Translations under genes and position numbers: made by a program
Assembly: GCA_903932685.1 (NCBI GenBank)
Contig: CAIZGX010000070.1
Span: 1-49,220, forward strand
DNA length: 49,220 bases
Direction: 5' to 3'
DNA from: an uncultured Bacteroidota bacterium
GTDB taxonomy: Bacteria > Bacteroidota > Bacteroidia > Flavobacteriales_D > Sanyastnellaceae
The notes under the pieces: model-generated
What the model saw: only the letters and a program-made list of their open reading frames with translations
Told to the model about the DNA's origin: nothing
Database searches by the model: none
Shown: piece after piece, positions 1 through 49,220 of the stretch
Numbering within the stretch: the first letter of the stretch is position 1
Layout of the letters: each line of letters begins with the position of its first letter

Positions 1-768
1 GATTCGAAGAAATTTCAACTAGATACACCCCTTCTATCTAAGAAATTTCCACAACTCATTCAAGGAGTCATACGCGGATTTGAATTCGAAAGAGATCGAT
101 TGGCTTATGACGTAGTTCTTCAAGCAGAAACGGGATTTATGTATATGAATGGGGCGGCAGATGGACTGCCCACGAAAATGCCCGTTGCTCTGATAGATGT
201 GCTAGCGGCCCATCAGTTGAAAGAAGGAATTCTTTGTGCGTTGATTCAAAAAGCAAAAACCGGAAAGGGAGCTTGTGTTGAAGTATCGCTTGAAAAAGCA
301 GCGCTTGCATCATTGGTAAATCAAGCGAGTTACTTCCTCATGACCGGTCACATTCCTCAGCGCATGGGATCCCTTCACCCCAATATTGCTCCTTATGGAG
401 AGCTGTTACAAACACAAGATAAAAAATGGATTGTACTGGCTGTGGGCAGTGATGAGCAATTCAAAAAATTGAATTTCATTTTAAACACGCCTGAAAACGA
501 TACCGACAGCAGATTCTCTTCAAACACAAGTCGCGTAAAAAACAGAATCGAATTGTTTGATATTCTTCAACGAGAATTTCAAAAAATAAGCTCTGATAAG
601 TTCGAGCATGAGGCTATGAATAGCGGAGTGCCTTATGGCCGGGTTAGGAATATGGAAGAGGTCTTTGAACGCGATGCGGCGTCTAAAAGCGTATTAACTG
701 AATTCATCGAAGGCGATGAAACTAAACGCCTTGCCAGCGTGGCTTTTACTATTCAACCGAATAGTTAA
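1..768 (+). CDS. CoA-transferase family III (CaiB/BaiF type), 5'-truncated by window edge
   Basis: The reading frame is open from base 1, so the N terminus lies outside the window; the TTG at 100 is not a plausible start. The remaining 255 residues carry the LAYDVVLQAETGFMYMNG-type stretch of class III CoA-transferases, which move CoA between carboxylic acids. A conserved-looking region, LHPNIAPYGELLQTQDKKW, follows around two thirds of the way in. The catalytic Asp of the family usually lies further upstream or near the visible start and cannot be judged here. The substrate is unknown. The stop codon overlaps the convergent rfbC stop by 4 bp, so both genes end here with no terminator between them. 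The family call is confident, the exact substrate is not. Confidence 0.85.
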   Translation, partial: DSKKFQLDTPLLSKKFPQLIQGVIRGFEFERDRLAYDVVLQAETGFMYMNGAADGLPTKMPVALIDVLAAHQLKEGILCALIQKAKTGKGACVEVSLEKAALASLVNQASYFLMTGHIPQRMGSLHPNIAPYGELLQTQDKKWIVLAVGSDEQFKKLNFILNTPENDTDSRFSSNTSRVKNRIELFDILQREFQKISSDKFEHEAMNSGVPYGRVRNMEEVFERDAASKSVLTEFIEGDETKRLASVAFTIQPNS

Positions 769-1313
769 AAAAACAAATCGCTTAAAGCATCGAGAGAAAA
801 GCCTTCCTTATCTTTTTCAGAAAGCACTTTCTCCCCTTCTGGCCATTGAATACCCACATTGGCATCAAATGCATTCAAACATATTTCAGAATTCTTGTCG
901 TAATAATTTGTGCACTTGTATTGAACAATAGTATCGTCCTCGAAACAATAAAAACCGTGTGCAAAACCCTCAGGAATAAATAACGATATTCCATCTCCAC
1001 CCTTCAATTCGATTTGATAACTCTTACCAAATGTCGGCTCGGTTCTTCGCAAATCAACAACAACATCTAAAATCCTTCCTTTAACCACGCGTAATAATTT
1101 CGCCTGAGACTTTGGTGATTTCTGAGCATGCAATCCACGCAAAACACCTTTTGAAGAAAGACTCTCATTGTCCTGCACGAACGTAATATTCATTCCAGTT
1201 TCAATTCTAAATTGAGCCTCTTTAAACGTTTCTTGAAATCGACCTCGGTCATCACCTATAACAGGAAGATGCACCATTAGTAAGTCGCGAAAATCAGTCT
1301 TCTCTATTCTCAT
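765..1313 (-). CDS. rfbC: dTDP-4-dehydrorhamnose 3,5-epimerase family protein
   Basis: The 182-residue product matches the usual RmlC/RfbC length. It is a cupin enzyme that epimerises dTDP-4-keto-6-deoxyglucose at C3 and C5 on the way to dTDP-rhamnose. Visible landmarks are DDRGRFQETF near residue 21, LRGLH with the catalytic-type His62 and substrate-binding Arg59, IPEGFAHGF at 113-121 and QYKCTNYY with a candidate catalytic Tyr at 132-138. It starts 2 bp after the Wza-like gene, so the two are almost certainly cotranscribed, which ties this sugar to surface polysaccharide. Related epimerases act on other dTDP or CDP sugars, so rhamnose itself is inferred. No other rml genes are in the window. 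Confidence 0.85.
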   Translation of the reverse strand: MRIEKTDFRDLLMVHLPVIGDDRGRFQETFKEAQFRIETGMNITFVQDNESLSSKGVLRGLHAQKSPKSQAKLLRVVKGRILDVVVDLRRTEPTFGKSYQIELKGGDGISLFIPEGFAHGFYCFEDDTIVQYKCTNYYDKNSEICLNAFDANVGIQWPEGEKVLSEKDKEGFSLDALSDLFF

Positions 1314-1315
1314 AA

Positions 1316-2074
1316 TTACTTTGTAATAACTAGGAATAAGATTAACGTCGAGGAAAACAAACTCACCAAAGGCGCAATATCTTTTACGAATTCATTGGTA
1401 ATTTGAGGCACTGGTTCTACATATATGATATCACCCGCTTGAACAATCATTTTTGCATTTTCAACTCCTTCAATAGTAGATAGATTCAATCGATAAACTT
1501 CATTCACCCCTTTGTTCGTGCGAATGATTTTAATTTTTGATGCATTTCCACGTTCACGAATTCCTCCTGCTAGAGCAATAGCCTCTATTACAGAAATATT
1601 CTGATTCGCTATAGGCACCACAGTTCCCAAACTTCCATCACCCGAAAATACCATTACTCGTCTATTTAGAACACGTACAAGACAATACGGATCATTGTAA
1701 TTGATGAACCTAGATTCGAGATATTGCTGAGCCTCTTGGATAGATAAACCAGAAAGCTTGGTCTTTCCTAAAACGGGTAAATCAACTTCTCCGTTTTTAT
1801 CTATAATGTAATACAAATCGAATCCGCCATAATTCGGTTGACGCTCTATACCGCTCGTTGTATATTCCAAAATCATAGCACCATCTCCAGTAAATAAGTT
1901 TATTGTGATATAGTCAAAAGAAGCCAATTTGTATTCTTTGTTCGTTGAATCTATATCTGGTTTCTTAAACTCATACTCGGTATCTGTTTGAAACATTATA
2001 TTCTTATTGATGCTGCAACTGCTTAAGAGAGCCACAACAAAAGCAAGTAAAAATAAAATACGTGTGTTCATCAT
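1316..2074 (-). CDS. Wza-like polysaccharide biosynthesis/export lipoprotein
   Basis: This is an outer-membrane polysaccharide export protein of the BexD/Wza type. The N terminus is a lipoprotein signal ending LLSSC, followed by a polysaccharide-export domain (about residues 45-145, with the YYIIDKNGEVDLPVLGKTKLSG segment) and an SLBB-like domain (about 145-230, ISVIEAIALAGGIRERGN). A C-terminal hydrophobic helix (LVSLFSSTLILFLVI) fits the anchor that crosses the outer membrane. A longer frame starts with GTG at 2101, but the ATG at 2074 (or 2071) places the signal peptide correctly and lies just after a -7-like element. It leads rfbC by 2 bp. No Wzc-like copolymerase is next to it. Confidence 0.85.
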   Translation of the reverse strand: MMNTRILFLLAFVVALLSSCSINKNIMFQTDTEYEFKKPDIDSTNKEYKLASFDYITINLFTGDGAMILEYTTSGIERQPNYGGFDLYYIIDKNGEVDLPVLGKTKLSGLSIQEAQQYLESRFINYNDPYCLVRVLNRRVMVFSGDGSLGTVVPIANQNISVIEAIALAGGIRERGNASKIKIIRTNKGVNEVYRLNLSTIEGVENAKMIVQAGDIIYVEPVPQITNEFVKDIAPLVSLFSSTLILFLVITK

Positions 2075-2079
2075 ACCAA

Positions 2080-2087
2080 CAAAGTAA
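2080..2087 (-). promoter_or_regulatory. -7-like promoter element (TTACTTTG)
   Basis: On the minus strand this reads TTACTTTG, one base off the Bacteroidota consensus TAnnTTTG, 5 nt before the ATG at 2074. It sits inside the longer GTG-initiated version of the gene, which argues against that start. No clear -33 element was found. Confidence 0.45.
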
Positions 2088-2121
2088 CGAAGGTCTTTCA
2101 CTATCTCAAAGGCATTTCCCG

Positions 2122-2129
2122 TATTTTTG
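2122..2129 (+). promoter_or_regulatory. -7 promoter element (TATTTTTG) for the GNAT/mltG operon
   Basis: Exact match to TAnnTTTG, ending 16 nt before the ATG at 2146. It is placed correctly for the three overlapping genes downstream. Confidence 0.55.
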
Positions 2130-2145
2130 AAATGAAAATAGATTT

Positions 2146-2634
2146 ATGGACAACATTTACATTGAAGAAATCAGGCGCGAAGACCTTCCGTACATACATT
2201 GGGTAGAAAATTTGGAGGATTATTGGCATATCAACGAACATCCGGGTCCTTATACACTAGAAGAAATTACTGACTGTTTTTTTCCTGCACGTTTATACGC
2301 TTTGCACAAACAACAAAGGTGGATTATCTGGAATTCAGAAAATAAGTTGCCCCTCGGAATCTTAGACGCATTCAACTTCTCCGAGAATGACCAATCTATT
2401 GGTGTTGGTATTTTAATTCCCAACAAAAAGGACCACAACAAAGGATTCGGCAGAGAGGCTCTACGCTCATTGATTAAAAAACTTACATTTGAAAAACAAA
2501 TTTCAATTGTATTTGCACTCATTGACAAAGACAATGCGCCCAGCATTTCACTATTTGAAAAATCAGGGTTTCAATTTCAACGTGAACAAATGTGTCTGAA
2601 CCGAATTGTAAATAGATATGAAAAAACTCTCTAA
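2146..2634 (+). CDS. GNAT-family N-acetyltransferase
   Basis: The 162-residue product has the GNAT layout: an N-terminal EIRREDLPYI segment, a central beta-strand region with QSIGVGILIPNKKDHNKGFGREAL, which is the acetyl-CoA pyrophosphate loop (consensus Q/RxxGxG/A, here NKGFGREAL around residue 98-107), and a C-terminal DKDNAPSISLFEKSGFQ motif typical of the family. It resembles RimJ/RimL-like enzymes that acetylate small molecules or protein N termini; the acceptor is unknown. It is first in an operon and overlaps the mltG start by 17 bp. The promoter element at 2122 supports the start. Confidence 0.85.
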   Translation: MDNIYIEEIRREDLPYIHWVENLEDYWHINEHPGPYTLEEITDCFFPARLYALHKQQRWIIWNSENKLPLGILDAFNFSENDQSIGVGILIPNKKDHNKGFGREALRSLIKKLTFEKQISIVFALIDKDNAPSISLFEKSGFQFQREQMCLNRIVNRYEKTL

Positions 2635-3697
2635 GAGAAATAAGAAAGTTGCCGCCATTATTGGAGCAGCAACGTTATTCATTCTACTTATAGTGGCCTC
2701 TTATGTATTCATGCTATCCCCCTTAAATCCAAACGGAAAAGAATTCTCAATCTACATATCCAGCATCAACAATGCTGAAGCAGTGGAAAATGAAATTTTA
2801 GATTCGTTATGCAAGGGCTCTAAATCGCCGAACTTACTCTATTATAAATGGAAAGTTGCTACTGCTTTCAAATCAGCAGACAAATTCCCCCCAGGGAAAT
2901 ACAACATAAATGGCAATTTTTCGTCGTTTGAGATTTTAAAAAAACTCAATAGTGGAAATCAAGACCCCGTTTCTTTTAGAATTGACAATATAAAAACCAT
3001 ACACAAATTGGCCGAACGCTTCGGGAAAAAGTTCGAGCAAGACAGCGTTCAATTTATCAAATATGTAAATGAAAATCTAGACGTACTCGCTCCTAACACT
3101 TCAGATTTACCTCGAGAAATTCGTGAGCAACGTGTTCTTGAAAGACTACTAGGAGATACCTATGAATTCTATTGGACTAGTTCTCCGGAAAATTTCTTTT
3201 CACGATTGAACAAGTTGTACAATGACTTTTGGACAAGTGAAAAAGAATCGAATGCTTCAAGCATTGGCTTAACTGAACATCAAGTCTATGTGCTCGCATC
3301 TATTGTTCGCGGCGAAACTGCCAACCAAGAAGAGGCTCCGCAAATTGCTGGACTTTATTTAAATCGGTTGCAACAAAACATGCTTCTACAATCTGATCCA
3401 ACTGTTTTATTTGGAATTAACACGAAAGAAAAAAGACAGCGGGTTAGACATCAAGATCTAAAATTCGACTCTCCGTACAACACATATTTATACAAAGGTC
3501 TGCCTCCTGCAACTATTCACATTGTCGAAAAAACATACATAGACGCTGTGCTGAATGCCGCTTCGCACGATTACATTTTCATGTGCGCCCAACCAGGAGG
3601 AACAGGTAAACACAACTTTGCTGTTACGTATCAAGAGCATCAGCAATACGCCAAAAAGTATCAACTGTATTTAGACTCTATCGATATTCAACGATGA
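2618..3697 (+). CDS. mltG: Endolytic transglycosylase MltG
   Basis: MltG (YceG-like) cleaves nascent peptidoglycan glycan strands at the membrane and is thought to set strand length. The 359 residues show a basic cytosolic start, one transmembrane helix at about 11-33 and a periplasmic domain. The catalytic region is unmistakable: VYVLASIVRGET at 223-234 with the candidate catalytic Glu233, then LYLNRLQQNM, LQSDPTVLFGI and SPYNTYLYKGLPPATI at about 285-300. The start overlaps the end of the acetyltransferase gene by 17 bp and its stop overlaps the next start as ATGA, so expression is probably coupled. Confidence 0.95.
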   Translation: MKKLSKRNKKVAAIIGAATLFILLIVASYVFMLSPLNPNGKEFSIYISSINNAEAVENEILDSLCKGSKSPNLLYYKWKVATAFKSADKFPPGKYNINGNFSSFEILKKLNSGNQDPVSFRIDNIKTIHKLAERFGKKFEQDSVQFIKYVNENLDVLAPNTSDLPREIREQRVLERLLGDTYEFYWTSSPENFFSRLNKLYNDFWTSEKESNASSIGLTEHQVYVLASIVRGETANQEEAPQIAGLYLNRLQQNMLLQSDPTVLFGINTKEKRQRVRHQDLKFDSPYNTYLYKGLPPATIHIVEKTYIDAVLNAASHDYIFMCAQPGGTGKHNFAVTYQEHQQYAKKYQLYLDSIDIQR

Positions 3698-4593
3698 AGA
3701 AAGCATTTGTCTTTATTGCCTTGATAATTTTTAGCTGTGAGATTTTTGCAATAGAGAAAGACACACTCGCACTAAATTTTTCCAATCAAAAAAAACACAA
3801 TACTACTTTCTCTTCACTTGCCTTTGTTGCAAGTGCCTCTTCATTTGTTGGATTGAATTCACTCTGGTACAAAGATTACCCTCGAAGTAACTTTCACTTC
3901 TTCAACGATTCAAAAGAATGGATGCAAATGGACAAATGTGGACATGCATTCACATCTTATCAACTAGGAAGAAACTTCTACAATACACTGCTGACAAGTG
4001 ATTCAAATAGAAATAGAAATATTTTTCTAGGTGGTGCTACTGGTTTAATTTATTTAACGAGCATTGAAATACTCGATGGAAAATCTGCGCAGTGGGGATT
4101 TTCAAAAAGTGATATGATTGCAAATACATTTGGATATTTTTTATTCGCTTCACAAGAATATTTTCTTCAACAACAAATCATCTCTCTAAAATTTTCTTAT
4201 CAAAAAAGTGTGTTCGCAGATATGCGTCCTGAAACATTTGGTCGTAATTTTCAACAACGTCTTTTGAAAGACTACAACGGACAAACGTATTGGCTCTCTG
4301 CACCACTATCTCTGAATCGCACGAATACCAAGCGATTCACGAGGTGGCTATGCATTTCATTCGGCTATAGTATTGACGAAAATTTATTCGCAGATAATAA
4401 CATTAATAGTGTTAATAATTTTCAGGCGACACGTGAATTCTTTTTTTCTTTTGATGCAGATTTGAAAAGAATTGAATGGCGAAGAAAATGGATGAAGAAA
4501 ATTGCAAGCGTAATTAACTTTATCAAAATTCCAAGTCCGACAATCGGGATAAGAAGCGACGGAAAAGTGAAATTGTATCCAGTGTATTTTTAA
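3694..4593 (+). CDS. DUF2279 (YfiM-like) exported protein
   Basis: A 299-residue protein with an N-terminal signal sequence ending near CEIFA. The DUF2279 signature is clear: W-Y-K-D-Y-P-R-S-N-F-H-F-F-N-D, then EWMQMDKCGHAFTSYQLGR at about 75-95 and an EILDGKSAQWGFSKSDMIANTFG segment at about 127-149. The conserved Asp/Lys/His around MDKCGH may be functional, but the family's role is unknown. Its ATGA overlap with mltG suggests an envelope role linked to peptidoglycan. The second half, after about residue 165, is less conserved and of unknown function. Confidence 0.8.
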   Translation: MKKAFVFIALIIFSCEIFAIEKDTLALNFSNQKKHNTTFSSLAFVASASSFVGLNSLWYKDYPRSNFHFFNDSKEWMQMDKCGHAFTSYQLGRNFYNTLLTSDSNRNRNIFLGGATGLIYLTSIEILDGKSAQWGFSKSDMIANTFGYFLFASQEYFLQQQIISLKFSYQKSVFADMRPETFGRNFQQRLLKDYNGQTYWLSAPLSLNRTNTKRFTRWLCISFGYSIDENLFADNNINSVNNFQATREFFFSFDADLKRIEWRRKWMKKIASVINFIKIPSPTIGIRSDGKVKLYPVYF

Positions 4594-4650
4594 GTTCACT
4601 TATAACGATGAGTGAACGCTTTGAAAAGAAAATAATCAACCGTTTATTTT

Positions 4651-5004
4651 ATGAAAACCAAAACCAAAGCTAGCGCGCCAAAGGCCGCTAAAAAAGCTGC
4701 CGCTCCTAAGAAAGCCGCTGCTAAAAAAGCTGCTGCTCCTAAGAAAGCTGCTGCTCCAAAAAAAGCTGCTGCTCCTAAGAAAGCTGCTGCTAAAAAGGCT
4801 GCTCCTAAGAAAGCTGCTGCTCCTAAGAAAGCCGTTGCTAAAAAAGCTGCTGCTCCTAAGAAAGCTGCTGCTAAAAAGGCTGCTCCTAAGAAAGCTGCTG
4901 CTCCTAAGAAAGCTGCTGCTAAAAAGGCTGCTCCTAAGAAAGCTGCTGCTAAAAAGGCTGCTGCTAAAAAGGCTGCTCCAAAGAAAGCTGCGAAGAAGAA
5001 ATAA
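4651..5004 (+). CDS. Histone H1-like Lys/Ala/Pro-repeat protein
   Basis: The 117-residue protein is made almost only of Lys, Ala and Pro, as repeats such as KKAAAPKKAAAK from residue 9 to the end. It resembles the C-terminal tail of eukaryotic histone H1 and bacterial Hc1/AlgP-like DNA-binding proteins, which compact or coat DNA through charge. No globular domain is visible. The in-frame DNA is a tandem array of AAGAAAGCTGCTGCT-like units with only a few synonymous changes, so copy number could vary between strains. It stands alone, with a strong terminator after it, as expected for a highly expressed small gene. The DNA-binding role is inferred from composition. Confidence 0.8.
   Translation: MKTKTKASAPKAAKKAAAPKKAAAKKAAAPKKAAAPKKAAAPKKAAAKKAAPKKAAAPKKAVAKKAAAPKKAAAKKAAPKKAAAPKKAAAKKAAPKKAAAKKAAAKKAAPKKAAKKK
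4687..4998 (+). repeat. In-frame tandem repeat in the H1-like gene
   Basis: Units of 12-21 bp built from gctgctgct, cctaagaaa and gctaaaaag are repeated over about 310 bp. Most units are identical at the DNA level, including third positions, which suggests recent slippage or recombination rather than selection on protein alone. Confidence 0.85.
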
Positions 5005-5023
5005 TTTTCTACTTCAAACTATT

Positions 5024-5055
5024 AAAAAAGCCGTTTCTTGCGAGACGGCTTTTTT
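5024..5055. terminator. Bidirectional rho-independent terminator
   Basis: Hairpin with arms GCCGTTTC (5030-5037) and GAGACGGC (5042-5049), one T-G wobble, loop TTGC, flanked by A-tract and T-tract on both sides. It can stop the H1-like gene on the plus strand and the converging EEP gene on the minus strand. Confidence 0.9.
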
Positions 5056-5076
5056 ATTTGCTTATTTTTTTTCTAA

Positions 5077-6096
5077 TTAATTCACATGCATGAGAATGGG
5101 TAAGTGATCACTGTAGCCACCTTTGTATGAATCACCCACATAAGCTCTAGCTGGCGATTTCACTCCATCCTTTGACGTGTAGTACAAAAAATCAGAGGTA
5201 ACCACTTCAAAAGAATTTGCAGTAATACATTTATTGTCGAACATTCCATAACTAACAATGAACTGATCTAGGGGACTCCACTCACCTTTGTAAAAATGAG
5301 TTCCCTTCTTCAACGCTTCGAAATCTGACATCATGTTGAACAATACCGAATGTTCATTCGACACACCCGCCTGTAAAACATCGTGTACACTTTTGTTCGA
5401 TGGAAAGTCGTTGAAGTCTCCCATGCAAATAACATTCGCCTTCGGATTTACTGAAAGAATCTGATCGATTTCTTTTCTTAAAACACTCGCGACTTTAATG
5501 CGATGCATTTCCGATTCATCTTGTCCACCTCTGCGCGAAGGCCAATGGTTCACGAACAAATGATAATCTTCACTTCCCACTTTAACAGAGACTTTAAGAA
5601 TGTCTCTTGTGTTTGGATCGGATACACTTTCTAAAACAACCGGAATTGGTCTGCTTCCAACAATTGTCACTCGCTTTGAATCATAAATCAATGCAACATC
5701 AATACCTCGCTCATCTGGACCTTCATACCAAACCACTTGGTATCCTTTTCCTTTTAGAAATGAAGTGTTTACCAAATCATTCAAGACAGTTCCGTTCTCA
5801 ACTTCAATCAATCCAACAATAGCTGGAAAGCTTGTGCCCTTGTTGGTAATCGCATCAACGGTATGATTCAGATGCTCGTAATATTTCGCTGTATTCCACT
5901 GCAATTTACCCGCAGGAGTAAAATCTTCATCGGCTTTATTCGGATCATCAATGGTGTCGAATAAATTTTCAACGTTGTAACTCATTAAATCGAACTTGAC
6001 TTTAGCAGGAGCATCGGAATACTCCTTGACGCCTGGTTTAGTGATTTTACAAGATACCATCACTGCTATTACGAATAACACACCTATTTTTTTCAT
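5077..6096 (-). CDS. Endonuclease/exonuclease/phosphatase-fold lipoprotein
   Basis: This 339-residue protein has a lipoprotein signal (MVSC, Cys16) and a complete DNase I-like (EEP) domain. The catalytic set is visible: SYNVEN (Asn41), GLIEVEN (Glu98), GIDVALIYDS at 131-140, VNHWPSR (His184), MGDFNDFP (Asp227, Asn229) and YSDHLP near the C terminus (Asp330, His331). EEP enzymes cut phosphodiester bonds in nucleic acids, phospholipids or other phosphates using divalent metal. A lipid-anchored, envelope location suggests scavenging of extracellular DNA or phosphate, but the substrate cannot be read from sequence. The start follows a perfect -7 element by 4 nt. Confidence 0.9.
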   Translation of the reverse strand: MKKIGVLFVIAVMVSCKITKPGVKEYSDAPAKVKFDLMSYNVENLFDTIDDPNKADEDFTPAGKLQWNTAKYYEHLNHTVDAITNKGTSFPAIVGLIEVENGTVLNDLVNTSFLKGKGYQVVWYEGPDERGIDVALIYDSKRVTIVGSRPIPVVLESVSDPNTRDILKVSVKVGSEDYHLFVNHWPSRRGGQDESEMHRIKVASVLRKEIDQILSVNPKANVICMGDFNDFPSNKSVHDVLQAGVSNEHSVLFNMMSDFEALKKGTHFYKGEWSPLDQFIVSYGMFDNKCITANSFEVVTSDFLYYTSKDGVKSPARAYVGDSYKGGYSDHLPILMHVN

Positions 6097-6100
6097 AACT

Positions 6101-6108
6101 CAAAAGTA
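6101..6108 (-). promoter_or_regulatory. -7 promoter element (TACTTTTG) for the EEP lipoprotein gene
   Basis: Perfect TAnnTTTG on the minus strand, only 4 nt before the ATG at 6096. The transcript would have almost no leader. Confidence 0.6.
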
Positions 6109-6126
6109 GAACAGAACAATTCTACT
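6105..6126. promoter_or_regulatory. Inverted repeat AGTAGAA-N8-TTCTACT between divergent promoters
   Basis: Seven-base arms at 6105-6111 and 6120-6126. The left arm overlaps the minus-strand -7 element and the right arm lies 11 nt before the plus-strand -7 element. It could be an operator acting on both promoters; this is a guess from position and symmetry. Confidence 0.35.
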
Positions 6127-6137
6127 TCCACCTACTC

Positions 6138-6145
6138 TATTTTTG
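6138..6145 (+). promoter_or_regulatory. -7 promoter element (TATTTTTG) for the substrate-binding protein gene
   Basis: Perfect TAnnTTTG ending 5 nt before the ATG at 6151; again a near-leaderless arrangement. Confidence 0.6.
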
Positions 6146-6150
6146 TTTCA

Positions 6151-7770
6151 ATGAAACTTAACGGAAACATATTTTTCGGATGTATAACTGTTCTCTTCCT
6201 GTTTGTCTCTTGCGGAACAAAACGCAGCGACAATAAAAATGTTTTTTGTTACAACGAAAGCAACGGCATCACTTCACTAGATCCTGCCTTTGCTCGCGAC
6301 CTTGAAATCATGTGGGCCACCAATCAACTGTTCGACGGATTGGTTGAATTGAATGATTCCCTTCAAGTTGTTCCTTCGGTCGCAAAATCATTCTCAATTT
6401 CCGAGGATCTTCTGTCTTACACCTTCACACTTCGCAATGACGTGCGTTTCCAAAACAACAGCTGCTTCCCTTCAGAACAAGGAAGAAAAGTTGTGGCCGC
6501 AGATGTCGTTTATTCCTTCAATAGAATATTAGACAACAGCGTTGCTTCTCCAGGCAAATGGATTTTCGAAAAAGTAATTGAAAACGGATTCTCCGCTCCG
6601 AACGATTCTACATTTGTTGTTGAATTAAAGGAACCTTTCGCTCCATTCCTGGGCTTACTAACCACTCAGTATGCGAATATTGTTCCGCATGAAGCGGTTG
6701 AATTATATGGAACAGACTTTCGCAATCATCCTGTTGGATGCGGACCTTTTCAATTTGCTTTCTGGTATGAAAATGTGGCGCTCGTCTTTCATAAAAATCC
6801 GAATTACTATTTGAAAGATGATTTCGGAAATGCTCTTCCATACTTAGATGCGGTGAAAATAGATTTCGTGAAAGACATGTCGGCTGAATACCAAGGATTG
6901 CTTCAAGGCAAATACGATTTCATGAGTGGCATTCACAATGCATTCAAAGATGAATTGCTAGATCCGAATGGAAACCTTTCAACTGCATACACCTCGCAAT
7001 TGTATCTGCAAAAAATACCTTTTATAAAAACAGATTACTTAGGTTTTGTTGTGGATCCTGCGCTGCAAGGAAACAATGCTTTGCTTGACCCTCGCGTAAG
7101 AATGGCCCTTCACCTCTCCATAAATAAAAAAGACATGGTGAAGCACTTGCGAAATAACACCGTCATTCCTGCCGACTTCGGATTCTGTTCTCCAGCCGCA
7201 GCAAAAAACTTAAACACCGAACAACTCATTTCCTACAATAAAAAACAAGCGCTCGATTTATTGGCAGAAGCAGGATTTCCCAATGGAAAAAATCTTCCAA
7301 CTATTATATTGAATACTACGAGTGACTACGCCGACCTCATGGAGTACATTCAACATGAATGGCAACAAATTGGAATTCCTTGCGAGATTCAACAGCTTCA
7401 AGGTTCGGCCTTTCGCGATCAAGCTTCGAAATGCCAGCTTTCTGTTTTCAGAAAAAGTTGGTTAGCCGATTACGCACATCCTGAAAACTTCTACTCTGTT
7501 TTCGCCACCCAACGCTTCGCTCCAAACGGTCCGAATTACACACACTTTTCGGATGCGAACTATGACAAGATTTATTCGAAGATGGGAAAAACGAATTCAA
7601 CAGATAGCACGCTCGCTTATAGCAAACAACTCGAAGAGATTATTCATTCAGAGACTCCTATTATTCCGCTTTACTACGACCAAGTCATGCACTTTATTCG
7701 TTCAAACATCAAGAACTTCCCAACGAATTCAGTGAACATGCTCGATTTGCGCAAAGTAAAAAAGGAATAA
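6151..7770 (+). CDS. ABC transporter substrate-binding lipoprotein, family 5 (oligopeptide type)
   Basis: The 539-residue protein has a lipoprotein signal (LFVSC, Cys21) and the full SBP family 5 fold of OppA/DppA. Typical segments are SLDPAFARDLEIMWATNQLFDGLVEL at about 37-65, the LSYTFTLRNDVRFQN stretch at about 90-105, VGCGPFQFAFWYENVALVFHKNPNYY at about 195-220 and a late DPRVRMALHLSINKKDMV. It probably binds peptides or a related solute. No permease or ATPase gene is next to it, so its transporter partners lie elsewhere, or it works as an orphan. It is followed 35 bp later by the ACMSD-type gene on the same strand; cotranscription is possible. Confidence 0.9.
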   Translation: MKLNGNIFFGCITVLFLFVSCGTKRSDNKNVFCYNESNGITSLDPAFARDLEIMWATNQLFDGLVELNDSLQVVPSVAKSFSISEDLLSYTFTLRNDVRFQNNSCFPSEQGRKVVAADVVYSFNRILDNSVASPGKWIFEKVIENGFSAPNDSTFVVELKEPFAPFLGLLTTQYANIVPHEAVELYGTDFRNHPVGCGPFQFAFWYENVALVFHKNPNYYLKDDFGNALPYLDAVKIDFVKDMSAEYQGLLQGKYDFMSGIHNAFKDELLDPNGNLSTAYTSQLYLQKIPFIKTDYLGFVVDPALQGNNALLDPRVRMALHLSINKKDMVKHLRNNTVIPADFGFCSPAAAKNLNTEQLISYNKKQALDLLAEAGFPNGKNLPTIILNTTSDYADLMEYIQHEWQQIGIPCEIQQLQGSAFRDQASKCQLSVFRKSWLADYAHPENFYSVFATQRFAPNGPNYTHFSDANYDKIYSKMGKTNSTDSTLAYSKQLEEIIHSETPIIPLYYDQVMHFIRSNIKNFPTNSVNMLDLRKVKKE

Positions 7771-7805
7771 CAGAAAGCGTTAACTTCGCTCCACGAAAAA
7801 CCGCC

Positions 7806-8810
7806 GTGCTAAAAATAGATACCCACACCCACATTATGCCTGACCACTTACCCAACTGGAGTAAGGAATTTGGGTATGGAAAATTTATTCATCTCGATCA
7901 TCACAGAACTGGCTTTGCACGGATGATGCAGGGAGATCAGTTTTTCCGCGAGATTGAATCGAATTGCTGGGATCCCATTTTACGCGTGAACGAATACGCG
8001 AAATACAATACGCAAGTTCAAGTGGTTTGTACAATACCTGTTTTGTTTTCGTATTGGGCGAAACCCGAGCACACACTCAAAGTTTCTGAGTTTCTAAACG
8101 ATCACATTGCAATGATTGTGGAAGAGCATCCGAAAAACTATGTGGGTTTAGCTACTCTTCCAATGAATGATATTCCAATGGCTATTGTAGAATTGGAACG
8201 CGCGAAGAAAATCGGGTTTCGTGGAATTCAAATTGGATCAAATATCAATGGCGTTAATCTTAGCGACGAAAAATTTCTTCCACTCTGGAAAGCTTGCGAA
8301 GACTTAAGCATGTGCGTTATGGTTCATCCGTGGGAAATGATGGGTGAAAACGACATGAAAAAATACTGGCTTCCATGGTTGGTTGGAATGCCGGCGGAAA
8401 CTACTCGTGCTATCTGTTCGTTAATCTTTTCTGGTGTCATTGAAAAATTCCCGAAGCTTCGCTTTTTGTTTGCACATGCCGGAGGGTCATTCATTCCAAC
8501 ACTGGGAAGAATTGAACACGGATTTAATTGCAGACCCGATCTAGTAGCATTAGACAATAACGTGGCACCGAGTCACTACTTGAATAAATTTTGGATTGAC
8601 AGCGCGACACATGATAGCGATTTACTTCGTTACATTATGACAAAACAGTCTACGAAAAAAATTGCATTGGGAACAGACTATCCTTTTCCTCTTGGCGACT
8701 TACACATTGGACAATTCATTGAAGAAATGCAGTTGGAACAATCTGATTTGGAAAACATCATGCACGGATCTGCATTGGAGTGGCTTGACCTTCCGAAAAG
8801 TATGTTCTAA
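7806..8810 (+). CDS. acmsd: 2-amino-3-carboxymuconate-6-semialdehyde decarboxylase (ACMSD)
   Basis: A zinc amidohydrolase-fold decarboxylase that diverts the tryptophan/kynurenine pathway, or 2-nitrobenzoate/3-hydroxyanthranilate breakdown, away from quinolinate. The 334 residues align by eye along their length with vertebrate ACMSD: DTHTHI with His7 and His9, CWDPILRV, PVLFSYWAKPEHTL, VHPW (His174), KYWLPWLVGMPAETT, FAHAGGSF (His224) and LGTDYPFPLGDLH (Asp291). The metal and catalytic ligands are all present. It begins with GTG, which gives the normal N terminus. No other kynurenine genes are in the window. The last 4 bp overlap the convergent M23 peptidase gene. Confidence 0.93.
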   Translation: MLKIDTHTHIMPDHLPNWSKEFGYGKFIHLDHHRTGFARMMQGDQFFREIESNCWDPILRVNEYAKYNTQVQVVCTIPVLFSYWAKPEHTLKVSEFLNDHIAMIVEEHPKNYVGLATLPMNDIPMAIVELERAKKIGFRGIQIGSNINGVNLSDEKFLPLWKACEDLSMCVMVHPWEMMGENDMKKYWLPWLVGMPAETTRAICSLIFSGVIEKFPKLRFLFAHAGGSFIPTLGRIEHGFNCRPDLVALDNNVAPSHYLNKFWIDSATHDSDLLRYIMTKQSTKKIALGTDYPFPLGDLHIGQFIEEMQLEQSDLENIMHGSALEWLDLPKSMF

Positions 8811-10498
8811 TTGAACGTCTTTTTATAGACCGTTTCATTACCACATTTGTCTTTCACAACCAGCGAAAATTCATGGGCCCGTTCGTCAACTACAGACAGC
8901 GGTAATTCAACAAGAACATTGTTGTTCTTCGCGTCGTATTCGCAGTAAATCCAAGCACCATCCAATTCTGGCCGAATGCTTTCTATTCCGCTTAACGCAT
9001 CGCTCACTCGGAACTTCACACTTCCAACTAAATCTGATTCAGGAAAAATCTGTTCAACAAATTCAACAACTGGGCTGTCCCAATCCGAAGCATAGGTGAA
9101 TGTTCCCAACGAAGAAGCACTCGCTACAATGGTGCTTCCTTCAACACTTCCTCCAATTGATTTTCTTTTGGAAAAATTTCCTTGTAACACCACAACCTTC
9201 TTTCTTTGTTCGGGTGTCATTGAACTCAAATTGAATTGAATTTTAACCGGTGAAAACAACGCTATGCCCTCATGACCAATTTGTACAACTGGAGGTAACA
9301 GTGAATCGAATACGGGTTCTAACAAGAGAAGTTCAGTGTCATCGAACAACGATTCTTTCTGAAAAGTTATTTTCCCCGAGCGCGTATGCATTACTTTTTC
9401 GACTCCCGCAATCAATGAAATGGTATTCGCCTGTTTGGACGCATTGGGCAAAACGGCCTGAACAAATCCTACGGCCGTTGCTACATTCCCTTTCCAATCT
9501 TCCGTTTCGAAACGAATGCTATGTATTAATGAATCTGAAATTTCAACAGGCATAGCCCACATGTTCACTTCTTCCTTCAAAGGCGTTTGCTTCGGAACGG
9601 AGCAACGATACCATTGTCCCGATTTCGATTTATAAATTCCCAAGGGAACAAATCCGTTAATGGCTTTCGTAGTGTTGAAATTCACAGCCCGAATTTCCAT
9701 TCGGTAAAATAAACTTCCATCTACAAAAACCCGCAAGGCCTTCACGCCACAATCACCACTTCCAGTTAAATAGCGGTCTACGATGGATACAGCCAATTCC
9801 AATTTCCCAGGTTGAATTTCAAGCGGAAGAGTATCAGACGCTCCTCTTCCAGTTACAAAATGTCCGATTAACGGAAGTTCAATCGGACTAATTTCACTTG
9901 CGCCATATCCAGACCAGGCGCTGAAGGATTCGAAGACAGGAGCAAGTGTATCGCGCACGGGCAATCCGAACCGCATCGGATCAATGCACTGTTCCGTTCG
10001 ACTGTCGCGCACTTCGAAATGCAGATGCGGACCGCCACTTCCGCCCGAATTTCCACTCCAAGCAATGTGTTGTCCCCGCTTCAAGGGAATTTGCCCTTCC
10101 TTCAAATACCAATCTACTTCGTAAGATTCCTTTATTTTATGTTGAAGGCGAAGCAACGAATCTATTTCGTGATTGAATTTTTGAAGATGGGCATAAACCG
10201 TAACGTAACCCTCGGGATGGGTGACATAAATAGCCTTACCATATCCGAAAGGTGAAATTTTGATTCTCGAAACATATCCGTCCGCTGAGCAATAAACCGG
10301 CAAACCTTCGCGCTGTTCGGTGCGTAAATCCATGCCGGAATGGAAATGATTGGAACGAATTTCGGCAAACGATCCAGCGAGCTCCAGAGGTATATCTAGA
10401 GGAGAGCTGCAGCTCCATTTTTGCCCTTGTGCAAAAGTCGCAGAAAGACAAAAAAGCAAGATTAAAAATCGACTCGAATACAAATTACTGAAAACCAT
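8807..10498 (-). CDS. M23-family cell-wall metallopeptidase, exported
   Basis: The protein has a signal peptide (SRFLILLFCLSATFAQG) and an N-terminal LytM/M23 domain: HFHSGMD (His53, Asp57 as zinc ligands), YVTVYAHL (His104) and GPHLHFEV (His158/His160), all present, so it should be an active endopeptidase cutting peptidoglycan cross-links. The 400 residues after the domain look like beta-rich extracellular modules of unknown role. The frame stays open to a TTG at 10621, but starting at the ATG at 10498 puts the signal peptide at the true N terminus. The longer form would also run through the promoter of the divergent operon. Starts at 10561 or 10546 are less likely alternatives. Confidence 0.88.
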   Translation of the reverse strand: MVFSNLYSSRFLILLFCLSATFAQGQKWSCSSPLDIPLELAGSFAEIRSNHFHSGMDLRTEQREGLPVYCSADGYVSRIKISPFGYGKAIYVTHPEGYVTVYAHLQKFNHEIDSLLRLQHKIKESYEVDWYLKEGQIPLKRGQHIAWSGNSGGSGGPHLHFEVRDSRTEQCIDPMRFGLPVRDTLAPVFESFSAWSGYGASEISPIELPLIGHFVTGRGASDTLPLEIQPGKLELAVSIVDRYLTGSGDCGVKALRVFVDGSLFYRMEIRAVNFNTTKAINGFVPLGIYKSKSGQWYRCSVPKQTPLKEEVNMWAMPVEISDSLIHSIRFETEDWKGNVATAVGFVQAVLPNASKQANTISLIAGVEKVMHTRSGKITFQKESLFDDTELLLLEPVFDSLLPPVVQIGHEGIALFSPVKIQFNLSSMTPEQRKKVVVLQGNFSKRKSIGGSVEGSTIVASASSLGTFTYASDWDSPVVEFVEQIFPESDLVGSVKFRVSDALSGIESIRPELDGAWIYCEYDAKNNNVLVELPLSVVDERAHEFSLVVKDKCGNETVYKKTFN

Positions 10499-10599
10499 GC
10501 TGCAAAGTGCATCGAAAAAGCCTACTATGGATTCCGAAGCATTCATTTTATTCACAGGCATTGAGGAAAAAAAGCGAAGCGCCATGGGTTCTTTTTGAT

Positions 10600-10607
10600 T
10601 AACTTTG
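10600..10607 (+). promoter_or_regulatory. -7 promoter element (TAACTTTG) for the zapA-rny operon
   Basis: Perfect TAnnTTTG, 29 nt before the ATG at 10637. It falls inside a longer TTG-initiated frame, which supports 10637 as the real start of the first gene. Confidence 0.6.
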
Positions 10608-10636
10608 TGCTGCTTCAACAAAAGCTATACGTATTT

Positions 10637-10930
10637 ATGGAATCGGCTCAACACTTTGAAACACTAACGGCAAAAATTCACGAATTGGGTGAAGCCAAGC
10701 GTAATGCTGAAACGGCATTGGCTAAAGTGAATGAAGAATTGGCATCCGTTTACAGAATAAACAAAGGCCTGCAATCACAGATTGAAGACCTAAATGTTAA
10801 GATAGAAGAGTTAGAAGCAAACCAATCGTTGAGGAATGAAACACAAATAGATCATGTTCATTCAACTAAGCAGAGAATCAACGCGTTGGTAAAAGAGATA
10901 GATGAATGTCTTTTACTATTAAACAAATAG
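10637..10930 (+). CDS. Small coiled-coil protein upstream of zapA (ZapB-like candidate)
   Basis: The 97-residue product starts MESAQHFETL and is almost one continuous coiled coil: heptad-like Leu, Ile and Val with many Glu, Lys and Gln (ALAKVNEELASVYRINKG, then IEDLNVKIEELEANQSL), and a C terminus rich in Leu. No signal peptide is present, so it is cytoplasmic. It sits 7 bp before zapA. Small coiled-coil proteins in this position are seen in other Bacteroidota, from memory, and the pairing recalls ZapA-ZapB of proteobacteria, where ZapB bridges the Z ring and chromosome. That functional link is inference; the sequence itself only shows the coiled coil and the operon. Confidence 0.7.
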   Translation: MESAQHFETLTAKIHELGEAKRNAETALAKVNEELASVYRINKGLQSQIEDLNVKIEELEANQSLRNETQIDHVHSTKQRINALVKEIDECLLLLNK

Positions 10931-10937
10931 TGGAACA

Positions 10938-11297
10938 ATGAGCGAAGTAACCTTACAAATATCCATTGCTGGTAAAAATTACCCTCTCTCGGTGAAAGCT
11001 TCTGAAGAAGCTTCTATCCGTAAAGCAGAGTTGCAATTGGATGAGGCCGTTTCTATGTTTCAAAAAAACTATTCGGTAAAAGACAGAGGAGATTTACTAG
11101 CCATGGCGGCTTTACAAATCATAACAAAACTAAACAACACCCAACCTCAGGTTATTGAGAAAACCGTTGAGGTTGTCGTGGAAAAGGAAGTCATTGTTGA
11201 GAAAGAAGTTATGATTGAAAAAGAAGCTGCCACACCCGATTATACAGAGCAATTCTCAGCATTGGAGAATCTCGTAAACGGATACTTGGCTAACTAG
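10938..11297 (+). CDS. zapA: Cell division protein ZapA
   Basis: ZapA binds FtsZ and bundles its filaments. The 119 residues contain the family pattern VTLQISIAGKNYPLSVKASEEASIRKAELQLDEAVSM at the N terminus, DRGDLLAMAALQIITKL at about 50-66, then a long helix rich in Val, Glu and Lys (about 72-100) that would form the coiled-coil tetramerisation stalk, and a short Ala/Leu tail. It sits between the coiled-coil gene and rny, with 7 bp before it and 76 bp to the rny ATG after it. In E. coli zapA is also grouped with unrelated RNA genes, but no RNA gene was found here. Confidence 0.88.
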   Translation: MSEVTLQISIAGKNYPLSVKASEEASIRKAELQLDEAVSMFQKNYSVKDRGDLLAMAALQIITKLNNTQPQVIEKTVEVVVEKEVIVEKEVMIEKEAATPDYTEQFSALENLVNGYLAN

Positions 11298-11373
11298 TCC
11301 GCTATTCTCTTCCACTCTGCTTTAGGAAACGGACCCGAACGTCCGCATGTGGAACACTAATACTTTATGTCGT

Positions 11374-12918
11374 ATGGATGGCAGTGTATTGATTATTGTT
11401 TGCTCAATTACCGGAGTAATCAGTGGTGCTCTTCTTACCTACTTCGTTTTAAATGGTGCATTAAAGTCTAAAAAAGACGGCATTATCGAAGAAGCAAAGA
11501 AAGAAGGAGAAACCCTTAAAGAGAAAAAAATTCTTCAAGCCAAAGAGAAATTCTTGGAAATGAAGTCACAGCACGACCGTGAGGTTGGCGAGAAAAACAA
11601 CAAAGTGAAACAAGCGGAAGACCGCATTAAAAATCGCGAACGCGAAATTTCACAACAACAAGAACAACTAAAGCGCAAAGAAAAAGAGGCCGATGCTCAA
11701 AAAGAAAACGCGACTAAGGTGATCGAATTGAATGAAAAGAAGTCTGCCGATTTAGAAAAATCATCACAAAAAATAATCGCTCAATTAGAAGACCTTTCTA
11801 AACTTTCTGCCGATGATGCGAGAGCACAATTGATGGATATGTTGAAGGAGGAGGCTCGTAACGCTTGCGCCTCTCAGATTCAAGGAATCGTAGATGAAGC
11901 CAAACTTAAAGCGAATCAAGAAGCGAAGAAAATTGTTATTCAAACCATTCAACGCACCGCTGTAGAGCATGCAGTTGAGAACAGTGTTTCTGTTTTCAAT
12001 ATTGAAAACGACGAAATTAAAGGACGTATCATTGGTCGTGAAGGACGTAACATTCGTGCGTTGGAAGCAGCTACCGGAGTTGAAATTATTGTAGACGATA
12101 CACCTGAGGCGATTGTCCTTTCTTGTTTCGATCCAGTTCGCAGAGAGATTGCACGTCTTTCTCTTCACCAATTGGTTACAGACGGACGTATTCACCCGGC
12201 GCGTATTGAAGAGGTTGTTGCGAAAGTTAGCAAGAACATTGAAGAAGAGATTGTTGAAGTTGGAAAACGCACCTGTATTGAAATGGGTATTCACGGTCTT
12301 CACAGCGAATTGGTTCGCATGGTTGGACGTATGAAATATCGCTCTTCTTACGGACAAAACTTATTGCAACACAGCCGCGAAGTAGCCAACCTTTGTGCTA
12401 CCATGGCAAGTGAATTGGGATTGAATCCGAAAGCTGCACGCCGAGCAGGATTGCTTCATGATATTGGAAAAGTTCCAGACACTGAAAGTGAATTGCCACA
12501 CGCAGTTTTAGGAATGAAGTTGGCCGAGAAGTATGGTGAAAAACCAGACGTATGTAACGCCATTGGAGCTCACCACGACGAGGTTGAAATGACGACATTG
12601 CTTTCTCCAATTATCCAAGTTTGCGATGCCATCTCAGGAGCTCGTCCTGGTGCTCGTCGCGAAGTAGTTGAAGCGTACATTCAGCGTTTACGCGATTTAG
12701 AGAATTTAGCTTTGGAATATCCTGGTGTATCTAAATCGTTCGCTATTCAAGCTGGACGTGAATTACGTGTTATGGTTGAAGCTGATCACGTAACCGATGA
12801 TCAAGCAGACGCCTTAGCTATTTCATTGGCTTCGCGCATTGAGACTGAAATGACATATCCTGGCCAAGTGCGTGTAACGGTTATCCGTGAAAAACGTGCT
12901 GTGGGAATTGCGAGATAA
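11374..12918 (+). CDS. rny: Ribonuclease Y
   Basis: RNase Y is the membrane-bound endoribonuclease that starts mRNA decay in many bacteria. With the ATG at 11374 the 514-residue protein starts with a transmembrane helix ([20 protein letters not shown]), followed by a long charged coiled coil (to about residue 140), a KH domain with [19 protein letters not shown] near 205 and an HD domain with HSREVA and LLHDIGKV, which hold the metal-binding His/Asp pair. The length is normal for the family. An upstream ATG at 11347 adds only nine residues that do not look like a signal and follows a small CGGAC/GTCCG hairpin (11330-11345). The operon ends at a strong terminator. Confidence 0.93.
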
Positions 12919-12936
12919 TCTTTTGCATTAGACGAA

Positions 12937-12968
12937 CAAAAACGCCCGCGAATGCGGGCGTTTTTTAT
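12937..12968. terminator. Strong rho-independent terminator after rny
   Basis: Stem ACGCCCGC / GCGGGCGT (12942-12949 with 12954-12961), loop GAAT, flanked by an A-run and a T-run on either side, so it can also terminate the convergent PLP enzyme gene. Confidence 0.93.
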
Positions 12969-12984
12969 TTCAACATAAATTAAA

Positions 12985-14226
12985 TTAACTCAACGCTTGA
13001 GCCAAGTCCGCAATAATATCCTCTGAGTTTTCAATTCCAACACTCAAACGAATCATTCCTTCGGTAATACCCATTCCAATTTTATCTTCATCTGGAACAT
13101 CTGCATGCGTCATTGAAAACGGATGCTGAGCCAAGCTCTCGTTACTACCTAAACTAACCGCCAACTTAATAAGCTTACAACTATCTAAAACGTGAAACGC
13201 TTCCTCTTCACCACCGCGAACAGTAAAGCCAATCATGGCGCCTGGCGCTTTGCATTGCTCCTTGTAAATTGCAATTTGTTGTGGTGAATTTGTCGGCAAT
13301 CCCGGAAAAAACACTTGCTCAATTTTCGGATGAGTCATCAGAAACTCAACGACATCAACAGCATTTTTCGTTTGTTGATCCATGCGAATCTTCAAGGTCT
13401 CAATACTACGCGTTAATAACCAGGCCGTGTATGGCGCAATCATATTTCCTAAAAACGTACGTAAGGTTTTAATTGCAGTGATATGCTCCTGCTTTCCAAC
13501 AGTCACTCCTGCAATCAAATCACTATGTCCGCTCAAATACTTTGTTGCACTGTAGCAAACCACGTCTGCTCCCCACTCCATTGGCTTTTGCCAAATAGGC
13601 CCCATATAGGTATTGTCAACGGCGTACAAAACCTTGTTGCCGGAGGCAGCCTCAATTTTATTCCTAAACTCTTGAATGGCCTTCAAATCGAATAAATGGT
13701 TTGTTGGATTTGCTGGTGTTTCTGTGAATACCATTTTAACCCGACTTAATTTATTTTCTGATTGAAGACGACCGTACAATTCGTCCAACGAATCATTCGG
13801 ACCAAACGACTCCCATTGAATTCCAAAATCAATTAACACTTGATGAATGAAGTGGTGTGTTCCGCCATAGGTAGGATGACTGCACACTAAAATATCTCCC
13901 GGACGCAAATACGCTAACATGGTCGTCGCAATAGCACTCATACCGCTTTCGAAAGTTGCCGCTTCGTCGGCTCCTTCGTACAAGGCTAAACGCTCCTCCA
14001 AAATTTGAAGATTAGGATTGTTCAGGCGACTGTAGATGAGACCAAGTTGCTCTCCTTCATTCATAGTGTCTTTGCCATAGGCCAACGCGAAAAAGCGCTT
14101 TCCTTCAGCGGCGGTATTGAATACGAAAGTAGACGTTTGAAAGATCGGTGGCTTCACTGATCCTTCGCTCCATTTCGGATTATAGCCGTGGCTCATCATC
14201 CATGACTCGGGGTGTTTCTTTTCCAT
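12985..14226 (-). CDS. Cys/Met-metabolism PLP-dependent enzyme (cystathionine gamma-synthase / methionine gamma-lyase family)
   Basis: This is a fold type I pyridoxal-phosphate enzyme of sulfur amino acid metabolism. Key residues are the YSR at 65-67, AVDNTYMGP (Asp204, which holds the PLP nitrogen) and SATKYLSGHSD (Lys229, the Schiff-base lysine). The 413 residues are slightly longer than the typical 380-400, due to an insert EGEQLGLIYSRLNNPN before the YSR motif. That insert, with GDILVCSHPTYGGTHH, marks a subgroup often labelled cystathionine gamma-synthase-like. Whether the enzyme makes cystathionine or breaks it or methionine down cannot be decided from sequence. No riboswitch was seen in the 43 bp upstream. 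Confidence 0.9.
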   Translation of the reverse strand: MEKKHPESWMMSHGYNPKWSEGSVKPPIFQTSTFVFNTAAEGKRFFALAYGKDTMNEGEQLGLIYSRLNNPNLQILEERLALYEGADEAATFESGMSAIATTMLAYLRPGDILVCSHPTYGGTHHFIHQVLIDFGIQWESFGPNDSLDELYGRLQSENKLSRVKMVFTETPANPTNHLFDLKAIQEFRNKIEAASGNKVLYAVDNTYMGPIWQKPMEWGADVVCYSATKYLSGHSDLIAGVTVGKQEHITAIKTLRTFLGNMIAPYTAWLLTRSIETLKIRMDQQTKNAVDVVEFLMTHPKIEQVFFPGLPTNSPQQIAIYKEQCKAPGAMIGFTVRGGEEEAFHVLDSCKLIKLAVSLGSNESLAQHPFSMTHADVPDEDKIGMGITEGMIRLSVGIENSEDIIADLAQALS

Positions 14227-14252
14227 TTGCCGAAAATACGCAATCTATGCGC

Positions 14253-14260
14253 TATATTTG
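14253..14260 (+). promoter_or_regulatory. -7 promoter element (TATATTTG) for the BatA-like gene
   Basis: Perfect TAnnTTTG, 9 nt before the ATG at 14270. It includes an in-frame TTG at 14258 that would otherwise look like a start; the ATG is preferred. Confidence 0.6.
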
Positions 14261-14269
14261 ACCTTCGAA

Positions 14270-16315
14270 ATGCGATTCGTACATCCTGAAATACTTTGGG
14301 CCCTCACAGCACTAGCCGTTCCGGTCCTAATTCACCTCTTTAACTTCCGTAGGTATAAGAAAATCGCCTTCTCGAATGTTTCCTTCCTCAAAGAAGTCAA
14401 ATCCGAAACAACCAAATCCTCGAAGATTCGGCACCTCATTATACTTATTTGTCGACTGCTTGCTTTTGCCGCATTAATCTTCGCTTTTGCCCAGCCATTC
14501 TTTCCAACAGGTGTTAGCGAAAAAATGAATGGCACCCGGGCCGTTAGCGTTTATCTCGACAATAGTTTAAGCATGCAAGGCCAATCAGAAGGAGTTTCAT
14601 TTCTCGAATCCTCTAAGCAAAAAGCAAGCGCACTCGTAAGCTCATTTTCAGACAACGACCGTTTTCAAATTATTTCCAACAATTTCAAAGGAACTGACCA
14701 ACGTTTACTTTCAAAGGATGAAGCTTTACAAAGCATTCAAGACATTTCTTTCGGTCATGAAACCAAACAACTGAGTTCCGTGTTCGACCGTCAACGAGAC
14801 CTACTGAAAAAATCTGCTGCCGATATTCACTTGTATTATTGGATTTCCGATTTCCAACGAAACACAAGCGATATTCAAGATATCACATATCCTGAAGATG
14901 CTCACATAACGGCTATTCCAGCAACGAAAGAAATTCAAAGAAATATTAGCATCGATTCTATCTACTTCTCCACTCCGACGCGAATTTTAAATAACTCAGA
15001 CACCCTTTTAGTTATTATTCAAAACCACAGTAATGAAGAGATGAGTAATGTTCCTCTGAGTGTTGAACTCGATGGAATTCAAAAAGCCGTTAGCTCTGTA
15101 TCGCTTCCTGCAAATGGCATTGCTACAATTCCGGTGGCATTTAGCACAACGCAAAGTGGCTTTCATTACGGAACTGTTCGTATCAATGACTTCCCACTCG
15201 TATTTGACGACGTTCATTATTTCGCATATAGCATTTCCGAAAAAATAAATATCTTGAATGTAGTTGGAAGTGAACAACAAAATGTAGAGCAGCTTTTCTC
15301 GAACGACCCGCAATACAATTTCATTTCAGTGAATGCCGCAGCCGCAAATACGGAGCGCGTGCAATCATCCAACTTCATTGTTCTGCAAGGCGTGCAATCG
15401 CTTTCTCCTCAACTTATCGGAGACCTTTCAAGTTATATTGAGCAAGGTGGAAGTGTATTCCTTATGCCACACTCGACACCAGATTTACTGAGTTATAATA
15501 ATTTATTAGGAAGATGCAACAGCGTTCAGCTTGGCGCGAAATCAAGTACTTCCTTGTCAGCGATATCTGTTGACTTGAGCAATCCATTTTATAGTCCGGC
15601 ATTTGAGCGACTTCAAAACAATGCTTCGCTCCCTTCTGCAACATCTCATTTTCCAATGAGTAACGGAAACCTACAGTCAATCCCGCTCATTTCATTTCAA
15701 GACAATACTCCTCTGCTAGCTCAAACCAATTTTGGAAAAGGACGACTTTTTGTTAGCGCAGTATCTTGTCTAAAAACAGAGAGTACTTTTCTATCGCATG
15801 CTTTATTTCCTTTGAGCCTTCTTCGAGCGGCCGAAACCAGCGCAGCGGCGCAACAACTCTATTACCAATTGGGAAAAGAGTCTTATGTAACATTAAGTCA
15901 CTCTCCTTCCACAGAGGATGGCTTGTTCGAAATTAGCAGCACGAATAGCTCGAAAACATTCATCGCTCAATCGAGAAGCACCGGACGAGAATCTGAAGTT
16001 TTTCTTCCCTCAGAAATGACTGAGTCTGGATTTTATATTGTGAAGGAAAACAGCGCAAGCCTTATGCCGTTGGCCATGAACTTTAACAATGCGGAAAGCA
16101 ATGTCGAAATAATCACAACAGATGAGCTCTTGAAATTGGGCCAACAAATTGGCCTTGTCGATTTTTCTGTGAAAGACGCAAACGCTGAAATGCTTCAGTT
16201 GCTGGCCACAGAGTTGGGCGGTGGCTTTTCGCTTTGGAAATATCTGATCTACGCAACACTTTTATTTATTGCATTGGAAATCATATTCATTAAAATTTGG
16301 AAATCGAAAATATGA
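14270..16315 (+). CDS. BatA-like membrane protein (aerotolerance N-terminal domain, VWA-type)
   Basis: The N terminus, MRFVHPEILWALTALAVPV, is the classical BatA start: a helix, an IHLFNFRRYKKIAFSNVSFLKEV stretch, then a second helix (LIILICRLLAFAALIFAFA). It is followed by a von Willebrand A-like region with the MIDAS-type YLDNSLS at about 94-100. The central 400 residues resemble a periplasmic scaffold and the C terminus has another helix (YLIYATLLFIALEIIF). In Bacteroidota, Bat proteins are linked to stress or oxygen tolerance, but their biochemical role is unclear. Its stop overlaps the next start as ATGA, so the two are coupled. A TTG at 14258 gives a longer, less likely version. Confidence 0.85.
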   Translation: MRFVHPEILWALTALAVPVLIHLFNFRRYKKIAFSNVSFLKEVKSETTKSSKIRHLIILICRLLAFAALIFAFAQPFFPTGVSEKMNGTRAVSVYLDNSLSMQGQSEGVSFLESSKQKASALVSSFSDNDRFQIISNNFKGTDQRLLSKDEALQSIQDISFGHETKQLSSVFDRQRDLLKKSAADIHLYYWISDFQRNTSDIQDITYPEDAHITAIPATKEIQRNISIDSIYFSTPTRILNNSDTLLVIIQNHSNEEMSNVPLSVELDGIQKAVSSVSLPANGIATIPVAFSTTQSGFHYGTVRINDFPLVFDDVHYFAYSISEKINILNVVGSEQQNVEQLFSNDPQYNFISVNAAAANTERVQSSNFIVLQGVQSLSPQLIGDLSSYIEQGGSVFLMPHSTPDLLSYNNLLGRCNSVQLGAKSSTSLSAISVDLSNPFYSPAFERLQNNASLPSATSHFPMSNGNLQSIPLISFQDNTPLLAQTNFGKGRLFVSAVSCLKTESTFLSHALFPLSLLRAAETSAAAQQLYYQLGKESYVTLSHSPSTEDGLFEISSTNSSKTFIAQSRSTGRESEVFLPSEMTESGFYIVKENSASLMPLAMNFNNAESNVEIITTDELLKLGQQIGLVDFSVKDANAEMLQLLATELGGGFSLWKYLIYATLLFIALEIIFIKIWKSKI

Positions 16316-17550
16316 AAACACTTATTCAAAACGCTAAGCTCTTTTCTCCTCTTTCGAAGCATCATCTAAAAATTATGGATGTTGAATTAACCAACGGGGT
16401 TATTACCTCAATTGGGAAAAATTTGCCCGCAGGGAAATCAAAAATCATTGCTGGAAAAGACCATATCCTATCTGTAGCCTTCACAGACCTGCGTGCAAAC
16501 TTTGGCGAACCAGGCTTTGAACAGAACGAAACGCTTCGCTCTGGAATAGCTGCTGCTAAGAAAGGCGGATTCACACGGGTGTGCCTAATGCCCTCACTAA
16601 TGCCAGTGACAGACAATCAAGGGGCAGTAAAATTTCTTACAAAAAACAACACGACTTCTTTTCAAATACTACCATTGGGGTCTATTTCCAAAGAAATGCA
16701 AGGCACCCAATTAACCGAATTCGCTGAACTTCAAAACGCCGGAGCTGTTGGATTCACAGAGGACAGTCATACCGTTTCGACAGAACTTATGATGCGCGCA
16801 CTCGAATATTCAAAGCAAACCAACACACGCATATTTGTGGCACCGAATGATTATTCGGTTCACCCGAAGGCTCAAATACACGAAGGGAAAACAAGTGTGA
16901 AAATGGGATTGAAAGGCGCGAGTGAACTGAGTGAAACGCTAAGAATTCAACGTGATCTTGCCCTATTGAAATATACCGGTGGAAGCCTTCACTATTACAG
17001 CATATCAACTGCAAAGGGCCTAGACATGATTCGGAAAGCAAAAAAAGAAGAGCTTCAAGTAACATGTTCTATTGCTGCACATCAACTTTCCTTCACGCAT
17101 GAGGATATGATTGATTACAACAGTCATAAAAAAGTTTGGCCTCCTTTCCGCGGAGGCACAGACCGCAAGGCATTAATCAACGGTTTGGTTGACGGAACAA
17201 TAGATGCCATCGAAAGTCAGCATACTCCTATGACCATTGAGAACAAAGAACTCGAGTTTGAATATGCCGAATTCGGTATCAGTGGAATTGAAATTGCTTT
17301 CCAAACAATTTTTTCTGCAATTGGGAAAGACTTACCTATTGAAACATTACTAGAAAAGTTTACAATTGGAGCAGAGTTCTCTGCAAATATCCCCCCTATC
17401 CAAATGGAAGTTGGAGAACCAGCTCGCCTCGTTCTACTTTCAACCAAAGGAAAAACTCTTGTTGAGCAGTCCTCTTGGCTTTCACGTGGCAAAAACACAC
17501 CGTTCTTCAATACTGAATTAAACGGCACTGTTACTCCACTGTTTGATTAA
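16312..17550 (+). CDS. Dihydroorotase-like protein lacking the metal ligands (probable non-catalytic paralogue)
   Basis: The 412-residue protein has the overall dihydroorotase layout, but the catalytic motifs are changed. The usual D-x-H-x-H-x-R-E-P-G is FTDLRANFGEPG here, so both zinc His are lost (Arg and Asn instead) and the substrate Arg is Gly. The ISTA segment is YSISTA instead of HVSTA. The late motif ATDHAPH reads ESQHTPM, so the catalytic Asp is Gln. Only isolated residues, such as the AAHQL His, remain. It is therefore unlikely to be an active dihydroorotase. Pseudo-dihydroorotases in other bacteria help assemble aspartate carbamoyltransferase; a structural role is likely here too. 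The true pyrC must be elsewhere. Confidence 0.8.
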   Translation: MKTLIQNAKLFSPLSKHHLKIMDVELTNGVITSIGKNLPAGKSKIIAGKDHILSVAFTDLRANFGEPGFEQNETLRSGIAAAKKGGFTRVCLMPSLMPVTDNQGAVKFLTKNNTTSFQILPLGSISKEMQGTQLTEFAELQNAGAVGFTEDSHTVSTELMMRALEYSKQTNTRIFVAPNDYSVHPKAQIHEGKTSVKMGLKGASELSETLRIQRDLALLKYTGGSLHYYSISTAKGLDMIRKAKKEELQVTCSIAAHQLSFTHEDMIDYNSHKKVWPPFRGGTDRKALINGLVDGTIDAIESQHTPMTIENKELEFEYAEFGISGIEIAFQTIFSAIGKDLPIETLLEKFTIGAEFSANIPPIQMEVGEPARLVLLSTKGKTLVEQSSWLSRGKNTPFFNTELNGTVTPLFD

Positions 17551-17864
17551 GCTTGGCCTTGAGGTCCGCCGAAAGTCATTGGGAATTGGACATCTGCCGC
17601 ACCTTCTTTAATGATTCCATTCTGAGTCTCGAACTTAGAAATATTTTCTTGCAAGGCATTCATTAAACGCTTTGCGTGTTGCGGTGTCATGATTATTCTA
17701 GACTGAACCTTTGCTTTCGGCACATTCGGCATTACACGAATAAAGTCAAGTACAAACTCAGATGTACTGTGTGTAATAACAGCTAAATTAGAATAGGTTC
17801 CTTCAGCAATATTCTCAGTTAATTCAATGCTTACCGGCTGAGGCGTTTCGTTGTTGTTTTCCAT
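17547..17864 (-). CDS. DUF3467 protein
   Basis: A 105-residue protein, with the DUF3467 pattern EGTYSNLAVITHSTSEFVLDFIRVMPNVPKAKVQSRIIMTPQHAKRLMNAL. No signal or membrane segment is seen, so it is likely cytoplasmic. Function unknown. It is the last gene of the gap operon: its start lies 1 bp beyond the yjjG stop. Its stop overlaps the convergent dihydroorotase-like gene by 4 bp. The family is widespread in Bacteroidota, which fits a housekeeping role, but I can say no more from sequence. Confidence 0.85.
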   Translation of the reverse strand: MENNNETPQPVSIELTENIAEGTYSNLAVITHSTSEFVLDFIRVMPNVPKAKVQSRIIMTPQHAKRLMNALQENISKFETQNGIIKEGAADVQFPMTFGGPQGQA

Positions 17865-17865
17865 G

Positions 17866-18597
17866 CTATAATATATTTTTCAATTCATTCAATTTTTCTA
17901 TGGTAAAGGTAGGAACATAGTTGTGTCTGACAGATTTCCCGTGGTGTATTTCTGCCAATCGCTTCTCTGTAGCGGTGAAAAACACTTGGTCTATTCCTGC
18001 ATTTCTTGCTCCTAAAATATCGGCATCCCAGTCATCACCTATCATAAGCGCTTCTTCTGCATTGCAATTGGCACGTTTCAACGCCAATTCAAAAATAGCC
18101 GCGTGTGGCTTACGAACACCCGCTTCTTCACTGTAAACAACCGTAGAAAAATACTGCTCAATCTCAGCTGCTGCCATTTTAAATCCTTGAACTTCGATAA
18201 ACCCATTGGTCAAGATCACATGCGTGTAATTCCCCTTCGTCTGCTCTAGAATTTCACGCGCTCCTTCGATAAGGTGTGGCAAACGCGGACATATAGCTAG
18301 GAATTCCGTGGCAAATAAATCAACAAAATCCAAATCGTATTCCGCCTTCACTTCATCAAATAAATCAATGAAGCGTTTGTTTCGAAGTTCTTCTTTAGCA
18401 ATTTTACCCTCGCGATACAATGCCCAAACTTTTTCATTGTGTTTGGTATAGCAATTCAAGAAATGTTCAATCGAAATGTCTCGGAAATTACTCGACTCAA
18501 ATCGCTGAAATAACTGCGTGAGAGCAATGGTTGTATTTCCATTCAAATCCCAAAGGGTGCCGTCTAAATCCCAAAAGATCGCCTTGTACTTTTTCAT
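17866..18597 (-). CDS. yjjG: YjjG-family HAD pyrimidine nucleotidase
   Basis: A 243-residue haloacid dehalogenase-fold phosphatase. The HAD motifs are present: FWDLDGTLWDL (nucleophile Asp10, acid/base Asp12), ILTNGF at about 128, and MIGDDWDADILGARNAGI at about 191-208, plus a helical cap between motifs 1 and 2. YjjG enzymes remove phosphate from pyrimidine nucleoside monophosphates, preferring non-canonical bases, and are thought to protect DNA from bad precursors. The subgroup is assigned from the WDLDGTLWD start and overall length; other house-cleaning HADs are possible. It is third in an operon in which the stop of each upstream gene is followed at once by the next start. Confidence 0.85.
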   Translation of the reverse strand: MKKYKAIFWDLDGTLWDLNGNTTIALTQLFQRFESSNFRDISIEHFLNCYTKHNEKVWALYREGKIAKEELRNKRFIDLFDEVKAEYDLDFVDLFATEFLAICPRLPHLIEGAREILEQTKGNYTHVILTNGFIEVQGFKMAAAEIEQYFSTVVYSEEAGVRKPHAAIFELALKRANCNAEEALMIGDDWDADILGARNAGIDQVFFTATEKRLAEIHHGKSVRHNYVPTFTIEKLNELKNIL

Positions 18598-19035
18598 TTA
18601 TAATCCTTTGATGTAATAGGCCGCATAAGACAATACAATAGACCATACCATAAAACCACAAATTAACCAAAGTGGCGTAAATCTGTTGTGCTTAAAAAAC
18701 TTTGCTGCAAGCAGGGAAGTTATAGGCACAGAAATTATTGCTGAAATAGCTATGAATCCGATAAGCCCAAACTTATTCTTTATAAATACAATCCTTCTTC
18801 TTCCTTTGGTAAAAACGGGCTTTTTCTTTTTGGACTTCAAATGACTCGTCCATTTAAACAAATATGTCCCTCCATAATAAAACAGCAAAACACCAACGGC
18901 AGCTCCGGTGGCTGTTGTTAAAACCACTTCGCCAAATTGAATATTCTCTTTTCCAGTGGCATAAATAGTAAATGGCGTAATAATGAATTTTACCACGGCT
19001 AAAAATCCATAAAGTATGAATTGATAAAATTCCAT
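18598..19035 (-). CDS. Small integral membrane protein, unknown function
   Basis: The 145 residues contain four predicted hydrophobic helices (about 5-25, 38-58, 88-112 and 121-143). Helices 2 and 3 are joined by a strongly basic loop, SKKKKPVFTKGRRRIVF, that should face the cytoplasm. I do not recognise the family. It lies directly between gap and yjjG with no intergenic base, so it is made together with central metabolism genes. That context may suggest a transport or sensing role, but there is no direct evidence. Confidence 0.75.
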   Translation of the reverse strand: MEFYQFILYGFLAVVKFIITPFTIYATGKENIQFGEVVLTTATGAAVGVLLFYYGGTYLFKWTSHLKSKKKKPVFTKGRRRIVFIKNKFGLIGFIAISAIISVPITSLLAAKFFKHNRFTPLWLICGFMVWSIVLSYAAYYIKGL

Positions 19036-20028
19036 TTAGTGCATTTTTAGTTTTTGTGCAGCGTCTAAAAGACGATTGCTATACCCCATTTCGTTATCAT
19101 ACCATCCGACGACTTTAATCATAAATCCAATCACGGAAGTCAATTCCGCATCAATAACACAGCTGTGCTTATTTCCAACAATATCTTTTGAAACCAAAGG
19201 TTCATGAGATACTTCTAGAATATTTTGCTGTGTGTTGGCCCATTTTTCAAAAAGTTCATTAACCTCAACCGCAGTGGTTTTACTTCTAACCATAAAGGTT
19301 AGATCGGAAAGTGAGCCATTCGGAACAGGCACTCGAATACCGCAACCACCGAGCCGTTCACTTAAATGCGGAAACACCTTGGTTAAAGCCCTCGCGGCAC
19401 CTGTTGTAGTTGGAACAATAGACTGCACGGCAGCTCTTGCCCTTCTCAAATCTTTATGCGGCGCATCGTGCAGCTTTTGGTCACCAGTATACGAATGAAC
19501 AGTTGAAATATAGCAGCTCTCAACACCGTAAGCATTGTCTATCAATTGAATTACCGGTGCCGCATTATTTGTTGTGCAAGAAGCGCAAGAAATAATTTTT
19601 CTGTCTAAATCAATGCGGTTGTCATTAACTCCGACAATCCACATGGGCATTTGATCTTCCGAAGGTGCCGACAATAAAACACGAGTCGCTCCATCAGAAA
19701 TATGCTTTTCACATTGAGCCTCCGTTTTCATGGTTCCTGAACATTCAAAAACCAAATCAACGTTCATCTCCTTCCACGGAAAATCCGATACCCTTTGAAA
19801 AAAATGAATCGTTCTTCCTCCTATAAGAGCTGTATTCTCTCCCACTGCTTCAATAGACATCTCAAAAATGCCTTGCGTAGAATCGTACTTAAGCAAATGC
19901 AACAACGTGTGCATATCTGCCAAGTCATGCACAGCTACTATCTCCAACTCATTTCTACGTAAAGCTTCTTTGAGCAAAGTTCTGCCTATTCGACCAAATC
20001 CGTTTATTGCTGCTCTGTATGTGCTCAT
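19036..20028 (-). CDS. gap: Glyceraldehyde-3-phosphate dehydrogenase, type I
   Basis: NAD(P)-linked GAPDH of glycolysis and gluconeogenesis, 330 residues. The Rossmann start INGFGRIGR, the VHDL segment (Asp35, NAD-type), the active-site Cys151 in SCASCTTNN and His178 in TVHSYTGDQ are all present, followed by the usual RAARA/PTTTGAA segment. One oddity: the active-site motif is normally SNASCTTN, and here the Asn is replaced by a second Cys (148). Erythrose-4-phosphate dehydrogenase is a close relative, so the sugar substrate is not certain. A near-consensus -7 element, TACTTTCG (20051-20058, minus strand), precedes the ATG. It heads a tight four-gene operon. Confidence 0.9.
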   Translation of the reverse strand: MSTYRAAINGFGRIGRTLLKEALRRNELEIVAVHDLADMHTLLHLLKYDSTQGIFEMSIEAVGENTALIGGRTIHFFQRVSDFPWKEMNVDLVFECSGTMKTEAQCEKHISDGATRVLLSAPSEDQMPMWIVGVNDNRIDLDRKIISCASCTTNNAAPVIQLIDNAYGVESCYISTVHSYTGDQKLHDAPHKDLRRARAAVQSIVPTTTGAARALTKVFPHLSERLGGCGIRVPVPNGSLSDLTFMVRSKTTAVEVNELFEKWANTQQNILEVSHEPLVSKDIVGNKHSCVIDAELTSVIGFMIKVVGWYDNEMGYSNRLLDAAQKLKMH

Positions 20029-20082
20029 TTCCTTAACTCTATTGCTCTAACGAAAGTAAGTCATTATACAGAAAACACCCAC

Positions 20083-20110
20083 AAAAAAAGAGGCCCTACT
20101 GGGCCTCTTT
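20083..20110 (-). terminator. Rho-independent terminator after the T9SS type A gene
   Basis: Stem AGAGGCCC / GGGCCTCT (20089-20096 with 20101-20108), loop TACT. On the minus strand it is followed by seven T, so it ends the gene at 20129-23404. Confidence 0.92.
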
Positions 20111-20128
20111 CCTTCCATTTGGAATTTC

Positions 20129-23100
20129 TTATTGCTTTATAAATTTAGCTGTTCCGCTTGAGTTACCTGCAAATGTTTTTACAACATATGTTCCAGTTGC
20201 AAGAGATTCAACTTCCAAATCAATTCTGTGAGATCCTGTCGTCAATTGACCAACATTTACATTCTTCACCAATTGTCCGTTTACATTGTATACTTGAACA
20301 TAAGCTTGGTTCACTGTTGAAGTCACATTCAAGTTAACGAACGCTGTGCTTGTTGTTGGGTTTGGATAAACCGACAAACTAACGTCGTTTCCATCAACAC
20401 CGGAGCCGTTGTTTTCAGCAACATTTACAGAGAAGAAATCATCGCTGCGGAAGATTCCACGTCCGTGAGTACCAGCGTAAATAACACCGTAATTCTCTGG
20501 GTTCATGTATGGACGTTGTCCAACTTGTTGTTGACGAAGGTCGAACACAGGCACGTAAGCCAATGAACCAATACTTGCACCAGCAGATGGCTCAGGTGGG
20601 ATACCAGATGATACTCCTGAACTGTGTGTCCAAGTTGAACCACCGTCGTTAGTTGCCCAAACACCGTATTCTGTTCCAATTACAATGGTATTTCCTGATG
20701 CATCACTAACATCAATAACAGAAGAGTAAATCGGCATTTTGTTTAGAGGAGATGTGTTGTACCAAATGTTTGTAAATGTTGGTGTTGTTGCCGTTGCGTT
20801 GAACGACTCTCTCACTTTTCCACTTCCAACACTACCATAACCACCCACAGTAATAACTACGTGATCAGCGTTATTCGGATCGCAAGCTATGCTTGTAATT
20901 GTACCTCCAGCATTTGTAATTATTGTAGATGTTGTTAAGTTCGGAATATCATCTACACTCCATACTGAATTGAATCCAGTTACTCTATACAATGTTCCAG
21001 ACCAGCTGCTGTAATACAACGTGTTTCCGTCTTTAGAGAATTCATAAGCTTTAACACCAGCACCCGGAGCGTTTCCGATTTTCCACCAATCAGGAGAAGT
21101 GTTGAAGTTCAAGGCTTGACGTGTCATCCAAAGACCTTCTGTTCCAAAGAATCCTGTAACAAAGATGGAAGTGAACTTGTCCTGAACCTGCCAACGCTCA
21201 CGAACATTTTCCAACTGATCTGCAGCATAATAGTACCAAGTTGTAGTGGTACATTGAATGTCTAAAACAGGAACAGTCATGAATGTAGTATCAACACCAA
21301 CAACAACCAAAGAGCTGTCGTTCACAATAATTTCAGCTCCCGTAATTGGGTTAATGATTGTATCTGACCAATAAATTGTAACCGTTTGTTCAATAATTTG
21401 ATCTATCACGTCTGTGTAGCCAACAATAGTTGTATCGCAAATAGTAGAATCTACAGTAGACGTCAAAGCCTGCGGCTCCAACCAAGAATAGCTCGGGTCT
21501 ACAGTAAGCGGAGTCGTTGAGTATACAGCTGGACGATCTAACACTTCCCAGAAATTAAGCGTATCACCAACAGGGAATCTGTATGGGAATGGCAACGTCA
21601 TATTCTGAGTGTATAATGTTGTGTCTAACCAAGTCGTATCTGTTCCATTCACAGAACTAAACAAATCGATATCACGGTTATTGACCAACCATACAAATTG
21701 TTGCGAGTTTTCATCGTCCGTGTTTTCGAACAAGCGCAAGGTGGTATAAAAAGAACCGGCCTCTCCATCTGTTCCAATTACTCCAAGAACTTCATCGTCG
21801 TAGAATTCTCCACCTGACCCTTGAGCATTGAAACGGCTAATAGCTCCGTAATAAACGGAAGAGAATGCAACGTTCACACCTGGGACTGTTACGTTTGAAA
21901 TTTCGCAATCAAATCCGTCTCCGCCACCAACTGAAACACCTTGCTGCCAAGAGATTGTGTTGAAGTTGGAATTTTCCATTCCTGGGATTAAAATTGTTCC
22001 ATTATCCTGAGCACCACCCATAGCTGCATATCCACCGCCATGAGCAATTCCATAAAACTGTGTTACATTGTAACCACGGTTGATGGCTGTAAATGTGTTA
22101 CCACCATCGATTGACTTGAATACTCCTCCGTCAGACCCGATATACCAGTCTCCATTTGGAGCAATTTCAAATGTCTGAATATCACTATGCACATAATATT
22201 GAGAACTACCGAAATCAAAGTTCGCAGCAATTTGCTCCGGTTGGGTAGCCGCACCAGCTTTCCACAATGTCACTCCTCCAACCCAACACACCCCTGGGTC
22301 ACCCGGTTTAACAGCTAATGCTAAATCGTAATAAGCCTGACCGTTTTCACCAAAAACCTCATATACATTATCAATACCCGTTGGCCATTTCACTGACCAT
22401 GAATTTCCTTTATCATTTGTGTAATAAACACCTCCCATGATTCCGCCTTGGGCATACAACACATAGGCTACATTTGAATCATCACGAGAAATAGAAATGC
22501 GCGTGCGTTGTTTGTTGCTCATTCCTGAAGAAGCTCCAACTTGCGAGAAACTTGCTCCGCCGTCTAACGAGCGATAAATACGTCCGTTTGAAACACCAAC
22601 GTAACAAACAGTTCCATCGGTAGACCATTCAATATCATGTCCACCTGTATTTGGAATACCTGAAACACTCATGTTTGGAGCAGTCATACCAGGCTCCCAA
22701 TATCCAACACCATCTGCACCAGCTATCCAAATTCTTCCTGCAATGTTAGCATCCGCGCTTACATCATTGATGTACGCCCAGTTGTCACCTGCTGTAAATT
22801 CAGCCGGGTCTGTTCCAGGAACAAGCTCCCAAGAAGCACCTTGGTCAGTTGAACGATACATTCCACAACCGATTGCTCCACTTGATCCGCTACCATCTCC
22901 ACTAGATTCAAATTGACTACCTGTGGCAACGTAGATCGCACCATCTTCAGTAGCATCAATCGAACTGATTGACATCACTCTTCCGAATGTATCTAGAGAT
23001 TCTACTCTAGCCCAGTTGTTTCCACCATTGGTTGATTTGTACAAACCACCGGTTACAGAACCTGCGAATATTACATTATCTGTTAAAGCTAAAATTGCGC

Positions 23101-23404
23101 GGGTACGTCCACCGATATTATCCGGACCCATTTCCCACCAGCTCATATTTAATTCACGATTTCCTTGCAAACGATCAATATCGTTCACCGCCGCCGTCAT
23201 TTCCACAACATCAGCTACTTCAAAGTTTCCTGTCATTAGGTTACCACGAAGTTTCTTCAGAATATCCACGGATTCGTTATAACCTTCAGCTTGAATGTTA
23301 CGAGGTGCAAAGCTTGCACGTTGACTGTTGGTATTCACAACAACAACCGCCACAGCAGCTGAACAAACCAATCCTAAGGATAAAAATAAATTTTTTAATT
23401 TCAT
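20129..23404 (-). CDS. Large secreted protein with Asp-box (sortilin/BNR) repeats and T9SS type A sorting domain
   Basis: The 1091-residue protein has an N-terminal signal (NLFLSLGLVCSAAVAVVVVN) and a C-terminal T9SS type A sorting domain of about 80 residues: LSVYPNPTTSTAFVNLNV, YVQVYNVNGQLVKNV, LATGTYVVKTFAG. T9SS would carry it across the outer membrane and attach or release it. Between them are Asp-box motifs of the S-x-D-x-G-x-T-W type: STNGGNNW, STDQGASW, SLDGGASF, TNDKGNSW, SIDGGNTF, TNDGGSTW. Together they suggest a beta-propeller like sortilin/Vps10 or sialidases. A Thr-rich insert of about 120 residues splits the propeller. No catalytic residues were recognised, so binding or adhesion is as likely as glycan cleavage. 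Confidence 0.88.
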   Translation of the reverse strand: MKLKNLFLSLGLVCSAAVAVVVVNTNSQRASFAPRNIQAEGYNESVDILKKLRGNLMTGNFEVADVVEMTAAVNDIDRLQGNRELNMSWWEMGPDNIGGRTRAILALTDNVIFAGSVTGGLYKSTNGGNNWARVESLDTFGRVMSISSIDATEDGAIYVATGSQFESSGDGSGSSGAIGCGMYRSTDQGASWELVPGTDPAEFTAGDNWAYINDVSADANIAGRIWIAGADGVGYWEPGMTAPNMSVSGIPNTGGHDIEWSTDGTVCYVGVSNGRIYRSLDGGASFSQVGASSGMSNKQRTRISISRDDSNVAYVLYAQGGIMGGVYYTNDKGNSWSVKWPTGIDNVYEVFGENGQAYYDLALAVKPGDPGVCWVGGVTLWKAGAATQPEQIAANFDFGSSQYYVHSDIQTFEIAPNGDWYIGSDGGVFKSIDGGNTFTAINRGYNVTQFYGIAHGGGYAAMGGAQDNGTILIPGMENSNFNTISWQQGVSVGGGDGFDCEISNVTVPGVNVAFSSVYYGAISRFNAQGSGGEFYDDEVLGVIGTDGEAGSFYTTLRLFENTDDENSQQFVWLVNNRDIDLFSSVNGTDTTWLDTTLYTQNMTLPFPYRFPVGDTLNFWEVLDRPAVYSTTPLTVDPSYSWLEPQALTSTVDSTICDTTIVGYTDVIDQIIEQTVTIYWSDTIINPITGAEIIVNDSSLVVVGVDTTFMTVPVLDIQCTTTTWYYYAADQLENVRERWQVQDKFTSIFVTGFFGTEGLWMTRQALNFNTSPDWWKIGNAPGAGVKAYEFSKDGNTLYYSSWSGTLYRVTGFNSVWSVDDIPNLTTSTIITNAGGTITSIACDPNNADHVVITVGGYGSVGSGKVRESFNATATTPTFTNIWYNTSPLNKMPIYSSVIDVSDASGNTIVIGTEYGVWATNDGGSTWTHSSGVSSGIPPEPSAGASIGSLAYVPVFDLRQQQVGQRPYMNPENYGVIYAGTHGRGIFRSDDFFSVNVAENNGSGVDGNDVSLSVYPNPTTSTAFVNLNVTSTVNQAYVQVYNVNGQLVKNVNVGQLTTGSHRIDLEVESLATGTYVVKTFAGNSSGTAKFIKQ

Positions 23405-23518
23405 AAATGCTCAGTTAATCTAATAGTTGATTTTGGCGCAAGATAATTGAGAATTGTCTTATCAAAAAACGATTGAACGCTTTTTATTTGCTTTTTTTTC
23501 CTTCCAACCGAAAATTCT

Positions 23519-24376
23519 TTAGAACAGGTGTTTTTCAGCGTGATACGAAGAGCGAACCAGCGGACCACTTTCAACAAATCGATATCCCATCTTCAATCCA
23601 ATTTCTTCGTACTCCTTAAACTGCTCTGGAGTCACGAATTCCTGAACTGGCAGGTGTTTGCGCGTGGGCTGCAGGTATTGACCTAAAGTTAGCACATCTA
23701 CTTGAACCGACCTCAAATCCTCCATGGTCTCTAAAACTTCATCCTTTGTTTCGCCTAGCCCAAGCATGACTCCACTTTTCGTTCGCATCCCTCCTTTTTT
23801 CAATCTGAACAAGACTTCAAGCGATCGGTCATATTTGGCCTGAATGCGCACTTGCTTAGTCAGTCTGCGCACCGTTTCTAGGTTGTGAGAAACAATATCA
23901 GGGGCTACATCAATAATGCGTTGCAGATTCTCCCAATTTCCAGCAAAATCAGGAATTAATGTTTCCATTGTGGTTCCTGGAGATTTGGCGCGAACCAGTT
24001 CAACCGTCTTCACCCAAATCTCAGATCCGCCGTCGGCAAGATCGTCGCGATCCACTGAAGTAATGACCGCGTGCTTCACGCCCATTAACTTAACCGAATT
24101 GGCAACACGGGCCGGCTCAAACGGATCAGCCTCCAAAGGCTTACCTGTGGATACTGCGCAAAAGCCACAAGATCTTGTGCAGATATTTCCTAAAATCATG
24201 AAAGTAGCTGTTCCTTCTCCCCAACATTCACCCATGTTCGGACAATTACCGCTTTCACAAATGGTATGCAGCTTGTGTTCATCAACAAGAGACCTTACTT
24301 TTCTGTAATTCTCTCCTGTAGGAAGTTTAACCTTTAGCCACTTCGGCTTCGGAATTCTTTGCTCTTCTTTTTCCAT
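23519..24376 (-). CDS. lipA: Lipoyl synthase
   Basis: A radical-SAM enzyme that inserts two sulfurs into octanoyl groups on lipoate-dependent enzymes. The 285 residues are the usual length. Both iron-sulfur clusters are seen: [12 protein letters not shown] (auxiliary cluster, C-x4-C-x5-C) and CTRSCGFC (radical SAM C-x3-C-x2-C), plus RSSYHAEK near the C terminus, whose Ser binds the auxiliary cluster. The protein is soluble. It follows the exported protein gene by 30 bp on the same strand and is likely cotranscribed with it. The 114 bp between its stop and the T9SS gene start contains AT-rich sequence and a candidate TATCTTG-type promoter for that gene. Confidence 0.97.
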
Positions 24377-24406
24377 TTTCTATCTTATCCTTTCACTATA
24401 CTTTAA

Positions 24407-25177
24407 TCACTTGTTGTACTTCCTTCCCATGAAAAAATGCACGTACCCAGAAACATACAACCAGTGGTTTCTTGCGCCGTCGGGAAGGGTGGCCAAAATC
24501 TGATTCGACATAATTTCAATTCGTTTGGGATATGCTTCCGCCGCAAGGCCAATTTCAAATCCCTTTATACCGTCTCGATAATTGCTGTATTCAAAAGACA
24601 TAGAGGTTTTTGCCGAAAATCCAGGCACAAAAGCCAATTCACTCAGGCCCATAAAGTTACTTGCCCTTCCATAAATGTTATCGACATAATGCTTGTTCGG
24701 ATCAAATTTTTCGGTCGCCAAACTATAGCCGTTTAGGTTCGGATCTATAACTAGTACTTCCAAATAAATGGGACGCAAAAGTGCTAAAGAAGGGCCCATT
24801 CCCCAGGTGTAAGAAACTTGCACCCCTGATTTTCGGAGTTTTTCAGAAATGACTTTTTTGTACCCGTAATTCAATTTGAAATTGTACATAGCATTTTGCT
24901 TTCCGAATATGTATGCTCTTGCACTTGGATCTTGGAAGTAGGACTTAACCTCTTTCTCGTGCTTCACAAAATTGAAATCATAGGATACTTGTCTAATCTT
25001 GAAAGCTCCCTTGTTCATGCCCTTCACGTATGAGGCTCCCCAGCCATTGGTTCGAATAACCACTCCACCGTATTTCTGGTGTGTGTATATTCCTATAACT
25101 CCCTCCTTTATCTCTTCTTGAGCACAAACAACTGAAGAGCCCAAGATGAGTAATAAAAGTAGTGGCAAATGCTTCAT
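24407..25177 (-). CDS. Exported protein of unknown function
   Basis: The 256-residue product starts with a signal peptide (LLLLILGSSVVCAQ) and then looks beta-rich, with alternating polar/hydrophobic strands such as GVVIRTNGWGASYVKG, NFKLNYGYKK and VQVSYTWGMGPSLALL. The C terminus (LYVSGYVHFFMGRKYNK) resembles the last strand of small outer-membrane barrels but does not end in Phe. I do not recognise the family. The gene sits just before lipA. A perfect -7 element lies 4 nt before the ATG. Confidence 0.75.
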   Translation of the reverse strand: MKHLPLLLLLILGSSVVCAQEEIKEGVIGIYTHQKYGGVVIRTNGWGASYVKGMNKGAFKIRQVSYDFNFVKHEKEVKSYFQDPSARAYIFGKQNAMYNFKLNYGYKKVISEKLRKSGVQVSYTWGMGPSLALLRPIYLEVLVIDPNLNGYSLATEKFDPNKHYVDNIYGRASNFMGLSELAFVPGFSAKTSMSFEYSNYRDGIKGFEIGLAAEAYPKRIEIMSNQILATLPDGARNHWLYVSGYVHFFMGRKYNK

Positions 25178-25181
25178 AGGA

Positions 25182-25189
25182 CAAAGTTA
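25182..25189 (-). promoter_or_regulatory. -7 promoter element (TAACTTTG), minus strand
   Basis: Perfect TAnnTTTG ending 4 nt before the ATG at 25177. It would drive the exported protein and lipA. Confidence 0.6.
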
Positions 25190-25245
25190 GGTCACGCAGG
25201 TTCAACATATCTCTCCAATAAAAACTAATTTCATTTGTTCTATGT

Positions 25246-25253
25246 TAGTTTTG
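25246..25253 (+). promoter_or_regulatory. -7 promoter element (TAGTTTTG) for the OsmC gene
   Basis: Perfect TAnnTTTG, 13 nt before the ATG at 25267, with an A-rich leader. Confidence 0.6.
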
Positions 25254-25266
25254 AAAAAAAAAGCAT

Positions 25267-25674
25267 ATGACTAAAATGTCTGTTCTATACTCTGGAAATC
25301 TTCGCTGTGAAGTTGTTCATGCACAGAGCAACACACAAATTGAAACCGACGCTCCGCTCGATAATAAAGGGAAGGGCGACCGTTTTTCTCCAACCGACCT
25401 GCTTTGCACCTCTCTTGCTACCTGCATACTAACCACCATGGCCATAGCAGCTGAAGAACGAGGTTGGAAGTTTGACGGGGTAAAAGCTGAAATTGAAAAG
25501 ATCATGAGCACAACTCCCAGACGCATCGGTGAAATAAAAATTCACTTTAATTTTCCTGAATTGGGATACGACGACTTAATGAAAGAGAAAATTCAACGAT
25601 ACGCTCACGCATGTCCAGTTGGCCGAAGCCTACACCCAGATGTGTTACAGACTGTAACTTTTTCGTTTAACTGA
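25267..25674 (+). CDS. OsmC-family peroxiredoxin-like protein
   Basis: The 135-residue protein fits the OsmC/Ohr fold. Two Cys are in the family positions: LLCTSLATCILT with Cys53 and ACPVGRSLHP with Cys116. In OsmC-type proteins this pair reduces organic hydroperoxides or acts as a redox sensor. The DNKGKGDRFSPTDLL segment (about 32-46) is also characteristic. It is soluble and probably cytoplasmic. The ATG at 25267 is favoured over the ATG at 25276 by position after the promoter. A 40-codon lipoprotein gene lies directly against its stop, on the other strand. Confidence 0.9.
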   Translation: MTKMSVLYSGNLRCEVVHAQSNTQIETDAPLDNKGKGDRFSPTDLLCTSLATCILTTMAIAAEERGWKFDGVKAEIEKIMSTTPRRIGEIKIHFNFPELGYDDLMKEKIQRYAHACPVGRSLHPDVLQTVTFSFN

Positions 25675-25797
25675 TTACTTCTGTGGTGAAACTTGATCGT
25701 ATGCAGAACACTTCTCGTGTTTTTTCTTGCAAGAATGCAAACTGAAAACTCCTAAGCCAAGTAAAACGAAAAATAAAACACGTGCCGATTTGTTCAT
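25675..25797 (-). CDS. 40-residue lipoprotein, unknown function
   Basis: This short frame encodes a 40-residue protein: N-terminal basic residues (MNKSARV), a hydrophobic stretch (LFFVLLGLGVFS), a Bacteroidota-type lipobox ending LHSC (Cys23), then a short charged tail KKKHEKCSAYDQVSPQK. The design is that of a minimal lipoprotein, reminiscent of entericidin-like peptides. A perfect -7 element (TAATTTTG, 25815-25822) sits 17 nt before its ATG, and it fills most of the space between the convergent OsmC gene and the divergent Omp85-like gene. It has a Lys-rich start after the Cys and one extra Cys. Function unknown; the coding call rests on signal, lipobox and promoter together. Confidence 0.65.
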   Translation of the reverse strand: MNKSARVLFFVLLGLGVFSLHSCKKKHEKCSAYDQVSPQK

Positions 25798-25814
25798 AGT
25801 ATTCAATTGAAAGT

Positions 25815-25822
25815 CAAAATTA
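25815..25822 (-). promoter_or_regulatory. -7 promoter element (TAATTTTG) for the 40-residue lipoprotein
   Basis: Perfect TAnnTTTG on the minus strand, 17 nt before the ATG at 25797. It falls inside the first codons of the longest version of the divergent Omp85-like gene. Confidence 0.5.
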
Positions 25823-25851
25823 AATCAAACTACAGTCAATCCACTTCAATA

Positions 25852-27249
25852 TTGAAAGGCAGTTATCAACATATCATTGTAAGATTCGTTCTGTTGCTAT
25901 TTGCTTTCACAATTTCCAGTGTACGAGGGCAGCCCTCGAAGCCGATACATAAATATTCCGGACTCACCTCTCCTGTGCAGAAGAACCTAAATCCGAACGA
26001 GTTATTGCGCATCTTGAACAACAGTGGTTATCCCTATGCACAAATAGAACTCGATACCCTACTTATAGATTCACAACCTTCCGAATTTCATTGGAATGTA
26101 TCTCTCGGAAATCAACTTATACTTGACACCCTCATTGCTGCGAATAGCCTATTTAACAAAAAAACACTTCAGCGTTCGATCAATTACAAAATAGGACAAC
26201 CCTATAGCTCAGATAAAATCAAAAGCATTGGTGCAGCCCTCAATCAGATTTCATTTTTGAAACCCAATTCACCCGTATCGGTCCGAATGCACAGCGAAAC
26301 ATTCAGCCTTGTTTTGAAACCTGAACGGAAAAAGAACAATCAAATTTCAGCGCTTATTGCTTTGCAACCCAGGCCTAGTTCCAGCCAATCCATGTTAACT
26401 GGAAACATAGATCTCGAATTGTCCAACGCCCTTAAACAAGCTGAAATTATTGAATTTCATTGGAAACGACCTCAGCCTGCAAGTCAGAGCTTGGCGTTCA
26501 AAATAGGCAGTCCGTTTACAGGTGGATTGCCCGTTGGATTTCAATTTGAGTTTGCTTCTTTTCTTCGAGATTCAACTTTTTCTTCCACCGATTTATCGCT
26601 GCGATTACTGACAAAAATGAACGACTTGAACGGATTCTCTGCATCTATTAATAAGTCTACAAACACCCATTTCAATGCGTCTTCAACCTATGGAAACACT
26701 TTAGTCAAGACCTATTCCCTTCGTTACTCGAAATTCAGCTACACCGAAAACGCCATTAATTTTACAATTGAAGGAATCGCTGGAAATCGCTCAATTCAAT
26801 ATGAATCCAGTGTGTCACAGAAAAAACTGTATTCGCTTCGCGGCAAGATCTGGACAAAGTATGCCCTTAGCAAACTTCTATTCACCCATGTTAACCTGGA
26901 GGCTAATGCCCTTTTTAGCGATTCTCTCTTCAACAATGAAATAACAAGATTGGGCGGAACGAAAAATCTTCGAGCGTTTATTGAAGAGAGTATTTACGCT
27001 TCGCAATACGCTATGCTGAATTGCGACTTCGGTCTTGCACTCGGACCCGAAATTCAATCATTTCTTTTTGGAGATGTCGTTTATGTTAAATCTCCAATCA
27101 CAAAAACCTATTACGATACTGGTTTGGGATTTCGATTCCAACAAGACAATGGCGCTGTATCCATAACCTATGGGGTTGGAAACGTTGAAAACAATGGGCT
27201 TCAACTTAAAAACGGTCGAGTAGGCATTACATTTTCTTCTCGATTCTAA
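25852..27249 (+). CDS. Omp85/BamA-like outer-membrane beta-barrel protein
   Basis: The protein begins with a signal peptide (HIIVRFVLLLFAFTISSVRGQ). Residues after it include one POTRA-like segment (about 40-150), then a beta-barrel to the C-terminal Phe. The motif RLGGTKNLRAFIEESIYASQY near the C terminus matches the conserved Omp85 loop (GG-x-x-x-LRG/A-F). Members insert or translocate proteins at the outer membrane; with only one or so POTRA units this may be a small two-partner-type or unassigned member. The start is uncertain: TTG at 25852 gives a normal signal, TTG at 25807 adds 15 residues but overlaps the lipoprotein promoter; no ATG is available. Confidence 0.75.
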   Translation: MKGSYQHIIVRFVLLLFAFTISSVRGQPSKPIHKYSGLTSPVQKNLNPNELLRILNNSGYPYAQIELDTLLIDSQPSEFHWNVSLGNQLILDTLIAANSLFNKKTLQRSINYKIGQPYSSDKIKSIGAALNQISFLKPNSPVSVRMHSETFSLVLKPERKKNNQISALIALQPRPSSSQSMLTGNIDLELSNALKQAEIIEFHWKRPQPASQSLAFKIGSPFTGGLPVGFQFEFASFLRDSTFSSTDLSLRLLTKMNDLNGFSASINKSTNTHFNASSTYGNTLVKTYSLRYSKFSYTENAINFTIEGIAGNRSIQYESSVSQKKLYSLRGKIWTKYALSKLLFTHVNLEANALFSDSLFNNEITRLGGTKNLRAFIEESIYASQYAMLNCDFGLALGPEIQSFLFGDVVYVKSPITKTYYDTGLGFRFQQDNGAVSITYGVGNVENNGLQLKNGRVGITFSSRF

Positions 27250-27290
27250 AAATACTTTTCCACAATTCAGAAAAGCCTTCAACGTGATGG

Positions 27291-27298
27291 TAATTTTG
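27291..27298 (+). promoter_or_regulatory. -7 promoter element (TAATTTTG) for rmuC
   Basis: Perfect TAnnTTTG ending 4 nt before the ATG at 27303, again leaving nearly no leader. Confidence 0.6.
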
Positions 27299-27302
27299 AA
27301 CT

Positions 27303-28604
27303 ATGGATATACTTTCACTTGCCGTTGGTGCCATTTCAGGCGCAGCCCTTACCACTATAATTTTTCTATTAAATCGAAAATCGAATAGCAATCAAAATGA
27401 TGTTATTTTTTTTAAAGCCGAACTTGAAAACAGCAAAGCAGAATGCAACACCATGCGTGTTCGCTTAGAATCGTTGATTCAAGAAAAAGCGACAACCCTT
27501 GCCTCCTTGGAATCGGCTCATAAAGCCCTCGAATCTGAAAAACTTTTTATGGAAGATTTGAAAGCTAATCTAAAAGTTGAGTTCAAGAATTTAAGCAATG
27601 ACATTCTCGATGAACGGGTGAAGAAATTAAATGAGGCCAACGAATCTCATTTGTCGGTAACGCTAACTCCGCTTCGAACGACCATAAACGAATTCAAATC
27701 AAAACTTGAAAAATCAGAATTGGAGAATGTCGATCGTTCTGCTCGATTGGAAAATGAAATAAAGAACCTACGTGAGGCCAGTTCTAACATTGGCACTAAT
27801 GCAGAAAACCTAACACGAGCCTTGAAAGGCGATAACAAAGCACAAGGAAATTGGGGAGAAATGATTTTAGAATCAGTGCTCGAAAAAAGCGGATTGGTAA
27901 AAGGAAAAGAATTTATTGTTCAGCATTCCGATTTAAACGACAACGAGAAAACCATTCGTCCAGATGTTATCGTAAACCTCCCAGAAAACAAGCACATCAT
28001 CGTGGATTCGAAAGTTTCATTAACCGCTTACAACAGCTACGTTAATACCCAAGACGACAAAGAAAAAGCTATTGCCATGCGGGCACATTTAGACAGTGTT
28101 CGCTCGCATATTAAACTGCTAAGTGAGAAGAAATATGAGTCTGCCGATAAGCTAACCACCCCTGAATTTGTTTTGTTGTTTATGCCTATTGAACCTGCGC
28201 TTATTGCGGCGTTCAACGAAGACAACAACTTGTTTTCTTACGCTTGGGAGCGCAACATCATTCTGGTTTCTCCAACCACCTTGCTGGCCACACTGAGAAC
28301 AGTAGCAAGCATTTGGGCACAGGAAAAAAGATCGAAGAATTCCGAAAACATTGCCAAAGAAGCTGGAACGTTTATAGACAAGCTCGAAGGATTTGTAGGT
28401 TCCCTTGAAACCTTAGAGCGCAACCTTTCAACTGCACAAAATACGTTGAGCACTGCAATGGGCCAACTCAAAACAGGGAAAGGAAATCTTCTTGGAAAGG
28501 CCAAAAACATGAAAATTATGGGCGCGAAATCTGGGAGTAATTTCGAAAAACGCTTACCTTCGATTGATAATGACGAAGATGAATCAACAATGGAGCCAAC
28601 TTAA
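27303..28604 (+). CDS. rmuC: DNA recombination protein RmuC
   Basis: The 433 residues match RmuC. There is an N-terminal transmembrane helix (about 3-24), a long coiled coil (about 25-160), and the conserved nuclease-like core: NKAQGNWGEMILESVLEKSGL at about 178-198, RPDVIVNLPENKHIIVDSKVSL at about 220-241, and a C-terminal coiled coil. RmuC limits rearrangement at inverted repeats and belongs to the PD-(D/E)xK-related nucleases; the DVIVNLP...IVDSK acidic/Lys core is visible. The gene end overlaps the GWxTD lipoprotein start. Confidence 0.93.
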   Translation: MDILSLAVGAISGAALTTIIFLLNRKSNSNQNDVIFFKAELENSKAECNTMRVRLESLIQEKATTLASLESAHKALESEKLFMEDLKANLKVEFKNLSNDILDERVKKLNEANESHLSVTLTPLRTTINEFKSKLEKSELENVDRSARLENEIKNLREASSNIGTNAENLTRALKGDNKAQGNWGEMILESVLEKSGLVKGKEFIVQHSDLNDNEKTIRPDVIVNLPENKHIIVDSKVSLTAYNSYVNTQDDKEKAIAMRAHLDSVRSHIKLLSEKKYESADKLTTPEFVLLFMPIEPALIAAFNEDNNLFSYAWERNIILVSPTTLLATLRTVASIWAQEKRSKNSENIAKEAGTFIDKLEGFVGSLETLERNLSTAQNTLSTAMGQLKTGKGNLLGKAKNMKIMGAKSGSNFEKRLPSIDNDEDESTMEPT

Positions 28605-29835
28605 TTTCTACCGATTAGTTTTATTTTTCGTTGTACTCTTTTTTATCTCATGCTCAGCGCCTAAAAAACTTCGGGAAAATCAATTCGGGAAGAACGAATT
28701 TTATTTTCAACCGTTAGTAAACCTCGTGCATTGCAGCAACGACTCTTCAAATTTACTGTTGGAATTCGATGCTGATCAGCTTCTTTATTCCAGAAAATCA
28801 ACGCATGAAAACTTCACTGCGCAATTGGAAGTTGAAGTTATTATTACGAAACAAAAAGCAGGTTCCGACACCCTTCGATACACCTACACACCAAACCAAA
28901 TGCAGGAATCAGGCGTTTGGAGGAAGGAAATCCCCTTGCCTATTTCCTTTGGTAATTTCGAAGTTGTTGTTCTGCTCAAAGACCTGAACCGTCGGGCTCA
29001 ACACGAAAAGAAATTCAGTTTTTTGAAAAACGATCAACCCAGTACACATGACATTCGAGTAACTGCAAACGGCTTAAACACTCCTGTCTATGATCAATAC
29101 CTCGTTACCGGCGACACAATCCATCTCGACTTTCCGAGATTTAAAAATTCAGAGTATCCACCTGTGGAAATTTTTTCGCTTACCGAAATTCCCAATCTTC
29201 CTCCACCAGCCTTCTCGAACAACTCACCTGTAATTCCCGATTCAACTTCGTTCAGTTTAACAAATTTGAGTTTCGACGGAACACGCTACAATTTTATTGC
29301 GGAAAACAAATCATACCTTTTTCGAACTAAAAATTCATCGCAACTTTATTTGTATTCGAATGGCGAATTTCCCACGACAACGTCGCTAAAGGACTTGATT
29401 GCTCCTTTGAGATACATCACATCCAAATCCGAATTCGAATACATTTACAATGTTCGTGACCCCTACACCAGCTTCTGTAATTTCTGGAAAGACTGCGGTG
29501 GGTCGGAAGAAAAGGCCAAAGAACTCATCTCTATATTCTTTCGAAGAGTAAACACTTCCAACACTTATTTTTCCACTGCAGTGCCAGGCTGGAGAACAGA
29601 TCGCGGAATGATTTACATTATTTACGGAAAACCTACACGGGTTGAAAACGTTGGATACAGCGAACGCTGGGTCTATGGCGACGAGACTATTCCTGGATCT
29701 TTTTCATTCCTCTTTCGATATAAAAAAGATAACCTTTCGAGCAACGTTTATATACTTCAGCGCGACGGCCTCTATAGAAGCAGTTGGGAGATTGCCGTTA
29801 ACACCTGGAGACAAGGGCGAGTATTCCGCGAATAA
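28570..29835 (+). CDS. GWxTD-domain lipoprotein
   Basis: This protein has a lipoprotein signal (LVLFFVVLFFISC) and the C-terminal GWxTD domain common in Bacteroidota: AVPGWRTDRGMIYIIYGKP with the exact GW-x-TD core, then SERWVYGDETIPGSFSFLFRY. The N-terminal 300 residues look like beta-sandwich modules. The function of GWxTD proteins is unknown; they are often found near recombination or rRNA genes, as here between rmuC and rlmB. The start may be ATG at 28570 or 28579; the TTG at 28564 is less likely. Its first 35 bp overlap the end of rmuC. Confidence 0.85.
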   Translation: MTKMNQQWSQLNFYRLVLFFVVLFFISCSAPKKLRENQFGKNEFYFQPLVNLVHCSNDSSNLLLEFDADQLLYSRKSTHENFTAQLEVEVIITKQKAGSDTLRYTYTPNQMQESGVWRKEIPLPISFGNFEVVVLLKDLNRRAQHEKKFSFLKNDQPSTHDIRVTANGLNTPVYDQYLVTGDTIHLDFPRFKNSEYPPVEIFSLTEIPNLPPPAFSNNSPVIPDSTSFSLTNLSFDGTRYNFIAENKSYLFRTKNSSQLYLYSNGEFPTTTSLKDLIAPLRYITSKSEFEYIYNVRDPYTSFCNFWKDCGGSEEKAKELISIFFRRVNTSNTYFSTAVPGWRTDRGMIYIIYGKPTRVENVGYSERWVYGDETIPGSFSFLFRYKKDNLSSNVYILQRDGLYRSSWEIAVNTWRQGRVFRE

Positions 29836-29839
29836 GACT

Positions 29840-29847
29840 TACTTTTG
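29840..29847 (+). promoter_or_regulatory. -7 promoter element (TACTTTTG) for rlmB
   Basis: Perfect TAnnTTTG, ending 4 nt before the GTG at 29852. It lies just after the GWxTD stop, and it places the start of rlmB where the protein alignment expects it. Confidence 0.6.
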
Positions 29848-29851
29848 CACC

Positions 29852-30610
29852 GTGAGACCTACTACATCATCATCATCGAAATCGAATTTAATCATTGGCA
29901 TTCATCCTCTGGAAGAAGCTCTTGATGCTGGGAAAAACATTGATAAAGTTCTTTTCAACAAAGAATTACGCAGCGATAAATTGCGTCAGTTGAAAGACCG
30001 CTTGAAAAAAGAAAAAATCCCCTTCGTACTTGTACCCGAAATAAAACTCAATAAAATAACCCGCTCCAATCACCAAGGTGTTCTGGCGTTCATGGCTCCA
30101 ATTGCTTTTGCAGATTATGAGAATGTGGTTATAAATGCTATTGAAAGTGGCGAGCCACCTTTGTTTCTGATTCTCGACCGCGTAACAGATGTTCGGAATT
30201 TCGGAGCTATTTGTCGCTCGGCAGAATGTTTCGGAGTAAAAGGAATAATAGTGCCTGAAGTAGGTGCAGCGCAAATAAACGAAGATGCACTCAAAGCTTC
30301 GGCTGGTGCGCTCATGCATTTGAACATTTGTAAAGTAAAAAACTTGCTCGACGCATTAGACTATTTACACGCCTCTGGAATCGGCTCCGTTGTTCTTTCT
30401 GAAAAGGCCACTGTGAGTCTTCAAGAATTTCAAAAAACGCGTGATCAAAATTTGGGAATGTGTATCATTATGGGCTCAGAGGAAGATGGAATTAATCCGC
30501 AACTCATGAAACGTGCGCACCAGTTGGTGACCATTCCTATGAAAGGACAAACCAGTTCTTTGAACGTTTCAGTTGCCGCAGGAATCGCCCTTGCATCATT
30601 AACAGCTTAG
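29852..30610 (+). CDS. rlmB: 23S rRNA 2'-O-ribose methyltransferase RlmB / TrmH family
   Basis: A SPOUT methyltransferase that uses SAM to methylate a ribose in 23S rRNA (G2251 in E. coli for RlmB). The C-terminal knot motifs are clear: DRVTDVRNFGAICRSAECFG, IIMGSEEDGI and IPMKGQTSSLNVSVAAGI. The N-terminal domain starts at NLIIGIHPLEEAL, which is the usual RlmB start. A longer frame runs back to 29642 inside the previous gene, but the GTG at 29852 follows a perfect -7 element and gives 252 residues, the normal size. Other TrmH-type methylases are possible. The end overlaps the convergent barrel gene by 4 bp. Confidence 0.9.
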   Translation: MRPTTSSSSKSNLIIGIHPLEEALDAGKNIDKVLFNKELRSDKLRQLKDRLKKEKIPFVLVPEIKLNKITRSNHQGVLAFMAPIAFADYENVVINAIESGEPPLFLILDRVTDVRNFGAICRSAECFGVKGIIVPEVGAAQINEDALKASAGALMHLNICKVKNLLDALDYLHASGIGSVVLSEKATVSLQEFQKTRDQNLGMCIIMGSEEDGINPQLMKRAHQLVTIPMKGQTSSLNVSVAAGIALASLTA

Positions 30611-32169
30611 AATCTTACTCCAAACGAAAAACTAACTTGCACGATTAAGTTATCGATGCTCGCCATTGAAATCAATGAAGGGTCATAGAGGAAATACCCA
30701 TCCTTATTCTTGGTAATCATCAAAGCACCGTCGCAATAGAAATCGTCTTTTTTATACCCACCACCGACATTCCAATTGAACAGAGGCTCTGCAGGTTTTT
30801 GAGCGAGTTCGGTGTAAACCGACGTTCTATATCCTACGCCAGCTCGCAGACGATAGACATCTCCCAAACGAAACTCGGTTCCCAATCTCGCTTTATGCAC
30901 TCGCTTGAAATTCTCCTGAATCGCCTCGTTTTCTAAAGCGAATTCTGACGTTCCGCCTGTAATTCCATACATCACCATTTTCGAAAAATCAGAAGACTCG
31001 TAGTCTGCAGATAAAATTCCAAAATTCCCAAGGATTAAGGCTGCGCCCGCACCAACTGCAGCAGGTGTTTGAAAACCATAGTCAAATACATTTTTGTCAG
31101 AAGAATAACTGTAAGGTGTCGCCCCAATGCTACTCACCATCTTCGCTGTATAATTATCGCTAATGGATTGCTTGCATGAGGAATGCCAAAACGCTCCCAA
31201 ACGAACATATGGACTCGGAACATATTGAACACCTAATTTGGCTTGAACCGAGGGACCTTTTGTTACAACATCGGAAGTGTTATTGTCTTCGATCAAAGAA
31301 TAATTGATAGCGGTGCCATTGGAAGAAAAAGATTCGGAATACGTCGAATTTTTCTCAAACACCACTTTTCTAAATGCAAGTGAAGCCCCAAAAAACAGCT
31401 TCTCTTCAAACGCACGCGCCACGCTTAAACAGGTCTCTCGAACATATCCCTTCTCCTCAACATGCTGACGGCGAGTGAAGGTGTTGTTGTCTATGTTCAC
31501 ATGCACATAAGGATCGACAGTTCCGGGATTAATTAAATAGGTTTCCCAAGCTAATCCTGCGCCGAAAGGGAAAGATGATGTCACGTCAGAATTAGCGGGA
31601 TTGTATTCATTCAGCTGTGCCGTGTATACATCGAGCAAGGAAGACTGATTATCGCTCGATTCTAAATCGTATTTCCTTTTAAAAGACTGAGTTCTGCCGT
31701 AAGCCAATCCGTAGATCCAAGGACCCCATCCAGAACCCGCTGTTCCGAATGTTGAGGTAAATCCAAAGGTATTTATTCCCAAGCCCGTTGAGCCGGTTGA
31801 AGAAACTCGGTTGTTAAAATCGACTTGCGTGGATCGCGAAAGCAAACTCAATCCAAACTCCATGTTCTGCTTTTTATATGCAGCAATACCGGCCGGGTTT
31901 TGGAAGAAGTTCGTGATGTCTGCACCCAATGCTGTATAGGCTCCACCCATGCCAATGGCGCGATTGGAATATGCGCCGAACGTGTTCGAGAAGCGAAGCG
32001 CGTCGTCTTCATTCTGCGCAAAAACAACATTAAAACTCAGCAAAAAAATACATGAAATTGAAACAGCTCCCCCCTTGCGAAGCACCTTGTGCAACACCTT
32101 GCTGTGCATCTTGAAAAACACCTTGTACAACACCTTACCGTGCAACTTTGGAAAAATCTTGCTTCGCAT
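30607..32169 (-). CDS. Outer-membrane beta-barrel protein, OmpP1/FadL-like, with repeat-built N terminus
   Basis: The mature part starts DDALRFSNTFGAYSNRAIGMGGAYTALGADITNFFQNPAGIAAYKKQN, which is the standard opening of Bacteroidota OmpP1/FadL-type proteins that carry hydrophobic compounds. It continues as a long barrel ending in Phe (VSFSFGVRF). The unusual part is the N terminus: before the signal core (ISCIFLLSFNVVFAQ) there are about 30 basic residues made of K-V/M/L-x-x tetrapeptides (KVLHKVLRK), encoded by the 12-bp repeat array. A GTG at 32085 would give a normal signal peptide without it; the ATG at 32169 overlaps the upstream stop as TGATG. It is second in the operon after the low-complexity lipoprotein. 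Confidence 0.82.
   Translation of the reverse strand: MRSKIFPKLHGKVLYKVFFKMHSKVLHKVLRKGGAVSISCIFLLSFNVVFAQNEDDALRFSNTFGAYSNRAIGMGGAYTALGADITNFFQNPAGIAAYKKQNMEFGLSLLSRSTQVDFNNRVSSTGSTGLGINTFGFTSTFGTAGSGWGPWIYGLAYGRTQSFKRKYDLESSDNQSSLLDVYTAQLNEYNPANSDVTSSFPFGAGLAWETYLINPGTVDPYVHVNIDNNTFTRRQHVEEKGYVRETCLSVARAFEEKLFFGASLAFRKVVFEKNSTYSESFSSNGTAINYSLIEDNNTSDVVTKGPSVQAKLGVQYVPSPYVRLGAFWHSSCKQSISDNYTAKMVSSIGATPYSYSSDKNVFDYGFQTPAAVGAGAALILGNFGILSADYESSDFSKMVMYGITGGTSEFALENEAIQENFKRVHKARLGTEFRLGDVYRLRAGVGYRTSVYTELAQKPAEPLFNWNVGGGYKKDDFYCDGALMITKNKDGYFLYDPSLISMASIDNLIVQVSFSFGVRF
32074..32169 (+). repeat. Degenerate 12-bp tandem repeats (array A), inside the coding region
   Basis: About eight units of pattern CTTG-N5-CAY lie in register: CTTGCGAAGCAC, CTTGTGCAACAC, CTTGCTGTGCAT, CTTGAAAAACAC, CTTGTACAACAC and three more degenerate ones. 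On the minus strand they encode the basic n-region of the barrel protein. The first 27 bp match array B at 38903-38929 in all but one base. Confidence 0.75.
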
Positions 32170-33272
32170 CAAGGTCTCTTACCTGGTGAAGTGGAACGAG
32201 ACGGTGAACTGTGAGATGGCGTGCTTGTTCTAGCAGGGCTAGTTGTTTTCGAAGGGGTACTATGCGTTGGTGCGCTGTGAGAAGGTGTTGATCGAGAAGG
32301 AGTACGGCTCGGCGAACTATAGCTCGGCGCTGGACGAGACGGGCTGCTGTGCGCAGGGCTCGTTGTGCTTGGAGTTGAACGCGAAGGTGTTGCGTAAGTT
32401 GGCGAATTGTAGTTCGGCGCTGTGCGCGCTGGAGCAGGCGTCGACGGAGAAGGAGTTCTTCCTGGTGAAGTATATTCAGGAGTACCTGCTGAACGAGAAT
32501 TTGCAGGGGCCGAATAATTTCCGTTTGATCTAACTGTTGTCACTGGCTTCGGCGTGCGCGAAATTTCCGCAATCGGTTGAACCAAGTTTTTTTGAAGTAC
32601 CCCACGATGATAGGTTGAAGAATTTCCGGTTCCTACGCTTGTAGGTCTACGATGGTGATGAGTGACATTGGCCGTTTCTCCGTTTCCGTTTGAACCTCCA
32701 CCCCAACCATTTCCATTGTTGTTATTGTTATTTCCATACCATCCATTTCCATAACCACCCCATCCCAAACCACCCATTCCATATCCATAAGGGTTGAAAC
32801 CATATCCACCACCATAGGGGTTATATGAACTGTAAGGATTGTAACCGTATGAATTATACCCATAGGGATTGTAACCAAATCCGTTGTTCCCATAATTCCC
32901 ATAACCTCCGTAATTGTTAAACGGAATGCTTGAACCGAAGCCCATTCCAAATCCACCGCCATTGCAGTAATTCGAAAAAGCATTCAATCCGTAACTCAAC
33001 TGCCACCCGCTAACTGGATTAAAAGTCGCTCTTGGATTTGTTCCTCCGTTCACAGAATTTGCACGAGTTGCAGAGTTCGGGTCATAATAATCGTCTCCCC
33101 CCACTGCAGCGCTCGCCACCAAGGTATTGTCGTAAAACAACTCCTTTCCGTTCCAATACATTTCATCATCTTCCGCACGGGTACGATCATCCGTCAAATT
33201 TTCAAAACTTGCACAAGAACTCAATGCAAGAACTGCCGTGAAGAAGAAAAAATTTCGTTGTAACGCTTTCAT
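32169..33272 (-). CDS. Low-complexity lipoprotein (Gly/Asn/Tyr-rich then Ser/Pro/Thr-rich)
   Basis: The 367-residue lipoprotein (LALSSC, Cys20) has three parts. Residues 20-100 look folded. About 100-195 is rich in Gly, Asn and Tyr with repeats like NPYGYNSYGYNPYSSYNPYGGG, ending in a run of Asn. After a His-rich HHHRR, about 245-367 is almost pure Ser, Pro and Thr with Arg, in blocks such as SPSRTPSRSTPSHSAP. Such sequence is typical of flexible or self-associating surface proteins, possibly glycosylated on Ser/Thr in this phylum. Function unknown. It precedes the barrel gene with a TGATG overlap, so both are translated together. Confidence 0.8.
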   Translation of the reverse strand: MKALQRNFFFFTAVLALSSCASFENLTDDRTRAEDDEMYWNGKELFYDNTLVASAAVGGDDYYDPNSATRANSVNGGTNPRATFNPVSGWQLSYGLNAFSNYCNGGGFGMGFGSSIPFNNYGGYGNYGNNGFGYNPYGYNSYGYNPYSSYNPYGGGYGFNPYGYGMGGLGWGGYGNGWYGNNNNNNGNGWGGGSNGNGETANVTHHHRRPTSVGTGNSSTYHRGVLQKNLVQPIAEISRTPKPVTTVRSNGNYSAPANSRSAGTPEYTSPGRTPSPSTPAPARTAPNYNSPTYATPSRSTPSTTSPAHSSPSRPAPSYSSPSRTPSRSTPSHSAPTHSTPSKTTSPARTSTPSHSSPSRSTSPGKRP

Positions 33273-33310
33273 AATCGTATGGATTTGATAGTTTAAAGGT
33301 AATAAGGTTT

Positions 33311-33318
33311 TACATTTG
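33311..33318 (+). promoter_or_regulatory. -7 promoter element (TACATTTG) for proS
   Basis: Perfect TAnnTTTG, 22 nt before the ATG at 33341. A TTTG at 33285-33288 could be the -33 element, with a spacer of 22 nt. Confidence 0.6.
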
Positions 33319-33340
33319 CTTCTTCGAAAAAAGAAAAAAA

Positions 33341-34810
33341 ATGGCCGAGAAAATTCCTACAAGAAAAGACGACTACTCCAAATGGTATAACGAACTCGTG
33401 ATGCAAGCCGATTTGGCGCAACACAGCGAAGTGAAAGGATGCATGATTATTAAACCTTACGGCTATGCCATTTGGGAAAAGATGCGCGATCAACTGGACA
33501 TTCGCTTCAAAGAAACGGGACATCAGAATGCCTATTTCCCTTTGTTGATACCGAAAAGCTATTTGAGTAAAGAAGCTGCGCATGTCGAAGGGTTCGCCAA
33601 AGAGTGTGCCGTTGTCACCCACTACAGACTTAAGTCAGAAAATGGAGGTGTTGTCGTAGATCCAGATGCAAAATTGGAAGAAGAATTAATCATCCGTCCA
33701 ACCAGTGAAACCATCATTTGGAACACTTACAAAGGCTGGATTCAGAGTTACCGCGACCTTCCATTGCTTATTAATCAATGGGCGAATGTGGTTCGTTGGG
33801 AAATGCGCACGCGTCTCTTTTTAAGAACCGCTGAATTCTTGTGGCAGGAAGGACACACCGCGCATTCAACTGCGCAAGAAGCGATTGAAGAAACAGAGCG
33901 TATGCTCGATGTATATGCAGAGTTCGCAGAAAACTTTATGGCCATGCCAGTTGTGAAAGGAAGAAAATCTGAGAGTGAACGTTTTGCAGGAGCCGTGGAC
34001 ACCCTGTGTATTGAAGCTTTGATGCAAGATGGAAAGGCGCTTCAAGCGGGCACTTCACATTTCTTGGGTCAGAACTTCGCGAAAGCATTCGATGTGAAAT
34101 TCGCAACGAAAGAAGGAAACACTGAATATGTATGGGCAACTTCTTGGGGAGTAAGTACGCGATTAATGGGAGCATTAATCATGACGCACAGCGACGACAA
34201 AGGACTTCGTGTTCCGCCTAAGTTGGCACCTATTCATGCTGTTATTGTGCCGATTTACAAAGGTCTTGAGCAACTCGAAGTGATTCGCGAAAAAGTTCTT
34301 CCATTGGTGAAGGCACTTAAAGCGAAGGGCATTGTTGCTAAGTTCGACGATGATGACAGCAAGCGCAGCGGATGGAAATTCGCTGAATACGAATTGAAAG
34401 GTGTTCCTGTTCGCTTGGCCATTGGACCAAAAGATTTGGAAAACGGAACGGTTGAAATTGTACGTCGCGATACTTCAGAGAAATCTACAGTTAACTTCGA
34501 AGGTGTTGAAAGTACCATTGCGCAATTGTTGGAAGACATTCAAGCGAATATGTTCAACCAAGCATTGGAGTTCAGAAATGGACACATGACAGAGGTTGAC
34601 GATTACGAAACGTTTAAAAAACTTCTCGACGAAAAAACAGGATTCTTCTCAGCGCATTGGGATGGAACTGCAGAAACAGAAGAGCGTATTAAAACCGAAA
34701 CCAAAGCTACCATTCGTTGTATACCGCTCGACGGGCCTATTGAACCTGGAGTTTGCATGGTAACCGGAAAACCAAGTGAGCGACGTGTATTATTCGCAAG
34801 AGCTTATTAA
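33341..34810 (+). CDS. proS: Prolyl-tRNA synthetase (archaeal/eukaryotic-like type)
   Basis: A class II aminoacyl-tRNA synthetase of 489 residues, the shorter form without the editing insert found in E. coli. It starts [20 protein letters not shown]. Landmarks are class II motif 1 ([18 protein letters not shown]), motif 2 ([31 protein letters not shown]), the motif 3-like [22 protein letters not shown], an anticodon-binding domain around 290-400 and a C-terminal zinc-type domain ending RRVLFARAY, which often ends in Tyr in this subtype. A hypothetical gene follows after 1 bp. Confidence 0.96.
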
Positions 34811-34811
34811 T

Positions 34812-35483
34812 ATGGAAACGAAAGAACAAATACTTTCATTACTCAAAAACAAAAGCGTTTTAAAGCAAGACGTTTTTCACAACACCATTGCGCAGTTCAA
34901 TTCGTTGAAGAATGTTTTAAAAAACACCATTCAAGAATTAACCGATCAATTTGGAAATACCGATTCACGCGTTTCGTTTGAATACCGCGACAGAGGTGCC
35001 TTTCAGTGTGAAGTGCGTGTTGCAGGTGACTTGCTAATCTTTCAAATGCACACCAATGTTTTTCAGTTCGAACAAGAAAGTAGTTTTTGGCAAACGGGTT
35101 ATTTAAAGGAGCACCCCGAAAACAGCTATGTTGGAACTATAAACGTGTACAACTTCCTTTCAGATTCTTTCCGTTACGACAGAACAGCTGATGTCGGTTA
35201 CTTACTTGCGCGCGTTTTCATTAACAAAGAAAATCATTTCGTGGCACAAGGAAAGAAGCAATTGGGGATCATGTTCAATGACATTGTCGCTTCAAACTTC
35301 GACACGGCGAGTCAAACAAAATTTGTTGATCAAGTCGTGCTTTATGCATTGAATTTCGATCTACTTATTCCTCCTTATGAAAATCTTCACCAAATAACGG
35401 TAGAGGAAATGCAGGACATTAATCACAGCGGCAGCTTGGCCACTGGAAAGAGAATGGGGTTTCAGTTTAGCACTTTTAAATGA
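34812..35483 (+). CDS. Conserved-looking protein of unknown function after proS
   Basis: With the ATG at 34812, 1 bp after the proS stop, the protein has 223 residues. It has no signal or membrane helix. The first 50 residues are helical (METKEQILSLLKNKSVLKQDVF), followed by a mixed alpha/beta domain with SRVSFEYRDRGAFQCEVRVAGDLLIFQMHTNVFQF and VYNFLSDSFRYDRTADVGYLLARVFIN. An upstream ATG at 34776 lies inside proS and looks wrong. I do not recognise the family. The position after proS suggests shared expression rather than shared function. Confidence 0.75.
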   Translation: METKEQILSLLKNKSVLKQDVFHNTIAQFNSLKNVLKNTIQELTDQFGNTDSRVSFEYRDRGAFQCEVRVAGDLLIFQMHTNVFQFEQESSFWQTGYLKEHPENSYVGTINVYNFLSDSFRYDRTADVGYLLARVFINKENHFVAQGKKQLGIMFNDIVASNFDTASQTKFVDQVVLYALNFDLLIPPYENLHQITVEEMQDINHSGSLATGKRMGFQFSTFK

Positions 35484-35540
35484 GTAATAAGCAAAAACTT
35501 ACTCTCTGATAAAATCTGAACGCAACAGCTGGTATATTCC

Positions 35541-35548
35541 TATTTTTG
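35541..35548 (+). promoter_or_regulatory. -7 promoter element (TATTTTTG)
   Basis: Perfect TAnnTTTG, 25 nt before the ATG at 35574, in an otherwise featureless gap (35484-35573). Confidence 0.55.
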
Positions 35549-35573
35549 ATAAATCTATACACCTCTCAAGCAA

Positions 35574-36299
35574 ATGAAAAAAATACTGTTCGGAATTATT
35601 AGTGTTGTAATTCTTGCTTCTTCTTTTAGTTCTTGTACGGTTGAAAAGCGCGTTCATCAGGACGGTTATCACATTTCATGGAAGCACCGTCATACTGCTC
35701 CTGCGCACAACGCTTCTGAAATTACATTACAAGAAGAAGTTATAATTCCTGAAACACCTGCGTTCACTCTCGAAAAACCGAACGTTCATTCGGAGGAAAG
35801 TATATCGGCGAGCAATTCTGAGAACCTCGTCATCCAACCACAGAGGCGCATCATTCTTCTAGCGAAGAAAGACACTGTTATACCCGATCAGCCAAAAACG
35901 CAAGAAGAATACTTCAGCAATACGTATACTCCTCCTGCGCGTCCAGACGAATTGCAAGACATTAAATTAGCGAATTGGGCTTTGGGCTTGGGTATTGGCG
36001 CCGTTTCTGCTCCTGTTTGGGGTCTGGTGCTCTTTTTTATTTTAGCTGCTTTGCTTAGCGCTAGTTCGTCTAGCTTTTCAATATGGGCTGCCTTTGGTTT
36101 TGCATTCCTTCTTGGAGGGGCGTTATTCATAACAATGGAGATCTTAGCCATCATCTTTGCTATTCGCTTTTTAAAGCTGCACGCCAAAGATCCTAACTAC
36201 GCCAAATACCGCAAGCGAGCTATCACCGCTTTAATTCTTGCAGGTATTTATCCGGCGCTCTTGTTGCTGAATATTATATTAGCCCTTGCGGTAATTTAA
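35574..36299 (+). CDS. Lipoprotein with C-terminal multi-helix membrane domain
   Basis: The 241-residue protein begins with a lipoprotein-type signal (VVILASSFSSC). Residues 25-125 are polar and disordered-looking. The C-terminal 110 residues contain three hydrophobic helices (GLGIGAVSAPVWGLVLFFILAAL, AAFGFAFLLGGALFITMEILAIIF and ALILAGIYPALLLLNIILAL) with short basic loops. A lipid anchor and inner-membrane helices in one protein is unusual; similar proteins with DUF4190-like helices occur in Bacteroidota. Function unknown. A terminator follows at once. Confidence 0.75.
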   Translation: MKKILFGIISVVILASSFSSCTVEKRVHQDGYHISWKHRHTAPAHNASEITLQEEVIIPETPAFTLEKPNVHSEESISASNSENLVIQPQRRIILLAKKDTVIPDQPKTQEEYFSNTYTPPARPDELQDIKLANWALGLGIGAVSAPVWGLVLFFILAALLSASSSSFSIWAAFGFAFLLGGALFITMEILAIIFAIRFLKLHAKDPNYAKYRKRAITALILAGIYPALLLLNIILALAVI

Positions 36300-36312
36300 T
36301 TTTTGAACCAAC

Positions 36313-36344
36313 AAAAAACCCTCAACTTTCGTTGAGGGTTTTTC
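36313..36344. terminator. Rho-independent terminator between the lipoprotein gene and tRNA-Glu
   Basis: Stem CCCTCAAC / GTTGAGGG (36319-36326 with 36331-36338), loop TTTC, with A-tract before and T-tract after, usable in both directions. It also ends transcription coming from the minus-strand tRNA. Confidence 0.93.
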
Positions 36345-36347
36345 TTG

Positions 36348-36419
36348 TAGCCCGTAGGGGAATCGAACCCCTGTTTACAGAATGAAAATCTGCTGTCCTA
36401 ACCCCTAGACGAACGGGCC
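36348..36419 (-). tRNA. tRNA-Glu (UUC)
   Basis: The minus strand folds as a tRNA: acceptor GGCCCGT pairs with ACGGGCT (one G-U), D arm GTCTAGGGGTTAGGAC, anticodon stem CAGA/TCTG with loop TTTTCAT (anticodon TTC) and T arm CAGGGGTTCGATTCCCCT. The 72-nt gene does not encode CCA. It reads codons GAA and GAG. It lies alone, with the lipoprotein terminator directly 3' to it, which can also end its transcript. Confidence 0.97.
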
Positions 36420-36489
36420 GTTTGGGTTTTGTGGCTGCGAATATACCACCTTTTTGCATTTCCACAAGCATTCAAACAAAAAAAAAAAC

Positions 36490-37164
36490 TTAAAGACCAA
36501 TTACTACTCCCGCCTTAATAAAATAAGGTCCGCCCCAAGCCAACTCGCAATTCACCCCCACCTTCTTGCGATAAGGGAATCCTGTAAATCCCAACGCCAC
36601 CAATTGATATTCAGTTAGTCGAGTGCCAAAAGACTTTTTATCGAAATTCACATTCGCTGTATTCTCGCGTATGCCATACCAATTGAGATTCGTGCTTATT
36701 CCCGTGTACAACAAACAACTTGTCTTCTTGAATCCGAATATCTTACGCTTCTTCATGTGCTGAATGTTATACGAAAACAACAACCGAGCGCCTGCTGTGC
36801 TTTTGTTTATGGACCAACTTACATAAGGATCAACTGCTAAATCTCCCATCTGATCGACATACCTGTAATCAGTTGCGTTCACGCTTAAGGACTGACTGGT
36901 AATACTAAATCCGAAAATTACTCGCCACTTCTTGCGCGATCCTTTCGTTAATGAAAAATCACCCGCAAAGCTCAACGACGGATAAAACGACCTGCTCACT
37001 GTTGCGCTTGAATCGGATAACTCGCTAATATCTGCTCTAAAATTGAACAAATTATAACTCACTCCCGCAGACAACAATCCATCCATTCGCTTTATTTGAG
37101 CAAATGATGTAAAGGAAAATAACACTACTAGAACAAACAGTCCTACGAACGGCAGTCTTTTCAT
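36490..37164 (-). CDS. Exported beta-rich protein, probable small outer-membrane barrel
   Basis: The 224-residue product has a signal peptide (LFVLVVLFSFTSFAQ) and regular alternating strands (RSFYPSLSFAGDFSLTKG, WRVIFGFSITSQSLSVNATDYRYV, TAGARLLFSYNIQHM), ending in VNCELAWGGPYFIKAGVVIGL, as in small barrels. The family is not recognised. A near-consensus -7 element, TATATTCG, lies upstream on the minus strand. The 70-bp gap downstream (36420-36489) is AT-rich with no feature apart from the tRNA flank. Confidence 0.7.
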   Translation of the reverse strand: MKRLPFVGLFVLVVLFSFTSFAQIKRMDGLLSAGVSYNLFNFRADISELSDSSATVSRSFYPSLSFAGDFSLTKGSRKKWRVIFGFSITSQSLSVNATDYRYVDQMGDLAVDPYVSWSINKSTAGARLLFSYNIQHMKKRKIFGFKKTSCLLYTGISTNLNWYGIRENTANVNFDKKSFGTRLTEYQLVALGFTGFPYRKKVGVNCELAWGGPYFIKAGVVIGL

Positions 37165-37214
37165 CTAAGCTAAGATTTAAGCGAATATAAAGGGTTTTTC
37201 GTAAATTGCTATTT

Positions 37215-37634
37215 ATGAAGACGCTACTTAACCATGCCCTCGGACTGCTTTTCGTCCTGTTTTGTCTGAACATGTCTGCACAAACTGAGACAGGGAAGGC
37301 ATCCTTCTACCACAACAAATTTGAAGGGCATGGAACTTCAAACGGAGAAGTTTTTCGTCAAAAAAAATTCACCTGCGCTCACAAAACACTTTCCTTTGGC
37401 ACCTGGCTGAAAGTCACATGTCTCAAAAACAACAACGTCATTTACGTGCGAGTGAACGACCGTTTACCCAAATCTTCCAAGCGCTGTATAGACCTTTCCC
37501 TCCTAGGTGCTGAAAAACTAAACTTCGTGCGCAGCGGACTCACTCAGGTAACCCTGGACATAGTTAAAGAAGAAGATGTGCCCCTTGAATTTCGATCTGA
37601 AATTGAACTGAAAAACAAATCAAAGAAAAAATAA
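37215..37634 (+). CDS. rlpA: RlpA-like septal ring lytic transglycosylase family protein
   Basis: A short exported RlpA-like protein of 139 residues. After the signal peptide (GLLFVLFCLNMSAQ) comes a double-psi beta-barrel: GKASFYHNKFEGHGTSNGEVF at 27-47, FTCAHKTLSFGTWLKV at 52-67 with the catalytic-type His56, and VYVRVNDRLPKSSKRCIDLS at 76-95 with Asp82, matching the active-site His and Asp of RlpA. It lacks the C-terminal SPOR domain that targets many RlpA proteins to the septum, so localisation may differ. The start is the ATG at 37215; a TTG at 37206 precedes it. The gene is divergent from the barrel gene. Confidence 0.85.
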   Translation: MKTLLNHALGLLFVLFCLNMSAQTETGKASFYHNKFEGHGTSNGEVFRQKKFTCAHKTLSFGTWLKVTCLKNNNVIYVRVNDRLPKSSKRCIDLSLLGAEKLNFVRSGLTQVTLDIVKEEDVPLEFRSEIELKNKSKKK

Positions 37635-37676
37635 AAGGCGCCGAAGCGCCCTTTACTCAATAAGACGAATCTTATT
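37633..37676. terminator. Two hairpins between convergent genes
   Basis: Hairpin 1: GGCGC / GCGCC (37637-37641, 37646-37650) with loop CGAA and T-rich flanks on the minus strand. Hairpin 2: AATAAGA / TCTTATT (37659-37665, 37670-37676), also with a CGAA loop, includes the stop codon of the minus-strand lipoprotein gene. They probably terminate both genes; two CGAA tetraloops side by side is a minor oddity. Confidence 0.6.
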
Positions 37677-38145
37677 ATTTTGAAGTCAACTCATTCATCA
37701 ACTGATCGTAACGCAATGTTTCGATGTTAACGATTGTAGTAGCTGTTTTTTCGTGCATTGTAACCACGCGAACTTGATAGTCCATGGTTGGCGCAGTAGT
37801 TACGTCCAATCCAACAATTCCACCTGCTGTTGCATCGTAAGTATAAGTGTAACCTGCTATCGGATGCCAAGAGCTTGGACATGGATTCCAGTATCCGTAT
37901 TCGTCCTGAACATAAACCAATGCAATTCCCTTGTCCATTACATCCTGATTAATAATTGCACATGGGTATTCAACGTAAGTTGAAGTAGCCCAATCAGCTG
38001 CAACCGAAGTAAAGGTGTAAGTAGTAAAACTTCCGTCGTCACCAGCAACTCCAGCAGGACCAGAAGGACCAGAAGGACCTTCCTTGGTGCAAGATGTAAA
38101 TGCAAGTGTAGCAATAGCTACCATAGAAAAAAGAACTTTTTTCAT
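37675..38145 (-). CDS. Lipoprotein with short collagen-like stretch
   Basis: A 156-residue lipoprotein (ATLAFTSC, Cys19). Right after the Cys is a collagen-like GPSGPSGPAGVAGDDGS linker, then a compact domain rich in Tyr, Val and Thr (YTFTSVAADWATSTYVEYPC, QVRVVTMHEKTATTIVNIETLRYDQL). Similar small lipoproteins with a GPxG linker are common in Bacteroidota, of unknown function. The linker likely acts as a spacer from the membrane. The DNA of the linker is a short GGACCAGAA-type repeat on the plus strand. The 164 bp upstream (38146-38309) is AT-rich, with no gene seen. Confidence 0.8.
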   Translation of the reverse strand: MKKVLFSMVAIATLAFTSCTKEGPSGPSGPAGVAGDDGSFTTYTFTSVAADWATSTYVEYPCAIINQDVMDKGIALVYVQDEYGYWNPCPSSWHPIAGYTYTYDATAGGIVGLDVTTAPTMDYQVRVVTMHEKTATTIVNIETLRYDQLMNELTSK

Positions 38146-38309
38146 TATTAATAAATTAATTTTTGCCCTACTCTATTTTTTTGTTGGCTTTTCGGTTCCG
38201 CCATTCGCAAGCAAGATAGGTGATTAAAACTAAATCCGAATTATTCAAAATGACGCGTTTTTTTTGACTTGTCCAAAAATAATCCGTTGTTACTACTTTA
38301 GCAGGAGCG

Positions 38310-38921
38310 ATGAAGAACCCATTATCGAAAAATATCTTTCTGTCTCTCTTGCTTGTGCTTTTTCTAGCTCAAGGTGGAATTGGCTATTGGGTGCTTCAAC
38401 ATAAATTGTGGTTGGTTAAAAAAGAGATGAAAGCACTTGTTCTAGGCAGCGTTGAAGAAGATAAGCTAACCCCCATTCATTTATCCGAAGCTGAATTCAA
38501 ACAACTGGAATGGCCCGAACCTTGGGAGTTTTTGTACAATGGAAACATGTATGACATCTCACGAAAAGAAATTCACAAAGACGGCTCCGTTACTCTTTAT
38601 GCCATTATGGATACTGAGGAAAATGAACTGAAAGCAAAGGTTCGATCGCTCGTAAAAAACTCTTCCGACAAAAAACAAACGCAGGAGCAGCTCAACTTCT
38701 TCTACAAATTCCAATCGCAATGGACCTGCGATTTCGATTTTGTAGAAATTCCATTTTACGAATCTCGTTCCAATCATTTCGCAACAAATCGTTTTTTCAT
38801 TTCATCTCCACACGTTCGTCTCAACGAACTTCCTCCCAATTCTTTGAAAGATGCGTTGCAAGATGTTTCACAAGGTTCTACGAAAGGAATCTTGGATAAC
38901 GTCTTGCGAAGCACCTTGTGA
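38310..38921 (+). CDS. Membrane-anchored protein of unknown function; C terminus made by repeat array B
   Basis: The 203-residue protein starts with a transmembrane helix (IFLSLLLVLFLAQGGIGYWV) and continues as a soluble periplasmic domain with LEWPEPWEFLYNGNMYDISRKEIHKDGSVTLYAIMDTEENEL. The family is not recognised, though such anchored proteins are often found before TonB receptors in this phylum. Its last residues (NVLRSTL) and the stop come from the first units of the 12-bp repeat array, suggesting that repeat growth replaced or extended the natural end. A TACTTTAG near-consensus -7 element lies about 10 nt upstream. Confidence 0.7.
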   Translation: MKNPLSKNIFLSLLLVLFLAQGGIGYWVLQHKLWLVKKEMKALVLGSVEEDKLTPIHLSEAEFKQLEWPEPWEFLYNGNMYDISRKEIHKDGSVTLYAIMDTEENELKAKVRSLVKNSSDKKQTQEQLNFFYKFQSQWTCDFDFVEIPFYESRSNHFATNRFFISSPHVRLNELPPNSLKDALQDVSQGSTKGILDNVLRSTL

Positions 38922-38998
38922 AACACCTTTCCTCCGGAATCTTGCTTGCATCTTGTAAAGCACCTTTCCGCAGGAATCATGCTTCACATCTTTCAAAG
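38891..38998 (+). repeat. Degenerate 12-bp tandem repeats (array B) with a 37-bp higher-order copy
   Basis: Units CTTGGATAACGT, CTTGCGAAGCAC and CTTGTGAAACAC are followed by two copies of a larger unit (38924-38960 and 38961-38998), each containing a small TTCC-N3-GGAA palindrome, CTTGCTTGCAT or CATGCTTCACAT, and CTTGTAAAG or CTTTCAAAG. The core at 38903-38929 matches array A at 32074-32100 in 26 of 27 bases. It spans the end of the upstream gene and the gap before the TonB receptor. Confidence 0.75.
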
Positions 38999-39027
38999 AA
39001 GTTAACGATTAACAAATAACATCTACA

Positions 39028-41439
39028 ATGAAACGTACATTTCTATGCGCAGTGCTTGCAATAGCTAGCCTATTCATTGCGCATGCACAAACCATAACGG
39101 TTAAAGATTTAACGACTCTTGAAGTCATCTCGGGTGCTTCTGTTTATTTATCAGCAAACAACATTGAACTTCCTGACTTCATTGGAAATACAAACAACGA
39201 GGGTATCATTGGCCTTCCAAAGCATTTCGGAAGTTTCATGATTACCGCTAATGGTTACGAAGTGAAGTACCTGCCCGCGCAAGAGGTCTATGAAGGCATG
39301 GACGTTTTTTTAGTTGGTTCAAACATTACCCTTTCACAAATGGTCATCTCGGCAACGCGCCTAGCGAACAAATCTGAATTCGTGGCACAACAAGTAAGCT
39401 CAATTCAACGAAAAGATATTCAATTTATTAATCCAGCGAATGCTGCTGACCTTCTTGCACAAACAGGTACAGCACTCATTCAAAAAAGTCAGTTAGGCGG
39501 TGGCTCTCCTATTCTTCGAGGATTTGAAGCGAACAAAGTGCTTTTCGTAGTTGACGGCGTTCGAATGAACAACGCCATTTATCGCGGTGGTCACTTGCAA
39601 GACATCTTGAGCCTTGATCCAATGGCTATGGAGAACGTAGAAATTGTCTACGGACCAAGCGCGGTTGCCTATGGTTCTGATGCATTGGGTGGAGCAATGA
39701 GCTTTAATACGCGATCACCGCGCTTTACCTCTGGAGACAGGCTCGTTCGTGGAAACGCCATGCTACGATACAGCACTGCCGACCAAAGTGCTACTCATAT
39801 TAATCTTGAAACTAGTACTGAACGTTTTGCAACATTTACAGCTCTTAGCTCCAATAATTTCGGAGACCTTCGACAAGGAAATATTCGAAATCCGAACTAC
39901 CCCGCGTTTGGAGCACGTCCCTGGTATGTTGAACGAATCAATGGAAGAGACAGTGTAATTACCAACTCGAATCCCAATGTTCAAGTGGGTTCTGGCTACA
40001 GGCAATATGACTTCATTGAAAAAATTTCATTCAAGCAAAGCAATAAGCTAACGCATACACTAAACATTCAATACTCAACAACAAGCAATGTCCCTCGCTA
40101 TGATCGCTTAACGCAAGTGACAATAGAAAACCCCCGCTTCGGAGAATGGTATTACGGTCCGCAAACACGCTCAATGGTGGCCTATCACGCAACCCTTTCG
40201 AACGGGAACAAACTTTACAACACGGGGAAAATCACATTGGCTTGGCAGAAAATTAATCAATCGCGTCACGACAGGTTATTCAATAGCCCAAACCTGAACA
40301 ACCGTTTAGAGAAGGTACAAGTGTATTCTGTAAATGCCGACTTCTCCAAAAGCCTTGGAGAAAGAACAACGGCGAATTATGGATTAGAATATTACTTCAA
40401 CGATGTAACGAGCACTGCGAATTCAGAAAATATTTTTACTGGTGCTATAAGCGCTTTGGACACACGCTACGCCAACGGAGGGTCCACCATGAGTGGTACT
40501 GCGGCCTATGGGACCGCCATTCTGAAAGTAACCCGAAAAATCACATTGAACGCTGGACTTCGCTATTCACTTGTAAATCTCTCTGCCTTATTCCTCGACA
40601 ATTCGTTCTTCAACTTCCCTTTCTCAGATGTCAATCAATCGAACAGAAACCTTAACGGAAGTATCGGCATCATTGTAGCACCGAATTCGAAATGGCGTGT
40701 CATAGCCCTTGCTAGCACCGGCTTCCGAGCTCCAAATGTCGACGATCTTTCAAAAGTTTTCGAGAGCAACGCGGGAAATTTAATTGTTCCGAACAATGAA
40801 TTGAAGCCTGAAAAAGTCACCAATGTCGAAGCTACCATTGAACGCAAATTCAACGGAAAAACAACTCTTGCTCTGAACGGATATTACATGATCTACACCA
40901 ACGCTTTAACCACAGGTAAAGCGCAATTCAACGGTCAAGATTCTATTTTTTACGATGGAACGCTAAGTCCAGTTTACACAACCGTGAATGCAGCCGAAGC
41001 CTTCATCTATGGCGGAAACATAACGTTCAATTCACAAGTCAACGATCAATTCAGCATGCAATCCTCTGTTGTGTATACATACGGTAGAATTCAATCTAAC
41101 ACAGGCGAAACGCCTTTAGATCACATTCCTCCTGTTTACGGAAAGACAGGCTTCACCTTTCAACAAAAAAAATTCCGTGGAGAATTTTCAGTGTTGTACA
41201 ACGGTTGGAAACGAATTGCAGATTACCGCTTAGAAGCCGAAGACAACGAGGCTTACGCAACACCTGATGGCATGCCTGCTTGGTACACATTAAACGCAAG
41301 AGGAAGTTATCAATTAAACGAAAAGTTTCAGTTGATGGTTGGATTGGAAAATATTTTAGATGCGAATTACCGTGTCTTCGCTTCGAATATTTCAGGAGCA
41401 GGAAGAAACGTCACCTTCACACTTCGCGGTCGTTTCTAA
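39028..41439 (+). CDS. TonB-dependent outer-membrane receptor
   Basis: An 803-residue receptor for energised uptake across the outer membrane. Signal peptide, then a carboxypeptidase-regulatory-like beta domain (about 20-95, ITVKDLTTLEVISGASVYLS), a plug (about 115-225: VISATRLANKSEFVAQQVSS, RGFEANKVLFVVDGVRMNNAIYRGGHLQDI, VEIVYGPSAVAYGSDALGGAMSF) and a 22-strand-type barrel to the last Phe. The plug most resembles haem/haemoglobin-type receptors of the phylum, so haem, a siderophore or another metal complex is likely; the substrate is not provable here. No TonB box was read with confidence. Its 3' end overlaps the convergent lipid kinase by 23 bp. Confidence 0.93.
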   Translation: MKRTFLCAVLAIASLFIAHAQTITVKDLTTLEVISGASVYLSANNIELPDFIGNTNNEGIIGLPKHFGSFMITANGYEVKYLPAQEVYEGMDVFLVGSNITLSQMVISATRLANKSEFVAQQVSSIQRKDIQFINPANAADLLAQTGTALIQKSQLGGGSPILRGFEANKVLFVVDGVRMNNAIYRGGHLQDILSLDPMAMENVEIVYGPSAVAYGSDALGGAMSFNTRSPRFTSGDRLVRGNAMLRYSTADQSATHINLETSTERFATFTALSSNNFGDLRQGNIRNPNYPAFGARPWYVERINGRDSVITNSNPNVQVGSGYRQYDFIEKISFKQSNKLTHTLNIQYSTTSNVPRYDRLTQVTIENPRFGEWYYGPQTRSMVAYHATLSNGNKLYNTGKITLAWQKINQSRHDRLFNSPNLNNRLEKVQVYSVNADFSKSLGERTTANYGLEYYFNDVTSTANSENIFTGAISALDTRYANGGSTMSGTAAYGTAILKVTRKITLNAGLRYSLVNLSALFLDNSFFNFPFSDVNQSNRNLNGSIGIIVAPNSKWRVIALASTGFRAPNVDDLSKVFESNAGNLIVPNNELKPEKVTNVEATIERKFNGKTTLALNGYYMIYTNALTTGKAQFNGQDSIFYDGTLSPVYTTVNAAEAFIYGGNITFNSQVNDQFSMQSSVVYTYGRIQSNTGETPLDHIPPVYGKTGFTFQQKKFRGEFSVLYNGWKRIADYRLEAEDNEAYATPDGMPAWYTLNARGSYQLNEKFQLMVGLENILDANYRVFASNISGAGRNVTFTLRGRF

Positions 41440-42310
41440 CCACTATGTTTATTTTATGTTGAAGTGAAATAGACATAGGAGAGAATCCAACAAACTCTCC
41501 GTCCATATCAATAGGCATCGGGACTTCGGTTTCGATGCTTATTTTTTTTGCCGAATAATATTGAATCTTGTGGTAAGAAAGCTTCTTGCACTTGCGCACT
41601 TTTGGAACAAAATACAAGTACTCTAGAATATTCAAATCACCAATGACAATAACCTCAAGTATTTCATCGGTAACAATGCTCTCCGGAGATATGCCCAAGC
41701 CCGAGCCAAAATACTTCGTATTAGCTACCACAAAATTCATGGCACGAGCATCATACTTCTTTCCATCTAAATCAAAATGAATGTTTCGTTTTTTAAATCC
41801 AATTAAGTTCTTAACGATTAACCACTGGTAGGTAAAGAAAGAACCTAACCTTCTCTTGCTTCGCATCATGTCATAGGCTACACACCCCCCCAAACCTAAA
41901 TCTGTCACATTCAAAAAAGCGCGCGTCTTTCCGTCCCATTCCATAGAAGGCAAATCAATGGTTTTGAAATTTCCTTGCTCTATACTTGCTCTTAATTTTT
42001 CAAAAGAAGTTGGAACACTCACCGTCTTCACAAAATCGTTTCCGGTTCCCGAAGGCCAGATCGCAAGAGGCGTTTGTGGATTTTCAGAATGATAAATTCC
42101 ATTTGCAGCCAGGTTCAAACTACCGTCGCCACCGCAAACCAACACCAAATCGCACGATTCACTGCACAGTTCTCGCGCAATTTTTTCAGCGTGTTTATCA
42201 TATTCCGTTACGCGAATTTGAAGATCCCAATCGGAAAATATTCTTTCGATTTCTTTGCGTTGCGCGTGCCTGTTATTTTTCGCACCGTGCAGAATAATGC
42301 CTAACTTCAT
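41417..42310 (-). CDS. Diacylglycerol/lipid kinase family protein (DgkB/YegS-like)
   Basis: The 297-residue protein has the NAD-kinase/diacylglycerol-kinase fold. Nucleotide-binding GGDGSLN is at 60-66 and SGTGNDF at 87-93, which bind ATP and the lipid headgroup region. It is soluble or peripheral. The lipid substrate (diacylglycerol, phosphatidylglycerol or a sphingoid base) is not clear from sequence; sphingolipids occur in this phylum. The ATG at 42310 overlaps the upstream T9SS gene stop by 4 bp, so they form an operon. Confidence 0.88.
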   Translation of the reverse strand: MKLGIILHGAKNNRHAQRKEIERIFSDWDLQIRVTEYDKHAEKIARELCSESCDLVLVCGGDGSLNLAANGIYHSENPQTPLAIWPSGTGNDFVKTVSVPTSFEKLRASIEQGNFKTIDLPSMEWDGKTRAFLNVTDLGLGGCVAYDMMRSKRRLGSFFTYQWLIVKNLIGFKKRNIHFDLDGKKYDARAMNFVVANTKYFGSGLGISPESIVTDEILEVIVIGDLNILEYLYFVPKVRKCKKLSYHKIQYYSAKKISIETEVPMPIDMDGEFVGFSPMSISLQHKINIVVRNDREV

Positions 42311-43953
42311 TCAACAACCAGAATTGTCCCCTCCACTGTTTCTTCAACCGCAGTTCCACAATCTGTTTTGTAATGAAATAAATAAAAGTATGTGCCTGGA
42401 GAAACATCAGACGCTTTCCAGTATTTCTCAGAAGCCGTGCTTTCGAATACTAGTCCACCCCATCTGTTAAATACCGTGAGATCGTACTCAAGAAACAATA
42501 CTGTTAAATCCAAAAGCGGATCAGCACCTAGAATAGCACGCCAATCATCGTTCAATTCATCTTGCTTTAACGTAATAATATTCGGAAGAATTAGGGTGCT
42601 TAAGTCTAAAGAATAAACGTCACCTGCATAGATCTCAATCGTTCCTGAATCAGAGCATCCATTATCTACATTCGTAACTATCAGATTCAGCACACCCGGT
42701 GCAGTTGCAATTGGATTCGCAACGGTTGCGCTTGAAAGGCCAGTGCCAGTCCAGGCGTACGAAACGTTTTGTGCGGGCAACACTTCCACTCCTAAAATTT
42801 CTGTTGTTGAATTCAAACAGGTTAATGAATCTTGAGAAGGAATAGCCAACTGAATATCCTGATTCGGAACAGTTACTGGGATGGCTCGGAGGCAGCCGTT
42901 TCCGTCTGTTATCGTTGCAGTATAATTTCCTCCTACAATATTGGTAAGACTGAATTGCGTTTGATTCGTTCCGTTGAAGTTCAAGGTGTAATTTCCATCT
43001 CCTCCCGTAATATTAGAAACGGTTACACTTCCACCGAAACCATTGCATGCTGTTGTGGTAGCCACATCAAATGCAACAGGATCGCTTATTTCAAACGTAA
43101 TACTTTGTGTACCTAAATTTCCGCAAGCGTCTTCCACGAAACCAGTGGTGTTTGTAATGTTCAAAGTATATGTCCCTCCAATTAAAACTTGATTCGCCAA
43201 TTGAATGGTGAAGACATCGGCCATGGTTGGATTGTTTGCCGTTACCGATTGAACGGTAATCGTTCCGCTTGGACCTGTTACCGTAAAGTCCGTTGGTTGA
43301 ACAGAAGTTCCAACAATGGGTTCACTAAAAGTCAAAACAACCGTTAGGTTACTGCAATCTGTTGTTGCGCTAATTGGCAACGGCGGAACTTGATCGTACA
43401 ACGAAGCTGTCGATTGTCCGAAGTCTATAGTGTATCCTTCAAGGCTGTTCGACCAGTTCATAACAACCAAGGCATAGGTTTCTCCTACGACAACAGGAAG
43501 GTCGGCATTGAAAGGAGGTCCGAACGCTGTTCCTGGTCCGTTAGAAGATCCTGTACCTCCGTTAGCTGAGGAGATTCCTGTAGGACCATTGAATGCAAAA
43601 TCTCCGTAGCTGTTGCATTCAACTTCAGGTGATGTTGTTCCTAAGCCGGCACAACCACCTGTTGTAATATTGAACAAGCCCCAATCATAATCATCTACAT
43701 CATTCAATGGATCTAAGATGAAACTTAAGTTCCCGTTGGCCTGAACCGTAAACGTGTACCACACTGAGTTCTGCTCAACACCTTGATTGCAGGCTCCTGT
43801 TGCTTCAATCACATTTCCAGCGTTTAGCGACGCTTGAGTCTCTGTGTACAAATCACCGCACAAAACTATAGCTCCATCGCAATCGCTAATTGAAGTCTGC
43901 GCCCAAGAAGAAATTGAGCTCAAACAAAAAACAATAAACAATAATTTACGCAT
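42307..43953 (-). CDS. Secreted protein with T9SS type B (gliding-motility CHU-type) sorting domain
   Basis: The 548-residue protein has a signal peptide (LLFIVFCLSSISSWAQ), an N-terminal domain SDCDGAIVLCGDLY...NSVWYTFTVQANGNLSFIL (about 20-190, prepeptidase-like), one to two Ig-like modules (about 190-420, with FSEPIVGTSV and NITGGDGNYTLNFNG) and a C-terminal T9SS type B domain of about 90 residues: NIITLKQDELNDDWRA, YDLTVFNRWGGLVFES, KASDVSPGTYFYLFHYKTDC, EGTILVVE. Such proteins reach the cell surface and often take part in adhesion or gliding. A perfect -7 element is present 21 nt before the ATG. It leads the lipid kinase gene. Confidence 0.9.
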   Translation of the reverse strand: MRKLLFIVFCLSSISSWAQTSISDCDGAIVLCGDLYTETQASLNAGNVIEATGACNQGVEQNSVWYTFTVQANGNLSFILDPLNDVDDYDWGLFNITTGGCAGLGTTSPEVECNSYGDFAFNGPTGISSANGGTGSSNGPGTAFGPPFNADLPVVVGETYALVVMNWSNSLEGYTIDFGQSTASLYDQVPPLPISATTDCSNLTVVLTFSEPIVGTSVQPTDFTVTGPSGTITVQSVTANNPTMADVFTIQLANQVLIGGTYTLNITNTTGFVEDACGNLGTQSITFEISDPVAFDVATTTACNGFGGSVTVSNITGGDGNYTLNFNGTNQTQFSLTNIVGGNYTATITDGNGCLRAIPVTVPNQDIQLAIPSQDSLTCLNSTTEILGVEVLPAQNVSYAWTGTGLSSATVANPIATAPGVLNLIVTNVDNGCSDSGTIEIYAGDVYSLDLSTLILPNIITLKQDELNDDWRAILGADPLLDLTVLFLEYDLTVFNRWGGLVFESTASEKYWKASDVSPGTYFYLFHYKTDCGTAVEETVEGTILVVE

Positions 43954-43974
43954 GCTTCTGATTTAAGGTGGAAA

Positions 43975-43982
43975 CAAATATA
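43975..43982 (-). promoter_or_regulatory. -7 promoter element (TATATTTG), minus strand
   Basis: Perfect TAnnTTTG in the 33-bp gap before the ATG at 43953. It shows that the type B protein operon has its own promoter, separate from the large upstream gene. Confidence 0.6.
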
Positions 43983-43986
43983 AGTC

Positions 43987-46900
43987 TTACAATTTTATAA
44001 AGTCTTTCTTCACCATCGACCCCGAATCTTGAAGCTGCAATACATAAACTCCAGGCGCTAGCCCATCCAAATTTAGCTGCTGCTTAGCGGACTGTATGCG
44101 TCCTGCAAGCACCAACTTTCCTTCAACCGAATAAACGCTGTAATTCGTTTCATTCAAGACCTCATGTCCCAGATTAACATTCAATTTATCGCCAGTTGGA
44201 ACAGGATAAATCGAAACTTGACTCAAGGAATTCTCTATCACATTTATAGCTGGTGTTTCACCAATAGTGAATACACCAGAGCTTGGCATTTGTAGGGTCA
44301 CTTCGTACACATCGCCCACCAAAGTCATTGGATAAACTTGAAACGCAGTTGACGTATTGAATCCCTCTGATTCACTTATTATCACATTCGCTTCACTCAA
44401 TCCTGTTAATTCTGAAGCTTGAACACGCAATGTAGAATTGAATTCGTTTCCTGTTCGAGTAAATGCATAGGTTCGTTCAATTCTATTCGAGACAAACGGA
44501 TAAACGCTATTACTCACGCTCATTCCATTCACGTCGCTTCCCACTAGTAGATAATTTCCATCTACCATGGTACCAACAGCGCTTATTTCAAGAACGCCCA
44601 ATCCTTGGGCCACCTCGTGCTTGTCACCTGAGTTTTCCTGTCCAACGCCAATAACTTCTTCAGCATAATTCGGATGGAAATAGCGGGATTGCAAGCCTAA
44701 ATCCAATCCGTATTTCACCGCTAAATAATTATTTACAATGGTATGATGGGAAAGGAACAGTCTGCGCTTGTACAAGATGTTTTCACCCATTCTTCCTTTT
44801 CCAAAACGATCATCGTAATCCCAACCGAAGCGAATATCAATTGGAGTTGTGTTGTCACGCTCTCCGATGTTCACGCCCGGAAACGGATACAAATGATCAT
44901 CGAAAATGGTATAGAACAATTGATGTATATCATCTTGCTCATAGATTAACCCATAGATGTGCGGAGACGTTGCTTCGCCAATGTAGAATATCGGTGAGCT
45001 CGAATAATTCGTCTCCAAGTCTAAAACTTCGCCGTGGTAGTAAAAATCATTTTTCCATGGATGAAGAAGATAGCCGTTCGGAACACGTGCACTTGCGAAC
45101 CAACCGTGATCGTTGAATAAGATCGAATCTGTTTCGACCACGCAATAGGCAGTTGTACTTCTTCCACCTAAAACATCATTCATTTGCAAGAAGTCATTGT
45201 CGCCATCGAATTGAATTCCTGGACGCGTATGCACACCATTGTTTGCAACAAACGTTGGGCGCTGATTGACGCTGCCTTGTGACGCTGAGTTGTTGTTTCC
45301 ACTTTGGTCTTGCCACACATAAACAGGATCCCCGTCATTCGCGGAGAGGGCTCCGTTCATTAATGCTCCATTGTCTGCGCGCATCCAAAAAGCTAGATCA
45401 TCGCTATCTCCGACTCCGCCGGGACCTGTACTTCCGAATTCTGCCGGTGCTTGCATGAAGACTAATTTCAATGTATCACTTGCGGCATTTCCTGTAAAGA
45501 AATTATCGATTGCGGCATTGCTAGGAAGGACTACTCTTACTTGACCAAAAGTTGTTGGTGTAACATTAACCACGTAGTTGGAAGGACCACCTGTAACAGA
45601 ATTAACCGTTCCATTTTCAATATAAAAATCGGAAATAGTTAAATCGCTAACATCTACGTTGGTTAAATTCCGATAGAAGAAAATCTCTGCATCGAAAGTT
45701 CCAATCACTTCACCAGAAGTACTTGGTGAATTCCAAACAGCACTGGTTGGAAACACATTCGTTTCCGGGCTGTACAAGTCACTTTCCCACATACCTCTTC
45801 CGTATGTAGATGCGCGAATTCGCTTTGGTGAATCGTATCCAATCTCCAATTCAGTCACTCGAGCAGCATAAGGAAATCCAGTTGAGAAATTCACCCATTC
45901 TGTCATGCTAGCGTCCCAATAATAAATTCCTAAATCGGTTCCGATATATAGATTCTCTAGCACCGAAGAGGTGTCTGAAACAATGGTATTCACGGCAACG
46001 TCTGGCAAATTTGGAGTCATGAGCGTCCAAGATGTTCCTCCGTTTAAACTTTTATAAACGTTCTTATTGAAGGCGATGTATACGGTTAGAGAATCTGTTT
46101 TATGTGTCTCAATTGCATTTACTGCAACTACTGCATTCGGCAAATAGGTACTTATGTTTTGCCAAACAACAGTGTCACCCATGGCGTTATCTGTTCTTCC
46201 CATTTTACGAGAACCCTTCGATGCGTACAACACATTTCCTTTCGTATAGTGCGCTCGTATTTGATTACAATCCGTTGTGTTCGCGCTTAAAAAACTCGTC
46301 GATATTTTTTCCCAAGTGATTGAGTCCTTTTCAACATGTTTGATATTCTTCGACCTCCAGATATTTTTCATTCCAACAAACATGGTTGCGCTGCTGTCTG
46401 GGTGTAAGCAATATGGAGTGCTCCACGCGCCTTCTTCCGTCATGCCGTTGATTCCATCTCCTGCAAACTTCTGATTGATGTAGGAATTCGACGTGCGGTA
46501 AAGTTGACCGTAATAGATACTGCTGTATCTACGGCCTTCTTCCTCGTAATCATACATACATTCGAATCCGTCTCCACCGCCTGTTCTTACCCAACGTGCA
46601 CCCTGAAATTCCGCTGTCCCATTGTCTTGAAATCCGGTCAATGCTCTTGCCCCGTCATGCGGAGACTGACCCAATCGATAGATCTGTCCGTTTACAATGC
46701 CGCTTGAAATATCTTGCCATTCGCTGTTACTCACATAGCGATAAAGCCCACCGTCGTTGCAAACATAAAGATCATGGTTGTGTGGATTAATCGCCATTTC
46801 GTGTTGATCCACGTGAACAAAATTCGAGTTAATGTCTTGCCAAGTTACTCCTCCGTCAACACTCTTTTTCAAACGTATTCCTCCACAATAAATAACGTTT

Positions 46901-48033
46901 GGATTTAGATCGTCGCCTGCTAAACAGAGGTCATACCATGCCTGTCCGCCTGTACTAGAGCCATCTGCAGACCACCCCATTATATTTGGGGTACTGCTCA
47001 TTTGCGTGAATGTTAGTCCTGCATCCTCGCTTTTAAAGGTCCCCGTATAGCTATAGGTATTCGTTCGAAGAAGATACACCGCGTCGGGTTCAGAGGCATT
47101 CACAGCAACACACATACGCGTGCCATTTGAAACACCAGAGTTGCTTTGCGCCCATGTTAAACCGAAATCTTCACTTCTGTAAAATCTTCCCGCACCCGTG
47201 GCGTAGAGTATGTTCTGATTTGTTGGGTGTTGCGCTAAATCTTTGTACTCGAAAGTGTTTGTCGAGGCTTGTGTCCAAGTCACCCCGCCGTCTATCGATC
47301 TTCTAATGCCTAAATCTGTGGCAATAACCACACTACTTGCTTGGTCGTTGCAAACTATAATGGCACCCACGGTGCGGGTTGAGATTCCTGTATTAATAAA
47401 ATTCCAAGTATCACCTCCGTCTTCACTTTTAAGCATACCCATTCCTGGAGAATCTCCCGCGTCTCTGTCGCCTGTACCAGCATACACAACGCTTGGATTC
47501 AGGGGATCGAAAGCTATAGAACTTATTCCAAGCGTTGGCAAATCATCTGTATTTGAAGACCAGGAGGCACCTCCATTCGTCGATTTCCATAATCCACCAG
47601 CAGGAGTGCCCACAAGCATAATTTGCTCGTTCGTAGGATGAAAGGCTATGCATGAAACACGGCCAACACCTTCAATATTTTCTCGGGTAGTTACGCCGTC
47701 GATAATAGGACCTAATGGATACCAATTGCCCGATAAAGAACGTTGTCCTGTGTAATTCTTCAGGGCTGTCCAAAGTTCCAAAGTCTCTCTACCATTCAAC
47801 ATCTTTCCGTTTTCATCGGCATGTGTTTCCATTAACCATTTGAAACGCTCCAAAGGCTTGTACCCTTGCCCGCGCTCCGTTGGGCGCTGAGGCCAAGCGG
47901 CATTCATTTCCGAAATAAAATCGAAAACGGAAATATCACTGTGCATGAAGTCGGTCCACATAGGATGATTCTGCGCCACAATGCTTGCTGATATTAAACT
48001 CACAAAGACCAAAGAAAATATACGTTTCATCAT
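43987..48033 (-). CDS. Very large secreted protein: Asp-box propeller, LamG-like domain and T9SS type A sorting domain
   Basis: The 1348-residue protein starts with a signal peptide (IFSLVFVSLISASIVAQ). About 100-760 is an Asp-box propeller region (STNGGASW, SEDGGDTW, SIDGGVTW, SEDFGLTW, SVDGGVTW, SLNGGTSW). About 860-1060 is a LamG/concanavalin-like domain (AFWMRADNG, VYVWQDQSGNNNSASQG, PGIQFDGDNDFLQM). A domain with NRIERTYAFTRTGNEF follows, and the end is a T9SS type A sorting domain (VSIYPVPTGDKLNV, LDGLAPGVYVLQLQDSGSM). It is a paralogue in architecture of the gene at 20129. A carbohydrate- or matrix-binding role is likely. The double ATG (48033, 48030) makes the exact start ambiguous. 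Confidence 0.88.
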   Translation of the reverse strand: MMKRIFSLVFVSLISASIVAQNHPMWTDFMHSDISVFDFISEMNAAWPQRPTERGQGYKPLERFKWLMETHADENGKMLNGRETLELWTALKNYTGQRSLSGNWYPLGPIIDGVTTRENIEGVGRVSCIAFHPTNEQIMLVGTPAGGLWKSTNGGASWSSNTDDLPTLGISSIAFDPLNPSVVYAGTGDRDAGDSPGMGMLKSEDGGDTWNFINTGISTRTVGAIIVCNDQASSVVIATDLGIRRSIDGGVTWTQASTNTFEYKDLAQHPTNQNILYATGAGRFYRSEDFGLTWAQSNSGVSNGTRMCVAVNASEPDAVYLLRTNTYSYTGTFKSEDAGLTFTQMSSTPNIMGWSADGSSTGGQAWYDLCLAGDDLNPNVIYCGGIRLKKSVDGGVTWQDINSNFVHVDQHEMAINPHNHDLYVCNDGGLYRYVSNSEWQDISSGIVNGQIYRLGQSPHDGARALTGFQDNGTAEFQGARWVRTGGGDGFECMYDYEEEGRRYSSIYYGQLYRTSNSYINQKFAGDGINGMTEEGAWSTPYCLHPDSSATMFVGMKNIWRSKNIKHVEKDSITWEKISTSFLSANTTDCNQIRAHYTKGNVLYASKGSRKMGRTDNAMGDTVVWQNISTYLPNAVVAVNAIETHKTDSLTVYIAFNKNVYKSLNGGTSWTLMTPNLPDVAVNTIVSDTSSVLENLYIGTDLGIYYWDASMTEWVNFSTGFPYAARVTELEIGYDSPKRIRASTYGRGMWESDLYSPETNVFPTSAVWNSPSTSGEVIGTFDAEIFFYRNLTNVDVSDLTISDFYIENGTVNSVTGGPSNYVVNVTPTTFGQVRVVLPSNAAIDNFFTGNAASDTLKLVFMQAPAEFGSTGPGGVGDSDDLAFWMRADNGALMNGALSANDGDPVYVWQDQSGNNNSASQGSVNQRPTFVANNGVHTRPGIQFDGDNDFLQMNDVLGGRSTTAYCVVETDSILFNDHGWFASARVPNGYLLHPWKNDFYYHGEVLDLETNYSSSPIFYIGEATSPHIYGLIYEQDDIHQLFYTIFDDHLYPFPGVNIGERDNTTPIDIRFGWDYDDRFGKGRMGENILYKRRLFLSHHTIVNNYLAVKYGLDLGLQSRYFHPNYAEEVIGVGQENSGDKHEVAQGLGVLEISAVGTMVDGNYLLVGSDVNGMSVSNSVYPFVSNRIERTYAFTRTGNEFNSTLRVQASELTGLSEANVIISESEGFNTSTAFQVYPMTLVGDVYEVTLQMPSSGVFTIGETPAINVIENSLSQVSIYPVPTGDKLNVNLGHEVLNETNYSVYSVEGKLVLAGRIQSAKQQLNLDGLAPGVYVLQLQDSGSMVKKDFIKL

Positions 48034-48069
48034 AATTACAAGAATACGTCACAAATAAATTCACACAAT

Positions 48070-48098
48070 AAAAAAAGGGCTCTTCCGAGCCCTTTTTA
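48070..48098 (-). terminator. Rho-independent terminator after the peroxiredoxin gene
   Basis: Stem GGGCTC / GAGCCC (48077-48082 with 48087-48092), loop TTCC, A- and T-tracts on the two sides. On the minus strand it directly follows the peroxiredoxin stop. Confidence 0.92.
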
Positions 48099-48114
48099 TT
48101 CAATTTATTTGGAA

Positions 48115-48747
48115 TTAGTGCTTTGCCAAATAATCAGCAACACCCTCGTGATTTGCTTTCATACCTTCGCTTCCTTTCGACCAATTGGCAGGACAAACCT
48201 CCCCGTTTTCTTCAAAAAACTGAAGAGCATCTACCATACGCAAGGCCTCCTCAACATTTCTTCCCAATGGAAAATTGTTAACCAGCTGATGCATAACCAC
48301 ACCATTCTTGTCAATTAAGAACAATCCACGGTAAGCAATCATTGGTCCGTTCGCAACCAAATTTCCATCAACATCGTAATCATACTCTCCGGCTAGAACA
48401 CCGTAGTTATCAGAAATAGTTTTTGAAACGTCGGCAACAATTGGATAGGTAATTCCTTTGATACCACCTGCGTTCTTTTCCATTTGCAACCAGCCCCAGT
48501 GGCTTTCTTCAGTATCTGTAGAGCATGCTACAACAGCGCAATTGAGCGATTCAAATTCAGCTAATTTCTCTTGAAACGCGTGCAATTCGGTTGGACAAAC
48601 GAATGTGAAGTCCTTTGGGTAGAAGAAGAACACTACGTGCTTCTGTCCAATGAACTGATCCAATGAAAAATCACTCACAACGGTTCCTCCGTTCGTGATT
48701 GCTCCCGCCTTAAATGATGGCGCTTTTTTCCCAACTAGTGATGACAT
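48115..48747 (-). CDS. 2-Cys peroxiredoxin (AhpC/TSA family)
   Basis: Peroxiredoxin that reduces H2O2 and alkyl peroxides. With the ATG at 48747 it has 210 residues: MSSLVGKKAPSFKAGAI, FFYPKDFTFVCPTELHAF with the peroxidatic Cys51, TDTEESHWGWL, and GEVCPANW with the resolving Cys near residue 185, so a typical 2-Cys enzyme. The frame stays open to a TTG at 48780, but a perfect -7 element (48763-48770) lies within that extension, so the shorter start is preferred. Likely part of the oxidative stress response, like OsmC. Confidence 0.95.
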   Translation of the reverse strand: MSSLVGKKAPSFKAGAITNGGTVVSDFSLDQFIGQKHVVFFFYPKDFTFVCPTELHAFQEKLAEFESLNCAVVACSTDTEESHWGWLQMEKNAGGIKGITYPIVADVSKTISDNYGVLAGEYDYDVDGNLVANGPMIAYRGLFLIDKNGVVMHQLVNNFPLGRNVEEALRMVDALQFFEENGEVCPANWSKGSEGMKANHEGVADYLAKH

Positions 48748-48762
48748 AATTTTTATTTTTTG

Positions 48763-48770
48763 CAAAGTTA
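48763..48770 (-). promoter_or_regulatory. -7 promoter element (TAACTTTG) for the peroxiredoxin gene
   Basis: Perfect TAnnTTTG, 15 nt before the ATG at 48747, with an A-rich leader. It decides the start codon of the peroxiredoxin. Confidence 0.6.
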
Positions 48771-48803
48771 ACACGTTCAAAGGAGGATTTGTTCACCTCT
48801 ATA

Positions 48804-49190
48804 TTAATTATTCGTCTCCTTGCGAAATGCCATGGCGAAGTATACCCATGATGCAACGAAGAACACGCCGCCAATTGGAGTTATTGGACCAATAATTTTC
48901 TTTAAGACTTCAGGTAAAACATCTGCAAATGTTAGCATGTACAAAGAACCCGAGAATCCAACTATACCCGCAAGAAACAAGATTCTCAAAATCCTCAGCG
49001 ATTTCTCATCTTTCAAAATAATTGCAGTCACTAAAATTCCGAGAGAATGAATGACTTGATAATAGACGGCCTTGTTATAAATTTCAACACTGTAGTTTGA
49101 AACAATATTCTTCAAACCGTGAGACCCAAAAGCCCCCAAAAGAATCGCCAATGACATTAATAGAGCGCCTACAGTAATCGAGTTCTTCAT
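48804..49190 (-). CDS. DUF423 small integral membrane protein
   Basis: The 128 residues contain four hydrophobic helices and the DUF423 signature: LLGAFGSHGLKN at about 17-28, YYQVIHSLGILV at about 43-54, GIVGFSGSLYMLTF at about 75-88 and IGPITPIGGVFFVASW at about 100-115. The role is unknown; YwdK/YgdD homologues are widespread. It reads toward the peroxiredoxin gene, 56 bp away, which has its own promoter. Confidence 0.88.
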   Translation of the reverse strand: MKNSITVGALLMSLAILLGAFGSHGLKNIVSNYSVEIYNKAVYYQVIHSLGILVTAIILKDEKSLRILRILFLAGIVGFSGSLYMLTFADVLPEVLKKIIGPITPIGGVFFVASWVYFAMAFRKETNN

Positions 49191-49220
49191 TTTTCGTATA
49201 TTTAAAGAAGGAATTAAAAA

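Follow-up and report, generated by a model that had tools for sequence, protein, structure and literature searches.

Introduction

Several short palindromic repeats have been described that resemble, in part, the arrays reported here. Rickettsia palindromic elements (RPE) are given a length of about 150 bp and are described as lying in frame within unrelated metabolic genes (PMC10969869). The GTAG and CGTC REPs, with REPINs and RAYTs, appear in the description cited as 20-40 bp palindromes, i.e., hairpins beside a GTAG or CGTC tag, with an associated Y1 transposase; they form tandem clusters and inverted pairs, sit at gene ends and lie in some cases within genes (PMC3733652). The short palindromic repeats of Volvox organelle genomes are portrayed as 'selfish' hairpins of 50 nt on average that share a frequent loop sequence and insert into one another; the description consulted names no 12-nt in-frame period (PMC2670323). 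On a smaller scale, the oligonucleotide d(GCGAAGC) is reported to form an exceptionally stable GNA-loop mini-hairpin that melts at 78 C (PMC4686876).

Here, we analyze two repeat arrays within a stretch of 49,220 nucleotides (the window) from a member of the Flavobacteriales, as well as their counterparts in related genomes. Like RPE, the arrays are present in frame in unrelated protein-coding genes; by their description RPE are set apart, since here a 12-nt mini-hairpin forms variable arrays with many intergenic copies. As in REPs, a hairpin adjoins a tag, while the unit has 12 nt instead of 20-40 bp, the tag is AAGRT instead of GTAG or CGTC, and no Y1 transposase shows a matching distribution. 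We regard the 12-nt family as a new form among bacterial palindromic repeats and as a member of neither RPE nor REPs, although by analogy it may be said to work like the former and to look like the latter. The literature searched (mostly outside subscription journals) yielded no published description of the unit; its letters occur in some papers, one of them, as far as its indexed text goes, on Francisella small RNAs. At a given site, closely related species of one genus may have a longer array, a shorter one or none. Both arrays of the window probably belong to a selfish family of spreading palindromic repeats whose expansion took place in this genus of Flavobacteriales.

Core match and host genes

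The features of the window are as follows.

30607..32172, minus strand: FadL/OMPP1-type barrel gene, host of array 1, which lies at the gene's 5' end
32074..32169, minus strand: array 1, units 1-8, i.e., eight 12-bp units CTTGCGAAGCAC, CTTGTGCAACAC, CTTGCTGTGCAT, CTTGAAAAACAC, CTTGTACAACAC, CTTACCGTGCAA, CTTTGGAAAAAT, CTTGCTTCGCAT
32074..32100, no strand: first copy of the 27-bp core, inside array 1
38310..38921, plus strand: gene that hosts array 2, with 203 aa and without Pfam family
about 38848-39001: array 2 as a whole, forward arm, then reverse arm
38848..38886, plus strand: forward arm of array 2, AAGATGCGTTGC AAGATGTTTCAC AAGGTTCTACGA AAG
38903..39001, minus strand: reverse arm of array 2, CTTGCGAAGCAC CTTGTGAAACAC CTTTCCTCCGGAAT CTTGCTTGCAT CTTGTAAAGCAC CTTTCCGCAGGAAT CATGCTTCACAT CTTTCAAAGAAG, with unit lengths from 11 to 14 bp
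38903..38929, no strand: second copy of the 27-bp core (26/27), inside the reverse arm of array 2

An initial annotation had reported that both arrays share a 27-bp core. Direct reading of the two sites confirms this, i.e., 32074-32100 and 38903-38929 are identical in 26 of 27 bases with one mismatch. The core consists of CTTGCGAAGCACCTTGTG and nine further bases, at 32074 and again at 38903, and its first copy covers two units and the beginning of a third. With up to three mismatches, the first 16 bases (CTTGCGAAGCACCTTG) match the window 8 times compared to a mean of 0.44 and a maximum of 3 in 100 shuffles, and the first 18 bases match the whole genome 49 times compared to 5 for the reversed control. 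Given this excess over shuffles in the window and over the reversed pattern in the genome, the match is not due to chance. Many copies both at gene ends and inside genes, together with the presence/absence and length variation seen among relatives, bear out the dispersed, growing family that the annotation had proposed.

On the plus strand, the units of array 1 read CTT-xy-NNN-y'x'-AY. Both stem positions pair in 5/8 units, while units 4, 6 and 7 are incompletely paired. The likely ATG start of the FadL-type gene (32109-32107) falls within unit 3, such that the signal peptide would take its basic N-terminus from the array. All 8 genomes with the FadL gene have an array here, with differing unit numbers. 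One of its units reads gtAAAac in G006, gtAAAgc in G007 and G011, and gcATAgc in G010 (units matched by order), as expected if pairing persists via a wobble step. The DNA adjoining array 1 diverges strongly between genomes of the genus; the adjoining gene (32169-33272, minus strand) is rich in N, G and Y in its middle part and ends in a tail of the PSRSTPS type.

Relatives of the 38310 gene align up to about residue 178, and array 2 supplies the remaining residues and the stop codon. Both arrays had been placed inside genes; this holds for array 1 at the 5' end of the FadL-type gene, whereas array 2 extends past the stop into intergenic space. An alignment of six genomes at this site shows the forward arm in G000, G012 and G010, a variable reverse arm, and neither arm in G005. 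In the parts read from G005, G007, G008, G011 and G012, the window's region shows no further strong array to our detector; G011 has a weak two-hit cluster within the region and a 15-hit array past the window's end.

A search with Rfam 15 over window positions 31500-39500 gave no match above gathering score for the arrays; only a tRNA passes, and the single sub-threshold hit in array 2 is mir-329 (22.1 bits, cut-off 76.8). A near-threshold DUF805b motif (38165-38204, minus strand, 33.1 bits vs. a gathering score of 35.6) sits upstream of an ORF without Pfam hit that contains GPSGPSGPAG (37675-38145, minus strand). Elsewhere in the window (4651-5004, plus strand), a 117-aa ORF consists almost entirely of AAPKKAAAKKAA-type repeats and presumably resembles histone H1-like proteins.

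Unit structure

Read on its AAG strand, the unit is 12 bp long, follows AAGRT-xy-NNN-y'x' and occurs mostly in tandem arrays. We searched for three AAGRT at 12-bp spacing with the seven intervening bases left free, which yields 100 matches in the source genome vs. 0 for the reversed pattern; for two AAGRT, the counts are 223 vs. 105. Both patterns detect the AAGRT spacer only, and mini-hairpin arrays with other spacers would escape them.

Of the units that the triple pattern chains in the source-genome stretches, 129/142 pair at both x and y; the proportion is 69/79 for loci in seven further genomes of the genus, compared to 2/45 for 21 loci from other genera with chance tandem matches. For 49 distinct seven-mers, 88% and 90% are paired at the two stem positions, while shuffled means are 31% and 49%. 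The covariation score of 64 distinct units is 0.59 (shuffled 0.165), a value reached by none of 500 shuffles and by none of the slid versions, and 92.2% of cells are paired vs. 68.7% in shuffles (again 0/500 as high). Two of the five measures of this test separate poorly, i.e., double-sided changes (499/500 shuffles as high) and further pair types (13/500). All four Watson-Crick pair types are seen at x as well as at y; the third pair, T-A, is invariant in the unit set because the search pattern fixes it. An ordinary minisatellite, i.e., one tandem unit free of structural constraint, is ruled out since unit stems differ yet covary.

The stem rule holds for 102/109 units in arrays classed in-gene and for 86/95 in those classed intergenic, where the classes were sorted by hand, some 'inter' clusters overlap ORFs judged spurious or overlong, and five clusters, among them both arrays of the window, are excluded. 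Read on the CTT strand, 145/204 units have a GNA loop (81/109 in-gene, 64/95 intergenic), compared to a background rate of 0.075. The commonest unit, GCTTCGC/GCGAAGC, is present in 19/37 clusters. Its sequence, d(GCGAAGC), is a laboratory oligonucleotide motif that, to our knowledge, has not been known as a genomic repeat family. Judged by its letters, i.e., the GNA loop and the common C-G closing pair, the unit is a d(GCGAAGC)-type mini-hairpin, and we infer that such hairpins form in cells. At the Ppx/GppA phosphatase site of G006 (L314), units have longer stems (AAGGTTGGCGAAGCCAAAGG), thus stem length is not fixed.

Same-strand neighbours closer than 60 bp (n=168) are spaced by 12 bp in 139 cases, by 36 bp in 11 and by 24 bp in 7. 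The 37 clusters detected in the source genome span 27 to 284 bp; 15 run forward-reverse, 9 forward only, 9 reverse only and 4 are more complex, and a simple reverse-then-forward cluster is not among them. The forward-then-reverse order makes a palindrome at cluster level, where the array changes direction. With covarying mini-hairpin units and such composite clusters, the initial view that the repeat is not a clear palindrome has to be revised. In some elements the arms mirror one another and can fold together. Folding z-scores below -2 were obtained for 13/36 arrays vs. 2/36 controls with DNA energies and for 12/36 vs. 3/36 with RNA energies, i.e., the whole-element folding signal over shuffles is only moderate.

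Copies within the source genome

The cluster catalogue covers 31 stretches with 258,238 bases of the 2.37-Mb genome and is thus a lower bound. Applied to the reversed sequence, the same detector reports 7 clusters, and some two-hit clusters among the 37 are chance, e.g., C70:1939. All genomes compared are draft bins in many contigs; the end of C11 and the start of C49 appear to be one place split by a contig break, and so do the ends of C64 and C68. The 28-bp core GGTGCTTCGCAAGACCTTCCGNAGGACC has 11 exact positions in the stretches read, which amount to about five unrelated places when tandem copies and contig-end twins are merged. Favoured single units each recur in 5 to 19 of the 37 clusters. 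That is, the AAGRT spacer, the favoured 7-mers and the exact core are common to unrelated sites, which points to copying.

At C53:31700, C64:131046 and C68:62612, the array fills the gap between convergent genes and lies a few bases from both stops. Other arrays sit inside open genes, namely those for a phosphoglucomutase (PGM), a GT2 glycosyltransferase, a Ppx/GppA phosphatase and a GNAT acetyltransferase in the source genome, and for acetyl-CoA synthetase (Acs), shikimate dehydrogenase (AroE) and aspartate kinase in relatives. For PGM, Ppx/GppA and Acs the in-gene assignment is based on empty or shorter alleles, for aspartate kinase, GT2 and AroE on domain position only. Such copies in genes, and their variation among relatives, fit the annotation's comparison with palindromic elements that insert into genes.

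The reading frame used by most in-gene arrays yields hydrophilic G/D-x-x-Q/E/K peptides; another frame is used at the FadL start and in the array that follows the signal peptide in a GH3/beta-lactamase protein (C24:2902). With x=A, the main frame would contain TAA; this is seen in 0/109 units classed in-gene vs. 6/95 in other arrays. For Acs and aspartate kinase, solved structures align on either side of the insert; the AlphaFold model of the G008 Acs has a mean pLDDT of 37 and was not used.

Occurrence among genomes and orthologous sites

Tandem matches number 39-171 per genome in eight of the nine genomes of the genus, compared to 0 to 5 for the reversed controls. G005, which is assigned to the genus, has 0, and the remaining 105 of the 114 family genomes have 0-3 each. 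We also sampled the order (399 genomes, those of the family among them) and the phylum (395 genomes); among the matches listed, no other genome comes near the genus's counts. G348 has 14 tandem matches (control 1) that, among the ten listed, are largely AAGGTT/AAGATT runs; the values for G671 (23, control 10) and G620 (8, control 2) count the spacer pattern only. Among the genomes searched, the AAGRT spacer is restricted to the genus. In a FastTree tree, G005 has a long branch and missing data, and we make no use of its placement; G005 may be a deep outgroup or mis-assigned to the genus.

An exact 17-mer search returned 90 stretches in genome contigs and 18 in viral contigs, mostly chance as judged by array content; none of the 18 viral stretches carries an array. 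Multi-unit arrays are found in L072, L074, L103, L124 and L147 and a two-unit array in L148. Where they overlap, L072 and G009 are identical, as are L074 and G010, and flanks are genus-like in L103, L124, L147 and L148, and not in L139 and L140. The latter, a Bacteroidales record (CADCDP010000015.1), shows two adjacent paired units at 1348-1374, i.e., outside the genus, possibly by chance. L072 and L103 (CAMDFE010000013.1, CAMCVP010000018.1) belong to bins deposited as Chryseobacterium gleum and carry the genus's arrays. Given the identity of L072 with G009, whose record is titled likewise, at the overlapping locus and the genus-like flanks of L103, these labels are probably wrong.

Orthologous sites differ in the presence as well as the length of arrays. 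For Ppx/GppA, we measured between two conserved motifs: the array-free sites of G005 and G012 span 84 and 90 bp, respectively; with array the span is 165 bp in G008, 168 in G011, 192 in G006, 261 in G000, 273 in G009 and 297 in G010. The PGM span measures 132 bp in G005 and 180 to 240 bp in G008, G012, G000, G007 and G011. The Acs comparison, which leaves out G006, G009 and G010, gives 153 bp for the empty sites of G000, G012 and G005, and 219, 249 and 267 bp for the occupied ones of G007, G011 and G008, respectively.

Since the Acs sequences of G000 and G012 are close to that of G005, their sites look never occupied. At Ppx/GppA, on the other hand, G012 keeps a small palindrome where its relatives' arrays begin, such that loss is as likely as absence there. 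The three occupied Acs alleles have a changed right flank in common, which suggests one insertion, likely followed by sorting or exchange between species. No target-site duplication was noticed, and flanking codons differ too at Acs. Among array regions of other genomes, 9/16 match array regions of the source genome by their flanks, and these counterparts leave ongoing mobility unproven. For G008, five of ten array regions are without counterpart among the source-genome stretches read; the Acs site alone was traced in the source genome.

Discussion

Taken as members of a spreading palindromic repeat family, the arrays would most simply reflect an expansion within the genus after its split from G005. 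Mini-hairpins might form on single-stranded DNA during replication and let arrays grow, shrink and be recopied through slippage and template switching. In-gene copies would be tolerated as the 12-bp period keeps the reading frame open, and some copies may later have been co-opted into gene starts and stops. Hairpin-driven replication errors most likely keep the repeat in motion; the carrier to new sites lies outside this proposal. No enzyme for it was found, the Y1 transposase being present in 4/8 array-rich genomes and not detected in the richest, and we count the one-direction clusters (18/37) against it.

Mobility of any kind is dispensable if chance palindromes turned into mini-hairpin arrays by slippage and template switching, independently at each site, a local mutational process that we hold to be improbable, though it deserves consideration. 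Yeast template switching is reported to homogenise inverted-repeat arms and to alter coding DNA (PMC8604942), and could thereby yield matched stems without selection. The variable unit number at orthologous sites and the variable stem length in G006 agree with such a process. It is at odds with the sharing of the AAGRT spacer, favoured 7-mers and the exact 28-bp core among unrelated places, and it presupposes activity in the genus, yet not in G005.

It is unlikely that the arrays are host-functional elements under selection, e.g., terminators, mRNA-stability hairpins or nucleoid-protein binding sites. Several do end within few bases of convergent-gene stops, and the FadL array, which is present in 8/8 genomes with the gene, carries the likely start codon. 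Function of this kind fits poorly with arrays in frame inside enzymes, with unit numbers that range from none to many between close relatives, and with the array-free PGM, Ppx and Acs sites of G005.

The REP/REPIN system, i.e., short hairpins behind a conserved tag mobilised by a Y1 (RAYT) transposase, is a very improbable source. A tag beside the hairpin does recall the GTAG REPs as described (PMC3733652), and so may the paired inverted orientation, seen in 15/37 clusters vs. 18/37 with one direction only; Y1_Tnp (PF01797) genes occur in 4/8 array-rich genomes. G007, G009, G010 and G012 yielded none; completeness is 71-85% for three of them, while it is 96% for G010, the richest in arrays. 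Conversely, 22 array-free family genomes contain Y1_Tnp, and two of the genus's six Y1 genes were inspected and have no array nearby (one lone unit-like hit lies about 0.65 kb away). RAYT-driven spread was rejected, as the distribution of the Y1 transposase does not track the arrays. Least credible of all is selection for flexible GASQ/GRSE/DVSQ-type peptide linkers that shaped the DNA repeats, for although the hydrophilic frame and the lack of x=A in genes would suit it, the same covariation and loop preference in intergenic-classed arrays already contradict it as sole cause.

Returning to the spreading repeat family, we tentatively consider a further reading, which may well prove wrong: a minimal parasite, i.e., a 12-nt GNA-loop mini-hairpin that would propagate as a single-stranded DNA structure without a transposase of its own, edit its own stems into matching pairs, and seed length-variable loops into the genus's housekeeping proteins via its four-codon period. 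If the reading as a spreading repeat family is right, the repeat would be a self-spreading DNA element of very small size that follows a readable structural rule. The Acs genes of G007, G008 and G011 vs. those of G000 and G012 provide natural occupied/empty pairs. Both the spread of a palindromic repeat without evident transposase and the entry of foreign peptide loops into conserved enzymes would then become testable.
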